Shown here: piece after piece, positions 1 through 64,000 of the stretch
Position numbering within the stretch: the first letter of the stretch is position 1
How the letters are laid out: each line of letters begins with the position of its first letter
Notes under the pieces: generated by a model
Databases searched by the model: none
What the model saw: only the letters and a program-made list of their open reading frames with translations
What the model was told of the DNA's origin: nothing
Program-made: the position numbers and the translations under genes
Origin: Thermobifida alba
Lineage (GTDB): Bacteria; Actinomycetota; Actinomycetes; Streptosporangiales; Streptosporangiaceae
NCBI RefSeq assembly: GCF_023208015.1
Contig: NZ_CP051627.1
Location: 1,736,001-1,800,000, forward strand
Direction: 5' to 3'
Length of the DNA stretch: 64,000 nucleotides

Positions 1-633
1 GTCCTGCCCGTTCTCGCTGTCCAGGCGCACCACGAGGGGGCCGCCGAAGGGCTGGCGTTCCACGAGTTCGACGCGCATGCCGATGCTGATCTGCTGGCTG
101 GCCAGGTAGCGCAGCAGGGCGGGGTCGGAGTCGTTGACGCGCACGATGACGCCTCCGCTGCCGGGTTCCAGCCGGGCCAGCAGGCGGGTCTCGCGGGTGA
201 GGATGCGGCCGTCGCTGGTGGGGATGGGGTCGCCGTGCGGGTCGACGGTGGGGTGTCCCAGGTGTTCGGCGATGCGCTCCACGAAGCGGTCGGAGACGAC
301 GTGTTCGAGGACCTCGGCCTCGTCGTGGACCTCGTCCCAGGAGTATCCGAGCGCCTCGACCAGGTACAGTTCGATCAGCCGGTGGCGGCGCAGCACGGCC
401 AGGGCGACCTTGTCCCCGGTGGGGGTCAGGCGCACGTCGCCGTAGCGCTGGTGGTCGACCAGTCCCAGCTCACCGAGTTTGCGCAGCATGCCCGAGACCG
501 AGGAGTTGGAGATCGCCAGCCGTTCGGCGACCCGGGAGATGGTGACCGGGCCGCTTCCGCGCTCCTGCAGGTCGTAGATGACCTTGACATAGTCCTCGAC
601 CGACGTCGACGGCCGATTCGCAACAGTCGCCAT
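1..633 (-). CDS. DtxR/MntR-family metal-dependent repressor (3' end cut off)
   Basis: Open frame from ATG at 631-633 to the first base of the window, so 211 residues are present and the last few are missing. N-terminal winged helix (about residues 12-75), central dimerisation/metal domain (75-145) and an SH3-like FeoA-type C-terminal domain (from about 160) match the DtxR/IdeR family. The ligand positions are those of manganese sensors: Asp14 stands where iron-type DtxR has Met10, and Glu107 where it has Cys102; Glu110, His111 and His103 are kept. I therefore infer Mn(II) sensing and repression of Mn uptake genes, acting in the cytoplasm on DNA. No Shine-Dalgarno; TAGCGT at 640-645 lies 6 bases before the ATG, suggesting a leaderless mRNA. 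A CGAT/ATCG dyad (635-648) overlaps it and may be an autoregulatory operator. Confidence 0.88.
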   Translation of the reverse strand, partial: MATVANRPSTSVEDYVKVIYDLQERGSGPVTISRVAERLAISNSSVSGMLRKLGELGLVDHQRYGDVRLTPTGDKVALAVLRRHRLIELYLVEALGYSWDEVHDEAEVLEHVVSDRFVERIAEHLGHPTVDPHGDPIPTSDGRILTRETRLLARLEPGSGGVIVRVNDSDPALLRYLASQQISIGMRVELVERQPFGGPLVVRLDSENGQD

Positions 634-833
634 ACGATCACGCTATCGCGTTCCCCCTGGAAAGTCCGGGGTTCGTTGCCACGCGGGGGCCCCACGGGGC
701 CCATCCGGCCGCTGAACCGGTTTGGTTAATTTTTCCACCACCTCTCCCCCGCCACCCCGGGCGTGATCTGCGGCTTTCCGGCCACCCGAAACCCCGCGGG
801 CCTTCCGGTGCGTCATTTGCGGGTGACGATCTG

Positions 834-862
834 TTGACATTGGCCGTGATCCGTATCACGAT
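834..862 (+). promoter_or_regulatory. Promoter of the LPMO gene
   Basis: Exact -35 hexamer TTGACA at 834-839, then a 17-base spacer and a weak -10 (CACGAT, 857-862; A and final T match). It sits directly upstream of the CelR box at 881-894, as expected for a repressed promoter. The -35 is clear; the -10 assignment is uncertain. Confidence 0.55.
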
Positions 863-880
863 TCTAGTACCAACCCCCTC

Positions 881-894
881 TGGGAGCGCTCCCA
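881..894. promoter_or_regulatory. CelR operator (perfect 14-bp palindrome)
   Basis: TGGGAGCGCTCCCA, identical to the operator described for the LacI-family cellulase repressor CelR of Thermobifida fusca, which is released by cellobiose. Lies between promoter and LPMO start, so binding should block transcription. Confidence 0.92.
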
Positions 895-920
895 GTTCCT
901 TTCCGCATCCATCCCCATCC

Positions 921-934
921 CGGGAGCGCTCCTG
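921..934. promoter_or_regulatory. Second, imperfect CelR-like box
   Basis: CGGGAGCGCTCCTG keeps the GGGAGCGCTCC core and differs from the perfect box in three outer bases. Its centre is 40 bp downstream of the first box, about four helical turns, which would allow cooperative or looped binding. Confidence 0.6.
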
Positions 935-1044
935 GCAGGGGGAGACGATTCCGGACGTCCCATGACGCTCCGGACCCGGTCGCCGCGGCCAGCCCCCACA
1001 GGCCGCGGCGATCCCAGTCCCAACGTCTCTCAAGGAGTTCCACG

Positions 1045-2367
1045 GTGAGAATGAAAAGCCGGCTCGCCGCTCTCGGCGCGCTCGCTGGCTTGACCGCCAC
1101 CCTCGCCGCAGTCGTACCGGCCGAGGAGGCCTACGCACACGGCGCGATGACCTACCCCGCCACCCGCAGCTACCACTGCTACGTCAACGGCATCGAGGGC
1201 GGCGTCGGCGGCGGCCTCGCGCCCACCAACCCCGCCTGCCAGAACCTGCTCGCGGAGAACGGCAACTACCCCTTCTACAACTGGTTCGGCAACCTGATCA
1301 GCGACGCCGGCGGCCGGCACCGCGAGATCATCCCCGACGGCCAGCTGTGCGGCCCCCACCCGCAGTTCAGCGGGCTGAACGCGGTCAGCGAGCACTGGCC
1401 CACCACCACGCTGCAGGCCGGAAGCACCATCACCTTCCAGTACAACGCGTGGGCGCCGCACCCCGGCACCTGGTACCTGTACGTCACCAAGGACGGCTGG
1501 GACCCCAACAGCCCGCTGGGCTGGAACGACCTGGAGCCCGTCCCGTTCGACCAGGTCACCAACCCGCCGATCCGTCCCGGCGGCCCCGAGGGCCCGGAGT
1601 ACTACTGGGACTCCACGCTGCCCAACAAGTCGGGCCGCCACATCATCTACTCGATCTGGCAGCGCTCCGACAGCCCCGAGGCCTTCTACGACTGCACCGA
1701 CGTGATCTTCACCGGCGGCAGCGACGGCGGCAACCCGGGCAACCCCGGCACCCCGGGTGACACCGAGGCGCCCACCGCGCCCGGCACCCCCGTCGCCGGC
1801 ACGCTGAACGGCACCTCCGCCCAGATCAGCTGGCCCGCCGCCAGCGACAACGTCGGCGTCACCGAGTACACCGTCCACGACGCCGCCACCGACGCGGTGC
1901 TGGCCACCACCCGGAACACCAGCGCCACCCTGACCGGGCTGACCCCCGACACCAGCTACTCGGTCTACGTCGTGGCGCGCGACGCGGCGGGCAACACCTC
2001 CAGCCCCTCACCGACGCTGACCTTCAACTCCGGCAGCGCCCCCGCCACCTCCTGCGAGGTCGAGCTCGACGTCCCCACCTCCTGGTACGGCGGATTCACC
2101 GCGCAGGTGCGCATCTACAACGGCGGCCACGAGTCCATCGACGGCTGGGAGCTGACGTGGGACTTCACCAACGGTGAGACCCTCGCCCAGGCGTGGAACG
2201 CCACCGCGCAGCAGTCCGGGACCACGGTGACCGCCACCAACGTCTCGTGGAACAGCACCATCCCGCACCACGGCTCGGTGGAGTTCGGCTTCAACGCCGA
2301 CGCCCCGAACGGCGCGGGCACCCCCGAGAACTTCGCGCTCAACGGAAGCCCCTGCTCCGTGGCCTGA
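1045..2367 (+). CDS. Secreted AA10 lytic polysaccharide monooxygenase with FnIII and CBM2 domains
   Basis: 440 residues. Start GTG at 1045 has AAGGAG (1032-1037) at ideal distance; an ATG two codons later is too far from it. Signal peptide 1-31 ends in AYA, so the mature protein begins with His32, the N-terminal copper ligand; His139 (in APHPGTW) is the second histidine-brace ligand. AA10 domain about 32-230, Gly/Pro linker, fibronectin type III domain about 241-330, and a family 2 cellulose-binding module from about 337 to the end with the usual terminal Cys pair. Copper-dependent oxidative cleavage of crystalline cellulose or chitin outside the cell. Architecture and operator match T. fusca E8 (LPMO10B). 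Repression by CelR through the two boxes upstream is expected, with induction on cellobiose. Confidence 0.95.
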   Translation: MRMKSRLAALGALAGLTATLAAVVPAEEAYAHGAMTYPATRSYHCYVNGIEGGVGGGLAPTNPACQNLLAENGNYPFYNWFGNLISDAGGRHREIIPDGQLCGPHPQFSGLNAVSEHWPTTTLQAGSTITFQYNAWAPHPGTWYLYVTKDGWDPNSPLGWNDLEPVPFDQVTNPPIRPGGPEGPEYYWDSTLPNKSGRHIIYSIWQRSDSPEAFYDCTDVIFTGGSDGGNPGNPGTPGDTEAPTAPGTPVAGTLNGTSAQISWPAASDNVGVTEYTVHDAATDAVLATTRNTSATLTGLTPDTSYSVYVVARDAAGNTSSPSPTLTFNSGSAPATSCEVELDVPTSWYGGFTAQVRIYNGGHESIDGWELTWDFTNGETLAQAWNATAQQSGTTVTATNVSWNSTIPHHGSVEFGFNADAPNGAGTPENFALNGSPCSVA

Positions 2368-2386
2368 CGGTTCTCCTCCCCGGGAT

Positions 2387-2419
2387 CGGTGACGGCGGGC
2401 CCCCTCCCCTCCGTCACCG
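2387..2419. terminator. Hairpin between convergent genes
   Basis: CGGTGACGG (2387-2395) pairs perfectly with CCGTCACCG (2411-2419) across a 15-base loop, between the LPMO stop and the PabAB stop (it overlaps the latter by a few bases). Probably a bidirectional terminator; no U-tract. Confidence 0.5.
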
Positions 2420-4555
2420 GCCCCCGAGCCCGTCCCGGTGGTGAGCCGGGGCGGGCTCCCGCCGTTCCAGGGCCCGCAGCGGAACGGCCGCCTTGAGCAG
2501 CATCTCGTCGTGCTCGCGCTCCGGCACCGAGTCGAGCACGACCGCGCCTCCCGCACCCACCGTCAGCTCCCCGCCGTGGCGCACGGCCGCGCGGATCACC
2601 ACGCTCAGGTCGGCCGTCCCCGAGTACGACAGGTAGCCCAGCGCCCCCGAGTACACCCCCCGGGCGCTGGTCTCCAACCGGTCCAGGATCCGCATGGTGC
2701 GCTTCTTGGGCGCCCCCGTCATCGAACCGGGCGGAAAGCACGCGGTGACCGCGTCCACCGCCGAGCGGTCCGGACGCAGCCTCCCGCGGACGGTGGAGAC
2801 CAGCTGGTGCACCGTGGCGTAGGACTCGACGGCCAGGAACGCGGGCACCTCGACGCTGCCCACCTCGCAGACCCGTCCCAGGTCGTTGCGGAGCAGGTCC
2901 ACGATCATCAGGTTCTCCGCCCGCGTCTTGGGGTCGCGCAGCAGCGCCTCCCTGCTGCGCGCGTCGCGCCCGGGGTCGCCGTGGCGCGGCGCGGTGCCCT
3001 TGATCGGCCGGCTCTCCGCGCTGCCGTCCCACCCCACGCGCAGGAAGCGCTCCGGGGAGGCGCTGTACACGGCGGTCTCCCCCAGGTGCAGCAGCGCCGC
3101 GTAGGGGGCCGGGTTGGCGCGGCGCAGCCGCCGGTAGAAGGCCGTGCCGTCGGCGGGGGCGGGCAGCCGCACCCGGTTGGTCAGGCAGATCTCGTAGCTC
3201 TCCCCCGCCGCCAGTTCGCCCAGGCACTCCTTGACGTCGGCCAGGTACCCGGCGCGGGAGCGCTCCGCGGCGCCCGCCGGGTCCACCCCCCGCACCGCGG
3301 GCACCCCGGGCACGGGACGCAGGTCGGCCAGGGCCCGCTCGGTCGCCTCCAGCCACTCCTCGTCCCCGTCGGCGGCGACCAGGTAGGTGCGGTCGGCGAC
3401 GTGGTCGACCGCCACGAACCGGTCGCAGCGCAGCCACACCGCGTCGGGGGTGGCGGCGCGGTGCGCGGCCGCGCCGCCGCAGTCGGCCTTGAGCTCGTAG
3501 CCGAGGTAGCCGACGTAGCCGCCGGCGAAGTCGAAGGGCAGCCCGGGGTGGGCGGCGGGGACGGGGGCCACCCGCGCGGCGAGCACGTCGAAGACCGTGC
3601 CCGCCTCCTCGCCGACCGTGCCGTCGGCGCGGCGCACCCGCACCGCGCCGTCGCCCACCCGGTAGGTGAGCACCTCGCCGTGCGGGCCGTCGAGGCCGCC
3701 CAGGAACGAGAACCGCGCGGTGCCGCCGACGAGGCTGCTGTCCAGCCAGAAGGCGTACTCCCGCCGCGCGTAGCACGCCAGGAACACCGCCTCGGTGTCC
3801 AGGGCGCGCTCCAGGACCCGGAAGCGCAGCGTCCCGGGGCGCGGTCGGCGCCCGCCCGCGGATGCGGTCCGCGTGTCCCGGCGTCCCGGCGGGACGCCGG
3901 GTGCGCGCCCCGCCCCGGCCCGCGCACCGCCGCGCCGCTCGGCGGCTCCCCCGGGGCGTCCGGCGGCCAGTCGGCGGTGCTCTGCGGCCATGCGGGCGAA
4001 GTTGGCGACGAGGGTGCGGCCGTGCTCGCTGGCCACGGACTCGGGGTGGAACTGCACGCCCCAGTGCGGCAGGACGCGGTGGCGCAGCGCCATGACCACG
4101 CCGTCCTCAGCCCACGCGGTGGCTTCCAGGGCCTCGGGCAGCGGCGGGGCCACGCACAGCGAGTGGTAGCGCACCGCGGTGAAGTCCTGCGGGATGTCCG
4201 CGAACAGCGCGGAGCCGTCGTGGCGCACCCGGCTCAGGTGGCCGTGCCGGGGGGTGGGGGCCGCGGCGACCACGGCCCCGGCGTGGTGGGCGATGGCCTG
4301 GTGGCCCAGGCACACGCCCAGGACCGGCAGCCCCGGTGCGGCCAGCACCCGCGGACTCTGCCCCAGGTCGTCCGCGCGCCGCGGGGTGCCGGGGCCGGGG
4401 GAGATCACCGCGGCGTCGAAGTCGGCCGGTTCCAGGTCCCGCCAGCGCGGGTCGTCGTTGGTGAGGACCAGTGGTTCGGTGCCGAGCACCCCGGCGACCA
4501 ACTGGACGAGGTTGTAGGTGTAGGAGTCGTGGTTGTCCACGATCAGCACCCGCAC
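2414..4555 (-). CDS. pabAB: Fused aminodeoxychorismate synthase (PabA-PabB)
   Basis: 713 residues from the GTG at 4553-4555, chosen because GGAGG lies 7 bases upstream; the frame stays open nine codons further to another GTG without a good site. Residues about 1-190 are the glutamine amidotransferase half (oxyanion SPGPGTP, nucleophile Cys82 in VCLGHQ, His170/Glu172 in FHPES). The rest is the chorismate-using half, with PIKGT, the lysine motif of PabB rather than anthranilate synthase, and the C-terminal DLLRNDLGR and GSMTGAPK motifs. It makes 4-amino-4-deoxychorismate from chorismate and glutamine for folate; such single-chain fusions are common in actinobacteria, where some serve chloramphenicol-like p-aminophenylalanine pathways. 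No antibiotic genes are nearby, so folate supply is the likely role. Confidence 0.93.
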   Translation of the reverse strand: MRVLIVDNHDSYTYNLVQLVAGVLGTEPLVLTNDDPRWRDLEPADFDAAVISPGPGTPRRADDLGQSPRVLAAPGLPVLGVCLGHQAIAHHAGAVVAAAPTPRHGHLSRVRHDGSALFADIPQDFTAVRYHSLCVAPPLPEALEATAWAEDGVVMALRHRVLPHWGVQFHPESVASEHGRTLVANFARMAAEHRRLAAGRPGGAAERRGGARAGAGRAPGVPPGRRDTRTASAGGRRPRPGTLRFRVLERALDTEAVFLACYARREYAFWLDSSLVGGTARFSFLGGLDGPHGEVLTYRVGDGAVRVRRADGTVGEEAGTVFDVLAARVAPVPAAHPGLPFDFAGGYVGYLGYELKADCGGAAAHRAATPDAVWLRCDRFVAVDHVADRTYLVAADGDEEWLEATERALADLRPVPGVPAVRGVDPAGAAERSRAGYLADVKECLGELAAGESYEICLTNRVRLPAPADGTAFYRRLRRANPAPYAALLHLGETAVYSASPERFLRVGWDGSAESRPIKGTAPRHGDPGRDARSREALLRDPKTRAENLMIVDLLRNDLGRVCEVGSVEVPAFLAVESYATVHQLVSTVRGRLRPDRSAVDAVTACFPPGSMTGAPKKRTMRILDRLETSARGVYSGALGYLSYSGTADLSVVIRAAVRHGGELTVGAGGAVVLDSVPEREHDEMLLKAAVPLRALERREPAPAHHRDGLGGR

Positions 4556-4635
4556 AGCCGACCCTCCGTTCCCTGCCGCCACAGCGTTTCAGGGTACGCC
4601 CGCCCCTCCCGGGGGCCGACCGCCGGTCACGCCGT

Positions 4636-5245
4636 ATGACGCGCGCGTCACGGACCGGCGCGGCAGGGGACCGGTGGACGCCCGTCCCGTCCCCGACCGG
4701 CTGTCTGCCCCGCCCGACGGGTTCACCGCCGCCGACCCGGCTGACGGCCCGACCCGCCTCCGCACACCGAGCTGATCGACGGACGCCCCGTCCTGGTGGG
4801 CCCGCAGACACTCGTCCGCTCGCCGGTGCGGTCCCTGTCGGACACGGGACTGCGCCGGCACCTCCCCGCCCTGCGCGTCCGACGCGAGACGAGCGCGGCG
4901 CCGGAGCCGCGTCAGCGTCCCGGGCCCGACCTGCCGGTGGTCCGCGCCGCCGACGAGAGCACCGGGCAGCCCTCCCACCGCCCCGACGGGGTGGAAGTCG
5001 TCGTGGCGGCCGCCCCCGAATCGCGGGTGTGCGACCGGGAACGCGGGCCGCACCGGTACGCGGCTGCGGGCATCCCGCACCTCCGGCGGGCGGAGAACCT
5101 CTCGGGCGGACCGGCGGCCCACGGCCGCGAAACCCGACCCCGCCGCCTCGCCCACACGCTGACCGGGACGGTCCACGACCGGCGCGAACCGACCGTGCCC
5201 TCCGGCATCGCGATCGACCCGACCGGGAGCGACCGGCCCTGTGCC
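4636..5245 (+). pseudogene. Decayed Uma2-family (DUF820) endonuclease-like gene
   Basis: No intact frame, but two frames together read like an actinobacterial Uma2 protein. Around 4705-4740 one frame gives RLSAPPDGFTAAD; then near 4750 the reading shifts by one and continues as PPPHTELIDGRPVLVGPQ (from about 4758), PRQRPGPDLPVVRAAD, ESRVCDRERGPHRYAAAGIPH and finally VPSGIAIDPT (to about 5225). In living members the segments before and after the DRE motif carry catalytic Glu and Lys (VEVVSPES, ERKP); here they read VVVAAAPES and ERGP, so the active site is gone as well. It fills the otherwise empty 740 bases between pabAB and the MerR gene. Family assignment is from remembered motifs. Confidence 0.7.
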
Positions 5246-5324
5246 CGGGCCCCGGAGTCGTGCGGCGGCGGCGACGCGGAGCCGTCTGTACCGTTGGGGG
5301 AGATCTTGGTGAGGAGGTGGTCCG

Positions 5325-5735
5325 GTGGGCAGGGACCACATGCAGATCGGCGAGGTGGCCGAACGCACGGGCCTGTCGCTGCGCACGATCCGCTACTACG
5401 GCGAGGTGGGCCTGGTCGAGCCGTCCGCGCGGTCCAGGGGAGGTTTCCGCCTCTACACCGAGTCCGACGTGGCGCGGCTGCTGCTGATCAAGCGGATGAA
5501 GCCGCTGGGGTTCAGCCTGGAGGAGACCCGCGACCTGCTGGACACCCTCGACCGGCTCGAATCCGGTGCGGCCGACGAGGGGGAGCGCGCCGAACTGACC
5601 GCGCGGCTCGACCGGTTCGAGGAGGCGGTCGAGGCGCGCTGCGCCGCGCTGCGCGAGCAGCTGGCCATGGCGGAGGAGTTCGGCGACCGGCTGCGCGAGC
5701 GGCGCGCTGCCACCGTCGGCCGGCCCCGCGCGTGA
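5325..5735 (+). CDS. MerR-family transcriptional regulator
   Basis: 136 residues; GTG start at 5325 with GAGGAGG (5311-5317) seven bases upstream. Winged helix-turn-helix at about residues 6-75 (QIGEVAERTGLSLRTIRYYGEVGL, in two parts, is the classic MerR signature), then a dimerisation coiled coil to about 125. Only one cysteine (Cys106), so a metal-thiol sensor is unlikely. Members bend promoters with 19-20 bp spacers. The next gene downstream on the same strand encodes a SulP transporter, and two copies of a CTAC-N12-GTAG dyad lie in between, so control of that transporter is likely; ligand unknown. Confidence 0.85.
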   Translation: MGRDHMQIGEVAERTGLSLRTIRYYGEVGLVEPSARSRGGFRLYTESDVARLLLIKRMKPLGFSLEETRDLLDTLDRLESGAADEGERAELTARLDRFEEAVEARCAALREQLAMAEEFGDRLRERRAATVGRPRA

Positions 5736-5782
5736 GGGCCGGAGCCCCGCCGGTCCCCGGTCCCGTGTCCGTCCGGCCCCGA

Positions 5783-5816
5783 CGCCCTCGCTACTCTCAT
5801 GCAGGGGTAGAGTTCC
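5783..5816 (+). promoter_or_regulatory. Dyad/promoter element, copy 1
   Basis: CGCCCT (5783-5788), CTAC-N12-GTAG (5791-5810) and TAGAGT (5808-5813) followed by TCC. The 19-base gap between the possible -35 and -10 is the spacing used by MerR-activated promoters. Confidence 0.4.
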
Positions 5817-5942
5817 TGGCCGGGAGTCCGGTGCCGCTTCCGACGCGTACCCGCCGGACTCGCGCGGCGGCGCGGACGACCGCGCCGCCGCGCCACGCCC
5901 GCCGTCGGCGACGGGACCGTGAGGCCCCTCTCACCCCACCAC

Positions 5943-5976
5943 CGCCATCCCTACAGTGACGTAAGGGTAGACTTCC
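5943..5976 (+). promoter_or_regulatory. Dyad/promoter element, copy 2
   Basis: Same layout exactly 160 bp after copy 1: CGCCAT (5943-5948), CTAC-N12-GTAG (5951-5970), TAGACT (5968-5973), then TCC. Nearest promoter candidate to the SulP gene. Confidence 0.42.
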
Positions 5977-6215
5977 GGGGCACTGACCGTCCGGAGCCCT
6001 CTGACCTCTGACCAGCGCCGGATCCGCGGCCTCCGAACAGCGCCGTTCGCGCCCGGATGCTCCGGCGCGTCCCGCCCGGCACGACGACCTCCACGGGAGA
6101 GGCGCCCCGGCACCGCCCGACGCGGCGGAGCGCGCCCCGAACTCCGGCTGCCCTGCACCGACCTGACCGCTCAGGCTGCCCGTGTCCGGGCCGCCCAGCA
6201 CGAGATTGGCGTTCC

Positions 6216-7706
6216 TTGAACCTCCCACGAGTTCTCCGGCTGCGCCGGCGACCCGCCCTTCCTCCGCTGTCCACGGTACGCACCGAGGTCCTGGCGGGTC
6301 TCGTCGTCGCGCTCGCGCTGATCCCCGAGGCGATCTCGTTCTCGATCATCGCCGGAGTCGACCCCAGCGTCGGCCTGTTCGCCTCCTTCACCATGGCCGT
6401 GGTCATCTCCGTGGTGGGCGGCCGTCCCGCGATGATCTCCGCGGCGACCGGAGCGATCGCGCTGGTCGTGGCGCCGCTGGCCCGCGAGTACGGGCTGGGC
6501 CACCTCGTCGCCGTGGTCATCCTCGGCGGGATCGTCCAGGTCGCCCTCGGCACGCTCGGGGTGGCGAAGCTGATGCGGTTCGTCCCCCGGTCGGTCATGG
6601 TCGGCTTCGTCAACTCGCTGGCCGTCCTCATCTTCCTGGCCCAGGTCCCCGAACTGCGCGACGTCCCCTGGATCGTCTACCCGCTGGTCCTGGCCGCGCT
6701 GGCGATCATGGTCCTCTTCCCGCGGCTGACCAGGGCCGTCCCCGCCCCGCTGGTGTCCATCGCGGCGCTGACCGCGCTGACGGTCGGCGCCGGCCTGGCC
6801 GTCCCCACGGTCGGCGACAAGGGGGCCCTACCCTCCTCCCTGCCGACGCCGGGCCTGCCCGACGTGCCGCTCACCCTGGACACCCTCACCCTCCTCGCCC
6901 CCTACGCGCTCGCGTTCGCGCTGGTGGGCCTCATGGAGTCGCTGATGACGGCCAAGCTCGTGGACGACATCACCGACACCCCCTCCAACAAGACCCGCGA
7001 GGCCGTCGGCCAGGGCATCGCCAACATCGTCACCGGCTGCTTCGGCGGCATGGGCGGCTGCGCGATGATCGGGCAGACCATGATCAACGTCAGGGCCTCG
7101 GGCGCCCGCACCCGGCTGTCGACGTTCCTCGCCGGAGTGTTCCTGATGGTGCTGTGCATCGTCTTCGGCCCGTGGGTCTCCCAGATCCCCATGGCCGCCC
7201 TGGTCGCCGTGATGATCACCGTGTCGGTCTCGACCTTCGACTGGCACTCCGTCGCCCCGGCGACACTGCGCCGGATGCCGGTCGGCGAGACCCTGGTCAT
7301 GGCGGTCACCGTGGCGGTCGTGGTGGCCACCCACAACCTCGCCGTCGGCGTCATCGTCGGCGTCGTCACCGCCACGGTCGTCTTCGCCCGCCGCGTCGCC
7401 CACCTGGTCGAGGTCTCCTCAGTGCCCGACCCCGACGGCCGGCACACCGTCTACGCGGTCACCGGCGAACTGTTCTTCGCCTCCAGCAACGACCTGGCCG
7501 ACCGGTTCGACTACGCCAACGACCCCGGCCACGTCATCATCGACCTGTCCGGCGCGCACATCTGGGACGCCTCCTCCGTGGCGGCGCTCGACGCGGTCGC
7601 CGCCAAGTACGCCGACCGCGGCACGACCGTGGAGATCGTCGGCCTCAACCCGCACAGCGCCCGCATCCACCGCGCCCTCACCGGCGAACTGGTCGCAGGC
7701 CACTGA
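6216..7706 (+). CDS. SulP-family anion transporter with STAS domain
   Basis: The frame is open from 6057, but homology to SulP proteins starts near the TTG at 6216 (reading (M)NLPRVLRL), giving 496 residues; the upstream part is Arg/Pro-rich and unlike protein. The start is uncertain since the ribosome site is weak. About ten to twelve membrane helices from residue 22 (EVLAGLVVALALIPEAISFS, the SulP entry helix) to about 395, with the conserved VGLMESLMTAKLVDD helix, then a cytoplasmic STAS domain (about 405-490, IIDLSGAHIWDASSVAAL). Such proteins move sulfate, bicarbonate or dicarboxylates with H+ or Na+. The upstream MerR gene suggests specific regulation; no carbonic anhydrase neighbour is present to favour bicarbonate. 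Confidence 0.88.
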   Translation: MNLPRVLRLRRRPALPPLSTVRTEVLAGLVVALALIPEAISFSIIAGVDPSVGLFASFTMAVVISVVGGRPAMISAATGAIALVVAPLAREYGLGHLVAVVILGGIVQVALGTLGVAKLMRFVPRSVMVGFVNSLAVLIFLAQVPELRDVPWIVYPLVLAALAIMVLFPRLTRAVPAPLVSIAALTALTVGAGLAVPTVGDKGALPSSLPTPGLPDVPLTLDTLTLLAPYALAFALVGLMESLMTAKLVDDITDTPSNKTREAVGQGIANIVTGCFGGMGGCAMIGQTMINVRASGARTRLSTFLAGVFLMVLCIVFGPWVSQIPMAALVAVMITVSVSTFDWHSVAPATLRRMPVGETLVMAVTVAVVVATHNLAVGVIVGVVTATVVFARRVAHLVEVSSVPDPDGRHTVYAVTGELFFASSNDLADRFDYANDPGHVIIDLSGAHIWDASSVAALDAVAAKYADRGTTVEIVGLNPHSARIHRALTGELVAGH

Positions 7707-7711
7707 ACCGT

Positions 7712-7745
7712 CTCCCGTGCGGCCCCGGCCGGGGCCGCACGGGAG
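7712..7745. terminator. Bidirectional terminator, 34-bp perfect palindrome
   Basis: TCCCGTGCGGCCCCGG is followed directly by its exact reverse complement between the convergent SulP and MFS stops. Very stable stem; no T-run, as usual at this GC. Confidence 0.75.
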
Positions 7746-7767
7746 GAGTCCCCGGGCACCGCCGCCC

Positions 7768-9183
7768 TCAGCGTCCCGCGAGCTCGTCCATCGACTCCAG
7801 GGTGCGTCCCTTCGTCTCCGGGATGAACCGGAGCACGAACACGAAGGACAGCAGCGCGAACGTCGTGTAGACCAGGTAGGTGGCCGGCAGGTTCCAGTCG
7901 CTCAGCGGCGGGAAGGTGATGGTCACCAGCCAGTTGGCGATCCACTGGGTGGCGGTGGCCACGGCCATGGCGGCCGCACGGATGCGCAGCGGGAACATCT
8001 CTCCCAGCAGCACCCAGGTGACCACGCCCCACGACAGGGCGAAGAACAGCACGAACGTGCTGGCCGAGGCCAGGGCCGTCAGCGCCCACTCCGGCGGCAG
8101 CACCACGTTCTCCCCGCTGCCCCGGGCGTGGTTGAACGCGAACGCGGTCACGGCCAGCGCCACGGCCATGCCCGCTGATCCGACCAGCAGCAGCGGCCTG
8201 CGGCCCACCCGGTCCACCAGGCCGATGGCGACGAAGGTGCCGATGATGTTGACGACGGAGGTGAACAGGCTCAGCAGCAGCGAGTCGGTCTCGGCGATGC
8301 CCACCGACTGCCACAGCGACGCCGAGTAGTAGAAGATCACGTTGATGCCGACCAGCTGCTGGAACGCCGACAGCGCCATGCCGATCCAGACGATGCCCAG
8401 CAGTCCGTAGCGGCCGCGCAGGTCGCGCAGGTGGGGGCGGCGTTCCCGGCCGAGGGCGCGGCGGATCTCGTGGACGCGTCCGGCCACGTCGCCGCCCTCG
8501 ACCTCGGCGAGCACCCGGCGCGCCTGCTCGTCGCGGCCGATGCGCACCAGGTGGCGCGGCGATTCGGGGATGACCAGCGACAGCACGAAGTACAGGAGCG
8601 CGGGCAGCACCTCGATGCCGAGCATCCACTGCCAGGCCTGCAACGGGCCGATGCGGCCCAGGGCGCTGCCGTCGGCCATGGCGGCCAGCCCGTAGTTGAC
8701 CAGCTGGGAGGTGGCGATGCCGAGGACGATCGCCAACTGCTGCAGCGAGGCGAGGCGGCCGCGGAACGCGGGCGGGGACACCTCGGCGATGTAGGTGGGG
8801 GCGATCACCGAGGCGATACCGATCGCCACCCCGCCGACCACCCGCCACCAGGCCAGGTCCCAGACGGTGAAGGGCAGCGCGGAGCCGACGGCGCTGGCCG
8901 CGAACAGCACCGCCGCGACCTGCATGACCCTGATCCGGCCGATCCGGTCGGCCAGGGCCCCCGCGATCGCGGCGCCCACGGCGGAGCCGATCAGGGCCGC
9001 CGCCACCGTGAACCCGGTCACGGTGGGGCCGACCTGGAAGGTCTCCTGGATCGCGCTCACCGCGCCGTTGATGACGGCGCTGTCGTATCCGAACAGGAAT
9101 CCGCCCATCGCCGCGGCCGCCGCGATCATCACCACGTGGGCGATGCTCACCCCGCTGCCGGGGGCCTCAGCCATTCTGGACAC
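7768..9183 (-). CDS. MFS sugar porter
   Basis: 471 residues, GTG start at 9183 with GAGGAG five bases before it (the ATG three codons later is too distant). Twelve membrane helices with sugar-porter signatures: GGFLFGYDSAVINGA in helix 1, DRIGR, PESPRHLV before the central loop, QQLVGINVIFYYS in helix 7, DRVGRRPLL and the closing PETKGRT. Proton-coupled uptake of a monosaccharide such as glucose or xylose into the cytoplasm. A CelR-like box at 9303-9316, 120 bases upstream, suggests it belongs to the same plant-polysaccharide response as the LPMO, importing hydrolysis products. Confidence 0.92.
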   Translation of the reverse strand: MSRMAEAPGSGVSIAHVVMIAAAAAMGGFLFGYDSAVINGAVSAIQETFQVGPTVTGFTVAAALIGSAVGAAIAGALADRIGRIRVMQVAAVLFAASAVGSALPFTVWDLAWWRVVGGVAIGIASVIAPTYIAEVSPPAFRGRLASLQQLAIVLGIATSQLVNYGLAAMADGSALGRIGPLQAWQWMLGIEVLPALLYFVLSLVIPESPRHLVRIGRDEQARRVLAEVEGGDVAGRVHEIRRALGRERRPHLRDLRGRYGLLGIVWIGMALSAFQQLVGINVIFYYSASLWQSVGIAETDSLLLSLFTSVVNIIGTFVAIGLVDRVGRRPLLLVGSAGMAVALAVTAFAFNHARGSGENVVLPPEWALTALASASTFVLFFALSWGVVTWVLLGEMFPLRIRAAAMAVATATQWIANWLVTITFPPLSDWNLPATYLVYTTFALLSFVFVLRFIPETKGRTLESMDELAGR

Positions 9184-9289
9184 CGTCGCTCCTCGCCGGG
9201 CTCTCCCCGAGGGGCCTCACCCGGCCCCGGCCGCGACCGCAGCCCGCCGTGCGTCGCGTACCCGTTCCCTCTGACCGAGGTCTCGGCTT

Positions 9290-10468
9290 TTACACACGCG
9301 TCTGGGAGCGCTCACCCCCCGGCGCGCAGCGGCGGCGCGCGGACGGCCCGGACAGGCGGCGCGCGGTCAGCGCGGCGCCGCGCACCACGGCCTCCTTGAC
9401 CAGGGCGGCGGGCCGTCCGGTCAGCACCACCTCGCGTGGGGCGTCGTCGGCGTCGACGAACTGGACGAGGCCGTCGCGCCACCCCAGACTCACACACCGG
9501 ATGCGGTAGCGGAAGCGCAGCGGCGGCGCGGGCCGCCCCGCCAGCCGTGCGGCGATCGCGCGTCCGGCCGCCGTGCCCATGGGCAGCCCGGTGGCACAGG
9601 CCATGCGCAGCGCACGGCCGTCCGGTCCCGCGGCCCGGGCGGCGTCGCCGACCGCGTAGACGTCCGCGTGGGACACCGAGCGCTGGGTGGCGTCGACGAC
9701 GACGCGGCCGCGCTCGTCCACGGCGATGCCCGCCTCGGCCGCCAGGACGGGAGCCCGGAACCCGGCGGCCCACACCACGACGTCGGTCCGCAGCGCGGTG
9801 CCGTCGGCCAGGTCCAGGCCGTGCGCGTGCACCGCGGTGACGTCGGTGTGTTCGCGCACGTCCACGCCGATCCGGTGCAGGACGCGACGCAGGTGTCCCC
9901 GGCCGCGTCGGGACACCCCGGGGGCGAGCCGGTCCCGGGTGAGCAGCAGCACCCGGGCTCCGGGGTGTGTCTCGGCGAGTTCCGCGGCCGTCTCGACCCC
10001 GGTGAGTCCGCCACCGACGACCGCGATCCGGGGGGTGCGCGAGCGGGCGACGCGATCGGCGGTCCTTCGTGCCGTGTCCAGTTCGGCGAGGGTGTGGGCG
10101 TGCTCGGCGACGCCGGGCACCGTCGTGGTGTCGGTGGTGCTGCCCGGGGCGTGGACCAGGGTGTCGTAGGTGAGGGTGAGCGGACCGTCGGCCGCGGTGG
10201 CGTGCACGGTCCGCGCCTCGGGGTCGAGGCGGTGCACCCGGGCGACGACGAGTCCGACGCCCGTCCCCGCCAGCGTCTCGGCCAGGGGGTGCACGGGGGC
10301 GGGCTGCCCCGCGGCGACCTGGTGCATCCGGACACGTTCGACGAAGTAGCCGTGGGGGTTGACGACGGTCACCTCGACCTGGTCGGGTCGGGTGCGCGCG
10401 GCCGCCGTGCGGGCCGCGGCGAGTCCCGCGTACCCCGCTCCGACGACCACGATCCGGTGTCGGTCCAT
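9290..10468 (-). CDS. NDH-2-like FAD/NAD(P)-dependent oxidoreductase
   Basis: 392 residues; ATG at 10466-10468 with AGGAGA seven bases upstream. FAD Rossmann motif GAGYAGLAA at residues 8-16, NAD(P) motif GGGLTGVETA near 155, and the late FAD motif DVYAVGDAA near 290. This is the two-dinucleotide-fold layout of type II NADH dehydrogenases and related quinone or ferredoxin reductases; no C-terminal membrane helix is evident. It follows the ECF41 sigma gene by 94 bases on the same strand, the position in which ECF41 genomes keep their oxidoreductase, decarboxylase or epimerase target. A CRP-like palindrome and a CCGGAC/GTCCGG palindrome (10518-10530) lie in the gap. Its last codons contain the CelR-like box that serves the next gene. 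Confidence 0.85.
   Translation of the reverse strand: MDRHRIVVVGAGYAGLAAARTAAARTRPDQVEVTVVNPHGYFVERVRMHQVAAGQPAPVHPLAETLAGTGVGLVVARVHRLDPEARTVHATAADGPLTLTYDTLVHAPGSTTDTTTVPGVAEHAHTLAELDTARRTADRVARSRTPRIAVVGGGLTGVETAAELAETHPGARVLLLTRDRLAPGVSRRGRGHLRRVLHRIGVDVREHTDVTAVHAHGLDLADGTALRTDVVVWAAGFRAPVLAAEAGIAVDERGRVVVDATQRSVSHADVYAVGDAARAAGPDGRALRMACATGLPMGTAAGRAIAARLAGRPAPPLRFRYRIRCVSLGWRDGLVQFVDADDAPREVVLTGRPAALVKEAVVRGAALTARRLSGPSARRRCAPGGERSQTRV
9303..9316. promoter_or_regulatory. CelR-like box upstream of the sugar porter
   Basis: TGGGAGCGCTCACC matches 11 of 14 positions of the perfect operator at 881-894, including the whole left arm and centre. Lies 120 bases before the MFS start, inside the 3' end of the preceding oxidoreductase gene. 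Confidence 0.6.
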
Positions 10469-10551
10469 CCCGGTTCTCCTCTCGGTACGCGCCCCGTGCG
10501 GGGCTTCGCGTCCTGAACCGGACGGTCCGGGGAAACGTGAGCGGAAACGAA

Positions 10552-10567
10552 TGTGATTCAGATCACT
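10552..10567. promoter_or_regulatory. CRP/GlxR-like site
   Basis: TGTGA-TTCAGA-TCACT: nine of ten arm positions fit the TGTGA-N6-TCACA site of Crp and its actinobacterial relative GlxR. Overlaps the sigma factor stop codon and lies 84 bases before the flavoprotein start. Confidence 0.5.
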
Positions 10568-11486
10568 TTTCCGCGGGTGGGGTGTGCGCGAGTTGCGCCG
10601 CGAGAAAGGCGAGCTTGTCGGGGTTGACGACGGTGCGGGCCACCGCGATCCGGCCGTCGTGTGCCTCGGGGACGAGCACCCCCGCCGGCTCGCCCGCCAA
10701 CAGCACGAGCAGCGCGGGCTCCCCGTTGACCTCGACCACGTGGAGCCCGTGGTCGGCGGTGCGCTGCCGCAGCAGTCCCCCGAACAGCCGCAGTACCGCG
10801 GCCCGGCCGCGGACGGGCCGCCGCGCCGCGGTGGCCCTGCCCCCGCCGTCGCTCCAGGAGACGACGTCCTCGGCCAGCATCCGCTCCAGTTCCGCGAGGT
10901 CACCGCCGCGGGCCGCCTCCAGAAAACGCCGCACGGTCTCCCGCCAACGCTGCGACGGCGGCTCGAACCGTCGTTTCGCGCCGAGCCGCTGCCGCGCCCG
11001 CCGGTGCGCCTGGCGGCACGCCTCCTCGGTGGTCCCCAGGATCCCGGCGACCTCGCGATGGCTGTGCCCGAACGCCTCCCGCAGCACGAACACCGCGCGC
11101 TCCACGGGAGTGAGCCGCTCCATCAGGCTCAGCAGCGCGAACGAGACGGACTCGCGCTGCTCCACGGTCTCCAGGGGACCCAGCGGCGCCGCACCGGCCG
11201 CCGACGTCCCGGCGGTGAGCACGGGCTCGGGCAGCCACGGCCCCGGATAGCTCTCCCGCCGCGCCCGGGCCGAGGCGAGCCGGTTGACGCACAGGTTGGT
11301 GAGCACCCGGGTCAGCCAGGCCGCGGGCACGGCGACGGCATCGCGGTCGGCGGTGTGCCAGCGCAGGTAGGCGTCCTGGACCGCGTCCTCGGCCTCCGCG
11401 GCCGACCCCAGCATCCGATAGGCCAGGGCGAAGAGCCGCCCCCTGTGCCTCTCGAACTCGGCCGCCCGGCCGGTGTCGGCGGTCAT
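10563..11486 (-). CDS. sigJ: ECF41-type sigma factor (SigJ-like) with SnoaL-like C-terminal domain
   Basis: 307 residues from ATG 11484-11486; no clear ribosome site. Sigma region 2 at about 10-75 (LFALAYRMLGSAAEAEDAVQ, split), region 4 at about 110-170 (LTPVERAVFVLREAF and the helix-turn-helix), then a NTF2/SnoaL-like domain from 180 to the end. Both ECF41 hallmarks are present: DGGGR (213-217) and NPDKL (288-292). In this group the C-terminal domain replaces the anti-sigma factor and tunes activity from within. Known ECF41 factors control one adjacent oxidoreductase, carboxymuconolactone decarboxylase or epimerase gene; the flavoprotein gene directly downstream fits that role. Confidence 0.92.
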   Translation of the reverse strand: MTADTGRAAEFERHRGRLFALAYRMLGSAAEAEDAVQDAYLRWHTADRDAVAVPAAWLTRVLTNLCVNRLASARARRESYPGPWLPEPVLTAGTSAAGAAPLGPLETVEQRESVSFALLSLMERLTPVERAVFVLREAFGHSHREVAGILGTTEEACRQAHRRARQRLGAKRRFEPPSQRWRETVRRFLEAARGGDLAELERMLAEDVVSWSDGGGRATAARRPVRGRAAVLRLFGGLLRQRTADHGLHVVEVNGEPALLVLLAGEPAGVLVPEAHDGRIAVARTVVNPDKLAFLAAQLAHTPPAEK

Positions 11487-11595
11487 ACGGGCAGCATGCC
11501 ACGTCCTTCCGCGGCCGACGGTCCACCCGGGTCGGCGGCTGCGCCTCCCGGGGAGCGGAACGGCCACGGCAGCCGCTGCCGTGGAGGCGTTGCCG

Positions 11596-12418
11596 ATGAC
11601 CCGCCCGGGACACCTCCCGGCCCGCAAGGAGTACGGGCAGCCGGCCCTGTGGCTCTCCGACCGCTTCCATCCGCGGCTGGACGAACAGGGGCGCAGCCCG
11701 TCCGTGTGGTCGCTCGTCGGTGCGCTCGGCGAAGCCACGCCCTGCCCGTGACCACCGCCGCGGCCTGCCCCGTCATGCGCGTCCACCCGGTGCCCTCGAC
11801 GAGCACGTCGCGGCCGAACGCCGGCCGCCCGCCGCCGAACGGCGGGAGATGCCCGCCGAAGCCGTGGACCCCATGCTGGGACTGTGCGGGGCCGCCTCAC
11901 CCCCACCGGGGAGCGCACGACCGGGTCGACACCGCGCGGCTGCACACCCTGCCCGACCAAGCCGCCCCGGTGTTCGTCCCCACGTCCGGCCCCGCCTGCG
12001 CGCACCCGGCCGGACGCCTCGGCGACGGCCTGCTCACCATGAGTGCCGATCCGGTCGTGCTCGGGGAGTTCCGGGAGCACGGCGGCGCGGCCGAACCGGT
12101 CCAGGCGGGGTTGAAGGCCGCCCCACCGCCCGACCGCGCCCGGGCGGTGGGGCACGCCCGCAGCCGGTCGCCCGACGGCCTCCTGCCGGGCAGAGCCGGG
12201 CAGCCGCTCCCGCTGCCCCGGCACGTCGCCTGGTTCGCCGGACTCGTCACGGCCGCGCCCGTCGAGGCGCGGCTGCCGTGCGGCCCCGACGAGTACCTCA
12301 CCGCGCTGTCCGAGTCCGTCGAGCCCGGAGCCGACGAGGTCCACCTCGGCGCCATCGGCCCCGACCCGACGGGTTCTTCGAGTGCTACGCCGCCCAGATC
12401 CGGCCCGCACTCGCCCAG
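11596..12418 (+). pseudogene. Frameshifted LLM-class F420-dependent oxidoreductase relic
   Basis: No open frame covers it, but pieces in all three plus frames line up in order with the F420-dependent LLM family of G6PDH-like enzymes: LWLSDRFHPRLDEQGRSP and SVWSLVGALGEAT (about 11645-11740), CPVMRVHPV (about 11765-11795), LDEHVAAERRPPAAERREM (about 11795-11850), ARLHTLPD then GDGLLTMSADPVVLGEF (about 11935-12070), and VPCGPD-like LPCGPDEY to ADEVHLGAIGPD (about 12270-12370), GFFECYAAQIRPAL at the end. At least four frame changes and an internal deletion near the N-terminus rule out one sequencing slip. The ATG at 11596 is the probable original start. Family by remembered motifs. Confidence 0.72.
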
Positions 12419-12595
12419 GGGCGCCGCCGGCGGCCCGCCTCCCGCCGCCGGGCCCGCAGTCCCTTCGGGGCAGGCGTTCCCGGTTCCGGCGCAGGCGGCA
12501 GCCCGCTCGCCCGTATCACCCGGATCGCCCCGGTATGACCACGGTCCGTGACGACCAATCCACCCGAACGCCCGAGCACGCATCGGAGTTGGGGG

Positions 12596-12601
12596 TAGCC
12601 T
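12596..12601 (+). promoter_or_regulatory. -10 box TAGCCT, leaderless start
   Basis: Seven bases before the GTG of the acetyltransferase gene, which lacks a Shine-Dalgarno; the transcript would begin at the start codon. Confidence 0.5.
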
Positions 12602-12608
12602 GCTGCGC

Positions 12609-13079
12609 GTGGGAGTGATCGTAGAAGCCACAAGCTGGGACGACCCCGTGGGCGTGAGACTGCGCCAGGAACAGGAAGCGGAGATCATCAGAAGGTACGG
12701 AACCGACCTGGAACACGGCCCGAAACCCTCGTCCTCGGACGTGGACGTGTTCCTGCTCGCCCGCGACGCCGAGACGGCCGTGTCGGTGGGCTGCGGCGCC
12801 CTGCGCCGCCTGGACGAGGTGACCTACGAGATCAAGCGCATGTACGTCACCCCCGCCTGGCGGGGGCGCCGCATCGGGGAGGTCCTGCTGCGCGCCCTGG
12901 AGGAGGCGGCCGTCAGCCGGGGGGCGCTGCGCATGCGCCTGGAGGCGGGCGCCCGGCAGCCCGAGGCGCTGCGGCTGTACGAACGGTGCGGCTACCAGCG
13001 GATCGAACGGTTCGGACACTACGTGAACTGCGCGGCGAGTATCTGCTTCGAGCGGGTCCTGGTGTCCTCCGCGGCGTGA
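12609..13079 (+). CDS. GNAT-family N-acetyltransferase
   Basis: 156 residues, GTG start at 12609. The acetyl-CoA binding motif A is plain: VTPAWRGRRIGEVLLRALEE at about 78-97 (R/Q-x-x-G-x-G/A form as RGRRIG), preceded by the VGCGALRRLDEVTYEIKRMYV strand pair and followed by the motif B LRLYERCGYQRI. Acetyl transfer to an amine of an unknown small molecule or protein in the cytoplasm. The start appears leaderless (TAGCCT seven bases upstream). Its stop overlaps the GTG of the next gene, so the two are probably co-translated. Confidence 0.85.
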   Translation: MGVIVEATSWDDPVGVRLRQEQEAEIIRRYGTDLEHGPKPSSSDVDVFLLARDAETAVSVGCGALRRLDEVTYEIKRMYVTPAWRGRRIGEVLLRALEEAAVSRGALRMRLEAGARQPEALRLYERCGYQRIERFGHYVNCAASICFERVLVSSAA

Positions 13080-13723
13080 CCGTGTCGCCCGGGCGCGTCT
13101 GGTACGCCAGTTACGGCGCGAACATGGCCGCGCACCGGCTCGACCGCTACCTGCGGGGCGGCCGTCCCCCCGGTGGGACGCGAGCCAACCCCGGTTGCCG
13201 CGACCGCACCCCGCCCGCCCGACGACGCGCGGTGTGGATCGGCGGCGGCGTGTACTTCGCGCTGGAGTCGCCGATGTGGGGCGGCGGACTGGCGGTGTAC
13301 GACCCGGACCTGCCCACGGTGACGCCCGCCCGCGCGCACCTGGTCACCGTCTCCCAGTTCAGTGACATCGCCGCACAGGAGATGTACCGGCAACCGGGAA
13401 CCGACGTGGACATGGGAGCGCTCCTGGCCGCGGGACGGCTGCGGTTGGGACCGGGACGCTACGAGCTGCTGGTGGTGCTGGGGGCCCTGGACGGCCTGCC
13501 CCTGGTGACGCTGGCCGCGCCGTGGCCGATGGCCGCGGTGCGGCCGGTCCCGCCCGCCGCCGCCTACCTGCGCACGATCGGCGCGGGCCTCGCCGAGGCG
13601 CACGGCTGGCCCGCCGGGCGGATCGCCGCCCACCTCGCCGGTCTTCCCGGCGCGCGGGAGAGGTGGACGCCCGGTGAGGTCGCCGCCCTGCCGGGCGGCG
13701 GCCCCGCCGCAGGGACCGGCTGA
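13076..13723 (+). CDS. Gamma-glutamylcyclotransferase-fold protein
   Basis: 215 residues from GTG 13076, whose last bases overlap the TGA of the acetyltransferase (GTGA); a second in-frame GTG follows two codons later. WYASYGANM near residue 10 corresponds to the YGSN loop of gamma-glutamylcyclotransferase-like folds, followed by an ARG/Pro-rich loop, GGGVYFALES and AHLVTVSQFSDIAAQEMY. Actinobacterial homologues are often mislabelled histone deacetylase; I see no deacetylase motif. Enzymatic activity and substrate are unknown; the coupled acetyltransferase suggests small-molecule modification. Confidence 0.65.
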   Translation: MTVSPGRVWYASYGANMAAHRLDRYLRGGRPPGGTRANPGCRDRTPPARRRAVWIGGGVYFALESPMWGGGLAVYDPDLPTVTPARAHLVTVSQFSDIAAQEMYRQPGTDVDMGALLAAGRLRLGPGRYELLVVLGALDGLPLVTLAAPWPMAAVRPVPPAAAYLRTIGAGLAEAHGWPAGRIAAHLAGLPGARERWTPGEVAALPGGGPAAGTG

Positions 13724-13754
13724 CCCCTTCCCGGGGCGGCTCCCGCCACCGCGG

Positions 13755-14495
13755 TCAGTCGGCGGGCTTCTCCCAGACCGACACGTGCTGGCGGCTGTCG
13801 CTGGTGAACGGTCGTCCCGTCCAGTCCTCCCACCGGTGGCGCAGCCGCAGTCCGGCGATGCGCGCCATCAGGTCGAGCTCTGCGGGCCACACGTACCGGA
13901 AGGGGAAGGACCGGCACTCGCCGCGCCCGTCGACGACCTCGACGTAGACGGAGCTCATCGCCTGGGTGGCGACGTCGTAGTGGTCGAACGCCCAGCGGGT
14001 GGGGCTCACGTGGAACGGCACGACGCTCTGCCCCTCCGGCAGCCTCCGCAGGTCGGGGACGCTCACCTCGATGACGAAGCATCCCCCGGGCTCCAGGTGG
14101 TCGGCGGCGTTGCGGAAGCAGTCCACCTGCGCGTCCTGCGTCGTCAGGTTCGTGATGGTGTTGAAGACCAGGTAGACGACGGAGAACGTCCCCGGTACCC
14201 GGGTCGTGGCGAAGTCTCCGATGGTCACGCCGACCGTGTCGCCGCCCGGTTTGGCGCGCATCCGGGCGACCATCGCCCGCGACAGGTCGATGCTGTGGAC
14301 CGGGACGCCGCGGCGCGCCAGCGGCAGCGCGATCCGTCCCGTCCCGACGCCCAGTTCCAGGGCCCGGCCGCCGCCGGCCAGGCGTTCCAGCACGTCGACC
14401 ACGGGATCCACGGCCTCGGGTGTGGACCTGTCCGCCGTCGACTCGTCGTAGGTCGCCGCGACCGCTTCTCCGAAGTAACCGTCCGGGTCTTCCAT
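13755..14495 (-). CDS. Class I SAM-dependent methyltransferase
   Basis: 246 residues, ATG at 14493-14495. Motif I LELGVGTGRIALPLARRG at about 46-63, motif II VHSIDLSRAMV, motif III region TFSVVYLVFNTITNLTTQD and the post-III LEPGGCFVIEV give a full Rossmann methyltransferase of the UbiE/type 11-25 group. Substrate unknown. The gene has no Shine-Dalgarno but a TACGGT box (14502-14507) six bases before the ATG, so a leaderless message is likely. It lies downstream of the FAD amine oxidase gene on the same strand with an 85-base gap. Confidence 0.85.
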   Translation of the reverse strand: MEDPDGYFGEAVAATYDESTADRSTPEAVDPVVDVLERLAGGGRALELGVGTGRIALPLARRGVPVHSIDLSRAMVARMRAKPGGDTVGVTIGDFATTRVPGTFSVVYLVFNTITNLTTQDAQVDCFRNAADHLEPGGCFVIEVSVPDLRRLPEGQSVVPFHVSPTRWAFDHYDVATQAMSSVYVEVVDGRGECRSFPFRYVWPAELDLMARIAGLRLRHRWEDWTGRPFTSDSRQHVSVWEKPAD

Positions 14496-14580
14496 GGGCG
14501 GACCGTAACACGCCGGTCCGGGTGGGGACCACGGTTTTTCGCGGCCCGCCGACCGGCCTCCGCTGCGCTCCGGGGCGGCC

Positions 14581-15708
14581 TCACCGGGCCGGCGTTCCGG
14601 GGCGGTCCGGACGGAACGCCGCCAGGTCGACTTCCGCCTCCTCCCCCACGGCCAGGCGGGCGGCGAGCGCGCCCTGGCAGGGGCCGAGGGTGAGCCCGGA
14701 GTGGCCCAGGCCGGTGGCGACGACCACCCCCGCCAGCGACTCGACCGGGCCGAGGAGCGGCAGGCCGTCGCGGCTGCCCGGCCGGAACCCGACCCGGGTC
14801 TCCAGCACGGTGGCCTCCGCCAGTCCCGGGGCCGTCTCGACGGCGTCGGCGAGGACCTGCCGCAGGCCTGCCACGGTCACCCGGTGGTCGAAGCCCGCCT
14901 CCGGTTCGCTGGTGGCGTTGAGCACGACCCGGTTCGGGGGGAACGCGACCATGAACCGGTCGTGGTCGGCGAAGCGCACCACGGGCCAGTCGCGGGTGTC
15001 CGTCGTCGGCAGGGCGACGTGCGCGATCTGGCCGCGGACCGGGAACACCGGCACCCGCACGCCGAACGGGGCCAGCAGGCGCGCCGTCCACGCCCCGGCC
15101 GCGACGACGACGGCGTCGGCGTGCAGGTCCTCGCCGCCCACGCGCACCCCGGTGACCCGGGTGCCGTCGCCGAGGAGTTCGGCGTCGCCGCCGATACGGC
15201 GCAGGCCGCGCTCCTCGGCGGCGTCGACGAGGGCGCCGCGGGCCAGACGGCCGTCCAGCCGCGCCATGCCGTCGAAGCCCACGCCCTCCAGGTGATCGGG
15301 CAGGACGGGGACCCGTCGCGCGGGTTCGCCCCGTGCGAGCCGCCGCGCCCGTGCGGGGCCCGCGTGGCCGGGCCGGGCGGCCAGCTGGTCGAGCAGGGCG
15401 TGCTCCCGGTCGGCCACGGCGGGGTCGGCGCTCACCGACATCCCGGCCACGACCTGGTAGCCGGTGGCGTGCCCGTCGTCGGCCAGCTCCGCCATGAGGT
15501 CCGGATAGTGCGCGGCCGCCGCCAGCGTGAACGCGCGCAGCGGCGCGGGGTCCCACGGGAGCGGCCAGGGGAAGACCACCCCGGCGCCCGCCGGGGTGGC
15601 GCGGCCGCGGTGGCCCGCGTCGACCAGTGTGGTCGCCACACCGCGCCGGGCCAGGTGGAAGGCCGCGCTCGCTCCGACGATTCCCCCGCCCACCACGATC
15701 ACCCGCAT
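14581..15708 (-). CDS. FAD-dependent amine/D-amino acid oxidase family protein
   Basis: 375 residues from ATG 15706-15708 (MRVIVVGGGIVG), which places the GGGIVGASAAFHLARRG dinucleotide fold at the very N-terminus; the frame runs further upstream without protein-like character. DAO-family features continue with HRGRATPAGAGVV, VVVAAGAWTARLL near 215, VRGQIAH, and the terminal GLPLLGPV and GHSGLTLGP near 340. Likely oxidises glycine, sarcosine or D-amino acids with oxygen or a quinone. The Ala/Pro in place of the usual Ser-GG loop (SxxAGG) is a variant. No thiamine genes nearby to support a ThiO role. Confidence 0.85.
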   Translation of the reverse strand: MRVIVVGGGIVGASAAFHLARRGVATTLVDAGHRGRATPAGAGVVFPWPLPWDPAPLRAFTLAAAAHYPDLMAELADDGHATGYQVVAGMSVSADPAVADREHALLDQLAARPGHAGPARARRLARGEPARRVPVLPDHLEGVGFDGMARLDGRLARGALVDAAEERGLRRIGGDAELLGDGTRVTGVRVGGEDLHADAVVVAAGAWTARLLAPFGVRVPVFPVRGQIAHVALPTTDTRDWPVVRFADHDRFMVAFPPNRVVLNATSEPEAGFDHRVTVAGLRQVLADAVETAPGLAEATVLETRVGFRPGSRDGLPLLGPVESLAGVVVATGLGHSGLTLGPCQGALAARLAVGEEAEVDLAAFRPDRPGTPAR

Positions 15709-16700
15709 GCCCCCAGCCTTCCAGGAGGCCGCCGCGCGCGCCAGTGTCCCGGTGGCCGCGCCGGGCCGGCGGGTCGACCGCCTCGGCCTCGGCGGGTCGG
15801 TCGTCGCAGCCCGGGACGGTGGCGCCGGGCAGGGTGCCGGGGGCGTCGTGGCCGCCCGGGTACTCGCGGACGACGTTGCAGACCTCCACCAGGCGGGCCT
15901 GCTCGGTGGTGGCGACGTCCACGGTGGTCCTGACGGTGCCGGTCGGGGCGGCGCCCGCGCCGTCCGGGGGCGGGCGCCCGCCGTCCACACGGGGTGCCGG
16001 CGGCGGCCGCGTGGGCGCCGTCGACCGTGCCGGTGGCGTCGGTCGCGGACCGGGGTGGCCTCGCCGTCCATCGTGCTCCACCGTGCTCGGCGTCCGGCCG
16101 CCCGCCTCCGTGGGGCGTCCGTCCCGGTCGGGGCCCCGGATCGGGTGGGTGCGGGCTCCTCCGCTCCGGCGGGCGGCCGGGTGCACCGTTCCTCCGTGGC
16201 GGCGGGACCGCTGTCCACGGCCGTGTCGGGCCTTCCTCCGCGCCCGCGGCCGACGGTGGAGACGGGGGGCCGGCCGCCCCGGCGGCGCGGTCGGCAACGG
16301 CATCGGGGTGGTGGGCGGTGGCTGCCGCGGACTTCACCGGACCGTCTCGTCGAGGGCTCCGGTGCCGCCGTGGGACCGGTGGACGGTGGCGCACCGGTCG
16401 GCGCTGTCCCGTACGGCGGTGCGCGGGGCGGCGTTCCGGGACGGGGCCACCGGGGCAGGACGGCGCTCGGCGAGACCGCCCGCACGTCGTCCCGCCGCGG
16501 GCGCGGCCGGGGCCACCCGGTCGGGAACCCGTCGGGGGTTGCGTGTCCGGTTGCGGTGCGGTCGTGGTGCCCGGCCGCCCCGGAGCGGTTCCTCGGCCCT
16601 CGTCCCCGATGCCTCCCGGGACCACCGGTGTCCCGCCGCCCCGTCGGTGGGCACACACCCCTGCGTCCCACAATTCGAGACAACTGTTTCTTCTTCTGAG
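15709..16700. other. About 1 kb with no recognisable gene
   Basis: All six frames are Arg/Pro/Gly-rich and none shows a domain I know. One minus-strand piece (about 15790-15945) is more protein-like than its surroundings, reading TTVDVATTEQARLVEVCNVV, and may be a relic. No repeats or terminator-like stems stand out. Confidence 0.45.
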
Positions 16701-16709
16701 ACACTCGCG

Positions 16710-16715
16710 TAGGGT
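16710..16715 (+). promoter_or_regulatory. -10 box TAGGGT
   Basis: Six bases before the ATG at 16722, in the only AT-rich patch of the region (TGTTTCTTCTTCTGAG just upstream). Suggests a leaderless methyltransferase mRNA. Confidence 0.45.
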
Positions 16716-16721
16716 CGCCCC

Positions 16722-17468
16722 ATGACCCCGCAGATCTGGGACGCCGAACTGTACGACACCCGTCACGCCTTCGTCGCCGCGCACGGGGCGGCGCTGCTCG
16801 ACCTGCTCGACGCCGCCCCCGGCGAACGGGTCCTGGACGCCGGGTGCGGCACCGGGGAGCACGTGGCGCGCCTGGCCGGGGCGGGCGTGGACGCGGTCGG
16901 GGTGGACGCCAGCCCCGAGATGGTCCGACGGGCCGCCGCACGCTTCCCCGGCCTGCGCTTCAGCGTCGCCGACCTGCGCGACCTGCCGTTCCGCGAGGAG
17001 TTCGACGCGGTGCTGAGCAACGCCACGCTGCACTGGGTGCCCGAGGCCGACCGCGTCGCCGCCCGCCTGCACACCGCGCTGCGCCCGGGCGGGCGCCTGG
17101 TCGCCGAGTTCGGCGGGGCGGGCAACATCTCCGCCATCGACACCGCGGCCCGCGCCCTGCGCGCCGACCACGGCCTGCCCGAGGCCGCCTCGCCCTGGTA
17201 CTTCCCCACCTCCGCCGAGTACGCGCGCGTGCTCCGAGGCGCCGGGTTCGAGGTGCGCGCCATCCGGCTGTTCGACCGTCCCACCCGCCTGACCGGCGAG
17301 GACGGACTGGCCCACTGGGTCCGCATGTTCGCCGCCCACCTGCTGGAGCACGTCGCCGACCCCGACGCGTTCCTCGCCGAACTGGACGAGCGCCTGCGCC
17401 CGGCGCTGTACCGGGACGGCTCCTGGTGGGCGGACTACCGGCGCCTGCGCGTGGTCGCGGTCCGCTGA
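16722..17468 (+). CDS. Trans-aconitate-methyltransferase-like SAM methyltransferase
   Basis: 248 residues. Motif I VLDAGCGTGEHVARLAGAG at about 38-56, acidic loop VGVDASPEM, then FSVADLRDLPF and the DAVLSNATLHWV motif III with the asparagine-aromatic pair typical of Tam-type enzymes, followed by LRPGGRLVAEFGG. The whole length and the C-terminal alpha region fit trans-aconitate 2-methyltransferase and related type 11 enzymes. Methylates a small carboxylate or unknown substrate in the cytoplasm. Faces the MocA dehydrogenase gene tail to tail with only 19 bases between. Confidence 0.82.
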   Translation: MTPQIWDAELYDTRHAFVAAHGAALLDLLDAAPGERVLDAGCGTGEHVARLAGAGVDAVGVDASPEMVRRAAARFPGLRFSVADLRDLPFREEFDAVLSNATLHWVPEADRVAARLHTALRPGGRLVAEFGGAGNISAIDTAARALRADHGLPEAASPWYFPTSAEYARVLRGAGFEVRAIRLFDRPTRLTGEDGLAHWVRMFAAHLLEHVADPDAFLAELDERLRPALYRDGSWWADYRRLRVVAVR

Positions 17469-17487
17469 GTGCGCCTCCTGCGCCGGG

Positions 17488-18492
17488 TCAGGCGGCGACG
17501 GTGTCGGCCGGGTAGACCACGCCCAGGCGTTCGCGCACCTCGTCCATGATCCGCGTGACGCGCAGGCTCTCCGCCCAGGGCATGAGCGGGCTCTCCAGTT
17601 CACCGGCGGCGATGCGGCGGGCGACCTCCTCGGCCTCGTGCTCGTAGCCGTTGGCGCGGTGCGGGAAGGCGTAGGCCTCCGGGGCGTGCCCGTCGCGGTG
17701 GAGTACGAAGTCGGTGGGGCACCACCAGCGCTCCAGCTCGATCCGGCCGCGGGTGCCGATCAGGGCGACCCGGTTGGGCAGCGGCGCGTCCAGCGAGCAG
17801 GCCAGCAGGCCGGTCACCCCGTCGCGGCTCTCCACCAGCACGGTGGTCTGGGCGTCGACCACCCCGTTGGGGGCCAGGCGGCCGCTCACGCCCACGACGG
17901 TCAGCTCACCCAGGAAGTGCGAGGCCAGCGCCACCGGGTAGACGCCCAGGTCCAGCAGGGCGCCGCCGCCGAGTTCCGGCGCCCACAGCCGGCTGGCCGG
18001 ATCGTAGGGCACGGCGTTGCCGAAGTTCGCGGTGAGCATCCGCAGCTCGCCGATGGCGCCGTCGGCGAGCAGGCGGCTGATCTGACGGCTCGCGGGAGCG
18101 AAGCGGGTCCACATGGCCTCCATGAGGAAACGCCCGTTGGCGCGGGCCGCCTCGATCATCTCGGTGGCCTCGCGGACGTTCATCGCCAGCGGCTTCTCGC
18201 ACAGGACGTGCTTGCCCGCCGCCAGGCAGGTCAGGGTGCCCGCGTGGTGGGCGGGGTGGGGGGTGGCGACGTAGACGACGTCCACCTCGGGGTCGGCGGC
18301 CAGGGCCTCCGCCCCGACGTGCCGGTTGGGGATGCCCCAGGTGTCGGCGAAGCGCGCGGCGGAGGCCTCGCTGCGCGAGCCGACCGCGGTGACGCGGGCG
18401 CCCCCGACCACGCGCAGCCCCTCCAGGAAGGCGTTGGCGATCCCGCCGGTCCCGAGCACACCCCACCGCAGCACACCGTTGTCCGTCGTCAT
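17488..18492 (-). CDS. Gfo/Idh/MocA-family NAD(P)-dependent dehydrogenase
   Basis: 334 residues from the ATG at 18490-18492; a GTG three codons upstream is in frame, but TAAAGT (18500-18505) lies seven bases before the ATG, which favours a leaderless ATG start. Rossmann motif WGVLGTGGIANAF near residue 9, the EKPLAMN motif with its catalytic lysine near 94, and the C-terminal sheet domain with GGGALLDLGVYPV near 165. Oxidises or reduces a sugar, inositol or trans-dihydrodiol-type substrate. No sugar operon is attached, so the substrate cannot be inferred. Confidence 0.87.
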   Translation of the reverse strand: MTTDNGVLRWGVLGTGGIANAFLEGLRVVGGARVTAVGSRSEASAARFADTWGIPNRHVGAEALAADPEVDVVYVATPHPAHHAGTLTCLAAGKHVLCEKPLAMNVREATEMIEAARANGRFLMEAMWTRFAPASRQISRLLADGAIGELRMLTANFGNAVPYDPASRLWAPELGGGALLDLGVYPVALASHFLGELTVVGVSGRLAPNGVVDAQTTVLVESRDGVTGLLACSLDAPLPNRVALIGTRGRIELERWWCPTDFVLHRDGHAPEAYAFPHRANGYEHEAEEVARRIAAGELESPLMPWAESLRVTRIMDEVRERLGVVYPADTVAA

Positions 18493-18543
18493 GGCGCCCA
18501 CTTTACTGAATCGGTTAAGGCGCCCGGGGCCGCGCGCCGGCGC

Positions 18544-20121
18544 TCACCCCTCCAGCAGTCCGGGGCGGCCGTCCTCGACGACGAAGGAGGCCCGGGTGGA
18601 GACGGGGGCGTTGGGCCTGGTCACGTACGGCACCACCCGGAAGTCGGTGAACCAGTGCTCGGGGGTGACCAGGCAGCGCACGTACCCGCGCTGCTCGTTG
18701 ACGAACCGCAGGTGCGGGTTGGCCTCCAGCAGCGCCCGGCCCTGCTCCCCCAGGTCCTGACCGTCGCGGCTGCTGCTGATCGAGGTGCCCACGAACTCGG
18801 TGCCCACGGTCGCGGAGTCGGGGTCGGCGTGGTCGGCCCTGAGTTCGGCCGCGTAGTTCTGGTGCCGGTCCCCGGTCACCACCACCAGGTTGCGCACCCC
18901 GCGCGAGGCGGCCTCGGCCAGCACCCGGTCGCGTTCGGCGACGTAGCCGTCCCAGGGGTCCAGCCACACCCGGGTGTCGGGTCCGGGGTCGGTGTCGGTC
19001 TGCGTCATCGGCACCTGGTTGCCCAGTACGTGCCAGCGGGCGGGGGAGGTGTCGAACCCCTGCAGCAGCCACTCGCGCTGCTCGGCGCCGAGCAGGGTGC
19101 GCTCGGGGGCGAACCGCTCGGGGCAGTCGGCGGACCGGCCGTCGCCGCACGGCTGGTCGTCACGGTACTGGCGGGTGTCGAGCATGGTGAGGTCGGCCAG
19201 CCGGCCCCAGGTGATCCTGCGGTGCAGTCCCATGGTGGGGCCGGCCGGCAGGGCGGAGCGGCGCAGCGGCAGGTTCTCGTAGTAGGCCTGGAACGCGGCC
19301 GAGCGGCGGGCCAGCGCCGCCTCGTCGGTGTCGGCGGCCCCCGCCCAGTTGTTCTTGACCTCGTGGTCGTCGAGAACGGCGACCCAGGGGAAGCGGGCGT
19401 GCGCCTCGCGCAGGTCGGGGTCGCTCTTGTAGAGGCCGTAGCGCGCCCGGTACTGCTCCAGCGTCACGGTTTCGACGGCCAGGTGGTCGGGGACCTCGAC
19501 CTGGCGGACCCGTCCGTGGACCGGGTACTCGTACAGGTAGTCGCCCAGGTGCACGACCAGGTCCAGTCCCTCCTCGGCCAGGTGGCGGTAGGCGGTGTAG
19601 TGGCCGTCGTCCCACCGCTGGCAGGAGACGAAGGCGAACCGCAGCATCGAGGGCTCGGCGCGCGGGTCCGGAGCGGTGCGGGTGCGTCCCACCGGGCTGA
19701 TCTCGCCCATCGCCCGGAACCGGTAGAAGTACTCGCGGTCCGGTTCCAGGCCGGTGATCTCGGGGTGGACCGAGTGCCCGAGTTCGGCCGAGGCCACGGC
19801 CTCGCCCCGGTGCACCACGGTGGTGAAGCGCTCGTCCGCGGCGACCTGGTAGGAGACGGTGACGTCGCGGTCGTCCATGCCGCCCCGGCCGTCGGGGGCG
19901 AGCGGGTCGGGGGCCAGGCGGGTCCACAGGACCACTCCGTCGGGGCGCGGATCGCCGGAGGCCACGCCCAGGGTGAAGGGGTAGGCGCGGGCGGAGGCGG
20001 GACGGGTCGACGGGACGGGGAACAGGCCACTCCCCAGGGCCACGGCGGCGGCCGAGGCGGCGCCGATGCCCAGGAAACGGCGTCGGGACGGCGAGACTGC
20101 GGGTGACGTGCGGCACACCAT
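18544..20121 (-). CDS. phoD: Alkaline phosphatase/phosphodiesterase PhoD, Tat-secreted
   Basis: 525 residues. Twin-arginine signal SRRRFLG at residues 12-18, hydrophobic stretch and cleavage near residue 45 (ASARA). PhoD N-terminal domain (FTLGVASGDPRPDGVVLWTRL) then the metallophosphatase domain with FAFVSCQRWDDG, HLGDYLYEYP, DDHEVKNNW, GNQVPM and VVTGDRHQNYA, which supply the Ca/Fe ligands. Releases phosphate from phosphodiesters such as teichoic acids outside the cell. A tandem GGTCACC repeat about 100-130 bases upstream resembles a PHO box, so PhoP control under phosphate limitation is expected. A 9-bp inverted repeat sits just before the start. Confidence 0.94.
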   Translation of the reverse strand: MVCRTSPAVSPSRRRFLGIGAASAAAVALGSGLFPVPSTRPASARAYPFTLGVASGDPRPDGVVLWTRLAPDPLAPDGRGGMDDRDVTVSYQVAADERFTTVVHRGEAVASAELGHSVHPEITGLEPDREYFYRFRAMGEISPVGRTRTAPDPRAEPSMLRFAFVSCQRWDDGHYTAYRHLAEEGLDLVVHLGDYLYEYPVHGRVRQVEVPDHLAVETVTLEQYRARYGLYKSDPDLREAHARFPWVAVLDDHEVKNNWAGAADTDEAALARRSAAFQAYYENLPLRRSALPAGPTMGLHRRITWGRLADLTMLDTRQYRDDQPCGDGRSADCPERFAPERTLLGAEQREWLLQGFDTSPARWHVLGNQVPMTQTDTDPGPDTRVWLDPWDGYVAERDRVLAEAASRGVRNLVVVTGDRHQNYAAELRADHADPDSATVGTEFVGTSISSSRDGQDLGEQGRALLEANPHLRFVNEQRGYVRCLVTPEHWFTDFRVVPYVTRPNAPVSTRASFVVEDGRPGLLEG

Positions 20122-20133
20122 CGAGACCCCATT

Positions 20134-20161
20134 ACAGAGAGTGACATTTACGACTCTCTGT
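20134..20161. promoter_or_regulatory. 9-bp perfect inverted repeat before phoD
   Basis: ACAGAGAGT, ten bases, ACTCTCTGT. The inner end is 12 bases from the phoD start codon, so it is either an operator or a hairpin in the 5' leader next to the ribosome site. Confidence 0.45.
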
Positions 20162-20219
20162 GCATGTTCCGTGACCGGACAGTCAGGAGTGTGCAGGACA
20201 ATCGACCGAGCAGGGAAAA

Positions 20220-20250
20220 TTTGGTGACCTTTGGTGACCGGTTGGCCACC
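20220..20250 (-). promoter_or_regulatory. PHO-box-like tandem repeat upstream of phoD
   Basis: Read on the phoD strand: GGTCACCAAA twice in exact tandem (20220-20239), preceded by a degenerate GGTGGCCAACC. GGTCACC differs from the GTTCACC unit of Streptomyces PHO boxes in one base, and 10-11 bp tandem spacing is as expected for PhoP. Confidence 0.65.
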
Positions 20251-20293
20251 GCCCCTCCCGTCGACACCTTTGCCGAACCGGTTAAGTCCCCCT

Positions 20294-20299
20294 TAGGAT
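20294..20299 (+). promoter_or_regulatory. -10 box TAGGAT
   Basis: Eight bases before the ATG of the aldo/keto reductase gene, which has no Shine-Dalgarno; likely leaderless. Confidence 0.4.
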
Positions 20300-20307
20300 C
20301 GCCAGTC

Positions 20308-21285
20308 ATGGAGACTCGTGTGCTCGGCAGAACCGGCAGGAACGTCGGCGTCGTGGGATTCGGCGCCTGGCAGATCGGCGACGCCTGGGGCGAGGTCAGC
20401 GAGACCGACGCCCTGGACGCGCTGCACGCCGCGGTGGACTCCGGCGTCACCTTCTTCGACACCGCCGACGTCTACGGGGACGGCCGCAGTGAACGCCTGG
20501 TGGGCCGCCTGCTCAAGGAGTACGACGGCCTGACCGTGGCCACGAAGATGGGCCGGCGCCTGCCGCAGTCCCCCGAGATCTACAACCCGGACAACTTCCG
20601 CGCCTGGAACGACCGCTCCCGGGCCAACCTCGGCGTGGACACCATCGACCTGGTCCAGCTGCACTGCCCGCCCTCGGCGGTCTACGCCGACGACGCCGTC
20701 TTCGACGCCCTGGACGACCTGGTCGAACAGCAGCGGATCGCCGCCTACGGCGTCAGCGTGGAGACCTGCGAGCAGGCCCTGGCCGCGATCAGCCGCCCCA
20801 ACGTGGCCAGCGTGCAGATCATCCTCAACGCCTTCCGCCTCAAGCCGCTGGACGAGGTGCTGCCCGCCGCCCGCCGGGCCGGGGTCGGCATCATCGCCCG
20901 GGTCCCGCTGGCCAGCGGGCTGCTGTCCGGCAAGTTCTCCGCCGACACCGCCTTCGCCGCCGACGACCACCGCGCCTTCAACCGCAACGGCGAGGCCTTC
21001 GACGTGGGCGAGACGTTCTCCGGCGTCGACTACGCCACCGGCCTGGCCGCGGTGGAGCGGCTGCGCCCCCTGGTCCCCGAGGGCGCGACCATGGCGCAGT
21101 TCGCCCTGCGGTGGATCCTCGACCAGCCGGGGGTGAGCGTGGTCATCCCGGGCGCCCGCAACGCCGCCCAGGCCCGCGGCAACGCCGCCGCGGCCGACCT
21201 GGCGCCGCTGCCCGAGGCCACGCACGCCCGGGTACGCGAGGTCTACGACGAGATGGTCCGCCCCCTGGTGCACCACCGCTGGTGA
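20308..21285 (+). CDS. Aldo/keto reductase
   Basis: 325 residues from ATG 20308 (METRVLGRTGRNVGVVGFG, the standard family start); the longer open frame to 20164 is not protein-like. Catalytic tetrad visible: Asp and Tyr in FFDTADVYGDG, Lys in VATKMG, His in DLVQLHCP. NADPH motif near the end in PGVSVVIPGARN. Cytoplasmic NADPH-dependent reduction of aldehydes or ketones, of the AKR11/AKR12-like group that includes YhdN/IolS-type proteins. Shares its upstream region with phoD on the other strand, so the PHO-like repeat could affect both. Confidence 0.88.
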   Translation: METRVLGRTGRNVGVVGFGAWQIGDAWGEVSETDALDALHAAVDSGVTFFDTADVYGDGRSERLVGRLLKEYDGLTVATKMGRRLPQSPEIYNPDNFRAWNDRSRANLGVDTIDLVQLHCPPSAVYADDAVFDALDDLVEQQRIAAYGVSVETCEQALAAISRPNVASVQIILNAFRLKPLDEVLPAARRAGVGIIARVPLASGLLSGKFSADTAFAADDHRAFNRNGEAFDVGETFSGVDYATGLAAVERLRPLVPEGATMAQFALRWILDQPGVSVVIPGARNAAQARGNAAAADLAPLPEATHARVREVYDEMVRPLVHHRW

Positions 21286-21308
21286 GGGTGCGGGCGCGCG
21301 TCCCGCCC

Positions 21309-22136
21309 TCACAGCAGGTCCTCCGGGTCGGGCGGCCCCTCGGGAAAGTTCTCGTACTCCTCGGGGTCGACCGACACCGACGGAACCGGAGAGGGCACCG
21401 GCGACACCGACGGCGAGGGCGAACCGCCCTGCGGCGACGGCTGGACCGGCGAGGTGCTCGGCGCCGGCGACGGCGAGTCCTGCGGCGAGGGCGAGGACAC
21501 CGACGGCGACACCGCCGGCGAGGGCGAGGGCCGGGCCTCGGGCGTCGGATAGACCTGCCGGTTCATGTACGCCAGGAGCAGGTAGAGCACCAGCAGCAGC
21601 GCCGCGACCAGCGCGGCCAGCGCCACCACCCCGGCCACCAGCCCCCGGTTGGACCCGCCGCCCGCGCCCGCGCCGCGCAGCGCCGCCACCCTGGCTGGCC
21701 AGGCCCAGCGGGACGTCGCCGGCCCGGCGGCGGACGCCCAGTGCGGCGTGTAGCGGGGACCGCCGCCCGCCGCCTCGGCCGGCACGGCCGCGGCGGCCAG
21801 GAACGCCTCCGCGGCGTCGGGCCGCCCGCCCTCCACCGCCACCCACACCACCGCGCCCGACAGGGTCGACGCCAGCACGCGCGGCCGTTTCCCCACGATC
21901 CCCACGCCGTCGACCACCGCGGCCCGGAACCGGTCCAGCACCGCCGGATCGGTGGCGGCGCCCGCGCTCAGCACCGCCACGCTGACCGGGGCGTCCGAAG
22001 CGTCGCGGGCCGCGTAGACCACGCCCTCCGGGCGCCGCGCCACCCGCTCCCGCAGCCGGTACGCGCCCACCCGGGGCGGATCAGTGTCCCGCAGAGCCTC
22101 TCGCGCCACCGCCGCGCCGTCCTCTCCCGAATCCAC
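21309..22136 (-). CDS. Single-pass membrane protein with kinase-like N-terminus and Pro/Ser-rich tail
   Basis: 275 residues from GTG 22134-22136. N-terminal segment (about 20-90) reads like a eukaryotic-type Ser/Thr kinase N-lobe, VGAYRLRERV then GVVYAARD and VSVAVL, but the glycine loop and the catalytic lysine are missing and no catalytic loop follows. One membrane helix at about 170-195 (GLVAGVVALAALVAALLLVL) and an extracellular tail of Pro-Ser repeats ending in an acidic EEYENFPEGPPDPEDLL. I cannot assign a function; a pseudokinase-derived sensor or wall-spanning protein is possible. Transcribed away from the MoxR operon. Confidence 0.6.
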   Translation of the reverse strand: MDSGEDGAAVAREALRDTDPPRVGAYRLRERVARRPEGVVYAARDASDAPVSVAVLSAGAATDPAVLDRFRAAVVDGVGIVGKRPRVLASTLSGAVVWVAVEGGRPDAAEAFLAAAAVPAEAAGGGPRYTPHWASAAGPATSRWAWPARVAALRGAGAGGGSNRGLVAGVVALAALVAALLLVLYLLLAYMNRQVYPTPEARPSPSPAVSPSVSSPSPQDSPSPAPSTSPVQPSPQGGSPSPSVSPVPSPVPSVSVDPEEYENFPEGPPDPEDLL

Positions 22137-22151
22137 CGCTGGTGCAGCGGG

Positions 22152-22157
22152 TAGTCT
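22152..22157 (+). promoter_or_regulatory. -10 box TAGTCT of the moxR operon
   Basis: In the divergent gap between the membrane protein and moxR; transcription would start near 22164, giving a 70-base leader. Confidence 0.4.
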
Positions 22158-22235
22158 CGCCGTTGCACGTCTTCAGCAGTCCAACGTACCCGCGCCGCAC
22201 GCGGGACCCAGCCCACGTCCGGGAGGCCACCGCCG

Positions 22236-23255
22236 ATGTCGTCGACCGCCGAGGACCCCACCGAGGCCACCGCCCTGCTGCACCGGGCGCTGCACGAGGT
22301 GTCCACCGTCATCGTCGGCCAGCAGGCCATGGTGGAGCGCACCCTCATCTGCCTCGTCGCCGGGGGGCACTGCCTGCTGGAGGGAGTGCCGGGGGTCGCC
22401 AAGACCCTGGCCGTCTCCACCCTCGCCTCCGTCGTCGGCGGTACCTTCAACCGCATCCAGTTCACCCCCGACCTGGTGCCCTCCGACATCATCGGCACCC
22501 GCATCTACCGGCCCTCCGCCGAGGCGTTCGACGTCGAACTGGGACCGGTCTTCGCCAACTTCGTGCTCGCCGACGAGATCAACCGCGCCCCCGCCAAGGT
22601 GCAGTCGGCGCTGCTGGAGGTCATGTCGGAGAAGCAGGTGTCCCTGGGCGGCACCACCTACCCGCTGCCCAGCCCGTTCATCGTCATCGCCACCCAGAAC
22701 CCGATCGAGTCGGAGGGCGTCTACCCGCTGCCCGAGGCCCAGCGCGACCGCTTCCTGATGCGGGTGCGGGTGGACCATCCGCGCGCGCACGAGGAGTTCG
22801 AGATCCTGCGCCGGATGAGCACCACCCCCCCGGTGCCCGAACGGGTCCTGGAACTGGACGACCTGGTGCGGATCCGGGAGCAGGCCCAGCAGGTGCAGGT
22901 CGACCAGCTCGTCGCCGACTACGTGGTACGCCTGGTCATGGCCACCCGGGAGCCCGCCGCCTACGGCCTGGCCCCCCTGCAGCACGTCGTCGAGGTCGGC
23001 GCCAGCCCCCGCGCCACCCTCGGCCTGGTCGCCGCCGCACGCGTCCTGGCGCTGCTGCGCGGCCGCGGCTACGTGCTGCCCGAGGACGTCCAGGCACTGG
23101 CCCACGACATCGTCACCCACCGGCTCGTCCTCACCTTCGACGCGCTCGCCGACGGCGTCACCGCCGCCTCCGTGGTCGACCAGGTCCTGGCAGCGGTCCC
23201 CCCGCCCCGCGTCATCTGGGACGACGCCCCCGAGTCCGCCCCGGCCCGCCCATGA
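22236..23255 (+). CDS. moxR: MoxR-family AAA+ ATPase
   Basis: 339 residues; ATG 22236 with GGGAGG nine bases upstream. Walker A EGVPGVAKT near 50, Walker B LADEINRAPAKVQSALLE near 107, sensor 1 FIVIATQNPIESEG near 150, arginine finger EAQRDRF near 168 and the C-terminal lid. MoxR proteins work as chaperone-like ATPases on VWA-domain partners; the two following genes (DUF58 and VWA) overlap it and each other by four bases, forming the classic MoxR operon linked to cell-envelope stress or maturation of enzyme complexes. Confidence 0.95.
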   Translation: MSSTAEDPTEATALLHRALHEVSTVIVGQQAMVERTLICLVAGGHCLLEGVPGVAKTLAVSTLASVVGGTFNRIQFTPDLVPSDIIGTRIYRPSAEAFDVELGPVFANFVLADEINRAPAKVQSALLEVMSEKQVSLGGTTYPLPSPFIVIATQNPIESEGVYPLPEAQRDRFLMRVRVDHPRAHEEFEILRRMSTTPPVPERVLELDDLVRIREQAQQVQVDQLVADYVVRLVMATREPAAYGLAPLQHVVEVGASPRATLGLVAAARVLALLRGRGYVLPEDVQALAHDIVTHRLVLTFDALADGVTAASVVDQVLAAVPPPRVIWDDAPESAPARP

Positions 23256-24220
23256 CCCCCGACGCCCGCCAGCAGGAGGCCCTGCGCCGCCTCACCCTCA
23301 CCGTGACCCGGCGGCTGCACGGCCTGCTGCACGGCGAACACCTCGGCCTGCACGCGGGCCCCGGCAGCGAACCCGGCGACGCCCGCGCCTACCAGCCCGG
23401 CCAGGACGACGTGCGGCACATGGACTGGGCGGTCACCGCCCGCACCACCCACCCGCACGTCCGCGACCTCGTCGCCGACCGGGAACTGCACACCTGGACC
23501 CTGCTGGACCTGTCGGCCAGCATGGACTTCGGCACCGCGTACAGCGAGAAGCGCGACGTCGCCATCGGCGTCCTGGCCGCCGTCACCCTGCTCACCCGGC
23601 GCGTCGGCGACCAGGGCGGCGCCCACCTGCTGCACCGGGGCCGCGTCCTGCGGTGGAACGCCCGGCCGGGGATGTCGACCGACCAGGTCGTGGCGGGCGC
23701 CCTAGGCCGCCTGGGGCGGGCCCCGGCCCCCCGCCCCGGCGAACCCGTGATGCGGCTGGCCGACGCCATCGCCGACCTGTCGCGCACCCGCCGCCGCCAC
23801 GGGCTGCGCGTGGTCGTCTCCGACTTCCTCGACACCCCGCCCGACTCCGTCCCCGACTGGCAGACGCCGCTGCGCCGGATGAGCGCCAACTGCCAGACCA
23901 TCGCCGTGGAGATCATCGATCCCCGGGAGCTCGACCTGCCCGCCATAGGATTGGTCGCGATGACCGATCCGGAGACCGGCCGCACCCGCCAGGTCCACCT
24001 GACCGAGAGGGTGCGTCAGCGCTACGCCCGCGCCGCCGCCGAACAGCGCGCCGCCATCGCCGCGGCCCTGCGCGCCTCGGGCGCGGCCCACCTGCGGCTG
24101 CGCACCGACCGCGACTGGGTCCGCGACATCGCGCAGTTCGTCGTCGCCCAGCGGCGCACCGCCCACCGCCTGGCCCGGCACACCGTGAGCCGGCCCACCA
24201 CGACAAGGACCGCACCGTGA
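23252..24220 (+). CDS. DUF58 protein
   Basis: 322 residues; ATG 23252 overlaps the moxR stop (ATGA). The DUF58 core lies at about 40-90 with YQPGQDDVRHMDWAVTARTTHPHVRD, followed by a VWA-like fold, LLDLSASMDFG with a DxSxS metal site near 92-96. No membrane segment. In MoxR operons this protein is a partner of the ATPase; its molecular task is not settled. Ends overlapping the VWA gene. Confidence 0.9.
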   Translation: MTPDARQQEALRRLTLTVTRRLHGLLHGEHLGLHAGPGSEPGDARAYQPGQDDVRHMDWAVTARTTHPHVRDLVADRELHTWTLLDLSASMDFGTAYSEKRDVAIGVLAAVTLLTRRVGDQGGAHLLHRGRVLRWNARPGMSTDQVVAGALGRLGRAPAPRPGEPVMRLADAIADLSRTRRRHGLRVVVSDFLDTPPDSVPDWQTPLRRMSANCQTIAVEIIDPRELDLPAIGLVAMTDPETGRTRQVHLTERVRQRYARAAAEQRAAIAAALRASGAAHLRLRTDRDWVRDIAQFVVAQRRTAHRLARHTVSRPTTTRTAP

Positions 24221-25197
24221 CCTTCCTGGCGCTCGCCCAGCTGTGGTGGCTGCTGGCCGTGGCAGCCCTCCTCGTCGCCTACCTGCTGGCCGTGGCAGCC
24301 CTCCTCGTCGCCTACCTGCTGGTGCAGCGCAGACGCGCCGCATACGCGCTGCGCTTCTCCAACCTGTCCCTGCTGGAGCGGGTCGCCCCGCGCGTGCCCG
24401 CCTGGCGCCGCCACGTCCCGGCCGCGCTGTTCCTGCTCGCCATCACCGTCCTGGTGCTGTCGCTGGCCCGGCCCGCCATGGACGTCCAGGTGCCCCGGGA
24501 ACGCGCCACCATCCTCGTCGCCATCGACGTCTCCCCCTCCATGGCCGCCACCGACGTCGCCCCCGACCGGCTCACCTCCGCCAAGGAGTCCGCGCAGGGC
24601 TTCATCGAGACCCTGCCGCCCCGCTTCAACGTGGGACTGGTGGCCTTCTCCTCGGTCGCCACCGTCGTGTCCTCGCCCACCCAGGACCACCAGGCGGTCG
24701 CCGACTCCATCGCGAACCTGACCATCTCCTCGGGCACCGCCATCGGCGAGGGGGTCTTCGCCTCCCTGCAGGCCATCCGCTCCTTCGACGAGGACGCCAC
24801 CACCGACCCGCCGCCCGCGGCCATCGTGCTGCTCTCCGACGGGGAGAACACCAGCGGACGCCCCGTGTTCGCCGCCGCCGACGAGGCCCGGGAGGCAGGC
24901 GTCCCGGTCTCCACCATCGCCTTCGGCACCGGGGTGTCGATCATCGAGATCGAGGGCCACTACGTGCCCGCCAACATCGACAAGGAGACCCTGGAGGAAC
25001 TCGCCGCCACCACCGGCGGCCGCTTCTACGAGGCCGAGTCCACCGGCGAGCTCAAGGACGTCTACTCCGACATCGGCTCCTCCCTGGGCACCGAGACCGT
25101 GCACGAGGAGGTCGTCGTCCAGTTCGTCGCCGCCGCCCTGGTGCTGGCCGCGGCGGCTGCGGCCTTCTCCCTGGCGTGGTCGCAGCGCCTCCCCTGA
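24217..25197 (+). CDS. VWA-domain membrane protein (BatA-like) with duplicated helix segment
   Basis: 326 residues; GTG 24217 overlaps the DUF58 stop, AAGGA at 24205-24209. Two N-terminal membrane segments (about 9-36 and 67-84), a VWA domain with MIDAS site DVSPSMA at Asp104, Ser106, Ser108, and a C-terminal helix at about 303-321. This is the BatA arrangement of MoxR operons. The first helix contains an exact 33-bp tandem duplication (24250-24315) that repeats 11 residues, making that hydrophobic run about 28 residues long instead of 17. Followed by a HAD gene with its own promoter. Confidence 0.9.
   Translation: MTFLALAQLWWLLAVAALLVAYLLAVAALLVAYLLVQRRRAAYALRFSNLSLLERVAPRVPAWRRHVPAALFLLAITVLVLSLARPAMDVQVPRERATILVAIDVSPSMAATDVAPDRLTSAKESAQGFIETLPPRFNVGLVAFSSVATVVSSPTQDHQAVADSIANLTISSGTAIGEGVFASLQAIRSFDEDATTDPPPAAIVLLSDGENTSGRPVFAAADEAREAGVPVSTIAFGTGVSIIEIEGHYVPANIDKETLEELAATTGGRFYEAESTGELKDVYSDIGSSLGTETVHEEVVVQFVAAALVLAAAAAAFSLAWSQRLP
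24250..24322 (+). repeat. 33-bp exact tandem duplication inside the VWA gene
   Basis: Two identical 33-base units (24250-24282, 24283-24315) and the first seven bases of a third. In frame; each unit encodes LLAVAALLVAY. Confidence 0.95.
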
Positions 25198-25234
25198 CGC
25201 CGAGTCCGATTCTCCGTCCGTCCCCGCAACCCGC

Positions 25235-25240
25235 TACCGT
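25235..25240 (+). promoter_or_regulatory. -10 box TACCGT
   Basis: Places the start of transcription near 25248, giving a leader of about 37 bases to the ATG at 25285. Confidence 0.35.
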
Positions 25241-25284
25241 GATTCCGTTTGCTCACCAGCACACACGGAAAAAGCCAAGGACCG

Positions 25285-26019
25285 ATGCCTCAGCACCCCG
25301 CGACACCCCCCGCCGCCGTCCTGTTCAGCCTGGACGACACCCTGGTCGACGACCACAACGCCGTCTCCCACGGGCTGCGTGCCCTCATGGAACGGCTCGG
25401 CCACCCCAACTTCTCCGCGGCCCGCGTCCTGTGGGACGTCCAGGGCCTCCTGTCCACCGGCGCCTACCTCGCCGGGCGGATCCCCCAGGCGGAGAAGCGG
25501 CGCCAGCTCGTCCGCGCCCTGGCCACCCAGGCCGGCCACCCGCACATCTCCGACCAGCACTGCGACGAGCTGTACCAGCGCTACCTGGACGCGCACCGCT
25601 CCGCCTGGCGCGCCTTCGACGACGTCACCCCCGCCCTCGCCCAGTTGGCGCAGCACAACGTCCGCCTCGGCGTGATCACCAACGGCGAGCAGGCCCGGCA
25701 GCACGACAAGCTCGCCGCCCTCAACCTCGCCCGCCACTTCGGGGTGGTCGTGTGCGCCGACACCGCGGGGACCAGCAAGCCCGACCCCCGGATCTTCCTG
25801 ATGGCCTGCCAGCAGCTCGGGGTGGCCCCCCACCAGACGTGGTACGTGGGGGACCAGGTGTACCCCGACGCCCTGGGGGCGATCAACGCGGGGCTGCACC
25901 CGGTGCTGTGCGACCGGCACCGCCTGCTGCCCGCCACCGACCTGCCCACCGTCCACAGCCTCACCGAGCTCGCCGCACTGCCGTCGGGCGCCAGCCCCAC
26001 CGGAGCGGGACTGCTGTGA
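25285..26019 (+). CDS. HAD-superfamily protein lacking the nucleophile aspartate
   Basis: 244 residues from ATG 25285 (AAGGA just upstream); a TTG 12 codons earlier would fall at the expected transcript start and is less likely. The fold is a clear HAD subfamily IA protein: motif II VITNGE, motif III lysine in GTSKPDPRIF, motif IV GDQVYPDALGA. Motif I, however, reads LFSLDDTL: Ser15 (AGC at 25327-25329) replaces the first Asp of DxDxT, which forms the phospho-aspartyl intermediate. Ordinary phosphatase chemistry should fail. It may bind a phosphate ligand without turnover or have another role. Its stop overlaps the Nudix start. Confidence 0.82.
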   Translation: MPQHPATPPAAVLFSLDDTLVDDHNAVSHGLRALMERLGHPNFSAARVLWDVQGLLSTGAYLAGRIPQAEKRRQLVRALATQAGHPHISDQHCDELYQRYLDAHRSAWRAFDDVTPALAQLAQHNVRLGVITNGEQARQHDKLAALNLARHFGVVVCADTAGTSKPDPRIFLMACQQLGVAPHQTWYVGDQVYPDALGAINAGLHPVLCDRHRLLPATDLPTVHSLTELAALPSGASPTGAGLL

Positions 26020-26819
26020 ACGGCCCCGGAGTCCGGTCCGCGCGCCGGACTACCGCGCACCTGCTGCCGACCACCGCCGACGGGGGCGTCCACGCTCCCC
26101 GCGCCGACCTGGTGTCGGTACGGATCGGCTTCGGCGACGATCCGGTGGCACGCCTGCGCGCGGCCGCGCACCTGCCCGCGACCGCACCGCTGAACGCCGT
26201 CGACGTCCGCACCGAGACGGCCACCGTGCACCACCGCGGCGAAGTGCTCGACATGCACGTCGACCGGGTCTACTACGCCACGCCGACGGCCTCCCCGGCC
26301 ACCCACACCCTCGCGGAGGCGCTGGCCCTGCCGTGCCGCCCCACCCCCGGGGAACTCGCCCCGGAGGAGGTGCTGCCTCCCACCGCGCTGCGCCGCTTCG
26401 CCGTCTACGGGCTGGTCACCGAGCCGGCGGGGCGTCTGCTGCTGTCCCGGATCGCCCCCGGCTATCCGGGCGAGGGCACCTGGCACCTGCCGGGCGGCGG
26501 CGTCGACCACGGGGAGGACGTGCGCACCGCACTGACCCGCGAGATCGCCGAGGAGAGCAGCCAGCGGGCGCACCCGGGCCGCCTCATCGCCGTCACCCAC
26601 CACCACCGCGTCCACCCCGAGGGCCCCTACACCGACATCTACGCCCTGTGGGTGTTCCTGCACGCCCACGTCGGCCGTCCCACGCCCGCCCGGGTGGCGG
26701 AGGCCGACGGGTCCACCGCGGAAGCGGCCTGGGTCACGCCGGAGGACCTGCCGCGCCTCCGCCTGTCGACCACGGCCCGACGCGGCCTGGCCTGTCTGCT
26801 GGAGTCCTCCTCCGGCTGA
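26016..26819 (+). CDS. Nudix hydrolase
   Basis: 267 residues from GTG 26016, which overlaps the HAD stop (GTGA), so the two are translationally coupled. N-terminal 115 residues of unknown fold, then the Nudix domain: FAVYGLVTEPAGRLLLSRI and the Nudix box GGGVDHGEDVRTALTREIAEES with the REIAEE metal-binding helix at about 170-190. Hydrolyses a nucleoside diphosphate linked to another moiety. The extended N-terminus appears in actinobacterial members and may be a substrate or dimer domain. Pairing with a HAD-like protein suggests nucleotide clean-up, but the HAD partner looks inactive. Confidence 0.85.
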   Translation: MNGPGVRSARRTTAHLLPTTADGGVHAPRADLVSVRIGFGDDPVARLRAAAHLPATAPLNAVDVRTETATVHHRGEVLDMHVDRVYYATPTASPATHTLAEALALPCRPTPGELAPEEVLPPTALRRFAVYGLVTEPAGRLLLSRIAPGYPGEGTWHLPGGGVDHGEDVRTALTREIAEESSQRAHPGRLIAVTHHHRVHPEGPYTDIYALWVFLHAHVGRPTPARVAEADGSTAEAAWVTPEDLPRLRLSTTARRGLACLLESSSG

Positions 26820-26864
26820 TCCGTTCGGGAAAGCGCCTCCCGCACCGCGGGGAGCGTCCCGTCC

Positions 26865-26894
26865 CGGCCCCGTGGACTCCCGGTCCCGGGGCCG
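26865..26894. terminator. Hairpin between convergent Nudix and permease genes
   Basis: CGGCCCCG (26865-26872) pairs with CGGGGCCG (26887-26894) over a 14-base loop. Confidence 0.4.
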
Positions 26895-26900
26895 CGGCCC

Positions 26901-28196
26901 TCAGCCCCGCTGCGCCGCCCGGCGGCGCCGCCACCGCCGCACCACGAACACCGCCACGCCCGCGCCCACCGCGGCCATCCCGCAGACCACCGCCTTGGAC
27001 GGCAGGCACAGCGCCAGCACGATGCAGCCCACCAGGCCCGTCACCGGCAGCGCCAGCCACGGCCGGTGCTCGGCGGGGCCCAGCCGCAGCGCCGACGCGT
27101 TGGCCACCGCGGAGTAGACCAGGCTCCCGAACGCCGCCACCCCGGCGGCGGTGCGCAGATCGGTGCCGACGGCCACCACGGCGGCGGCCGCGGTCCCCAC
27201 CGCCACCAGCGCCCGCTCGGGCACGCCCAGGGGCCGTGCCCCACCGCCCAGCCAACGGGGCACGTGCCCGTCGGCCGCCAGGACCGCCACCGCGCGCGCC
27301 GCCGCCACGACCGCCGGGCCCAGCACCCCCAGGCAGGCCACCGCCGCGCCCGCCGCCACCCCGGGCGCGGCCACGTCCACGGCGCCGCCCCGGCCGACCA
27401 CGTCGACCAGGGGCGTCGCCGAACGCGCCAGCGCCCGGGGGCCCAGCACCGCCACGGCCGTCACCGCCACCGCGGCGTAGACGCCCAGCGCCACGCCCAG
27501 CGCCCAGCCGAGCTGCCGCTCCGAACCGCCCAGCCGCGGCGACGTGAGGTGCCTCCACCCGGTGAACGCGAAGAACAGCAGGCCCGCCGCGGACAGCACC
27601 GCGGACAGCCCGTGCCAGCGCGTCGCCGCCACGATCCGCGCCGGCTCGGCGAAGCCCCCGCCCCAGGCGAGCGCCACCACCCCGGCCAGCACCGCCAGCA
27701 CCGCCGCGCAGGCCCCCGCGGCCAGCCGGGTGGGGGCCCGCACCCCGCTCCAGGCGAGCGCCACCACCACCGCGAGCACCGCGAGCGCGCCCGCGCGGGG
27801 GCGGTCGGGCCAGACGTGGGCGCCGAACGTCAGCGCCACCGCGGCGCAGGCGGCCGCCGCCCCCACCGCCAACGCCCATCCGGCGAGCAGTCCCCACCCC
27901 TCCCCCAGGCGCCGCCGGCCGTACACGTAGGCGCCGCCCGGCCCGGGGTGGTGCAGTGCCAGGCGCGTCTCCGAGACGGCGCTGCAGTAGGCCACCGTCG
28001 CCGCGATCAGCAACGCCAGCGGCAGCCATACTCCGGCCGCGCGGGCCGCCGGAGCCAGGACCGCGAACACTCCGGCACCCACCATCGCGCCCAGTCCGGC
28101 CCCGACGACACGGACACCGGCCAGTCCGTGCCGGGCCGCGGCGGATCCAGAAAACAGTGAGGTTTCCACGTCGCGAGTGTGCCGCATCCACGTCAC
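26901..28196 (-). CDS. APC-family amino acid permease
   Basis: 431 residues if the GTG at 28196 is used; ATG three codons later or GTG at 28169 are alternatives and no ribosome site decides. Twelve or so helices, beginning with GAGLGAMVGAGVFAVLAPA, the discontinuous first helix of APC transporters, and PGPGGAYVYGRRRLGEGWG after helix 2. Very Ala/Val-rich, ends in an Arg-rich cytoplasmic tail. Likely imports amino acids or polyamines with protons. Short for the family (usually about 450-500). Stands alone between a Nudix and an SDR gene. Confidence 0.85.
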   Translation of the reverse strand: MTWMRHTRDVETSLFSGSAAARHGLAGVRVVGAGLGAMVGAGVFAVLAPAARAAGVWLPLALLIAATVAYCSAVSETRLALHHPGPGGAYVYGRRRLGEGWGLLAGWALAVGAAAACAAVALTFGAHVWPDRPRAGALAVLAVVVALAWSGVRAPTRLAAGACAAVLAVLAGVVALAWGGGFAEPARIVAATRWHGLSAVLSAAGLLFFAFTGWRHLTSPRLGGSERQLGWALGVALGVYAAVAVTAVAVLGPRALARSATPLVDVVGRGGAVDVAAPGVAAGAAVACLGVLGPAVVAAARAVAVLAADGHVPRWLGGGARPLGVPERALVAVGTAAAAVVAVGTDLRTAAGVAAFGSLVYSAVANASALRLGPAEHRPWLALPVTGLVGCIVLALCLPSKAVVCGMAAVGAGVAVFVVRRWRRRRAAQRG

Positions 28197-28287
28197 GCTC
28201 GCGTGAAGACCCCGCCACCCCCCGCTGAACAGGGCCCCGTGCCGCGCCGGCGCCGCCTCCGCGGGGGCGGCGCCGCGGAGGCGGGGA

Positions 28288-29046
28288 CTACTCCACTCCG
28301 GCGTGCAGCGTCTTGCCGCCGTCCAGGGTGATGACCTGGCCGGTCACCCAGGAGGCGTCGGAGGAGGCCAGGTAGGCGACGGCCGCCGCCACGTCCTCGG
28401 GCTCGCCCAGCCGCCCCAGCGGGTAGCCGGCCGCGGCCTTCTCCTCGTTCTCGGCGTACAGCGCCTCGGCGAAGCGGGTCTTGACCACCGCGGGGGCGAC
28501 CGCGTTGACCCGGATGCGGCGGGGCGCCAGCTCGTAGGCCAGCTGCTCGGTGAGGTTGATCAGCGCCGCCTTGCTGGTGCCGTAGATGCCGATGCCGGGG
28601 GAGGGGTGCTGTCCGGCCAGGGAGGCCACGTTGACGATCGCGCCGCCGTGCTCGCCCATCCACGCGTTGTGGACCTCACGCACCCAGCCCACCGCGGCGA
28701 TCACGTTGACCTCGAAGATCTTGGCCATGGCGGCCTCGTCGACGTTGACGATCGCGTCGAAGACCGGGTTGATGCCGGTGTTGTTGACCAGGACGTCGAT
28801 GCGTCCGAAGGTCTCCAGGGTCCGGCGGACCACCTCGGCGCGGTGCGCGGCGTCGTGGGCGCGGCCGGCCACTCCCAGCGCGCGGTCGGGGCCGCCGAGC
28901 TGCTCGACCGCCTCGGCGAGGGCCTCGGCCCCCCGCGCGGTGACCACCACCCGGCCGCCCTCGTCGACGATGCGGCGCGCCGCGGCGAAGCCGATGCCCC
29001 GGCTGGCGCCCGTCACCACCGCGACCTTGCCTGCGAAACGTTCCAC
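28288..29046 (-). CDS. SDR-family oxidoreductase (FabG-like)
   Basis: 252 residues, GTG at 29044-29046 with AAGGAG seven bases upstream. TGASRGIGFAAAR nucleotide motif near 12, NNTG in place of NNAG near 87, catalytic Ser in NVASLAG, Tyr-x-x-x-Lys in YGTSKAA near 155, and the PGVVKT-like APAVVKTRF, LGRLGEPEDVA, TGQVITLDGG tail of the classical 3-ketoacyl reductase-like group. NAD(P)-dependent oxidation or reduction, possibly of acyl or hydroxy-acyl substrates. A 14-bp palindrome in its promoter suggests control by a TetR-type regulator not in this window. Confidence 0.88.
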   Translation of the reverse strand: MERFAGKVAVVTGASRGIGFAAARRIVDEGGRVVVTARGAEALAEAVEQLGGPDRALGVAGRAHDAAHRAEVVRRTLETFGRIDVLVNNTGINPVFDAIVNVDEAAMAKIFEVNVIAAVGWVREVHNAWMGEHGGAIVNVASLAGQHPSPGIGIYGTSKAALINLTEQLAYELAPRRIRVNAVAPAVVKTRFAEALYAENEEKAAAGYPLGRLGEPEDVAAAVAYLASSDASWVTGQVITLDGGKTLHAGVE

Positions 29047-29088
29047 GACACAACTCCTTGCCACAACGGGGAGGAACGGACGCCACCC

Positions 29089-29094
29089 ACGATA
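29089..29094 (-). promoter_or_regulatory. -10 box TATCGT of the SDR gene
   Basis: TATCGT on the minus strand, about 43 bases before the GTG; overlaps the end of the palindrome at 29094-29107. Confidence 0.45.
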
Positions 29095-29107
29095 CCGACC
29101 GGTAGGT
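29094..29107. promoter_or_regulatory. TetR-type palindromic operator
   Basis: ACCGACCGGTAGGT is symmetric at 12 of 14 positions and lies directly upstream of the -10 of the SDR gene, a typical repressor position. ACCGACCGGT-type sites are frequent for actinobacterial TetR regulators of lipid genes. Confidence 0.5.
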
Positions 29108-29160
29108 CTGTCCTGGTGGGGCCCTGCCGCGTCCTGCCCGCCCCGCCCGGCCGCCGCTGC

Positions 29161-29166
29161 TACCCT
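29161..29166 (+). promoter_or_regulatory. -10 box TACCCT
   Basis: Eight bases before the GTG of the methyltransferase gene, which has no Shine-Dalgarno. Confidence 0.4.
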
Positions 29167-29174
29167 CACCCGAC

Positions 29175-29792
29175 GTGACCTCGCACTACTTCGACCCCGA
29201 CCCGAACACCCCCAGCCGCACCGCCACCGTCCCCCTGCTCCTGCCCGACCTGCACCTGACGCTGACCACCGACCGCGGCGTCTTCTCCCCCGACCGGATC
29301 GACCTGGGCACCCGGATCCTGCTGGAGACCGTCCCCCCGCCCCCCGACCGCGGCACCCTGCTCGACCTCGGCTGCGGCTACGGCCCCATCGCCCTGACCC
29401 TGGCCCGCCGCGCCCCCCACGCCACCGTCGTCGGCGTCGACACCAACCGGCGCGCCCTGGCGCTGGCCCGCCACAACGCCGAGGCCAACGCCGTGCCCAA
29501 CGTCCGCTTCCTCCCCGCCCCCGGCCCCGGCGAGACCCCCGACCCGCTCCTGCGCGGCCCCTTCGCCGCCCTGTGGTCCAACCCGCCCATCCGCATCGGC
29601 AAGCAGGCCCTGCACACCCTGCTGGCCACCTGGCTGTCCCGCCTGGAGGCGGGCGCCCACGCCCACCTGGTGGTGCAGAAGAACCTCGGCGCCGACTCGC
29701 TGCACCGCTGGCTGGAGGAGTCCGGCCACCCCACCGAACGCGTCGCCTCCCGCGCCGGCTATAGAATCCTGCGCACCACGCGCCAGCCCTGA
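29175..29792 (+). CDS. RsmC/RlmG-type methyltransferase
   Basis: 205 residues, GTG at 29175. HYFDPDP then the DRGVFSPDRIDLGTRILLE segment typical of RsmC-like C-terminal domains, SAM motif I LLDLGCGYGPIALTLARR near 58-75 and the NPPIRIGK catalytic loop near 137, which in this family positions an exocyclic guanine or amide nitrogen. Methylation of rRNA guanine or a related macromolecular target is likely; the N-terminal duplicate domain of E. coli RsmC is absent, as in most actinobacterial relatives. Followed at 54 bases by a SpoU RNA methyltransferase gene. Confidence 0.85.
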   Translation: MTSHYFDPDPNTPSRTATVPLLLPDLHLTLTTDRGVFSPDRIDLGTRILLETVPPPPDRGTLLDLGCGYGPIALTLARRAPHATVVGVDTNRRALALARHNAEANAVPNVRFLPAPGPGETPDPLLRGPFAALWSNPPIRIGKQALHTLLATWLSRLEAGAHAHLVVQKNLGADSLHRWLEESGHPTERVASRAGYRILRTTRQP

Positions 29793-29846
29793 CCTGCCGC
29801 TAGACTCGACTCCCGGAACCGACACCCACACAAGGACACACCCCAG

Positions 29847-30401
29847 GTGAGCACGCAACTGCGCCCCACCGACGTCAAACGACTCAACCGCCACTGGCGC
29901 AGGCACACCCACAGCCGCATCAGCCTCATCGTCGAATCGGTCACCCAGCCGTTCAACCTCGGCTCCATCCTGCGCACCGCCGCGACCTTCGGCGTCGACA
30001 CCGTCTGGCTCACCGGAAACGCCGTCACCCCCGACCACCACCAGGTCAACAAGACCGCACTGGGCACCCAGAGCAAGGTCCGCTGGGAGAAGACCGCCGT
30101 CACGGCCGACGCCGTCGCCGCCGCGCGCGCCGACGGCTACCGCGTCGTCGCCGTCGAACTGGCCCGCGGCGCGCTCCCCCTGCACCGCGCCCCCCTGGCC
30201 GGGGACGTCTGCCTGGCCGTGGGAGCCGAGGACCACGGCTGCTCGCCGGCTCTGCTGGCCGCCGCCGACGCCGTCACCTACATCCCGCAGACCGGGCGCG
30301 TCGGCTCCCTCAACGTCGCCGTCGCCACCGCCATCGCCATCGCCGAGGCCCGGCGCCGCGAATGGGAGGCCCTTCCCGACGAGGACGGCATCACCGGCTG
30401 A
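29847..30401 (+). CDS. SpoU/TrmH-family RNA 2'-O-methyltransferase
   Basis: 184 residues, GTG at 29847 with AAGGA upstream. Contains the three SPOUT knot motifs: NLGSILRTA near 33, AVGAEDHG near 127 and IPQTGRVGSLNVAVATAIA near 149. Length and the N-terminal RLNRHWRRHTHSRISL fit TrmH, the Gm18 tRNA methyltransferase, more than the longer rRNA enzymes. A TAGACT box near 29801 probably drives it. Works in the cytoplasm on tRNA. Confidence 0.88.
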   Translation: MSTQLRPTDVKRLNRHWRRHTHSRISLIVESVTQPFNLGSILRTAATFGVDTVWLTGNAVTPDHHQVNKTALGTQSKVRWEKTAVTADAVAAARADGYRVVAVELARGALPLHRAPLAGDVCLAVGAEDHGCSPALLAAADAVTYIPQTGRVGSLNVAVATAIAIAEARRREWEALPDEDGITG

Positions 30402-30510
30402 CCAGGCGGCCCCGCCCGTCCGGCAGGGTTCAACCCCGCCGAAGACGGGAACTTCTCAGCCCTAACACTCGTCTTCACCGATACCCGGTTCACCATCGAA
30501 GAGAGAGGCA

Positions 30511-30633
30511 ATGGACCCGTCCCGAAGTAGCAGCAGCGTCCACAGACGCTGCTCCTCCGACTCCGACGACCCCCACTCACCAGGCCACGCGCCCACCGGC
30601 CCCCGCTGTGACTCCGAGGCGGTGCGTGCGTGA
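30511..30633 (+). CDS. Candidate 40-residue leader peptide upstream of corC
   Basis: ATG 30511 follows a purine-rich GAGAGAGG (30501-30508) and the 40-codon frame ends in TGA at 30631-30633, overlapping the GTG (30630) and ATG (30633) of the CorC gene. The peptide starts MDPSRSSSSV and is rich in Ser, Asp, His, Pro and has two Cys, with no membrane segment. It contains a perfect hairpin (30532-30553). The strong ribosome site and stop/start overlap argue that it is translated and that CorC translation depends on it. Metal-sensing or Mg-responsive ribosome stalling is a hypothesis only; a chance frame cannot be excluded. Confidence 0.5.
   Translation: MDPSRSSSSVHRRCSSDSDDPHSPGHAPTGPRCDSEAVRA
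30532..30553 (+). promoter_or_regulatory. 9-bp hairpin inside the leader ORF
   Basis: AGCAGCGTC, loop CACA, GACGCTGCT. Perfect stem within codons 8-14 of the leader; not followed by a T-run, so probably a regulatory RNA fold and not a terminator. Confidence 0.5.
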
Positions 30634-32012
30634 TGAGCGTCGTCCTCACCATCCTCCTCGGAGTCCTGGTGGTCTTCCTGATCACCGCGGTCACCGGCTA
30701 CTTCGTCGCCCAGGAGTTCGGCTTCGTCGCCGTTGACCGCTCCCGTCTCAAAGCCCGCGCCGCCGCCGGGGACGCCACGGCCCAGCGCGCCCTCGACATC
30801 ACCGCCCGCACCTCCTTCATGCTGTCGGGCGCCCAGCTCGGCATCACCGTCACCGGCCTGCTCGTCGGCTACGTCGCCGAACCCATGATCGGATCGGGCA
30901 TCGGCGAACTCCTCGGCGGCGTCGGCGTCCCCGCCGGCACCGGGGTCGCCGTCGGCACCGTCGCGGCCCTGCTGCTCTCCACCGTCGTGCAGATGGTCTT
31001 CGGCGAACTGTTCCCCAAGAACCTCGCCATCGCCCGCCCCGAACCCGTCGCCCGCCGACTGGCCCTGTCCACCCGCGCCTACCTGCGCGTGTTCGGCTGG
31101 CTCATCTGGCTGTTCGACCGGGCGTCCATCCTGCTGCTCAAGGCGGTGCGCATCACCCCGGTGGAGGACGTGCAGCACGCCGCCACCCCGCGCGACCTGG
31201 AACGCATCGTCGAGGAGTCCCGCGACAGCGGCGACCTGCCCGCGGAACTGTCCACCCTGCTGGACCGCACCCTGGACTTCCACGAGCGCACCGCCGAGCA
31301 CGCGATGATCCCGCGCCCCCAGGTGACCCTCGTCGAGGCCGACGACCCGGTCAGCCGCGTCGTGGAACTCATGACCACCACCGGCCACTCCCGCTTCCCG
31401 GTCCTCACCGGCGTCGAGACCGTCACCGGGGTGGTCTGCCTGCGCGACGTCCTCGCGCTGGACGAGGAGCGGCTGTCCACCGCCCGCGTGGCCGACATCG
31501 CCCGCGAGGCCGTGCTGGTCCCCACCTCGCTCCCGCTGTCGACACTGGTGACGCGGCTGCACGAGGCGAACGAGCAGTTCGCCTGCGTCGTCGACGAGTA
31601 CGGCGGCCTGGCCGGACTCGTCACCACCGAGGACATCGCCGAGGAACTCGTCGGCGAGATCGCCGACGAACACGACCCCGAGGACGAGTCGCAGGCCCGC
31701 GTCATCGAGGACGGCGACTGGCTGCTGCCCGGCGCCCTCCACGTCGACGAGGTCGAACGCCTCCTCGGACACGACCTGCCCGCGGGCGACTACGAGACCA
31801 TCGGCGGCCTCGTCATCACCCACCTGCGCCGCCTGCCCCGCCCCGCCGACCGGATCACCGTCGAACTGCCCCGCCACCCCGGGGCCGACGACGACGAACC
31901 CGACTGGGTCGTCAACCTCGTCGTGGAGGCCGTGGACCGCCACGTTCCCGAAACCGTCCGCCTGGAACTGCGCGAGACCCCCCACGGCAGCCGGACGGAG
32001 GTGACCGCGTGA
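30630..32012 (+). CDS. CNNM/CorC (HlyC) family membrane protein 1
   Basis: 460 residues from GTG 30630 (GAGG ten bases upstream); ATG 30633 is the alternative. DUF21/CNNM membrane domain about 1-190 with the GYFVAQEFGFVAVDRSRL helix, SGAQLGITVTGLLVGY and GELFPKNLAI motifs; two CBS domains about 205-330 (MIPRPQVTLVEADD, SRFPVL, VVDEYGGLAGLVTTEDI); C-terminal CorC_HlyC domain with LPGALHVDEVERLLG and DYETIGGLVI. Bacterial members export Mg2+ or Na+-coupled Mg2+ and sense nucleotide through CBS. A second, shorter paralogue overlaps its stop, so the two may form a heterodimer. Confidence 0.92.
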   Translation: MMSVVLTILLGVLVVFLITAVTGYFVAQEFGFVAVDRSRLKARAAAGDATAQRALDITARTSFMLSGAQLGITVTGLLVGYVAEPMIGSGIGELLGGVGVPAGTGVAVGTVAALLLSTVVQMVFGELFPKNLAIARPEPVARRLALSTRAYLRVFGWLIWLFDRASILLLKAVRITPVEDVQHAATPRDLERIVEESRDSGDLPAELSTLLDRTLDFHERTAEHAMIPRPQVTLVEADDPVSRVVELMTTTGHSRFPVLTGVETVTGVVCLRDVLALDEERLSTARVADIAREAVLVPTSLPLSTLVTRLHEANEQFACVVDEYGGLAGLVTTEDIAEELVGEIADEHDPEDESQARVIEDGDWLLPGALHVDEVERLLGHDLPAGDYETIGGLVITHLRRLPRPADRITVELPRHPGADDDEPDWVVNLVVEAVDRHVPETVRLELRETPHGSRTEVTA

Positions 32013-33031
32013 GCGAGCTGAACCCGCTGCTGGCGCTGGCCCTGTCGGTGCTCATCATCGGCCTGTCGGCGTTCTTCGTCGCCGTCGAGTTCGCCCTGGT
32101 GGCCGCCCGCCGCTACCGGCTGGAGGAGGCCGCCGAGACCAGCCTCTCGGCGCGCGCGGCGCTGCGCAGCGCCCGCGACCTGTCCCTGCTGCTGGCCGGC
32201 TCCCAGCTGGGCATCACCCTGTGCACCCTGGCGCTGGGGGCCATCACCAAGCCGGCCGTGCACGACCTCATCGAGCCGCTGTTCCACGGCTGGCTGCCCG
32301 ACGCGGTCTCCTACACCGTCTCGTTCGTGGTGGCCCTGGTGATCGTCACCTTCTTCCACCTCGTCATCGGCGAGATGGCGCCCAAGTCCTGGGCCATCTC
32401 CCACCCGGAGAAGTCGGCGATCCTGCTGGCCCTGCCCATGCGCGCGTTCATGTGGTTCACCCGGCCCGCGCTCGTCGCGCTCAACGGCATGGCCAACTGG
32501 TTCCTGCACCGCCTGGGGGTGGAGGCCGTCGACGAGGTCGCCTCCGGCCACAGCCCCGAGGACCTGCGGGAACTCGTCGAGCACTCCGCCAAGGCCGGAG
32601 CCCTGGACCCCGAGCGGCGCGCGCAACTGGCCACCGCCCTGGAGGTCAACTCCCGGCCGCTGCGCGAGATCATCACTCCCCGGGAGGAGTTCGCGCAGGT
32701 CACCGCGGACGCCGACGTGGCGGCCATCCGCAGGGTCGCCGTGGAGAGCGGGCACCTGCGCCTGGTGGTCGGCGACGACGAACCCTTCGGGGTGCTGCAC
32801 GTCCGCGACACCTTCACCAGCAAACCCGGCACCACCGCCGCCGACCTCATGCGGCCGGTGCTGACCCTGGACGCCACCACGCCCATCTACGCGGCGCTGA
32901 GCATCATGCGGGAGAGCCGCACCCACCTGGCCCTGGTGGAGGAGGACGAGGAACTGGTCGGCCTGGTCACCATGCAGGACATGCTGGACCGGCTGCTGCT
33001 GGCCGAGGTCGCCGAGCCCGGCGCGCGCTGA
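32009..33031 (+). CDS. CNNM/CorC family membrane protein 2
   Basis: 340 residues; GTG 32009 overlaps the stop of the first CNNM gene (GTGA). Same DUF21 core (VEFALVAARRYRLEE, GSQLGITLCTLALGAITKP, GEMAPKSWAISHPEK) and a CBS pair at about 215-330 ending in TMQDMLDRLL, but it lacks the C-terminal CorC_HlyC domain present in its partner. Such unequal tandem pairs are common in actinobacteria and suggest a heteromeric Mg2+ transporter in which only one chain has the regulatory tail. Confidence 0.9.
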   Translation: MSELNPLLALALSVLIIGLSAFFVAVEFALVAARRYRLEEAAETSLSARAALRSARDLSLLLAGSQLGITLCTLALGAITKPAVHDLIEPLFHGWLPDAVSYTVSFVVALVIVTFFHLVIGEMAPKSWAISHPEKSAILLALPMRAFMWFTRPALVALNGMANWFLHRLGVEAVDEVASGHSPEDLRELVEHSAKAGALDPERRAQLATALEVNSRPLREIITPREEFAQVTADADVAAIRRVAVESGHLRLVVGDDEPFGVLHVRDTFTSKPGTTAADLMRPVLTLDATTPIYAALSIMRESRTHLALVEEDEELVGLVTMQDMLDRLLLAEVAEPGAR

Positions 33032-33050
33032 CCGCCGCACCGTCCCCTGC

Positions 33051-33081
33051 GTGGGGCCGCCACCGCCGGTGGCGGCCCCAC
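33051..33081 (+). terminator. Terminator after the corC pair
   Basis: 14-bp perfect stem GTGGGGCCGCCACC with a GCC loop, 20 bases after the second corC stop. Confidence 0.7.
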
Positions 33082-33162
33082 GGCGTCACGGCGCCCGGTT
33101 GACGCGCGGCGCCGCGGGTACCCGTCCGCGTGGACCCCGGCCGTCCCGAGGAGCGAGCACCC

Positions 33163-33936
33163 ATGACGATTCCCACCACCACCCTCAACAACGGCGTCAC
33201 CGTGCCCCGGTTGGGCTTCGGCACCTGGCGGGTGGGGCGCGACGCCGTCGCCACGGCGCTGGAGACCGGATACCGCTGTCTCGACACCGCCGAGATGTAC
33301 CGCAACGAGACCGACGTCGCCGCGGCGCTCGCCGCCTCCGGGCTCGACCGCGCGGAGGTGTTCGTCACCACCAAGGTCTGGAACGACCACCACGGCCGCC
33401 GGCCGACCCTGGACGCGTTCCACGCCAGCCGCCGCCGGCTCGGACTCGACGTCGTCGACCTGTACCTCATCCACTGGCCCGCCGCCTCCGACTCCGTCAA
33501 CGTCGAGACCTGGCGCGCCCTGGAACAGCTGTACGCCGACGGGATGGTGCGCGCCATCGGCGTGTCGAACTTCTCCCCCGCCCAACTCGACGTGCTGCTC
33601 GACGCCTGCGACGTCGTGCCGGCCGTCAACCAGATCGAACTCCACCCCGCCCGTCCCCGCGTGGCCGAGCGCGCCCACCACGCCCGCCACGGCATCGCCA
33701 CCCAGGCCTGGGCTCCCCTCGCCAAGGGCGCCCTGCTCACCCACCCCGTGGTCACCGCGATCGCCGACGCCCACGCCAGGACCCCCGCCCAGGTCGTGCT
33801 GCGCTGGCACCTGCAGCACGGCATCCTCGCCATCCCCCGCTCCGCCACCCCCGAACGCATCCGCGGCAACTTCGCCGTCGCCGACTTCGCCCTCACCTCC
33901 CGGGACATGGCCGCACTGGACGCCCTCGGCGCATGA
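33163..33936 (+). CDS. Aldo/keto reductase (AKR5-like)
   Basis: 257 residues from ATG 33163; GAGGAG lies nine bases upstream. The frame extends to a GTG at 33130, less well supported. MTIPTTTLNNGVTVPRLGFGTW is the family N-terminus (quoted in two parts: MTIPTTTLNNG and VTVPRLGFGTW). Tetrad: Asp and Tyr in CLDTAEMYRNE, Lys in VTTKVWND, His in LYLIHWPA; NADPH motif IPRSATPERI at the end. Resembles 2,5-diketo-D-gluconate reductase-type enzymes reducing small aldehydes or ketones with NADPH. Confidence 0.9.
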   Translation: MTIPTTTLNNGVTVPRLGFGTWRVGRDAVATALETGYRCLDTAEMYRNETDVAAALAASGLDRAEVFVTTKVWNDHHGRRPTLDAFHASRRRLGLDVVDLYLIHWPAASDSVNVETWRALEQLYADGMVRAIGVSNFSPAQLDVLLDACDVVPAVNQIELHPARPRVAERAHHARHGIATQAWAPLAKGALLTHPVVTAIADAHARTPAQVVLRWHLQHGILAIPRSATPERIRGNFAVADFALTSRDMAALDALGA

Positions 33937-33961
33937 GCCGCACCGCCCGGCGGCACGGGCC

Positions 33962-34516
33962 TCACCGCCCGGCCAGCCACTCCTCCCGCGTCAGGGCGTA
34001 CTCCACCTCGCCGTGCTCGGCGCCCGGGATCGGCTCGGGCCAGTCGCCGTGGAAGGTGCGGACGTGGCGCAGCCCCACCTTCTCCATCACCCGCCGGGAG
34101 CGGGTGTTGACCGCCATGGTGAAGGCGACCACCCGCGCCGTCCCCCACTCGGTGAACCCGGTGCGCAGCAGGGCCCGCGCCCCCTCGGTGGCATACCCCC
34201 TGCCCCAGGCGTCGGAGCACAGCCGGTAGCCGAGCTCCACCGTCCGCGCGCCGTCGTCCAGCGGACGGAACTCGAACCAGCCCAGGAAGCGTCCGCCGCG
34301 GTCCTCGGCCGCCCAGTAGCCGCACTCCCCGGTGCACGGGTGGCGGCGCATCCGGCGCGGCAGCTCCTCGGTGCGCACCGTCTCCGGGCTGACCGGGCGG
34401 CCGCCGTTGATGAAACGCATGACGGCGGGGTCGTTGCCGAGCGCGTCCAGGTGCGCGGCGTCGGCCTCGGTGAACTCGCGCAGCACCAGGCGTCCGGTCT
34501 TCAGGAAAACCCGCAT
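33962..34516 (-). CDS. GNAT acetyltransferase, RimJ/RimL type
   Basis: 184 residues, ATG at 34514-34516. TGRLVLREFTEADAAHLDAL is the RimJ/RimL opening; acetyl-CoA motif A YRLCSDAWGRGYATEGARALL at about 93-113 (QxxGxG form GRGYAT), then VNTRSRRVMEKVGLRHV. Acetylates an N-terminus or a small amine such as spermidine. Faces the aldo/keto reductase tail to tail. No ribosome site; GACGAT six bases before the ATG is a weak -10 candidate. Confidence 0.87.
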   Translation of the reverse strand: MRVFLKTGRLVLREFTEADAAHLDALGNDPAVMRFINGGRPVSPETVRTEELPRRMRRHPCTGECGYWAAEDRGGRFLGWFEFRPLDDGARTVELGYRLCSDAWGRGYATEGARALLRTGFTEWGTARVVAFTMAVNTRSRRVMEKVGLRHVRTFHGDWPEPIPGAEHGEVEYALTREEWLAGR

Positions 34517-34589
34517 GCCCCCATCGTCGGACGGGCAGGGCCGCCGGGTCCACCGGTTTACCGGCCGCGGGAACCGGTGGCGTCCCGCC

Positions 34590-36113
34590 TCACCGCGGGT
34601 AGGTCACCGTGTGCGTCTCGGTCATCTCCATCAGGCCCTCGAAACCCATCTCGCGGCCCATGCCGCTCTGCCGGAACCCGCCGAACGGCGCGCGGTCGTC
34701 CGCGGCCACCGCGGTGACGTCGTTGATCCAGGTGGTGCCGGTACGCAGCCGTGCGGCCACCTCGCCGGCGCGGTCCAGGTCGGCGCTCCACACCGACGAG
34801 CACAGCCCCGACCAGTCCCGGTTGACCGTGTCGACCACCCGGTCCAGGTCGTCGTAGGGCAGGATCGGCAGGGCCGGGCCGAACTGCTCCTCGACCACGA
34901 TGCTCTCGTCGTGCGGCGGGTCCAGGACCAGGGCGGGACGCAGGAAGTAGCCCCCGCTCAGCTCCACCTCGTCGCCGAACGTGCCGAACTCGCGCACCTC
35001 GCAGTCCACGGCCCGGGCCCGGTCGACCAGGTCGCGCACGTGGTCGCGCCGCCGGGAGTTGTTGAGCGGCCCCATCGTGGTGTCCGGGTGCAGCCCGTGG
35101 CCGATCCGGTGGCCGGCCAGCTGCGCCGACATGCCCTCGACCAGTTCGTGGTAGCGGGACCGGTGCACGTAGACGCGTTTGACGCCCGTGCACGCCTGGC
35201 CGGCGGTCAGGAAGGAGCCGACGGTCAGGCGCTCGATCGTGGCCGGGCCGAGTTCGGCGTCGTCCAGGACGATCGCGGGGTCGTTGCCGCCGAGCCCCAG
35301 CGTCACCCGGGTCACGTTGTCGGCCGCCACCCGCATGATGTGCCTGCCGGTTTCGGTGCTGCCGGTGAAGACGATCCGCCGCACCCGCGGGTCCCGGACG
35401 AGCGGGGAGACGGCCTCGTTGCTTCCGGTGACGGCGTTGAGCACCCCGGCGGGCAGCCGTTCGGCGAGCAGCCGGAGCGTGCTCACCACCGTCAGGGGGG
35501 CGGTGGGCGGCGGTTTGACGATCACGCTGTTGCCCGCCACGAGGGCGTAGGGGAGGCTCGCGGCGAGGACCGCCAGCGGCCAGTTGTAGGGGATGATGAT
35601 CGTCACCACGCCCAGCGGCATCACCGAGATCTCGGAGCGCAGCCGCGGCGGGGCCGCCGTCCCGCTCTCCGCCGCGCCGACCGGGACGGTGCCCTCCTGC
35701 CGGGGCTGCGGCAGCAGGCGGCGCACCCCGCGCAGCTCCCCGGCCATTCCGGCGGCCAGCGTGCACCGCCGGGCGAACACCGCCAGCTCGGCCTGCGCCT
35801 CGGCACGGGGTTTGCCGTTCTCCCGGACCAGCAGCTCCACCCGCGCGTCGTGGTCCTCCGCCAGGTTCCGCAGCGCCTCCAGGAGGAGTTCGGCGCGCTG
35901 TTCCGGTTCCAGCGCGCTCCAGGCGGGCCACGCGGCGTCGGCGGCGTCCACCGCCTGCCGGGACTGCTCCGGGGTCGCCGCCGCGGCGTGCCCGACGACC
36001 TGTTGGGGGGCGGCCGGGTCGAAGACCGGGAACCAGTCCTCGGCTCCCTCGATCTCCCCGCCGATCAGCAGCCCGGTGAGGACCTGCTGTCTGCTGCCCG
36101 CTGTCTGAGTCAT
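34590..36113 (-). CDS. Aldehyde dehydrogenase with altered general-base position
   Basis: 507 residues, start ATG 36111-36113. Full ALDH domain: NAD-binding region with YNWPLAVLAASLPYALVAGNSVIVKPPP, GSTETGR motif near 251, catalytic cysteine Cys308 in GQACTGVKR, and PFGGFRQSGMGRE near the end. The usual LELGG motif that carries the general-base glutamate reads LGLGG here (Gly273, codon GGG at 35295-35297). Loss of this base would weaken deacylation of the thioester. Otherwise most like small-aldehyde NAD-dependent enzymes such as those for vanillin or betaine aldehyde. Downstream of the VIT gene on the same strand? No: the VIT gene lies upstream in transcription, 103 bases away. Confidence 0.88.
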   Translation of the reverse strand: MTQTAGSRQQVLTGLLIGGEIEGAEDWFPVFDPAAPQQVVGHAAAATPEQSRQAVDAADAAWPAWSALEPEQRAELLLEALRNLAEDHDARVELLVRENGKPRAEAQAELAVFARRCTLAAGMAGELRGVRRLLPQPRQEGTVPVGAAESGTAAPPRLRSEISVMPLGVVTIIIPYNWPLAVLAASLPYALVAGNSVIVKPPPTAPLTVVSTLRLLAERLPAGVLNAVTGSNEAVSPLVRDPRVRRIVFTGSTETGRHIMRVAADNVTRVTLGLGGNDPAIVLDDAELGPATIERLTVGSFLTAGQACTGVKRVYVHRSRYHELVEGMSAQLAGHRIGHGLHPDTTMGPLNNSRRRDHVRDLVDRARAVDCEVREFGTFGDEVELSGGYFLRPALVLDPPHDESIVVEEQFGPALPILPYDDLDRVVDTVNRDWSGLCSSVWSADLDRAGEVAARLRTGTTWINDVTAVAADDRAPFGGFRQSGMGREMGFEGLMEMTETHTVTYPR

Positions 36114-36216
36114 CCCTGCTGCCCCCGTGTGCGTGACGGTCGCGTCGTTCCGCGCGGCTACCCGGGCGCCTGCCCCGCAAACACCGCCGTGGCCGGGCGG
36201 AACGGGGGTGTCGGGG

Positions 36217-37299
36217 TCAGACGACCGTCGCCCCGAACAGCAGTCCCAGCAGGTAGGTGGTTGCCGCCGCGCCCGCGCCGATCGCGAGTTGGCGCAGCGC
36301 GCGCCGCAGCGGCGGGGCCCCCGAGAGCACGCCCACGACGGCGCCGACGGCCAGCAGCGCCGCCCCGGTGACCGCTCCGGCCACCGCGACCGCGGCCCCG
36401 CCCGCCATCCCAGCGAGGAACGGCAGCACCGGCAGTGCCGCGCCGGCGGCGAAGAACACGAAGCTGGAGACGGCCGCGCCGAACCCGGTGCCCACGACCT
36501 CGGGGTCGGCGACGCCGGGGAGTTCCGGCAGCGGGCCGGTCCTGCTGCGGCGCAGCACGGTGTCGGCGCGGTGCCGCGCCTCCTCCGCGGACATGCCGCG
36601 CGCCCGGTAGACCAGGGCGAGCTCGTTGGCGTCGACGTCGAGGCGGGGGATGGACTCGCGGGCCGCCTCGTCGGGGGCGGAGGCGCTCAACAGCTCCCGC
36701 TGGGAGCTGACCGAGACGTACTCGCCCGCGGCCATCGACAGCGCCCCGGCCAGCAGGCCGGACAGTCCGGTGAGCAGGACGGTCCCGGGGGTGGCGCCGC
36801 CGCCGACCACGCCGAGGACCAGGGCGATGTTGCTGACCAGGCCGTCGTTGACGCCGAACACCGCGGCGCGCAGGGTGCCGGACAGGCGCGCGCGGCCCCG
36901 CATCGCCAGTCCGCGCACCACCTCGGCGTGGATCCGCTCGTCGGCCACGATGGACGCGGGGACGTCGGGGGCTCCGTAGGGGATGCGGTTCTCGGCCCGC
37001 TGCATCAGCGCCAGCACGAACACCCAGCCGAGGTGGCGGGCGAGGAAGGCCAGTGTCCGCATGCGCAGGGTGCCGCGCCGCGGCCTGCCGATCCGCTCGC
37101 CCAGCAGGCGCTCCCAGTGGGCGGCGTGGCGCGCCTCGGCCTCGGCCAGAGCCAGCAGGATCTCCCGTTCCTCCCCGTGGCGGCGCTCGGCCAGCTCCCG
37201 GTAGACCCGGGCCTCCTCCCGTTCGTCGGCGAGCCTGCGGCGCCACCGGCGCAGTGTCGCGGGGGACGGATCGGAAAGCCCGGGTCGCTGCTCGTCCAT
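36217..37299 (-). CDS. Erythrin-VIT1 fusion iron/manganese transporter (MbfA-like)
   Basis: 360 residues, ATG 37297-37299, purine-rich GAGGAAGAAG upstream. N-terminal ferritin-like helical domain (about 15-145) with carboxylate/histidine motifs EEARVYREL, EAEARHAAHWE and DERIHAE; then a VIT1/CCC1 membrane domain (about 150-360) with the signature FGVNDGLVSN near 149, AAGEYVSVSSQREL near 194, and five helices. In MbfA of alpha-proteobacteria this combination exports iron and protects against peroxide. Likely Fe(II)/Mn(II) efflux at the cytoplasmic membrane with the ferritin-like part as metal sensor or ferroxidase. Far from the MntR-like gene, so common control cannot be claimed. Confidence 0.9.
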   Translation of the reverse strand: MDEQRPGLSDPSPATLRRWRRRLADEREEARVYRELAERRHGEEREILLALAEAEARHAAHWERLLGERIGRPRRGTLRMRTLAFLARHLGWVFVLALMQRAENRIPYGAPDVPASIVADERIHAEVVRGLAMRGRARLSGTLRAAVFGVNDGLVSNIALVLGVVGGGATPGTVLLTGLSGLLAGALSMAAGEYVSVSSQRELLSASAPDEAARESIPRLDVDANELALVYRARGMSAEEARHRADTVLRRSRTGPLPELPGVADPEVVGTGFGAAVSSFVFFAAGAALPVLPFLAGMAGGAAVAVAGAVTGAALLAVGAVVGVLSGAPPLRRALRQLAIGAGAAATTYLLGLLFGATVV

Positions 37300-37435
37300 G
37301 CGGGGTCTTCTTCCTCGATCCGCCGTCGGCTACACGGCGGACCGGCCGCCGGTTCCGCGTCCCCGCAGGCCGGGCCCGCTCCCGCCGCCGGCTGCGGGCC
37401 CCACCTCCGATTCCAGATAATTCCTACTTGTTTAG

Positions 37436-37464
37436 TTGACTTTAGATGCGGGGCGACATACCTT
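37436..37464 (+). promoter_or_regulatory. Promoter of the organosulfur operon
   Basis: TTGACT (37436-37441), 17 bases, TACCTT (37459-37464): near-ideal housekeeping promoter; transcription would start near 37471, giving a 90-base leader. The -35 lies in TTTAGTTGACTTTA (37431-37444), a dyad with AGT/ACT arms that could bind a repressor. Confidence 0.7.
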
Positions 37465-37561
37465 CATGACGTCCGGCCGCTGCCGCGGACGCCGGCGGCC
37501 TTCCCTCCCGCCTCTCGCCGCGGCCGTGCCACCCGCCCGGCCGCCACGGAAAAGAGCAGCC

Positions 37562-38665
37562 ATGCACACCAGACGACACTTCCTGCGGTACACCGCGACC
37601 GCCGCGGCCGCTCCCCTCCTGACCGCGTGCGCCCCGTCGCACAGCCCGGGCGCCGCCGGGGAGGCCACCGTCCTGCGCCACCAGGGCTCCCCGGGAGCCG
37701 TCAGCTTCCCCGAGCTCGCCGTCGACCTCGGCTACCTCGACGGCGTCGCACTGGAGTGGGTCGGCGACACCACCAGCGGCCCCCAGTCCATCCAGGCCGC
37801 CGCCACCGGAGACACCGGGTACGGCGGGGCGTTCAACGGGGCGATCCTCAAACTCGTCGCCGCCGGGGCCCCGGTCACCGCCGTCCTCGCCTACTACGGC
37901 TCCGACGAGACGACCTACAGCGGCTACTACGTGCCCGAGGACAGCCCCCTCACCGGGGCCCGCGACCTGGTCGGCGCGAAGGTCGCGATGAACACCCTCG
38001 GCGCGCACCACGAGTTCGTGGTCCGCGAGTGGCTGGCCCGCAACGGCCTGACCGGGGAGGAGGCCGCCCGGGTCGAACTGACCGTCGTCCCACCCGTCAA
38101 CGCCGAGCAGGCGCTGCGCAGCGGCCAGGTGGACGTGGCCACCCTCAGCGGCGTCCACCGGGAAAAAGCCCTGGAACGCGGCGGCCTGCGCCCGCTCTTC
38201 ACCGACACCGACCTCCACGCGTTCAGCTACGGCAGCATCGTCCTGCGCAACGACTTCATCGAACGCGACCCCGCCGCCACACGCGCGTTCGTCGAAGGCG
38301 TGTCCCGCGCCATCCGCTGGACGCAGACCAGGCCCCGGGAGGAGGTCGTGGACCGGTTCGTCGCCGTCATCGAACGCCGGGGCCGCAACGAGGACACCGA
38401 GACCATCCAGTACTGGAAGAGCGACGGGGTGGCCGGACCCGGCGGGGTGATCGCCGAGAGGGAGTTCTCGGTCTGGCACGACTGGCTGGTGCGCAACGGA
38501 GAGCTCGCCGAGGGCCGCATCGCCCTCGCCGACGTCTACACCAACGAGTTCAACCCCTACGCCAACGGCACCTACGCGCCGAACTCCGGCCCCGACGGCG
38601 AACCCGTGTCCGCCGCCCCCTCGGCCGCCTCCGGCCCCCACGGAACCGCCGGAGGCGGGCGGTGA
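37562..38665 (+). CDS. ABC transporter substrate-binding lipoprotein (SsuA/TauA/NMT1-like)
   Basis: 367 residues from ATG 37562 (GGAAAAGAG upstream). Signal with twin arginines (TRRHFL, Arg4-Arg5) and a lipobox LLTAC whose Cys23 is lipidated; so exported by Tat or Sec and anchored outside the membrane. The rest is the periplasmic-binding type 2 fold of NMT1/SsuA proteins: GSPGAVSFPELAVDLGYLDG, GPQSIQAAATGDTGYGGAFNGA, LVGAKVAMNTLGAHHEF, VNAEQALRSGQVDVATLSGVHREKAL. Binds an aliphatic sulfonate, taurine-like or related small anion. First gene of a four-gene operon with ATPase, permease and monooxygenase. Confidence 0.92.
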   Translation: MHTRRHFLRYTATAAAAPLLTACAPSHSPGAAGEATVLRHQGSPGAVSFPELAVDLGYLDGVALEWVGDTTSGPQSIQAAATGDTGYGGAFNGAILKLVAAGAPVTAVLAYYGSDETTYSGYYVPEDSPLTGARDLVGAKVAMNTLGAHHEFVVREWLARNGLTGEEAARVELTVVPPVNAEQALRSGQVDVATLSGVHREKALERGGLRPLFTDTDLHAFSYGSIVLRNDFIERDPAATRAFVEGVSRAIRWTQTRPREEVVDRFVAVIERRGRNEDTETIQYWKSDGVAGPGGVIAEREFSVWHDWLVRNGELAEGRIALADVYTNEFNPYANGTYAPNSGPDGEPVSAAPSAASGPHGTAGGGR

Positions 38666-39504
38666 CCCCGAAACTGCGCCTGGAGCACGTCCGGCACGAG
38701 TTCACCGTGCGCGACCCGGACCGCCCGCGCCGGGCCCCGGCCCGCTTCACCGCACTGGAGGACGTCACCCTCGACATCGGTGCCGGGGAGTTCCTGGTCC
38801 TGGTCGGCCCCAGCGGCTGCGGCAAGTCCACCCTGCTGGACCTGCTGGGCGGCCTGTCCCGCCCCTCCTCCGGAAGGATCCTGCTGGACGGCTCCCCCGT
38901 CACCGGCCCCGGTCTGGACCGCGGCCTGGTCTTCCAGCAGTACGCGCTGCTGCCCTGGCGCACCGCGAGGGGCAACGTCGAGTTCGGCCTGGAGGCCAAG
39001 CGGGTCGCCCGCCGGGAACGCGCCCGGCGAGCCCGCGAGTACCTGGAACTGGTCGGCCTCGCCGGCTTCGAGGAGCACTACCCCCACGAACTGTCCGGCG
39101 GCATGAGGCAGCGCGTCGCCATCGCCCGCAGCCTCGCCTTCGACCCCGAGGTGCTGCTGATGGACGAACCGTTCGCCGCCCTGGACGCCCAGACCCGCGA
39201 AGCCCTGCAGGACGAGCTGCTGCGGATCTGGACGCACACCGGCAAGACCGTCCTGTTCGTCACCCACAGCATCGACGAGGCGGTCTACCTGGGGCAGCGG
39301 GTGGCCGTGATGACCTCGCGCCCCGGACGGATCAAGACCGTGATCGACATCGGCCTCGACCGGGGCGCCGGTACGGACCCGCGCTCCGACCCCGTGTTCG
39401 GGCAGTACCGCCACACGGTCTGGACCGAGTTGCGCGGCGAGGTGACCGCCGCCCAGCGCCTCGAACGGACCGCCGCCTCCCGGAAGGACCTCCCCCATGG
39501 CTGA
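38662..39504 (+). CDS. ABC transporter ATPase (SsuB/TauB-like)
   Basis: 280 residues; GTG 38662 overlaps the previous stop, GGAGG at 38651-38655. Walker A GPSGCGKST near 51, Q-loop VFQQYALLPW, signature LSGGMRQR near 144, Walker B VLLMDEP near 166, switch histidine VTHS near 199. PWRTARGNVEFGLE and SIDEAVYLGQRVAVMTSRPG are typical of nitrate/sulfonate/taurine importers. Powers uptake with the permease whose gene overlaps its 3' end by eight bases. Confidence 0.95.
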   Translation: MTPKLRLEHVRHEFTVRDPDRPRRAPARFTALEDVTLDIGAGEFLVLVGPSGCGKSTLLDLLGGLSRPSSGRILLDGSPVTGPGLDRGLVFQQYALLPWRTARGNVEFGLEAKRVARRERARRAREYLELVGLAGFEEHYPHELSGGMRQRVAIARSLAFDPEVLLMDEPFAALDAQTREALQDELLRIWTHTGKTVLFVTHSIDEAVYLGQRVAVMTSRPGRIKTVIDIGLDRGAGTDPRSDPVFGQYRHTVWTELRGEVTAAQRLERTAASRKDLPHG

Positions 39505-40345
39505 CACGCTCGCTCCCCCCGCACCCGCGTCGCCTCCCCGCACGCCGGGCCTCCCCGGCCCTCCGCCGCCGACGGCGTGGCTCCTCCACACCGCCGCCCG
39601 GTGGGCCAGGCGCTGCGCCGCCGTCGCCGCCCTCCTGCTGCTGTGGGAGACCGCCCCGCGGCTCGACCTGGTGGACCGCGTCTTCCTGCCGCCGCTGAGC
39701 GAGGTGCTCGACACCCTGGCGGTCCTGATCCGCAACGGCCAGATGGGCGAGCACGTGTCGGCGAGCCTGGGCCGGGGCCTGACCGGGTTCCTCGTCGCCG
39801 TGGCCGCGGCGGTCCCCCTGGGCGTGCTCCTCGCCTGGTACCGCCCGGTCCACGACCTGCTCGCCCCGCTGCTGGAACTGTTCCGCAACACCGCCGCCCT
39901 GGCCCTGCTGCCGGTCTTCGTCCTCGTCCTCGGCATCGGGGAGGCCTCCAAGATCGCGCTCGTGATCTACGCCTGCACCTTTCCGATCCTGCTGAACACC
40001 GCCACGGGGGTGCGCACCGTGGACCCGCTGCTGGTCAAGTCGGCGGTCTCCCTCGGCTTCTCGCCCGTGGGCGTGTTCGCCAGGGTCGTCCTGCCCGCGG
40101 CGCTCCCCTCGGTCTTCACCGGGATCCGGATGGCGGGCACCTCCTCCCTCCTGGTCCTCGTCGCCGCCGAGATGGTCGGGGCCCGTTCCGGCCTCGGTCA
40201 CCTCGTCAACGCCGCCCAGCTCAACTTCCAGATCACCCACATGTACGCGGGAATCATCGCGATCGCAGTGGTGGGCCTGCTCCTCAACCAGGTCCTGGCC
40301 TCCCTGGAACGGCGCTTCTCCCGCTGGCGCCCCGCTCGCGCCTGA
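39497..40345 (+). CDS. ABC transporter permease (SsuC/TauC-like)
   Basis: 282 residues, ATG 39497 inside the end of the ATPase gene. Pro-rich N-terminus then six helices from about 38; the BPD permease domain with the EAA loop TVDPLLVKSAVSLGFSPVGVF (read in two parts) near 178-198, LPAALPSVFTGIRMA and the closing MYAGIIAIAVVGLLLN. Partner of the upstream ATPase and lipoprotein in uptake of organosulfur anions. Confidence 0.94.
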   Translation: MADTLAPPAPASPPRTPGLPGPPPPTAWLLHTAARWARRCAAVAALLLLWETAPRLDLVDRVFLPPLSEVLDTLAVLIRNGQMGEHVSASLGRGLTGFLVAVAAAVPLGVLLAWYRPVHDLLAPLLELFRNTAALALLPVFVLVLGIGEASKIALVIYACTFPILLNTATGVRTVDPLLVKSAVSLGFSPVGVFARVVLPAALPSVFTGIRMAGTSSLLVLVAAEMVGARSGLGHLVNAAQLNFQITHMYAGIIAIAVVGLLLNQVLASLERRFSRWRPARA

Positions 40346-40379
40346 TCCGTCCGCCCCACCCGTGCGAACAGGAGAGACC

Positions 40380-41729
40380 ATGACGCACCCCCGACGGCAG
40401 ATGCACCTCAACGCCTTCCTCATGGGCGTGGGACACCACGAGGCCGCCTGGCGGCACCCCCGTACCGAGGCACGCCGCGTCTTCGACGCCACGCACTTCC
40501 AGGACCTGGCACGCATCGCCGAGCGCGGCAGGCTCGACGCGGTCTTCCTCGCCGACGGCCTGGCGGTGGGACACCGCGTCGAGCACAACGTCACCACCGT
40601 CTTCGAACCGGTCACCCTGCTGACCGCAGTCGCCGCGGCCACCGAGCGGATCGGCCTCATCGCGACCGCCTCCACGAGCTACCACCACCCGTTCACCCTG
40701 GCCCGGGCGTTCGCCTCGCTGGACCACATCAGCGGCGGGCGGGCCGGGTGGAACATCGTCACCTCCGGCGGCGCCGACGAGGCCGCGAACTTCGGTCTCG
40801 ACCGGATCCCCGACCACGGGGAGCGCTACGCGCGCGCCCACGAGTTCCTGGAGGCGGCGGTGCGGCTGTGGGACAGCTGGGAGGACGACGCGATCGTGCT
40901 GGACGTCGGGAGCGGCACCTTCGCCGATCCCGACCGGGTCCACCGTGTCGAGCACGCCGGTCCCCGGTTCACCATCCGCGGTCCGCTCAACAGCCCGCGG
41001 CCTCCGCAGGGCCGCCCCGTGCTGGTCCAGGCGGGCTCCTCCAAGGACGGCATCGCCTTCGCGGCCCGCTGGGCCGAGGCGGTGTTCACCGCGCAGCAGA
41101 CCCTGGAGGAGGGGCAGCGGTTCTACTCCACCCTCAGGGGGCGGCTCGCCGCCCACGGGCGCTCCCCCGACGGGATCAAGATCCTGCCCGGGATCGTGCC
41201 GTTCATCGCCGACACCGAGGCCGAGGCCAGGGAGCTCGAACAGGAGTTCACCGAACTCATCTCCCCCGCCCACGCGCTGCGGCAGCTCTCCCGGACCCTG
41301 GGCGTGGACCTGACCGGCCACCCCCTGGACGCCCCCCTGCCGCCACTGCCGCCCGCGAACGAGATCCGCGGTAACCAGAGCCGGTTCCGCCTGGTGGCCG
41401 ATCTGGCCGAACGCGAGTCGCTCACCGTGCGGCAGCTGATCTCCCGCCTCGGCGGTGGCCGCGGCCACCGCACGTTCGCCGGCACCCCCGAACAGGTGGC
41501 CGACGAACTGCAGACCTGGTTCACCGAGGGCGCCGCCGACGGGTTCACCATCATGCCTCCCTACCTGCCCGGCGGCCTGTCGGACTTCGTCGACCACGTG
41601 GTGCCCGTCCTCCGGGAGCGCGGCCTGTTCCGCACCGACTACACCGGCCGGACCCTGCGGGAGCACTACGGACTGGACCGGCCCGCCAGTGTCTTCGAGC
41701 GCTCCGACAGCTCGGGGATCGCGGTCTGA
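40380..41729 (+). CDS. FMN-dependent LLM monooxygenase (NtaA/SnaA/DszA-like)
   Basis: 449 residues from ATG 40380 with GGAGA a few bases upstream. Bacterial-luciferase-like barrel: MHLNAFLMGVGHHEAAWRHP start, LAVGHRVEHNVTTVFEPVTLL, HHPFTLARAFASLDHISGGRAGWNIVTS (typical of NtaA/SoxA/DszA group), VQAGSSKDGIAFAARWAEAVFTAQQ and the C-terminal DGFTIMPPYLPGGLSDFVDHVVP. Uses reduced FMN from a separate reductase to oxidise a C-S or C-N bond. With a sulfonate-type importer upstream and a sulfite exporter downstream, desulfonation with release of sulfite is the best reading. No flavin reductase gene is nearby. Confidence 0.9.
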   Translation: MTHPRRQMHLNAFLMGVGHHEAAWRHPRTEARRVFDATHFQDLARIAERGRLDAVFLADGLAVGHRVEHNVTTVFEPVTLLTAVAAATERIGLIATASTSYHHPFTLARAFASLDHISGGRAGWNIVTSGGADEAANFGLDRIPDHGERYARAHEFLEAAVRLWDSWEDDAIVLDVGSGTFADPDRVHRVEHAGPRFTIRGPLNSPRPPQGRPVLVQAGSSKDGIAFAARWAEAVFTAQQTLEEGQRFYSTLRGRLAAHGRSPDGIKILPGIVPFIADTEAEARELEQEFTELISPAHALRQLSRTLGVDLTGHPLDAPLPPLPPANEIRGNQSRFRLVADLAERESLTVRQLISRLGGGRGHRTFAGTPEQVADELQTWFTEGAADGFTIMPPYLPGGLSDFVDHVVPVLRERGLFRTDYTGRTLREHYGLDRPASVFERSDSSGIAV

Positions 41730-41739
41730 CCTCCCGGCG

Positions 41740-41777
41740 TCCCGTCCCGCCGCGGCCCCCTGCGCGGCGGGACGGGA
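41740..41777 (+). terminator. Terminator of the organosulfur operon
   Basis: TCCCGTCCCGCCGCG pairs perfectly with CGCGGCGGGACGGGA over an 8-base loop, ten bases after the monooxygenase stop. Confidence 0.7.
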
Positions 41778-41902
41778 ACCGCGGGCCGCGTCCCCGCGGC
41801 ACGGCCGCCCCGCCGGAGGAGCCGGTGCCCCCGTCCGGCGTGCGACCAGCACAGCACCACGGATCCGGCGACCGACGGATTCCCAAAACCCACAAAGCCG
41901 AC

Positions 41903-41908
41903 TAAATT
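41903..41908 (+). promoter_or_regulatory. -10 candidate TAAATT upstream of the TauE/SafE gene
   Basis: In an AT-rich patch GACTAAATTAATAGG; the reverse complement carries TTTAGTCG, similar to TTTAGTTG in the organosulfur promoter. Shared regulation is possible. Confidence 0.35.
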
Positions 41909-41947
41909 AATAGGGAAACAGGTTCGCCTCCCGAAAGGCCCGTCCCC

Positions 41948-42871
41948 ATGCGCACCCTGGTCCTCCTGGCCTTGGCGGGCTTCCTCGCCCAACTCGTCGA
42001 CGGCAGCCTCGGCATGGCCTACGGCGTCACCTCCACCACCCTCCTGCTGCTCATCGGCACCAACCCCGCGGCCGCCTCGGCCACGGTCCACCTCGCCGAG
42101 ATCGGCACCACCCTCGCCTCGGGCGTGGCGCACTGGCGGCTGGGCAACGTCGACTGGAAGGTGGTGGGACGCATCGCCCTGCCCGGCGCGGTGGGCGCCT
42201 TCGCCGGGGCGACCTTCCTGAGCGGGTTGTCCACCGAGGTCGCCAAACCGGTCATGTCCGCGATCCTCCTCGCCCTCGGCCTCTACCTCCTGGTCCGCTT
42301 CACCGCCTGGGGCGTGTCCACCCGCAGCCTCGGCAGGCCCGTCCGCAGGCGCTTCCTCATCCCGCTCGGCCTGTTCGGCGGGTTCGTCGACGCGACCGGC
42401 GGCGGCGGTTGGGGCCCCGTGGGCACCCCCGCCCTGTTGGCCAGCGGACGCATGGAACCCCGCAAGGTCATCGGCTCCATCGACACCAGCGAGTTCATCG
42501 TCGCCCTCGCGGCCAGCCTCGGCTTCCTCGTGGGGCTGGGCTCGGCCGGGGTGAACCCGGGCTGGGCCGTCGCCCTGCTCGTCGGCGGCGTCGCCGCGGC
42601 CCCCGTCGCCGCCTGGATCGTCCGGGTCTTCCCTCCGCGCGTCCTCGGCTCCGCGGTCGGCGGCCTGATCCTGCTCACCAACACCCGCACCATCCTCACC
42701 AGCGACTGGGTCACCGTCTCCGACCCGGTCCGCACGGCCGTCTACGCGCTCGTCTGGCTGCTCTGGGCCGCCGCGGTCGCCTGGTCGGTCCGCGCCCACC
42801 TGGCCGACCGGCGTGCCTGCGCCGTCGACCGGACACGGCAGTCCCCGGAAGCCGTCCCCGCCGAGGAGTAG
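41948..42871 (+). CDS. TauE/SafE-family sulfite/organosulfonate exporter
   Basis: 307 residues, ATG 41948 with GAAAGG upstream. Eight or nine helices. Family signatures: GFLAQLVDGSLGMAYGVTSTTLL at the N-terminus (quoted as GFLAQLVDGSLGMAYGV), TVHLAEIGTTLASGVAHWRLGNV, GGFVDATGGGGWGPVGTPALL (as GGFVDATGGGGWGPVG), PRKVIGSIDTSEFIV. Such proteins export sulfite or sulfoacetate, protecting cells that degrade sulfonates. Position just after the monooxygenase operon, separated by a terminator and its own promoter, supports sulfite disposal. Confidence 0.92.
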   Translation: MRTLVLLALAGFLAQLVDGSLGMAYGVTSTTLLLLIGTNPAAASATVHLAEIGTTLASGVAHWRLGNVDWKVVGRIALPGAVGAFAGATFLSGLSTEVAKPVMSAILLALGLYLLVRFTAWGVSTRSLGRPVRRRFLIPLGLFGGFVDATGGGGWGPVGTPALLASGRMEPRKVIGSIDTSEFIVALAASLGFLVGLGSAGVNPGWAVALLVGGVAAAPVAAWIVRVFPPRVLGSAVGGLILLTNTRTILTSDWVTVSDPVRTAVYALVWLLWAAAVAWSVRAHLADRRACAVDRTRQSPEAVPAEE

Positions 42872-42875
42872 TCCG

Positions 42876-42917
42876 CGCCGCCCGGGACGCCGGACGCCGC
42901 CGGTGCCCCGGGCGGCG
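42876..42917. terminator. Hairpin between TauE and ctaD
   Basis: CGCCGCCCGGG (42876-42886) pairs with CCCGGGCGGCG (42907-42917) between the convergent genes. Confidence 0.6.
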
Positions 42918-42998
42918 TCCGCACGCGCAGCGCGCGACGCCCGACCGTCTCCTGTACCCCGACCGGGGCGCGGCGGCCCCGGCCGGCCGGGAGGACCG

Positions 42999-44693
42999 CT
43001 ACTCCTCGGTGCGCTGCTGGCCGATCAGCGGCTCCCTGGTCGGGTTCAACCGGTGACCGTGGTGCAGGTCGAAGGCGGGGCGCTCGCTGCGGATGCGCGG
43101 CAGCGAGGTGAAGTTGTGCCGCGGCGGCGGACACGAGGTCGCCCACTCCAGGGACGCGCCGTGGCCCCACGGGTCGTCGCCCTCGACCCGCTTGCCGTAC
43201 TTGGCCGTCCACCAGACGTTGTAGAGGAAGAACAGCGTGGAGGCGCCCAGCACGAAGGAGGACACCGACGAGATCTGGTTGAGCAGCGTGAACCCGTCGC
43301 TGGGCAGGTAGTCGGCGTAGCGCCGCGGCATGCCGATGACCCCCAGCCAGTGCTGCACCAGGAAGGTGCCGTGGAAGCCGAGGAACAGCGTCCAGAAGTG
43401 CCACTTGGCCAGCGTCTCGTTGAGCATCTTCCCGGTGAACTTGGGCCACCAGAAGTAGAAGCCCGCGAACATCGCGAACACCACGGTGCCGAACACCACG
43501 TAGTGGAAGTGGCCGACCACGAAGTAGGAGTCGTGCACGTGGAAGTCCAGCGGCGGAGAGGCCAGGACCACCCCGGTCAGCCCGCCGAACAGGAAGGTCA
43601 CCAAAAAGCCGATGGCGAACAGCATCGGCGCCTCGAAGGTGAGCTGGCCGCGCCACATGGTGCCGATCCAGTTGAAGAACTTCACCCCGGTGGGCACCGC
43701 GATGAGGAACGACAGGAAGGCGAAGAACGGCAGCAGCACCGCGCCGGTGGGGTACATGTGGTGCGCCCACACCGTCATCGACAGCCCGGTGATCGCGACG
43801 GTCGCCCCCACCATGCCCTTGTAGCCGAAGAGCGGCTTGCGGCTGAACACCGGAACGACCTCGGTGACGATGCCGAAGAACGGCAGCGCGATGACGTAGA
43901 CCTCCGGGTGGCCGAAGAACCAGAACAGGTGCTGGTAGAGGATCGGGCCGCCGTGCGCGGGGTTGAAGACCTGCGCGCCGAGGATGCGGTCGGCGACCAG
44001 TGCCGCGAGCGCACCGGTGAGCACCGGGAAGGCCAGCAGCACCAGGATCCCGGTGAACAGCACGTTCCAGGTGAAGATCGGCATGCGGAACAGGGTCATG
44101 CCGGGCGCGCGCATGCACGCGATGGTGGTGATGAAGTTCACCGACCCCAGGATGGTGCCCAGACCGGCGACGACCAGCCCGATCGCCCACAGGTCGCCGC
44201 CGATGCCGGGGGAGCGCACCGCGTCCGACAGCGGAGTGTAGGAGAACCAGCCGAAGCTCGCCGCACCGCTCGGGGTGACGAACCCGGAGATGACGATGAG
44301 CCCGCCGAACAGGAACAGCCAGTAGCTGAACATGTTCAACCGGGGGAAGGCCACGTCGGGCGCGCCGATCTGCAGCGGCATGACGACGTTGGCGAACCCG
44401 GTGAACATGGGGGTGGCGAACAGCAGCAGCATGGCGCCGCCGTGCACCGTGAACAACTGGTTGTAGGTCTCGTTGTTCATCAGCTGCAGCCCGGGGGACA
44501 TCAGCTCGGCCCGGATCAGCAGCGCCATGACCCCGGCCACCAGGAAGAAGAAGAACGCGGTGATGATGTACAGGTAGCCGATGACCTTGTGGTCGGTGGA
44601 GGACAGCCACGAGGCGAGGACCGAGCCCCTGGGCTGCTTCCGGGGCGCCGCGGTGGTCGGCTGCACCACGTCTGAGGCGGTCATTGTCGTCAC
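42999..44693 (-). CDS. ctaD: Cytochrome c oxidase subunit I
   Basis: 564 residues; GTG 44691-44693 directly follows the stop of the PoxB gene, with GGAAGG four bases upstream (an ATG two codons later is possible). Twelve helices with all cofactor ligands: heme a His in [11 protein letters not shown], CuB/Tyr crosslink GHPEVYVI, CuB His pair WAHHMYPTG, hemes a/a3 [13 protein letters not shown]. Proton-channel residues of the A family are in place. Final step of aerobic respiration at the membrane. Subunits II, III and the bc1 genes are absent here, so this is a detached copy; the actinobacterial main ctaD also usually stands apart from ctaCE-qcr, so it may be the only one. Confidence 0.96.
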
Positions 44694-46460
44694 TCACCCT
44701 TCCATCTGCTGGATGCGGTCCCGGAACAGGGTCGAGGCGATCGCCACCCGTCTGGGCTGGCCCCTGAGGAACGCCTCGGCGAACCTGGTCGCCTGCTCGT
44801 GGGTGACCTTTCCGGGCATGGGCGGCTCGTCGGGGTTGACGTCCACGTCGACCAGGGCCGGGCCGTCGTGCGCCAGGGCGGCGCGCACCGCTCCCGGCAG
44901 GTCCGCGGCCCGGGTGACCTTGGCCCCGTACCCGTGGCAGGCCCTCGCCCAGGACGAGAAGTCGGTGAACGGCTCGGGATAGCGCACCCCGTGCTCGGGA
45001 TAGCCGAGCACCATCTGCTCCCACAGGATCTGCCCGAGGGAGTTGTTGTTGTTGACCACGACCTTGACCGGCAGCCGGTGCTGGGCCGCGGTGAGGAACT
45101 CCGCCATGAGCATCGCGAACCCGCCGTCCCCGACGAACGCGATGACCTGGCGTCCGGGGAAGGCGTGCTGCACGGCGACGGCGTAGGGCAGCCCGGCCGC
45201 CATGCTGGCGAGGTTGCCCGACAGGTAGAAGCCGCGGTCGCCGCGGATGGTCCAGTGCCGGGCCGCCCAGGTGGCGACCGTGCCGCTGTCGCAGGTGAGG
45301 ATGGCGTCGTCAGCGGCGAGGTCGTCGACGACCGCCATCAGGTACTGGGGTGCGACCGGGTGCCGCGCCGGGGTCTGCAGCGCTCGCATGTCGGAACGCC
45401 ACCGCTGCATGGCCTGCTGGTAGCGGGCGAGGTGGTCGCGGTCGCCGTTGCGGCGCAGCAGCGGCAGCAGCGCCCGCAGCCCCTCCTTCGCGTCGCCGAT
45501 CATGGGCACCTCGGTGGGCAGGCGGCGGCCCGCCCGCACCGGGTCGGCCTCCAACTGCACCACGCGCACCGTTCCGGGTTCGGGCAGGTGCGCGGTGTAG
45601 GGGAAGTTGGTGCCGATCATGAAGAGCACGTCGACGTCGTCGACCAGCTCCTCGCTGGGGCGGGTGCCCAGCAGGCCGAGCCCACCGGTGGTCAGCGGCG
45701 AGTCGTCGCCGATGACGGCCTTGCCGGGCAGGGTCTTGACGACCGGCGCGCCCAGCAGTTCGGCGACCCGGGCCACCTCCGCCCCCGCGCCCAGCGCGCC
45801 CGCTCCCACCAGCAGCGCGGGTCTGCGGGCGGCGTTGAGCAGCGCCGCGGCCCGCTCCAGGTCCTCCTGCCGGGGCCGTCCCGGCGGCGCCAGGTAGCGG
45901 GGGGCGGAGCGCGGCGGCCGGGCCGGGGCGACGTGCGCCCACGGGTCGGCGTCGGCGTCGGCGACCTGCAGGTCGTTGGGGAAGGTCAGGTGGGCCACGC
46001 CGCGCCGCGCCAGGGCGGTGCGCACCGCGATGTCGACGACCCCGGGCAGCTGCACGGGGTTGGTGATCACCTGGTTGTACTCGGCGACGTCGGCGAACAG
46101 CTGGTCCAGGCGCACCTCCTGCTGGTAGTCGGTGCCCAGGACCGACGTCTCCTGCATTCCGGTGACCGCCAGCACGGGCGCGTGGTCGAGTTTGGCGTCG
46201 TACAGGCCGTTGAGCAGGTGGATGCCGCCGGGGCCGGAGGTGGCCAGGCACACCCCCAGGCGACCGGTGGCCTTGGCGTACCCGCAGGCCATGAAGGCGG
46301 CGGCCTCCTCGTGGTGGACCAGGACGAAACGGACCTGGTCCCGGTGCCGCCGCAGCCCCTCCATGATTCCGTTGACGCCGTCCCCGGGCAGCCCGAAGAC
46401 GGTGTCGACGTCCCACTCGGCCAACCGCTCGACCAGCACTTCCGACGCGATCCGAGTCAT
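44694..46460 (-). CDS. poxB: Pyruvate:quinone oxidoreductase (thiamine-diphosphate enzyme)
   Basis: 588 residues, ATG 46458-46460. Three-domain ThDP oxidase: Pyr domain with catalytic glutamate in VLVHHEEAAAFMACGYA, central FAD/nucleotide domain (PALLVGAGALGAGAEVARVAELLG), PP domain with the cofactor motif GDGGFAMLMAEFLTAAQ to VVNNNNSLGQI. Overall reads as PoxB (pyruvate dehydrogenase, quinone-dependent) rather than acetolactate synthase. Converts pyruvate to acetate and CO2 and feeds electrons to the quinone pool at the inner face of the membrane. The abutting ctaD gene suggests coupled expression of an electron source and a terminal oxidase subunit. Confidence 0.9.
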   Translation of the reverse strand: MTRIASEVLVERLAEWDVDTVFGLPGDGVNGIMEGLRRHRDQVRFVLVHHEEAAAFMACGYAKATGRLGVCLATSGPGGIHLLNGLYDAKLDHAPVLAVTGMQETSVLGTDYQQEVRLDQLFADVAEYNQVITNPVQLPGVVDIAVRTALARRGVAHLTFPNDLQVADADADPWAHVAPARPPRSAPRYLAPPGRPRQEDLERAAALLNAARRPALLVGAGALGAGAEVARVAELLGAPVVKTLPGKAVIGDDSPLTTGGLGLLGTRPSEELVDDVDVLFMIGTNFPYTAHLPEPGTVRVVQLEADPVRAGRRLPTEVPMIGDAKEGLRALLPLLRRNGDRDHLARYQQAMQRWRSDMRALQTPARHPVAPQYLMAVVDDLAADDAILTCDSGTVATWAARHWTIRGDRGFYLSGNLASMAAGLPYAVAVQHAFPGRQVIAFVGDGGFAMLMAEFLTAAQHRLPVKVVVNNNNSLGQILWEQMVLGYPEHGVRYPEPFTDFSSWARACHGYGAKVTRAADLPGAVRAALAHDGPALVDVDVNPDEPPMPGKVTHEQATRFAEAFLRGQPRRVAIASTLFRDRIQQMEG

Positions 46461-46895
46461 GGCGTCCGCACTATCCCCGCCGCGGGCGGGCAAACACCGG
46501 GCCCTCCGCCAAATTCCGCGGTCCCGCGCGGCGCCCCGCCCCTCAACACTCCCCGTCACGCGGCCGGCCGACGGCGCCGCGGGGCCCACCGGGCACCTCG
46601 GCGGCCCTGTCGCCGGGGCGCCCGGTCCGGTCGGCGCTGGTGGACGCGCCTCCTGCCGCCCTGTCCTGCGGCGGGCAGCGCCCGGGCGGGGTGAGCGGGT
46701 CGACGTCGCCCCGCCGGGCCGGTTCCCCGACGTGGTCGGGGGCGCCCCGACGGCGGAAGACCGGTGGGCCGCCCGGGCAGCGGTGTGTCCCCGTGGTGAA
46801 CGGCCCGCGACGTGCTCCACGTGCTCCCGGCCTTCGGGAAGCGCCGCCCCGCCCGTCGGGGCCGCGGAAAACCGGTGGGACGGGCCCGGTCCTTC
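46461..46895. other. Gene-free stretch upstream of poxB
   Basis: Divergent gap between poxB and the AbiEii-like gene. All frames are Arg/Pro/Gly-rich; no domain, repeat or clear operator seen. Confidence 0.4.
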
Positions 46896-46899
46896 CGGC

Positions 46900-46905
46900 T
46901 AGCCT
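46900..46905 (+). promoter_or_regulatory. -10 box TAGCCT
   Basis: About 58 bases before the ATG of the nucleotidyltransferase-fusion gene; transcription would start near 46912. Confidence 0.4.
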
Positions 46906-46963
46906 GGCTCGGCCGGAACGTCGAGAGCGCGCGGGACGCGCCGGAGCACGGGGAGTGGTGTCC

Positions 46964-48562
46964 ATGACATCGGTGCCGACCGGGGAGTTCGAAACCCACC
47001 TGACCGTGTCCCCGGTCGACGGCGACCGTGAGGAGGACCTGGGGCGCTGGGCGGCCGAGCGCGGACTGAAGTACACCCGCATCCTGCTGGAGCGGGGACG
47101 CTCCGCCGACCAGCCGATGCTGACCTTCACCGCCTCGGGTTCCTTCGCCGAGCAGCGGGAGGCCGCCGCCCGCCACGCCGCGGAACTGGCCGGACTCGGC
47201 TGGCCGGTGGTGCGCACCAAGATCGAGGCGGCCCCGTGGAACCCGGGGGTGCCGCAGACCGACGCCGAGGCCGTGGCCAACCGGCCCGACCAGTACTTCG
47301 AGCACCACGTGAAACTGCTGCTGGACGACGACGCCCTGGAACGGGTGCGGGAGACCGCGCGGCGGCACGACGCACACCTGTCCCGCAACGCCCGCAGACG
47401 GCGCTCCGACGGACGGCACGAGCGGTTCGTCACCCAGCGCGGCTACCGGATCGGCGCCGAGAAGGCGCACCGCCGCCTGGACGCCCTGCTGGCCGCCCTG
47501 GCGGAACTGGGGGTCACCGTCCTGGAGGTGGAACGGGAGTTCGTCGTCCTCGACGACCGGCTGTCCCTGGACGAGGGCTGGTCCACCCCGGGGCAGACCT
47601 CCTGGGAGGCTTCTCTGTCGAGACTCGCCGTCCCCGAAGACACCCCCGTCCCCGAGGCGGGGGCCCCGGGCTTCCCGGCGACCTACCAGCCCGTCACCGA
47701 CGGGGAGCAGGCCCGGCAGCGTCCCGTCTTCGATCCGGCGACCCAGCACTTCGACCGTGCGTTCCGGGCGGGCGAGCCGGTCTTCGCCGTCCCCGCCACC
47801 GCCGCCCGGTGGCACGCGGCGCGCCGCTCGGTGCGCGAGCACCTGCTGCGGCTGGTGTCCGCCTCGGCGTGGGCCGGGCACCTGGTGCTGCGCGGCAGCG
47901 CCCTGATGCCGACGTGGGTGGGTGAGGAGGCCCGCGACCCCGGCGACCTGGACTGGGTGGTCCTCCCACCCGACCTGGGCATCGCCGACCCGCGGGCCGC
48001 GGAGCTGCTCGACGGCCTGGTCGCGGCGGTGCGCGACAGCCCCGCCGCCCCCGGAGGGGTCCTCCTCGACGCGGACGGCGCCGTCGTCGAGGACATCTGG
48101 ACCTACGACCGCGTCCCGGGACGGCGGCTGCTGCTGCGCTGGTCCTGCGCGGGGCTGCCCGACGGCGCCCTGCAGCTCGACTTCGTGTTCGGGGAGCACC
48201 TGCCGGAGCCCGCCGTCACCACACGGGTCCCCACCGCCGACGGCGAGGGGGTGTCGCTGCTCGCGGCGAGCCCGGAGCTGTCGCTGGCCTGGAAGCTGCT
48301 GTGGCTGCACGACGACATGTACCCGCAGGGCAAGGACCTCTACGACGCGGTGCTGCTGGCCGAGCGGTACACCCCGCCACGCGACCTGCTGAGGCGGGTG
48401 CTGGCCGCGGCCGAGTACCCGGTGGAGGGGCTGACCGCGAAGGCCGTCATGGGCTGGGAGGTGGACTGGGCGGAGTTCGCCGCCGAGTACCCGGACGTGC
48501 CGGGCGACGCCGTGTCCTGGAAGCGGCGGCTCGCCGCGGCGCTCGGCCCGGTCCTGGACTGA
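46964..48562 (+). CDS. AbiEii/AbiGii-like nucleotidyltransferase fused to an unknown N-terminal domain
   Basis: 532 residues from ATG 46964 (GGGGAG eight bases before). Residues about 1-215 form a domain I cannot name (FETHLTVSPVDGDREEDL, KYTRILLERGRSADQPMLTF, WPVVRTKIEAAPWNPGVP, DQYFEHHVKLLL). From about 300 to the end it resembles type IV toxin nucleotidyltransferases: LRGSALMP then RDPGDLDWVVL (the G-S plus DxD metal site), LQLDFVFGEHL with a further acidic pair, and the C-terminal helix PELSLAWKLLWLHDD-KDLYDAVLLAER. Would transfer nucleotides to RNA or protein. No AbiEi-type antitoxin gene flanks it, so classical toxin-antitoxin function is not supported. Confidence 0.68.
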   Translation: MTSVPTGEFETHLTVSPVDGDREEDLGRWAAERGLKYTRILLERGRSADQPMLTFTASGSFAEQREAAARHAAELAGLGWPVVRTKIEAAPWNPGVPQTDAEAVANRPDQYFEHHVKLLLDDDALERVRETARRHDAHLSRNARRRRSDGRHERFVTQRGYRIGAEKAHRRLDALLAALAELGVTVLEVEREFVVLDDRLSLDEGWSTPGQTSWEASLSRLAVPEDTPVPEAGAPGFPATYQPVTDGEQARQRPVFDPATQHFDRAFRAGEPVFAVPATAARWHAARRSVREHLLRLVSASAWAGHLVLRGSALMPTWVGEEARDPGDLDWVVLPPDLGIADPRAAELLDGLVAAVRDSPAAPGGVLLDADGAVVEDIWTYDRVPGRRLLLRWSCAGLPDGALQLDFVFGEHLPEPAVTTRVPTADGEGVSLLAASPELSLAWKLLWLHDDMYPQGKDLYDAVLLAERYTPPRDLLRRVLAAAEYPVEGLTAKAVMGWEVDWAEFAAEYPDVPGDAVSWKRRLAAALGPVLD

Positions 48563-48571
48563 CCCGGTCCG

Positions 48572-48616
48572 CCGCGCGCTCCCGCCGGTCCCGCCGGTTT
48601 CGGCGGGAGCGCGCGG
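48572..48616 (+). terminator. Terminator after the AbiEii-like gene
   Basis: 15-bp perfect stem: CCGCGCGCTCCCGCC (48572-48586) with GGCGGGAGCGCGCGG (48602-48616). Confidence 0.75.
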
Positions 48617-48703
48617 GGAAGTGTCGGGGCCGGACCGCGAAGGGCCGGCGCGGTGCGGGGCGTCCGCCCCGAACGCCGTCCCGGCTGCTCGGAGGGGGCG
48701 ACG

Positions 48704-49216
48704 ATGGAGCGCGGGCGACCGGTGGGCGAACTGGACCCCAGGTACAGCAGCGAGGGCGCGGCCGCGCTCGACTGGGAGCGGGCGCGCAGCCTGCTGGTGG
48801 CGGCCGAGGTGTTCTGGCTGTCGACGGTGCGCCCCGACGGCCGTCCGCACGTCGCTCCGCTGCTGGCGGTGTGGTTGGACGACGCGCTGTACTTCTGCAC
48901 CGGCCCGTCCGAGCGCAAGGCCGCCAACCTGGCGGCCAATCCGCACTGCGTGCTGACCACGGGCTGCAACTCGCTCGGCCGGGGACTGGACCTGGTGGTC
49001 GAGGGCGAGGCCGTGCGGCTCGCCGACGACGCGGCGCTGCGGTTCGTCGCCGCGTCCTTCGAGACGAAGTACGGCGCCCCGTGGCGTTTCGACGTGGCGG
49101 ACGGCTTCTTCCGCAGCGGCGGCGGCACGGCCGTGGTCTACCGGCTCGCCCCCGCCACCGTCTTCGGGTTCAGCCGGGGCGAGGAGTACGGGCAGACCCG
49201 CTGGCGGTTCCGCTGA
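48704..49216 (+). CDS. Pyridoxamine 5'-phosphate oxidase-family protein (split-barrel flavoprotein)
   Basis: 170 residues from ATG 48704; GGAGG at 48691-48695. Split barrel signature FWLSTVRPDGRPHVAPLLAVWLDDALYFCTG (read as FWLSTVRPDGRPHVAPL and WLDDALYFCTG) and KAANLAANPHCVLTTG, then ATVFGFSRGEEYGQTRWRF. Small members of this group bind FMN, F420 or heme; the short length and the terminal TRWRF pattern are those of actinobacterial PPOX/DUF proteins thought to be F420-linked. Substrate unknown. Not PdxH. Confidence 0.82.
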   Translation: MERGRPVGELDPRYSSEGAAALDWERARSLLVAAEVFWLSTVRPDGRPHVAPLLAVWLDDALYFCTGPSERKAANLAANPHCVLTTGCNSLGRGLDLVVEGEAVRLADDAALRFVAASFETKYGAPWRFDVADGFFRSGGGTAVVYRLAPATVFGFSRGEEYGQTRWRFR

Positions 49217-49269
49217 GAGGGGTCGCCCCCGCCGACGGTGTCTGCGGGGTGCCCGGGAGCCTTCGGTCC

Positions 49270-49289
49270 GCGCCGCCGGCCGGCGGCGC
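49270..49289. terminator. 20-bp perfect GC palindrome between convergent genes
   Basis: GCGCCGCCGG and its exact reverse complement with no loop, between the PPOX and DUF385 stops. Confidence 0.45.
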
Positions 49290-49354
49290 ACCCGCCTGGC
49301 CGTCCCCGGGGGCGTCGCCGTCCGCGCAGGCCCCTCCCCCGCCGCCCGCCGCGG

Positions 49355-49834
49355 TCAGTGCCGGGGGACGAGGCGCAGGAGGGGCAGGTGCCGGGCGGCG
49401 TGGCGGCCGTCGGCCTCGGAGCCGTCCAGACGCAGCCCCAGGAAGCGGCCGAGCGCCCGCGCCGCCCGGGGGTGGCGGCGCGCGTAGCGCGTCAGCACCT
49501 GCTGGGCCTCGTCGACCGGCAGCGGCACGGCGGTGACCGGGATCGTGCGGACGCCCACCTGGATGGTGGCCTCGGGGGTGGCGACGAGGTTGCGGTACCA
49601 GTCCGCCCGGGGGCCGAAGCCGGAGCAGACGGTGTGGGCGCCGGTGGCGGGGTCGTACTCGACGACCTCGATGACCGTCCGGCGTTTCCGGCCGGAGACG
49701 CGGCCGGTGTGGGTGAGCATCAGCAGTCGGCGGCCGAACAGCCAGCCCAGGCGGGCGCGGTACAGGTGGACGGGCAGTCGGAACAGCAGGCGGCTCAGAC
49801 CGGTGGGCGGTGGGCGGAGGTCGGGCTGTTCCAC
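49355..49834 (-). CDS. DUF385 / deazaflavin-dependent nitroreductase-family protein
   Basis: 159 residues from GTG 49832-49834 (GGAGG nine bases upstream), starting inside the end of the marR gene. Core motifs of the Ddn/DUF385 group: LYRARLGWLFGRRLLMLTHTGRVSGRKRRTVIEVVEYD (as LFGRRLLMLTHTGRVSG), the AWYRN-like DWYRNLVATPEATIQVG. These small beta-barrel proteins bind F420H2 and reduce quinones or nitro compounds at the membrane. The 40-base overlap with marR means one operon, so the enzyme should be induced by whatever ligand relieves MarR. Confidence 0.85.
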   Translation of the reverse strand: MEQPDLRPPPTGLSRLLFRLPVHLYRARLGWLFGRRLLMLTHTGRVSGRKRRTVIEVVEYDPATGAHTVCSGFGPRADWYRNLVATPEATIQVGVRTIPVTAVPLPVDEAQQVLTRYARRHPRAARALGRFLGLRLDGSEADGRHAARHLPLLRLVPRH

Positions 49835-50337
49835 GGTGGTGTTCCTCCCTGGGTGTGCGGTCCTCGGGGGGTGCGGGGCCTCACCGGGGGCGGCGGGTTG
49901 TCGCGGACGGCGCGCAGCAGGGCGGACAGGCCGTGCAGCAGGGCGTCGCGTTCGTCGGGGGTCATGGCCGCGCTCCACAGGTCGTAGCGCTGCTGGAACA
50001 GTTCGGCGAGGTGCGCGCGGACCTGGCGGCCCCGTTCGGTGAGGCGCAGCCGGTAGGTCCGCCGGTTGGCGGGGTCGCGTTCGCGGTGCAGCAGGCCCCT
50101 GCGTTCCAGGTCGGCGACCAGGCGGCTGACGGTGCTCTTCTCCAGGCCCAACCGTTCGGCCAGCTCCTGCTGCGACGGCGGAGGGGCGGCGGGGTCCAGT
50201 TCGTCCAGGGCGAAGGACTGGGACAGCGACACGGGGTGGCCGAGGACCTGCTGGTCGTTCTGGAGCAGGCCGGACAGGCGCAGCAGGTCCATCAGCGCCC
50301 GGTGCAGCCGATGTGCCGGTGTCGTCTCCATCTCCAC
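49795..50337 (-). CDS. MarR-family transcriptional regulator
   Basis: 180 residues, GTG 50335-50337. Winged helix at about 40-110: PPSQQELAERLGLEKSTVSRLVADLERRGLL (as PPSQQELAERLGLEKSTVSR) and the wing RERDPANRRTYRLRLTERG. Dimerisation helices at both ends; the last 25 residues are Pro-rich and overlap the next gene. Sits divergent to a methyltransferase gene across 95 bases that hold two identical AGTTG-N7-CAACT palindromes and a promoter, so autoregulation and control of both directions is expected. Ligand unknown, probably an aromatic xenobiotic. Confidence 0.93.
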   Translation of the reverse strand: MEMETTPAHRLHRALMDLLRLSGLLQNDQQVLGHPVSLSQSFALDELDPAAPPPSQQELAERLGLEKSTVSRLVADLERRGLLHRERDPANRRTYRLRLTERGRQVRAHLAELFQQRYDLWSAAMTPDERDALLHGLSALLRAVRDNPPPPVRPRTPRGPHTQGGTPPWNSPTSAHRPPV

Positions 50338-50357
50338 GAGGATCCCACCCCCCAGAC

Positions 50358-50374
50358 AGTTGCGTCAAACAACT
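50358..50374. promoter_or_regulatory. MarR operator 1
   Basis: AGTTG, seven bases, CAACT. Overlaps the -35 (TTGCGT) of the methyltransferase promoter. Confidence 0.8.
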
Positions 50375-50388
50375 TTCTTCCCTACGAT
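50360..50388 (+). promoter_or_regulatory. Promoter of the divergent methyltransferase gene
   Basis: TTGCGT (50360-50365), 17 bases, TACGAT (50383-50388). Lies between and partly within the two operators. Confidence 0.65.
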
Positions 50389-50394
50389 CCAAAC

Positions 50395-50411
50395 AGTTGC
50401 ATGGAACAACT
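50395..50411. promoter_or_regulatory. MarR operator 2
   Basis: AGTTG, seven bases, CAACT, identical arms to operator 1, centre 37 bp away; covers the expected transcription start (about 50395). Confidence 0.8.
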
Positions 50412-50432
50412 TTTCTGAAGGGTGGGATTCCC

Positions 50433-51029
50433 GTGCACTCCCTCATCCACCGGAGCGTGGAACGCCTCTTCCACGGCAGGGGCAGCCGGCTCTACGACCG
50501 CGCGGCCCGGGGACTGGCGCGCGGCGGCTACCGGCGGATCGCCGAGGACGTCGCCGCTCTGGCCCCCCGCGGCGGCGCGGTGCTCGACGTGGGCACCGGC
50601 CCCGGCGTCCTGCCGGTCGAGACCGCCCGGCTCCGCCCGGACCTGCACGTCACCGGACTCGACCTGTCGGCGGACATGGTCGCCGCCGCACAGCGCAACG
50701 CCGCGGCCTTCGGCGACCGGGTGGCCGCGCGGCTCGGCGACGTCACCGACCTGCCCTTCGCCGACGACTCCTTCGACCTGGTCGTCACCTCGTTCAGCGC
50801 CCACCACTGGGACGACCCCGCCGGAGCCGTCCCGGAACTGGCGCGGGTGCTGCGCCCCGGGGGCCGCCTGGCCGTCTACGACCTCCCCTTCGGCCCCTTC
50901 GACCTGCTGGTGGCCACCGCCGAGGAGCAGGGCCTGTTCACCGCCTCCCCGCCGCTGCGCACCGTGATCCGCACCGGGGTGGCGCTGCCGTCCCGGTGCG
51001 TGCGGCAGATCATGGCCGTCCCGGCGTGA
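50433..51029 (+). CDS. Class I SAM-dependent methyltransferase
   Basis: 198 residues from GTG 50433, chosen for AAGGGTGGGA just upstream; the open frame further up runs through the operator region. Motif I VLDVGTGPGVLPVETARLRP near 51-70, VTGLDLSADMV, GDVTDLPFADDSFDLVVTSFSAHHW (as DLPFADDSFDLVVTSFSAHHW minus its last residues), and LRPGGRLAVYD. UbiE/type 11 group; small-molecule substrate likely. Under the same operators as marR-DUF385. Confidence 0.87.
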   Translation: MHSLIHRSVERLFHGRGSRLYDRAARGLARGGYRRIAEDVAALAPRGGAVLDVGTGPGVLPVETARLRPDLHVTGLDLSADMVAAAQRNAAAFGDRVAARLGDVTDLPFADDSFDLVVTSFSAHHWDDPAGAVPELARVLRPGGRLAVYDLPFGPFDLLVATAEEQGLFTASPPLRTVIRTGVALPSRCVRQIMAVPA

Positions 51030-51044
51030 ACGCGGCCCCGCCGC

Positions 51045-51884
51045 TCAGTTCCGGGTGTTGTACAGGTACAGGGTGAGCGGCGCGAACACCCCGACCAGCA
51101 CCGCGCACTCGGCGAACACCAGGGCGACCTGGGCCGCGGCGGCCGAGCCGTGCACCAGGCCGCGCACCGCCGTGACCACGTGCGTGATCGGGTTGGCCTC
51201 GACGAACACGCGCAGCCAGTCGGGCATGGTGGCCGGGTCCACGAAGACGTTGGTCAGGAACGTCCCGGGGAACAGCACCATCATGCTCACGCTCATGACC
51301 GCGTTGGGGCTGCGCAGCACCAGGCCCAGCACGGTCCACAGCCAGGAGAGGCTGTAGCAGAACGCCACGAGCACCGCCACGGCCGCCAGCACGCCGACCG
51401 CGCCGCCCTGCGGGCGGAACCCCAGGGCCAGCCCGAGCACCACGACGATCGCCGAGGCGACGGTGTAGCGGACCGCGTCGCCCAGCAGCGCCCCCGCCAG
51501 CGCGGCGGGCCGCCACAGCGGCAGCGACCGGATCCGGTCGAAGATCCCCTTCTGGATGTCGGTATTGAGGGTCAGGGCGGTGTACATGGTGATCATGACG
51601 ACGTTCATGACCAGGATGCCCGGCAGCAGGGTCTGGATGTAGGTGCGCGGGGAGCCCGCCAGCGCGCCGCCGAACAGGAAGGTGAACATCAGCAGGAACA
51701 GCACCGGGAAGACGGTGACGTCGAACAGCTGCTCGGGCACGTGCTTGATCTTCAGCAGCGCCCGCCACCCGAAGACCAGCGACGCGGTCACCGGGCCGGG
51801 GCGCGGCGGCCGGGCGCGGCGCGTCAGCGCGGTGCGCAGCCTCTCGTCGATCCCGGAGCGGGGCCGGGTGGTCGTGGCGGTCAT
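51045..51884 (-). CDS. ABC-2 type transporter permease (DrrB-like)
   Basis: 279 residues, ATG 51882-51884 overlapping the stop of the ATPase gene. Six helices: [41 protein letters not shown] ([10 protein letters not shown] motif), [11 protein letters not shown] loop, then [30 protein letters not shown] (as [19 protein letters not shown]), [14 protein letters not shown] near the end. This is the DrrB/daunorubicin-resistance class that pairs with a DrrA ATPase to export hydrophobic drugs or lipids. Confidence 0.93.
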
Positions 51885-52894
51885 GCCGTCTCCTCACGGG
51901 TGTCGTGGGTGTCTGCGGAGCGGCCGGTCAGCGCCAGGAACACCTCGTCGAGGCTGGGCCGCCCCAGGGAGAAGTGGGTGACGGCGAGCCCGGCGGCGGT
52001 CAGCTCCGCCAGGGCGCGGGCCACCAGGGCGGGGTCGAAGACCCGGGCGGACAGCGCCGCGGGGTCGGGCTCCTCGTGCACCGGCTCGTCCAGCACCGCG
52101 CCGAGCAGCTGCCGGGCGTCACCGCGCCGTGCGGGGTCGTGCAGGCGCACGTGCAGGGTGCCCGTGCCCACCGACGCCTTGAGCTCGCCGGGGCTGCCCT
52201 CGGCGACGACACGGCCGCGGTCGATCACCGCGATCCGGTCGGCCAGCTGGTCGGCCTCGTCCAGGTACTGGGTGGTGAGCAGCACCGAGGTGCCCTGGGC
52301 GACCAGGGCGCGCACGATGTCCCAGACCTGGTTGCGGCTGCGCGGGTCCAACCCGGTGGTGGGCTCGTCGAGGAAGAGGAGCTCCGGGGTGACCACGATG
52401 CTCGCGGCGATGTCGAGGCGCCGCCGCATGCCGCCGGAGTAGGTCTTGACCTGCTTTCCGGCCGCCTCGGCGAGGTCGAAGGCCGTCAGCAGCTCGCGAG
52501 CCCGCGCCCTGGCGTCGGCCCGGGGGTAGCCGAGGAGCCGGGCCAGCATGACGAGGTTCTCGGTGCCGGTGAGGTCCTCGTCCACCGAGGCGAACTGGCC
52601 GGTCAGGCTCACCCTGGAGCGCACGGCGTCGGCCTCGCGCACCACGTCGTGGCCGAACACCCGGGCCCATCCGCGGTCGGGGCGCAGCAGGGTGGCGAGC
52701 ATGCGGATGACGGTGGTCTTGCCCGCGCCGTTGGGCCCCAGGACGCCGTACACGCCCCCGGCCGCGATCCGCAGGTCGACGCCGTCGACGGCGCGGGTGC
52801 TCCCGAAGGTCTTGGCCAGGCCGGAGGTCTCGACGGCCAGGTCGGCCGCGCGGCGGTTCCGGTGGCCGGTCGCGGCGGCGCGGGACGGTGACAC
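51881..52894 (-). CDS. ABC transporter ATPase (DrrA-like)
   Basis: 337 residues from GTG 52892-52894, with AAGGAAGG five bases upstream; the open frame reaches 53050 without support. Walker [10 protein letters not shown] near 61, signature [14 protein letters not shown] near 155, Walker [18 protein letters not shown] near 174, H-loop [17 protein letters not shown], and the DrrA C-terminal domain ending [15 protein letters not shown]. Forms a drug or lipid exporter with the overlapping DrrB-like gene. A LexA-like box covers its likely -10 region. Confidence 0.94.
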
Positions 52895-53018
52895 GGCGGC
52901 CTTCCTTCCGTCCTCTCTGACGGGGGGCGCTGTCCTCGGTCGTGGCCGTCGACCGCACCCGCGTCCCCTGTCCACAGGACGGGTCCGACCACGGGGCACT
53001 CTCCGGCCACCACTGCTA

Positions 53019-53034
53019 TCGTACACCTGTTCGA
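53019..53034. promoter_or_regulatory. LexA (SOS)-like box
   Basis: TCGTAC-ACCT-GTTCGA fits 11 of 12 arm positions of the actinobacterial SOS box TCGAAC-N4-GTTCGA. Overlaps TACGAT (minus strand, 53018-53023), a possible -10 for drrAB. Also lies 150 bases before the ABCB exporter gene. Confidence 0.45.
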
Positions 53035-53082
53035 TTCCAAGCGGCGGCAAAACCTGTACCCCGGGTTCGCCCTCCTCGCGAG

Positions 53083-53114
53083 TTTGACCTCAACCAAAGT
53101 TGAGCTCCTAGGCT
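53083..53114 (+). promoter_or_regulatory. MerR-type promoter of the ABC exporter
   Basis: TTGACC (53084-53089), 19 bases, TAGGCT (53109-53114), with the perfect dyad CTCAAC-CAAA-GTTGAG (53089-53104) centred in the long spacer. This is the layout of promoters activated by MerR/SoxR-type regulators. Confidence 0.65.
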
Positions 53115-53185
53115 CCGTCCCGTCGGGTGCCGCGCACGGCCGCGCCACCTCCTCTGCCCTACCCCGAAAGGCCGGTGACCACCGT

Positions 53186-55078
53186 ATGAGCATGGAGATG
53201 ACCGCCTGGCACACGCTGTACCGCACCGCGCACGCCCCCGACGAGCGGCGTCCGCTGTCCGCGGCCACGCTGCGGCGCATCGGCCGCTTCGCCCGCCCCC
53301 ACACGGCCAAGCTGGTCTGGTTCCTGGTGTGCAGCGTGGTCGGCTCGGTGCTGGCGGTGGCCACACCGGTGCTGGCGGGCCGGGTGATCGACGGCATCGT
53401 CGGCGGCGCCGAGGCCGGCCTCGTCGTGGGGCTGGCGGTGCTCATCGCCGTCATCGCCCTGGCCGAGGCGGGGGTCGGCCTGGCCACGCGGTGGCTGTCG
53501 GCGCGTATCGGCGAGGGGCTCATCCTGCAGCTGCGCACCGCCGTGTTCGACCACGTGCAGCGCATGCCGGTGGCGTTCTTCACCCGCACCCGCACCGGAG
53601 CCCTGGTCAGCCGGCTGAACAACGACGTCATCGGGGCGCAGCGGGCGTTCAGCGACACCCTGTCGGGGGTGGTGGGCAACCTGGTGACGCTCACCCTGAC
53701 GCTGGTGGTGATGGTGGGGCTGTCCTGGCAGGTCACCCTGCTGTCGCTGGCGCTGCTGCCGGTCTTCGTGCTGCCCGCGCGCCGCATGGGCTCCCGGCTG
53801 GCCCGCCTGGAGCGGGAGGCGGCCGACCACAACTCCGCGATGAGCACGCAGATGGCCGAGCGCTTCTCCGCGCCGGGGGCGACCCTGGTCAAGCTGTTCG
53901 GCCGTCCCGAGCAGGAGTCGGCGGAGTTCGCCGTGCGCGCCGGGCGGGTGCACGACATCGGTGTGCGCCGCGCCATGCTGCAACACGTGTTCTTCACCGC
54001 GCTGACGCTGGTCTCCGCGCTGGCCCTGGCACTGGTCTACGGGCTGGGCGGGTTCCACGCGCTGCGCGGCCAACTGGACCCGGGCTCGGTGGTGGCGCTG
54101 GCGCTGCTGCTGACCCGCCTGTACGCGCCGCTGACCGCCCTGGCCAACGCGCGCGTGGAGGTGATGAGCGCGCTGGTGAGTTTCGAGCGGGTCTTCGAGG
54201 TGCTGGACCTGCAACCGCTGATCCGGGAGCGCGCGGACGCCCGCGAGGTGCCCGACGGTCCGGTGTCGGTGGAGTTCGACGGGGTGCGCTTCGCCTACCC
54301 GGCGCCCGAGAAGGTGTCGCTGGCCTCGCTGGAGGAGGTGGCGCGGCTGGACGCGCGCGGCGGCGAGGAGGTGCTGCACGGGGTGTCGTTCCGCGCCGAA
54401 CCGGGGCAGCTGGTGGCCCTGGTGGGCTCCTCGGGCGCGGGCAAGTCGACGATCGCGCAGCTGCTGCCGCGCCTGTACGACGTCGACGAGGGCGCGGTGC
54501 GGCTGTCCGGGGTCGACGTGCGGGACCTGTCGTTCGCCTCGCTGCGCGCCACCCTGGGCATGGTCACCCAGGACGGGCACCTGTTCCACGACACGGTCCG
54601 GGGCAACCTGCTGCTGGCCCGCCCCGAGGCCGACGAGGAGGAGCTGTGGGAGGCGCTGCGGCGGGCCCGGATCGCCGAACTGATCGCGTCCCTGCCCGAC
54701 GGACTGGACACGGTGGTGGGCGAACGCGGCTACCGCTTCTCCGGCGGTGAGCGCCAGCGGCTGACCATCGCGCGGCTGCTGCTGGCGCGGCCCCGGGTGG
54801 TGATCCTGGACGAGGCCACCGCGCACCTGGACTCCGACTCGGAGGCACAGGTGCAGGAGGCGCTCACCGAGGCGCTGGAGGGGCGCACCGCCCTGGTGAT
54901 CGCGCACCGGCTGTCCACCGTCCAGGCGGCCGACCTCATCCTGGTGGTCGAGGCGGGGCGGATCGTGGAACGCGGCACGCACGCCGAACTGCTGGCCGCC
55001 AACGGCCGTTACGCGCAGCTGTACCGGACCCAGTTCGAGCAGCCCTCGGGCGACCTCGTCGGCGGGGCCACCCCCTGA
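53186..55078 (+). CDS. ABCB-type ABC exporter (fused membrane and ATPase domains)
   Basis: 630 residues from ATG 53186 (GGTGA seven bases before; next ATG at 53192). Six-helix membrane domain about 45-340 (HTAKLVWFLVCSVVGSVLAVATPVL, FFTRTRTGALVSRLNNDV coupling helix), then the nucleotide-binding domain: GSSGAGKST near 412, signature FSGGERQRLTIAR near 515, Walker B VVILDEATAHLDSDSE near 537, IAHRLST. A half-transporter expected to work as a homodimer in export of drugs, lipids or peptides. The MerR-type promoter suggests induction by a toxic compound; no MerR gene adjoins it. Confidence 0.94.
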   Translation: MSMEMTAWHTLYRTAHAPDERRPLSAATLRRIGRFARPHTAKLVWFLVCSVVGSVLAVATPVLAGRVIDGIVGGAEAGLVVGLAVLIAVIALAEAGVGLATRWLSARIGEGLILQLRTAVFDHVQRMPVAFFTRTRTGALVSRLNNDVIGAQRAFSDTLSGVVGNLVTLTLTLVVMVGLSWQVTLLSLALLPVFVLPARRMGSRLARLEREAADHNSAMSTQMAERFSAPGATLVKLFGRPEQESAEFAVRAGRVHDIGVRRAMLQHVFFTALTLVSALALALVYGLGGFHALRGQLDPGSVVALALLLTRLYAPLTALANARVEVMSALVSFERVFEVLDLQPLIRERADAREVPDGPVSVEFDGVRFAYPAPEKVSLASLEEVARLDARGGEEVLHGVSFRAEPGQLVALVGSSGAGKSTIAQLLPRLYDVDEGAVRLSGVDVRDLSFASLRATLGMVTQDGHLFHDTVRGNLLLARPEADEEELWEALRRARIAELIASLPDGLDTVVGERGYRFSGGERQRLTIARLLLARPRVVILDEATAHLDSDSEAQVQEALTEALEGRTALVIAHRLSTVQAADLILVVEAGRIVERGTHAELLAANGRYAQLYRTQFEQPSGDLVGGATP

Positions 55079-55080
55079 CC

Positions 55081-55124
55081 GCCGTGTCGTGTCGCCGGTC
55101 CACCGACCGGCGACACGACACGGC
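55081..55124 (+). terminator. Very stable terminator hairpin, 20-bp perfect stem
   Basis: GCCGTGTCGTGTCGCCGGTC, tetraloop CACC, then the exact complement. Begins three bases after the exporter stop. Confidence 0.85.
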
Positions 55125-55189
55125 TCCGGGCCCGGTGCCGGGGCGGCGGGCCCGGGGCGCGCGGCGCCCGCACTCCTTGGTGTGTTCTT

Positions 55190-55195
55190 TAGAAT
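55190..55195 (+). promoter_or_regulatory. -10 box TAGAAT
   Basis: Six bases before the ATG at 55202, no Shine-Dalgarno; the clearest leaderless promoter in the window. Confidence 0.55.
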
Positions 55196-55201
55196 TACCG
55201 G

Positions 55202-56122
55202 ATGGACGAATTGCAGGGACACCAGGGAGTCTGGCGGTTCGACGGGGAGACCATCTCCATCCACTACCGCACGGGGTGGCGCGCCGATCCGTTCCTGACC
55301 GCTCTCGGCCAGTGCCACCTGCCCGTGGCAGCCCTCTCCCAGGTCGAGTTCACCCCCTGCGGGGTGCGGGGGAAGAGCTGGCGGCTCCAGCTGCGGCTGC
55401 ACGACCGCGTCGACCCCTTCTCCGCGGTCGGGGCGGCCCTGACCGGCAGGGGCCACCCGTTCGTGCTGACCGGGGACTCCCGGACCGAACTGCTCGCCGA
55501 GTACTACGCCGACCAGTTCTCCGCCGCCGCCGAAACCGCGCGCGGCACGGACCCCGTCCCCGCGGAGCAGCTGGCCACGCGCCTGGTCCCCCCGCTCCCG
55601 CTGCACGTCCAGGTCGCCGAGGGCACGGCCTTCTTCGACGGTGAGACGGTGCGCCTGGTGTGGTCGGGGTGGGCGGCGGGCTCCCGCAAGCGCAAGAACC
55701 AGCGCCGGGAGTTTCCCCTCCCGACGATCCGCAGCGTCGAGTGGACGCCCTCGGACGGATGGAACGAGGCCTACCTGCGGGTCGTGACGCACGACTCCGG
55801 AAGCACCCCCGTCACCAAGCCGGGCAAGGACCTGAACTGCCTGCTGACCGACTCCTCCCGCAAGGAGGAGGGCCGCATGCTGCTGATGGCGGCGACCGTG
55901 ACGGCGTACCTGTGGGCCCGGGAGTCCGCGGCTCCGGCCCCGCTCACCGCGGGGGCCGAGGGGCCCGGTCAGCTCGGTGCGGGGACCGACGCCCCGGTCC
56001 CGTCCGCGGCGGAGAAGACGGTCTACGACCGCATCCGGGAGCTGGGGCGGCTGCGTGACGAGGGCCTGCTCACCGAGGAGGAGTTCCAGGCCAAGAAGAC
56101 CGAACTCCTCGACCGGCTGTGA
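55202..56122 (+). CDS. DUF4429 / SHOCT-domain protein
   Basis: 306 residues. Two PH-like DUF4429 repeats: about 5-105 (GVWRFDGETISIHYR, LPVAALSQVEFTP, PFVLTG) and about 135-240 (GTAFFDGETVRLVWSGWA, LPTIRSVEWTP). A flexible acidic linker is followed by a C-terminal SHOCT motif (about 275-306, IRELGRLRDEGLLTEEEFQAKK). No signal or membrane segment; cytoplasmic. Function unknown; SHOCT tails are thought to mediate assembly. Probably leaderless, and it precedes the BVMO operon by 111 bases with a separate promoter. Confidence 0.8.
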   Translation: MDELQGHQGVWRFDGETISIHYRTGWRADPFLTALGQCHLPVAALSQVEFTPCGVRGKSWRLQLRLHDRVDPFSAVGAALTGRGHPFVLTGDSRTELLAEYYADQFSAAAETARGTDPVPAEQLATRLVPPLPLHVQVAEGTAFFDGETVRLVWSGWAAGSRKRKNQRREFPLPTIRSVEWTPSDGWNEAYLRVVTHDSGSTPVTKPGKDLNCLLTDSSRKEEGRMLLMAATVTAYLWARESAAPAPLTAGAEGPGQLGAGTDAPVPSAAEKTVYDRIRELGRLRDEGLLTEEEFQAKKTELLDRL

Positions 56123-56152
56123 CCCGGGCCTCCGGGAAGAGTGATCCAAATC

Positions 56153-56181
56153 TTCCAATGTCCATTGTCATGGTTTACGCT
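56153..56181 (+). promoter_or_regulatory. Promoter of the BVMO operon
   Basis: TTCCAA (56153-56158), 17 bases, TACGCT (56176-56181). Overlapped at the -35 by the CAATG/CATTG dyad. Confidence 0.45.
56156..56167. promoter_or_regulatory. Dyad CAATG-TC-CATTG
   Basis: Inverted repeat over the -35 of the BVMO promoter; a related CATTG-GTT-CAATA lies at 56199-56211 beyond the transcription start. Confidence 0.5.
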
Positions 56182-56198
56182 CAAACATTACCAACAGC

Positions 56199-56211
56199 CA
56201 TTGGTTCAATA
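56199..56211. promoter_or_regulatory. Dyad CATTG-GTT-CAATA
   Basis: Second CATTG/CAAT inverted repeat, 43 bp after the first and just before the ribosome site of the BVMO gene. Same half-sites in opposite order. Confidence 0.4.
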
Positions 56212-56233
56212 GCCAACGATGAGAGGTAGTGCT

Positions 56234-57763
56234 ATGGGCTCCACGGCAGCGCCCGCAGCGCCCCACGTGCGGATCGCGATCATCGGATCGGGATTCGGCG
56301 GGATCGGGCTGGGCGTCCGCCTCCGCCAGGCGGGCCAGACCGACTTCGTCATCCTGGAACGCGCCGGCGACGTCGGTGGAACCTGGCGTGACAACACCTA
56401 TCCCGGATGCGCCTGCGACGTCCCCTCCCACCTGTACTCGTTCTCCTTCGCCCCCAACCCGCACTGGCCGCGCAGCTTCTCCGGGCAGCCGCACATCCGC
56501 GCCTACCTGGAGGACGTGACCGACCGGTTCGGGCTGCGCCCCCACATCCGCACCGGACACGAAGTGCTCCAGGCCCGCTGGGACGCCCACCGCCTGCGCT
56601 GGACGGTCCACACCAGCGGCACCACCCTCACCTGCGACGTCCTGGTCAGCGCCGCCGGAGCCCTCGCCGACCCCACCATCCCCGACCTGCCCGGCCTGGA
56701 CGGCTTCCCCGGCGAGGTGTTCCACTCCAGCCGCTGGAACCACGACTACGACCTCACCGGACAACGCGTGGCGGTCGTCGGCACCGGCGCCTCGGCCATC
56801 CAGATCATCCCCGCCATCCAACCCGCGGTGGAGCGCCTCGTCGTCTTCCAACGCACCCCCGCCTGGGTGATGCCGCGCGCCGACCGCGCCATCACCGGAC
56901 TGGAGCGGTGGCTGTTCCGCACCGTCCCGGCGGTCCAGAAACTCGCCCGCGCAGGCGTCTACCTCACCCGCGAGTCCACCGTCGGCGCGTTCGTGCGCCA
57001 CCCCGCCCTGCTCAGAGCCGCCACCGTCGTCGCCCGCGCCCACCTGCGCCGCGCGGTGCGCGACCCCGACCTGCGCGCCAAGCTCACCCCCGACTACGTC
57101 ATGGGCTGCAAGCGCATCCTGCTGTCCAACGACTACTACCCGGCCCTGACCCGCCCCAACGTCGACGTGGTCGCCTCGGGCCTGGCCGAAGTGCGCGGCA
57201 CCACGCTCGTCGCCTCCGACGGCACCCGCCGCGACGCCGACGCGATCGTCTTCGCCACCGGCTTCCACGTCACCGACCTGCCGATCGCCACCCGCATCCA
57301 CGACGCCGCGGGCCGCTCCCTGGCCGATGCGTGGAAGGACGGCATGAGCGCGCTGCGCGGCACCACGGTCGCCGGGTTCCCCAACCTCTTCCTCATCGTG
57401 GGCCCCAACACCGGCCTGGGCCACACCTCGATGATCTACATGATCGAGTCCCAGGTGAACTACATCATGGACGCGCTGCGCCACCTCGACTCGGCGCGCA
57501 TCGCCGCACTCGAACCCCGCCGCGAGGCCCAGGACGCCTGGAACGACCGGGTCCAGGCGCGCATGCGACGCACCGTGTGGGCCCTCGGCGGCTGCGCCAG
57601 CTGGTACCTGGACTCCCGCGGCCGCAACACCACGCTGTGGCCCGGCTCCACCCTGAGCTTCCGCTCCGCCACCCGCCGGATCGACCTCACCGAGTACACC
57701 ACGGTCCCCGCCCGCACCCCCGACTCCCTGCCCGCCACGACCGCACCGGAGGCAGTGCGTTGA
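56234..57763 (+). CDS. Baeyer-Villiger-type flavin monooxygenase
   Basis: 509 residues from ATG 56234 (GAGAGG eight bases before; an upstream ATG at 56219 overlaps that site). FAD motif GSGFGGIGLG near 18, the BVMO fingerprint FPGEVFHSSRW near 163 (F-x-G-x3-H-x3-W), NADPH motif GTGASAIQ near 186, ATGFH near 342 and the closing GLGHTS region. NADPH- and oxygen-dependent insertion of oxygen next to a ketone, giving an ester or lactone. First gene of a tightly packed operon with an esterase-like hydrolase and an SDR. Confidence 0.92.
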   Translation: MGSTAAPAAPHVRIAIIGSGFGGIGLGVRLRQAGQTDFVILERAGDVGGTWRDNTYPGCACDVPSHLYSFSFAPNPHWPRSFSGQPHIRAYLEDVTDRFGLRPHIRTGHEVLQARWDAHRLRWTVHTSGTTLTCDVLVSAAGALADPTIPDLPGLDGFPGEVFHSSRWNHDYDLTGQRVAVVGTGASAIQIIPAIQPAVERLVVFQRTPAWVMPRADRAITGLERWLFRTVPAVQKLARAGVYLTRESTVGAFVRHPALLRAATVVARAHLRRAVRDPDLRAKLTPDYVMGCKRILLSNDYYPALTRPNVDVVASGLAEVRGTTLVASDGTRRDADAIVFATGFHVTDLPIATRIHDAAGRSLADAWKDGMSALRGTTVAGFPNLFLIVGPNTGLGHTSMIYMIESQVNYIMDALRHLDSARIAALEPRREAQDAWNDRVQARMRRTVWALGGCASWYLDSRGRNTTLWPGSTLSFRSATRRIDLTEYTTVPARTPDSLPATTAPEAVR

Positions 57764-58698
57764 AACACTCCGAGACGCTGACCCCCCCGCGGCCCGCCGA
57801 CGTGCTGCGCGTGCGCTCCGCCGACGGCACCATGCTGCACGCCGAGGTCCACGGCCCCGACGACGCCCCCACCGTGGTCCTCAGCCACGGCTGGACCTGC
57901 TCCACCCTGTTCTGGACGCCCGTGCTGCGCGCCCTGGGTCCGGACCTCCGGGTCGTCCTCTACGACCAGCGCGGACACGGCCGCAGCGAGACCCCGCGCC
58001 GCGGCGGCTACAGCACCACCGCCCTGGCCGACGACCTGTGCGCGGTGCTGCGGGCGACGGTGCGCCGCGGCACCCGGGTCGTCGTCGCGGGCCACAGTAT
58101 GGGCGGCATGACGATCATGGCCGCCGCCGACCGCCCCGAGTTCCGCACCCGGGTCGCCGCGGCGCTGCTGGCCAGCACCGGCAGCCGCGAACTGGTGCCC
58201 GCCGCCCGCGTCATGGGCGGCCCCTCCCGGCTGCGTTCGGCCCTGCACCGGGCCTTGCTCGCCGCGCCCCTGCCGCTGGGACCGGTCACCCCGCTCACCC
58301 GCGCCGGACTGCGCTACGTCACCATGGCCGCCGACGCCCCGGCGGACATGGTGGACCTGTGCGTACGTATCGTGCACGCCTGCCGGCCGGTGCCGCGCGC
58401 CCGCTGGGGCTCGGTGCTGATGACCCTCGACCTGTCCGGATCGCTGCACCACCTCGACGTGCCCACCCGCGTCCTGGCCGGAACCGCCGACCGGCTCACC
58501 CCTCCCCTGCACGCCCACCGGCTCGCCGAGGAGCTGCCCTCCTGCGAGGACCTCGTCCTGCTGCCCGGCGTCGGCCACATGACACCGCTGGAGGCCCCCG
58601 AACGCGTCTGCGAGGTGGTGCGGGGACTCGTCCATGCCCACCTGACCGCCCCCGGCACGGCCGACGGGACGGCTTCCCCGCTGAAGGAGGCCGGATGA
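57760..58698 (+). CDS. Alpha/beta-hydrolase (esterase/lactonase candidate)
   Basis: 312 residues from TTG 57760, which overlaps the BVMO stop (TTGA) and has GGAGG eight bases upstream. Oxyanion segment LSHGWTCS near 45, nucleophile Ser in AGHSMGG near 112, acid Asp in LAGTADRLTPP, base His in GVGHMTPLE near 275. All triad residues are present. Most likely hydrolyses the ester or lactone made by the BVMO. Stop overlaps the SDR start by four bases. Confidence 0.9.
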   Translation: MKHSETLTPPRPADVLRVRSADGTMLHAEVHGPDDAPTVVLSHGWTCSTLFWTPVLRALGPDLRVVLYDQRGHGRSETPRRGGYSTTALADDLCAVLRATVRRGTRVVVAGHSMGGMTIMAAADRPEFRTRVAAALLASTGSRELVPAARVMGGPSRLRSALHRALLAAPLPLGPVTPLTRAGLRYVTMAADAPADMVDLCVRIVHACRPVPRARWGSVLMTLDLSGSLHHLDVPTRVLAGTADRLTPPLHAHRLAEELPSCEDLVLLPGVGHMTPLEAPERVCEVVRGLVHAHLTAPGTADGTASPLKEAG

Positions 58699-59603
58699 GC
58701 CGGAAGCACTCCCTGGACGGCAAGGTCGCGGTGGTCACCGGCGCCGCCCGCGGCGTGGGCGCGCTGCTGGCGCAGCGGCTCGCCGCCCGCGGGGCCCGCG
58801 TGGCGCTGGTCGGCCTGGAACCGGAGGAGCTGGCTGCCACCGCCGCGGCGTGCGGCCCCGCCGCCGGCGCCTGGACGGCCGACGTCACCGACCGCAAGGC
58901 GGTCGGCGACGCGGCGCGCGCCATCGAGGAGCGGTACGGGCGGGTCGACATCGTGGTCGCCAACGCCGGGATCGCCGTGGGCGGCCCGTTCGCCGACTCC
59001 GACCCGGTCTTCTTCGACCGCGTCATCGAGGTGAACCTGCTGGGCAGCGTGGCCACCGCGCGCGCCTTCCTGCCCGCGCTGCTGCGCAGCCGGGGCTACC
59101 TGCTGCAGATCGCCTCGCTGGCGGCGCTGACCCCTGCCCCCATGATGGCCGCCTACTGCGCCAGCAAGTCCGGGGTGGAGGCGTTCGCGCACGCACTGCG
59201 GGTCGAGGTCGCCCACCGGGGGGTCGACGTCGGCGTCGCCTACCTCAGCTGGACCGACACCGACATGGTGCGGGGCGCCGACGAGGACGAGGTGCTGCGG
59301 GACCTGCGCGCCCGGCTGCCCTGGCCCCTCAACCGCACCTATCCGCTGCCGGGCGCGGTCGACGCCATCGTCTCCGGGATCGCCCGCCGCTCGGCGCACG
59401 TGTACGGGCAGCGGTGGCTGCCCGCCGTGCAACTGGTGCGCGGCCTGCTGCCCGGCCTCGTCACACGGATGGGCTCGCGGGAGGTGGCCCGCCTGGAACC
59501 GAGACTGGAGGCCACCCGCGGCCGGCGCGCCCGCCCGGTGGGCAGGGGCGGCGCGGCCGACGCCGCGGCCCGCGCCGACACCGGACCCGCCCGGTCGGAC
59601 TGA
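58695..59603 (+). CDS. SDR-family oxidoreductase
   Basis: 302 residues; ATG 58695 overlaps the hydrolase stop, AAGGAGG four bases before. TGAARGVGALLA near 16, ANAGIAVGG near 93, Ser in QIASLAAL, Tyr-x-x-x-Lys in YCASKSG near 155. C-terminal extension with membrane-like segment YGQRWLPAVQLVRGLLPGLV around 240-258 and an Arg/Ala-rich tail, as in membrane-associated actinobacterial SDRs. Oxidises the alcohol precursor to the ketone used by the BVMO, or reduces a product; direction is inferred from the operon. Confidence 0.9.
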   Translation: MSRKHSLDGKVAVVTGAARGVGALLAQRLAARGARVALVGLEPEELAATAAACGPAAGAWTADVTDRKAVGDAARAIEERYGRVDIVVANAGIAVGGPFADSDPVFFDRVIEVNLLGSVATARAFLPALLRSRGYLLQIASLAALTPAPMMAAYCASKSGVEAFAHALRVEVAHRGVDVGVAYLSWTDTDMVRGADEDEVLRDLRARLPWPLNRTYPLPGAVDAIVSGIARRSAHVYGQRWLPAVQLVRGLLPGLVTRMGSREVARLEPRLEATRGRRARPVGRGGAADAAARADTGPARSD

Positions 59604-59664
59604 CCCCTCCCCGCCCGCGCGGGCGCGCCCCAGCCCGCTCGGGGGCGCACCCGCGTGCCGCTAC

Positions 59665-59706
59665 GCACACCCTCGGTGCACGACAGCCACCGAGGGTGTG
59701 CTTTTC
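59665..59706 (+). terminator. Strong intrinsic terminator of the BVMO operon
   Basis: GCACACCCTCGGTG, 9-base loop, CACCGAGGGTGTGC followed by TTTTC: 14-bp perfect stem with a T-run, rare at this GC. Confidence 0.92.
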
Positions 59707-59836
59707 TGTGCGGAGTATGAGAGTTTTCTGAACAGACCCTGAGAAGATATTGTCTTCCGCACACGTTCCGTGACGTGATGCGGAAGGCTTCCTCGGGTAC
59801 TGACCTGCTTCCGACCGACGCTTGGAGCGATACCTC

Positions 59837-61906
59837 GTGTCAGTGGACGCCCCCGCCCCGCACCCCCGTGCGCGCCCGCACCGTCCCGCTCCCCGACGCT
59901 TCCTCCCCGAGGTGCAGGGACTGCGCGCCGTGGCCGTGCTGCTGGTCCTCGTCTACCACCTCGACACCGACTACCTGCCCGGCGGCTATGTCGGAGTCGA
60001 CGTCTTCTTCGTGATCTCCGGTTTCCTCATCACCTCCCTGCTGCTGCGGGAGGTCCGCTCCCACGGCCGGGTCTCGGTCAGCCGGTTCTACGTCCGCCGG
60101 GTGCGCCGCATCCTGCCCGCCGCGACACTGGTGCTGGTGGCGACCGGGATCGCCGCCGTGCTCCTGCTGCCCGTGACCCGCCTGGAGCAGACCGCGCTCG
60201 AACTGGCCGCCAGCGCCGCCTACATCGAGAACTTCGTGCTGGCCGGGCAGACCGTGGACTACCTGGCCGCCGAGGAGGCGCCCAGCCCGGTCCAGCACTT
60301 CTGGTCGCTGGCCGTGGAGGAGCAGTTCTACCTGGTGTGGCCGCTGCTGTTCGTGGGCTGGGCGGCGCTGCGCTCCCGGATGCCCGAGCGCCGGGCCGAC
60401 GCCGTGCTGGGCGGCGCCGTGGCCGTGGTCATCGCGGCCTCGCTGGCCTGCTCGGTGCTGATGACCGCGGCCGTGCCCACCGCCGCCTACTTCCTGCCCT
60501 TCACCCGGATGTGGGAACTGGCCGCGGGCGGGCTGCTGGCCGTCGTCCTGGCCCGGTGGGATGTTCCCGACCGGCTGCGCGACCCGCTGGGGTGGGCCGG
60601 TCTGGCGGCCATCGCGGCGGCCGCGGTCTCCTACGACGAGCACACCGCGTTCCCCGGGTACGCCGCCGCGCTGCCGGTACTGGGCGCGGCCGCGGTGATC
60701 GCCGCGGGCGAGGGCAGGAGCCGCCGCAGCGCGGGACGGCTGCTGAGCACCCGGCCCGCGCGCTTCGTCGGCGACCTCTCCTACGCCCTGTACCTGTGGC
60801 ACTGGCCGATCATCGTGATCATGCTGGGCACGTCCAACACGACGGAGCTGTCCCCCCTCTCCGCCGCGGTGGCGGCCGCGCTCTCCCTGTTCCTGGCCTG
60901 GGTGACGAAGATCGTGCTGGAGGATCCGGTACGGGTGCGCGGCCTGCTCGACACCGGGCGTTCGGCGCTGGCGTTCGCCCTGTCGGGCATCCTGGTGGTG
61001 ACGGGCGCCGCGTGGGGACTGCACAGCCACGTCCAGCAGGTCCGCTCCACCGAGTTCGACCCGCAGGTGCACCTGGGCCCGCAGGCCCTGGACGCCGGGG
61101 TCGAACCCGACGAGATCACCGCTCCCCCCTACCCCTCGGTGTTGACCGCCGAGGACGACCTGCCCGACCTCTACGGCGACGGCTGCCAGTCCACCGAGAC
61201 CGACACGCACCCCTCCCCGTGCGTCTACGGTGCCGAGGACGCACGCACCACGGTGGCGCTCGTGGGCGACTCGCACGCCGCGCACTGGTCGCCGGCGCTG
61301 CAGGAGATCGCCGAGGACCGCGGGTGGCAGCTGCACACGTTCACCAAGTCCTCGTGCGCCTTCACCTCGACCCTGCTCGTCCGCCCCGGCGAGGAGGTGC
61401 CCTACACCCAGTGCCAGGAGTGGACCGGCAACGTGCTGGAGGAGCTGCGCGCGCTGAAGCCGGACGTCGTGTTCACCAGTTCCCGGGCGCAGGCCGCGCC
61501 CTACGGGATCGACGACGAGGAGGAGGCGCGCGAGGCGGTGGCCGAGGGCATGTCCCAGCTGTGGCGCGAACTGGACGAGGCGGGCATCGCCGTGGTGGTG
61601 CTGCGCGACACCCCCACCACCCGCAGCCGCATCGTGGAGTGCGTCGACCTGCACAGCCCCGACGTCCAGGCCTGCGTGCGCAAGCGCGACACCGCCCTGA
61701 AGGGGGAGGATCCGCAGGTCATCGCGGCCGAGGAGAGCGGGGTGGAGGCTCCCGTGGTCGATCTGAGCGACCGGTTCTGCCTGGACGACGTCTGCCCGGC
61801 GGTGATCGGCAACGTCCTCGTCTACCGTGACAGCCACCACATCACGGCCACCTACTCCCGGCTGCTCGCCGAGGACCTGGCGGAGCGGATCGAGGACGTG
61901 CTCTGA
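59837..61906 (+). CDS. OafA/YrhL-like membrane acyltransferase with SGNH domain
   Basis: 689 residues from GTG 59837 (GGAG nine bases before); a TTG at 59822 is in frame but unsupported. Acyltransferase_3 domain about 22-400 with ten helices: GLRAVAVLLVLVYHLDT, GGYVGVDVFFVISGFLIT, RFYVRRVRRILPA, HFWSLAVEEQFYLVWPLL. After a linker comes an extracytoplasmic SGNH domain (about 465-685) with block I VALVGDSHAAHWSP and the terminal DSHHITATYSR (Asp-x-x-His catalytic pair). Transfers an acyl group from cytoplasmic acyl-CoA across the membrane onto cell-wall glycan or lipid, e.g. O-acetylation. Monocistronic between strong terminators. Confidence 0.93.
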   Translation: MSVDAPAPHPRARPHRPAPRRFLPEVQGLRAVAVLLVLVYHLDTDYLPGGYVGVDVFFVISGFLITSLLLREVRSHGRVSVSRFYVRRVRRILPAATLVLVATGIAAVLLLPVTRLEQTALELAASAAYIENFVLAGQTVDYLAAEEAPSPVQHFWSLAVEEQFYLVWPLLFVGWAALRSRMPERRADAVLGGAVAVVIAASLACSVLMTAAVPTAAYFLPFTRMWELAAGGLLAVVLARWDVPDRLRDPLGWAGLAAIAAAAVSYDEHTAFPGYAAALPVLGAAAVIAAGEGRSRRSAGRLLSTRPARFVGDLSYALYLWHWPIIVIMLGTSNTTELSPLSAAVAAALSLFLAWVTKIVLEDPVRVRGLLDTGRSALAFALSGILVVTGAAWGLHSHVQQVRSTEFDPQVHLGPQALDAGVEPDEITAPPYPSVLTAEDDLPDLYGDGCQSTETDTHPSPCVYGAEDARTTVALVGDSHAAHWSPALQEIAEDRGWQLHTFTKSSCAFTSTLLVRPGEEVPYTQCQEWTGNVLEELRALKPDVVFTSSRAQAAPYGIDDEEEAREAVAEGMSQLWRELDEAGIAVVVLRDTPTTRSRIVECVDLHSPDVQACVRKRDTALKGEDPQVIAAEESGVEAPVVDLSDRFCLDDVCPAVIGNVLVYRDSHHITATYSRLLAEDLAERIEDVL

Positions 61907-61909
61907 GGT

Positions 61910-61943
61910 CCGTCGGCCGTGCCCGAGGGGGCACGGCCGACGG
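61910..61943. terminator. Terminator hairpin 1 after the acyltransferase
   Basis: 15-bp perfect stem CCGTCGGCCGTGCCC with loop GAGG. Confidence 0.8.
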
Positions 61944-61949
61944 TGGACG

Positions 61950-61994
61950 GGACGGGCCCGCCGCGTGGGAGGGGAGGACGCGGCGGGCCCGTCC
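61950..61994. terminator. Terminator hairpin 2
   Basis: 17-bp perfect stem: GGACGGGCCCGCCGCGT (61950-61966) with ACGCGGCGGGCCCGTCC (61978-61994). Next to hairpin 1; probably serves the convergent sugar-binding protein gene. Confidence 0.8.
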
Positions 61995-62018
61995 GCGAGG
62001 GGGAGAAGGACTCGGGCG

Positions 62019-63341
62019 TCAGGCGGCGCCGGTGGCGTCCTCGACCTCCTTGACGAAGCGGTCGGCCGCCTCCGCCGGGGTGATCTCGCCGAACATCAGG
62101 TCGTCGTTGATGCGCTTGATGATGTCGACGACCTGGCCGGCGCCGATGGGCGGCGGCGGGTTGCCGTCGACGATGGTGCCCTCGATCTCGGCGAGGAACT
62201 CCGCGCTGCGCTTGTCGGCCTCGGGCAGGGAGTCCACGATGGAGTCGCGGACCTCGACGTTGGCGGGCAGTCCCCGGTCGGCCAGCAGGACCGCGGCGGC
62301 CTCCTCGCTGTTGAGCAGGAAGTCGACGAACTTGGCGGCCTCCTCCGGGTGGTCGCTGTCGGCGGAGACGGAGTAGAACATCGCGGGCTTGAAGTACATG
62401 CCGGTGCGGTCGTTCTCGGTCTCACCGGGGTAGCGCAGCAGCTGGATGTCGCGGCCCGACGCGGAGCTGATCGCGCCGAGCTGGTTGGTCCAGAAGTGCG
62501 CCATGGCTCCGGTGTTGGTGGACAGCACCGACTGGTCGGGGCCGCCCGCCTCGATCTCCACGCTCTCCGAGGCACCCGGCTGGCCCCCGCTCTCCAGGAG
62601 GTCGACGGTGTACTGGAACCACTTCTCCAGCGTCCCCTTGGAGAAGCCGAGGCTGCCGTCCTCGTTGTAGAGGGACTCGCCGTGCTGGCGGGCGAAGATC
62701 GCGAAGCCGGTCTCGTTGTAGCCCATCGACTGGGTGCCGACGATCTCGCCGCCGCTCTTCTCACTGATCCGGGTGGCGATGTCGACGTAGTCGTCCCAGG
62801 TCCAGGTGTCGTCGTCGGGCATCTCCACACCAGCGTCGGCGAACGCCTGCGGGTCGGCGAGGATCGCGTAGGCGTTGACGCCGGTGGCGATGCCGTAGGT
62901 GGCGCCGTCCAGGTCGCCGCTGTCGGCGACCAGCGGGTCGATCGCGGACAGGTCCAGGCCCTCCAGCTGGGAGAGGTCGGCGAGCGCGCCGCGTTCACCG
63001 TACTCGCGCAGGTAGCGCTCCTCCTGGGTGATGATGTCGGGGGCGTCCCCGGCCGCGGTGGTGGTGGCCAGCTTGTCCCAGTAGGACCCCCAGTCGGTGT
63101 ACTCGCCGACGATCCGGATGCCGGGGTTCTGCTGTTCGAACAGGTCGATGACCTCCTGGGTCATCGTGTGGCGCTCGTCCGACCCCCACCAGGAGAACCG
63201 GAGTTCCACGACGCCGTCGGCCTCCTCGCCACCGCCGCCGCAGGCGGTCAGCGCCATGACCGCGGCGGCCAGGCCCGCGGTCAGGGAGAGGGCGCGGGAG
63301 CGGACGCGGACCAGCCGTCCGCCGGGGGATTCTGCTCTCAT
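62019..63341 (-). CDS. Sugar ABC transporter substrate-binding lipoprotein (family 1)
   Basis: 440 residues from ATG 63339-63341 (AAGGGA about nine bases before). Signal peptide with lipobox LTAC (Cys34 lipidated) then Gly-rich linker. Family 1 solute-binding fold: VVELRFSWWGSDERHTMTQEVIDLFEQQNPGIRI (as LRFSWWGSDERHTMTQEVI), DIITQEERYLREYGERGALADL, GIATGVNAYAILADPQAF, and C-terminal KFVDFLLNSEEAA. Binds an oligosaccharide outside the membrane. Lies 17 bases after the permease gene, the last gene of the operon seen here; ATPase is probably the shared MsiK type encoded elsewhere. Confidence 0.93.
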   Translation of the reverse strand: MRAESPGGRLVRVRSRALSLTAGLAAAVMALTACGGGGEEADGVVELRFSWWGSDERHTMTQEVIDLFEQQNPGIRIVGEYTDWGSYWDKLATTTAAGDAPDIITQEERYLREYGERGALADLSQLEGLDLSAIDPLVADSGDLDGATYGIATGVNAYAILADPQAFADAGVEMPDDDTWTWDDYVDIATRISEKSGGEIVGTQSMGYNETGFAIFARQHGESLYNEDGSLGFSKGTLEKWFQYTVDLLESGGQPGASESVEIEAGGPDQSVLSTNTGAMAHFWTNQLGAISSASGRDIQLLRYPGETENDRTGMYFKPAMFYSVSADSDHPEEAAKFVDFLLNSEEAAAVLLADRGLPANVEVRDSIVDSLPEADKRSAEFLAEIEGTIVDGNPPPPIGAGQVVDIIKRINDDLMFGEITPAEAADRFVKEVEDATGAA

Positions 63342-63358
63342 CGTTGCTGTTCCCTTCA

Positions 63359-64000
63359 CTATTTGATTCCGGTGGTGGCGATGCCCTTGACGAGGTACCG
63401 CTGACCGGCGAGGAAGAACCCGAAGACCGGGCCGAGGGCGACGATCGACATCGCGAACAGGGGCCCCCAGGAGGTCTGGCTGGTGGAGTCCACGAACGTG
63501 CGCAGCGCCACGGGGACGGTGTACATGTTCGGGTCGGTGAGGAAGATCAGCTGGCTGAAGAAGTCGTTCCAGGTCCAGATGAAGGTGAAGATCGCCGTGG
63601 TGGCCAGGGCCGGCATCGACAGCGGCAGGATCACCCGCAGGAAGATCCGCACGTGTCCGCAGCCGTCGATGCGCGCCGCCTCGTCGAGGTCCCTGGGCAG
63701 GCCGCGGATGAACTGCACCATGAGGAAGACGAAGAAGCCGTCGGTGGCCAGCAGTTTGGGGACGATCAGCGGGTAGAAGGTGTTGATCCAGTCCAGGTTG
63801 GCGAACAGGATGTACTGCGGGACGATCACGACGTGGATGGGGAGCATGATCGTCATCAGCATGACGGCGAAGAACAGCTTCTTGCCGAAGAACTCCAGCC
63901 GGGCGAAGGCGTAGGCCGCCATCGAGCAGCCGATCAGGTTGCCGACGATGGACCCGGCCACCACGATCGCGGAGTTGAGCAGGTAGTGGTGGAAGGGGTG
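63359..64000 (-). CDS. Carbohydrate ABC transporter permease (MalG-like), 5' end outside window
   Basis: The frame is open to the last base of the window, so the N-terminus is missing; 213 residues are present. MalG-type permease: HPFHHYLLNSAIVVAGSIVGNL (as HYLLNSAIVVAGS), FARLEFFGKKLFFAVMLMTIMLP, the EAA loop DEAARIDGCGHVRIFLRVILPLS (as DEAARIDGCGHVRIFLRVI), FTWNDFFSQLIFL, and the terminal GQRYLVKGIATTGIK. Works with a MalF-like partner presumably just beyond the edge and the downstream binding protein in sugar uptake. Confidence 0.94.
   Translation of the reverse strand, partial: HPFHHYLLNSAIVVAGSIVGNLIGCSMAAYAFARLEFFGKKLFFAVMLMTIMLPIHVVIVPQYILFANLDWINTFYPLIVPKLLATDGFFVFLMVQFIRGLPRDLDEAARIDGCGHVRIFLRVILPLSMPALATTAIFTFIWTWNDFFSQLIFLTDPNMYTVPVALRTFVDSTSQTSWGPLFAMSIVALGPVFGFFLAGQRYLVKGIATTGIK

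Follow-up and report, generated by a model that had tools for sequence, protein, structure and literature searches.

A conserved leader reading frame overlapping the start of a CNNM/CorC gene in Thermobifida alba and other actinomycetes, and its possible part in magnesium-dependent expression

The window, the whole 64-kb stretch of Thermobifida alba DNA that was analysed, contains a corC-like gene followed by a second CNNM-CBS gene and preceded by a short leader ORF (uORF) and a predicted promoter (Table 1; positions are those of the window). The PDB relatives of the corC-like protein include 7m1t and 7m1u ('hemolysin, contains CBS domains'), 4hg0 and 7cfk (a CBS-domain chain); these relatives and the Pfam domains place it in the CNNM/CorC family, with a CNNM transmembrane domain and a CBS pair. 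Export of Mg2+ by the corC product is putative and follows from family membership. The two CNNM genes overlap stop to start (30630–33031), so the leader may control both.

Table 1. Features of the corC leader region and the two downstream genes.
Feature	Position	Strand	Basis or remarks
Predicted ECF-sigma promoter, GGAAC (30448–30452)-N17-CGTC (30470–30473)	30448–30473	+	consensus match
Shine-Dalgarno (SD) sequence of the leader ORF, AGAGAGAGG	30500–30508	+	sequence; GAGAGG-type site kept in homologues
Leader ORF (uORF)	30511–30633	+	ATG start, 40 codons, peptide MDPSRSSSSVHRRCSSDSDDPHSPGHAPTGPRCDSEAVRA, TGA 30631–30633
Codons CGA AGT, start of the AG[AT]-[AC]C element just 5' of H1	30523–30528	+	unchanged in 37/37 leaders
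Hairpin H1, perfect 9 bp, AGCAGCGTC(CACA)GACGCTGCT, inside the leader ORF	30532–30553	+	30532–30540 paired with 30545–30553; MFE fold; compensatory changes
Acidic-proline motif D-S-D-D-P-H-S-P, codons 17–24, candidate ribosome-destabilising stretch	30559–30582	+	conservation of the motif [DE][DE]P[PH]S
Hairpin H2, 30586–30598 (CACGCGCCCACCG) with 30620–30632 (CGGTGCGTGCGTG)	30586–30632	+	12/13 pairs
corC-like CNNM protein (CNNM + CBS + CorC_HlyC)	30630–32012	+	Pfam PF01595, PF00571, PF03471
Second CNNM-CBS protein	32009–33031	+	Pfam PF01595, PF00571; start overlaps end of the first

The ATG of the leader ORF is preceded by GAGAGAGG, and the spacing between the SD sequence and this ATG is only 2 nt. 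The stop codon overlaps the corC start, which can be read as GTG at 30630 or ATG at 30633 (junction GTGATGAGC). The original prediction had described an SD-led ORF of 40 codons that ends at the corC start and holds a perfect 9-bp hairpin, and both were confirmed, the TGA lying within the corC start and the hairpin being present in the MFE fold. The peptide had also been called rich in Asp, Pro, His and Cys; counted by eye it contains 10 Ser, 5 Asp, 5 Pro, 5 Arg, 3 His, 2 Cys and 1 Glu, so that Asp and Pro are notable, but His and Cys are modest and Ser is actually the most abundant.

Relatives of corC were gathered at the levels of genus, family and class and from named genomes of actinomycetes, giving 154 non-redundant actinomycete loci with a recognisable corC N-terminus; the nearest named relatives belong to Nocardiopsis and its allies. 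A uORF was scored when an SD-led ORF with 10 or more codons had a stop overlapping a corC start codon, with shuffled upstream DNA as the null. Such an ORF was found in 128/154 loci, against a shuffle mean of 8.5 and maximum of 15 (counts that ignore kinship), and under a stricter SD rule in 118/154 against 7.2. Some of the loci scored as lacking a uORF (L055, L058) plainly possess one by eye. Across the window, taken as background, 3/44 genes had any overlapping SD-led short ORF, corC among them; the ORFs of the other two genes are short and lie at internal starts. The uORF start codon swaps among ATG, GTG and TTG between genera in flanks that are nearly invariant, as expected of a translated start. 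The leader thus has its own ribosome-binding site (RBS) and a stop/start overlap, and is kept across relatives, which makes a leader ORF with coupling to corC very likely from the sequences compared. Many leaders of the Corynebacteriales (L068–L120: Gordonia, Rhodococcus, Prescottella, Nocardia and Tsukamurella) open strongly basic, with runs of Arg/Lys in place of MDP, as in MRRAKRRKRRR (Gordonia) and MKRASRKHRKP.

Selection at the level of the peptide was assessed in 37 leaders. Single-base codon differences in the uORF frame were synonymous in 1398 and non-synonymous in 510 cases (kinship ignored), as compared with 104:1767 and 225:1519 in the shifted frames of the same leaders. Conservation of the frame in relatives, proposed as a check of the original prediction, was therefore observed both in the number of loci and in this synonymous drift. 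Within [DE][DE]P[PH]S the amino acids persist despite drift at third positions, and D and E replace one another freely. Dipeptides of an acidic residue and Pro numbered 173 in the Nocardiopsaceae-type leaders (shuffled mean 78, maximum 105) and 47 in the remaining clades (mean 27, maximum 42), in each case above all 500 peptide shuffles; several clades (L055, L058 and L100) have a weak acidic-proline content. Amino-acid-level conservation of acidic residues and prolines within about 30 codons of the start is thus a property of the Nocardiopsaceae-type leaders and is weaker elsewhere; in the T. alba leader both D2-P3 and D17-S-D-D-P-H-S-P fall inside this range. Since the leaders of several clades are weakly acidic or else strongly basic, the ancestral role may have been something other than intrinsic ribosome destabilisation (IRD).

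A simpler possibility is that the uORF is a mere coupling or reinitiation device that raises or sets corC translation, its peptide sensing nothing. No feature of the loci is more general than the stop/start overlap, the leader peptides differ widely between clades, and leader genes near a gene start have been proposed to boost translation by reinitiation (PMC4833913). On the other hand, the acidic-proline motif is kept at the amino-acid level despite synonymous drift, and the conserved H1 and AGU-ACC element described below would be superfluous for reinitiation alone. We regard this explanation as rather unlikely.

The strongest nucleotide constraint in the leader lies just ahead of H1, where CGA AGT is without a synonymous change in all 37 leaders. 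The codons GAC CCG TCC CGA AGT barely vary in the Nocardiopsaceae and several Pseudonocardiales. The Streptosporangiaceae leaders read VS-x-x-D-P-W-S-T-x-P-C and retain AGT in 32/33. In T. alba the codon after CGA AGT is AGC and not ACC. With all clades taken together, 87/128 uORFs have the pattern AG[AT]-[AC]C in frame; the two other frames have it in 2 and 0, and shuffles give 4.6. A stem begins at most 8 nt after it, with a mean length of 7.2 bp versus 4.2 bp, and reaches at least 7 bp in 60/87. Confinement to one frame ties the element to translation. Its role might, as a guess, be a pause of the ribosome on meeting H1, when the nascent chain is only 4–6 residues long. The constraint on CGA AGT is not accounted for by IRD, and IRD needs no AGU-ACC element. 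H1 itself showed 11 cells with double compensatory changes in an alignment of 33 relatives, a number reached by 0/500 shuffles, and one of its pairs changes from GC to AU in 9 of these sequences. In the loci L128–L193, the in-frame AGT/AGA and ACC/CCC codons are invariant just before a hairpin of varying sequence.

These features would also suit a leader that is mainly an RNA element, in which AGU-ACC and the hairpin bind a ligand, a protein or the pausing ribosome and so control initiation or elongation on the uORF. The in-frame excess of the pattern, the length of the stems after it and the lack of synonymous change at CGA AGT all favour such an element, as does a hairpin whose sequence changes while its position is kept. 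Against it stands the restriction of AGU-ACC to the translated frame. Also, Rfam searches of the window region found nothing up to E=1, and those of 15 homologous loci nothing at the gathering threshold, so that the leader matches no curated riboswitch or RNA-leader family such as M-box or yybP-ykoY. A larger aptamer with a helix P2 (CGTC/GACG), suggested by RNAalifold, was rejected, as D-to-E exchanges break the pair in 7/37 leaders without compensation. We consider this second alternative quite unlikely. Within the T. alba genome, GACCCGTCCCGAAGTA has an exact match at the leader locus only; elsewhere in this genome the motif has just two sites with 2 mismatches, equal to the two found with a reversed-pattern control. 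One of the two IMG/VR contigs with the 17-mer carries it in an adenylosuccinate-synthetase-like phage ORF and was set aside as a chance match.

A second hairpin, H2, masks the GTG start of corC and stops one base short of the ATG. In 22 Nocardiopsaceae relatives, 96% of the cells of its 11-bp core are paired; in 11 Nocardiopsis-type relatives, where the core lies at a different position, the figure is 99%. For H1 and H2 together, the paired cells are far above those of slid versions, and the covariation score does not clearly beat a shuffle of 3' letters in either of the two Nocardiopsaceae alignments. Pairing of H2 exceeded that of shuffles in the Nocardiopsaceae and some other clades and was not above chance in the Streptosporangiaceae. 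H2 as a universal feature was therefore dropped, being weak or absent outside these clades. The mean accessibility of the corC RBS, compared with that in shuffled uORFs, gave too weak a signal to be used, as GC-rich shuffles pair too. Overall, the alignments suggest that coupling by overlap is a general feature of actinomycete corC leaders and sequestration of the start a feature of clades.

Upstream of the uORF, the pattern GGAA[CTA][ACT]-N14-18-CGT[ATC] was found in 102/128 loci (shuffle mean 1.35, maximum 5), 20–80 nt ahead and in most loci 30–40 nt from the uORF start codon; a sigma70-like site was sought in the same region of T. alba and none was present. The original prediction presupposed a transcript that begins upstream of 30511, and the predicted promoter places the start there, at about 30480–30484. 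Between the stop codon of a SpoU methylase gene and the predicted -35 lies a GC-rich inverted repeat, CCCGTCCGGC...GCCGAAGACGGG (30415–30449), and in relatives GGTTCAA or GATTCAA recurs about 20 nt before the -35. The elements resemble actinobacterial sigmaE and sigmaH promoters: the consensuses of Corynebacterium glutamicum sigmaE and sigmaH are GGAAC-cGTT and GGAAT-GTT (PMC10012870), and the -35 of Streptomyces coelicolor sigmaE matches GGAACTT (PMC10771440). The conserved ECF-type promoter counts against Mg2+ as the main trigger, in that it suggests envelope or oxidative stress as a possible primary signal. That corC is governed chiefly at this promoter by an ECF sigma factor responding to cell-envelope or thiol-oxidative stress, with the uORF just setting the level of translation, is nevertheless very unlikely, as it leaves the conservation within the uORF unexplained, and promoter control is compatible with a leader mechanism rather than exclusive of it.

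The proposal that a leader ORF controls corC is supported by its class-wide conservation, the stop/start overlap, the compensatory changes in H1 and the acidic-proline motif kept at the peptide level. In E. coli and Salmonella, early acidic residues and prolines destabilise ribosomes, most strongly within about the first 30 codons and the more so at low Mg2+, and MgtL and MgtQ exploit this to read Mg2+ (PMC11282234, PMC8092293). CorC proteins guard against an excess of Mg2+, and Salmonella CorC and MgpA are induced by high Mg2+ (PMC12421838). By analogy, the leader ORF would be the first on an ECF-sigma transcript, and ribosomes that complete it would terminate on the corC start, melt H2 where present and reinitiate on corC. 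The acidic-proline codons and the internal H1 would make elongation risky. At low Mg2+ the ribosomes would drop off, H2 would close and the exporter would not be made; with ample Mg2+ the uORF would be read through and the exporter produced. Because coupling is by stop/start overlap, drop-off at low Mg2+ should turn corC off; for an exporter this direction would make sense, and it is contrary to that of MgtL. For Salmonella CorC and MgpA, too, such a polarity is suggested. The overlap points to translational coupling rather than to Rho-dependent termination of transcription. The anatomy of leader and coupling is well supported, and we infer from it the strength of coupling, the drop-off of ribosomes, Mg2+ as the signal and the polarity. 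Sensing of Mg2+ by IRD is somewhat less than an even proposition; the sequences suggest that an MgtL-like mechanism is compatible with the leaders and favoured in the Nocardiopsaceae. We give the complete scheme, in which a conserved leader ORF on an ECF-sigma transcript gates corC by coupling and IRD at low Mg2+ shuts off the exporter, a little short of even chances. Its widest form, a leader peptide that switches a Mg2+ exporter through ribosome stability across the actinomycetes, in reverse of MgtL and with AGU-ACC and the hairpin setting a pause site, we hold to be doubtful.

Enterobacterial precedents exist: MgtL, MgtQ and CorL are uncoupled or intergenic, and YoaL overlaps its gene. The leader of mgtA in Salmonella and E. 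coli, MgtL, is likewise a short ORF, carries Asp/Glu and Pro codons early on and precedes a Mg2+ transport gene, and it forms alternative structures, as does the corC leader. It differs in acting by Rho-dependent transcription termination of an importer, drop-off turning the gene on, whereas the corC leader has a stop that overlaps the gene start, precedes a putative exporter and should turn the gene off upon drop-off. MgtQ, the uORF between mgtC and mgtB of Salmonella, is similar in being short and in having acidic codons that govern a stem which inhibits translation at the RBS of the next gene; it has 8 codons, lies within an operon and promotes an importer at low Mg2+, and no stop/start overlap is mentioned in the description consulted. 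CorL, ahead of corA in E. coli and Salmonella, is again a short ORF located 5' in a Mg2+ transporter gene's leader, with a Mg2+-dependent effect on expression, but is Rho-dependent, has few acidic or Pro codons, and its translation is inverse to expression of the gene. The YoaL-MgpA/YoaE pair of Salmonella and E. coli also has an overlapping leader, before a CorC-domain protein with a protective role against excess Mg2+, and less of this protein is present when the leader start is lost, the polarity proposed for corC; the host phylum is different and a TerC domain takes the place of CNNM. We know of no leader sequence shared between YoaL and the actinomycete corC leader. E. coli CorC (YbeX) has an acidic, ribosome-destabilising start and the polarity expected of a high-Mg2+ gene; its IRD resides in the N-terminus of the protein itself rather than in a separate leader ORF, and the protein is a cytoplasmic CBS-CorC protein and not a CNNM membrane protein. 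A start-to-stop change in YoaL reduces MgpA (PMC12421838). The expectation that such a device before an exporter family would be new has precedents in YoaL/MgpA and in the IRD at the CorC (YbeX) N-terminus (PMC12421838), and so holds only in part; no description of an actinomycete corC leader was found in the open-access literature searched.

For actinomycetes, mycobacteria and antibiotic producers among them, little is known of the way in which intracellular Mg2+ is sensed so that its uptake is restricted or its export promoted. The leader, present in most of the corC loci examined, offers one testable regulatory element in these organisms. It suggests that the use of ribosome destabilisation to sense Mg2+ either evolved or persisted outside the enterobacteria, and would link this use to an exporter with the opposite logic. 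Through the leader region a CNNM gene is also connected with a conserved ECF-sigma-like promoter, whose recurrence ahead of the leader (102/128; L002–L193) implies a link of the CNNM proteins to a stress regulon.
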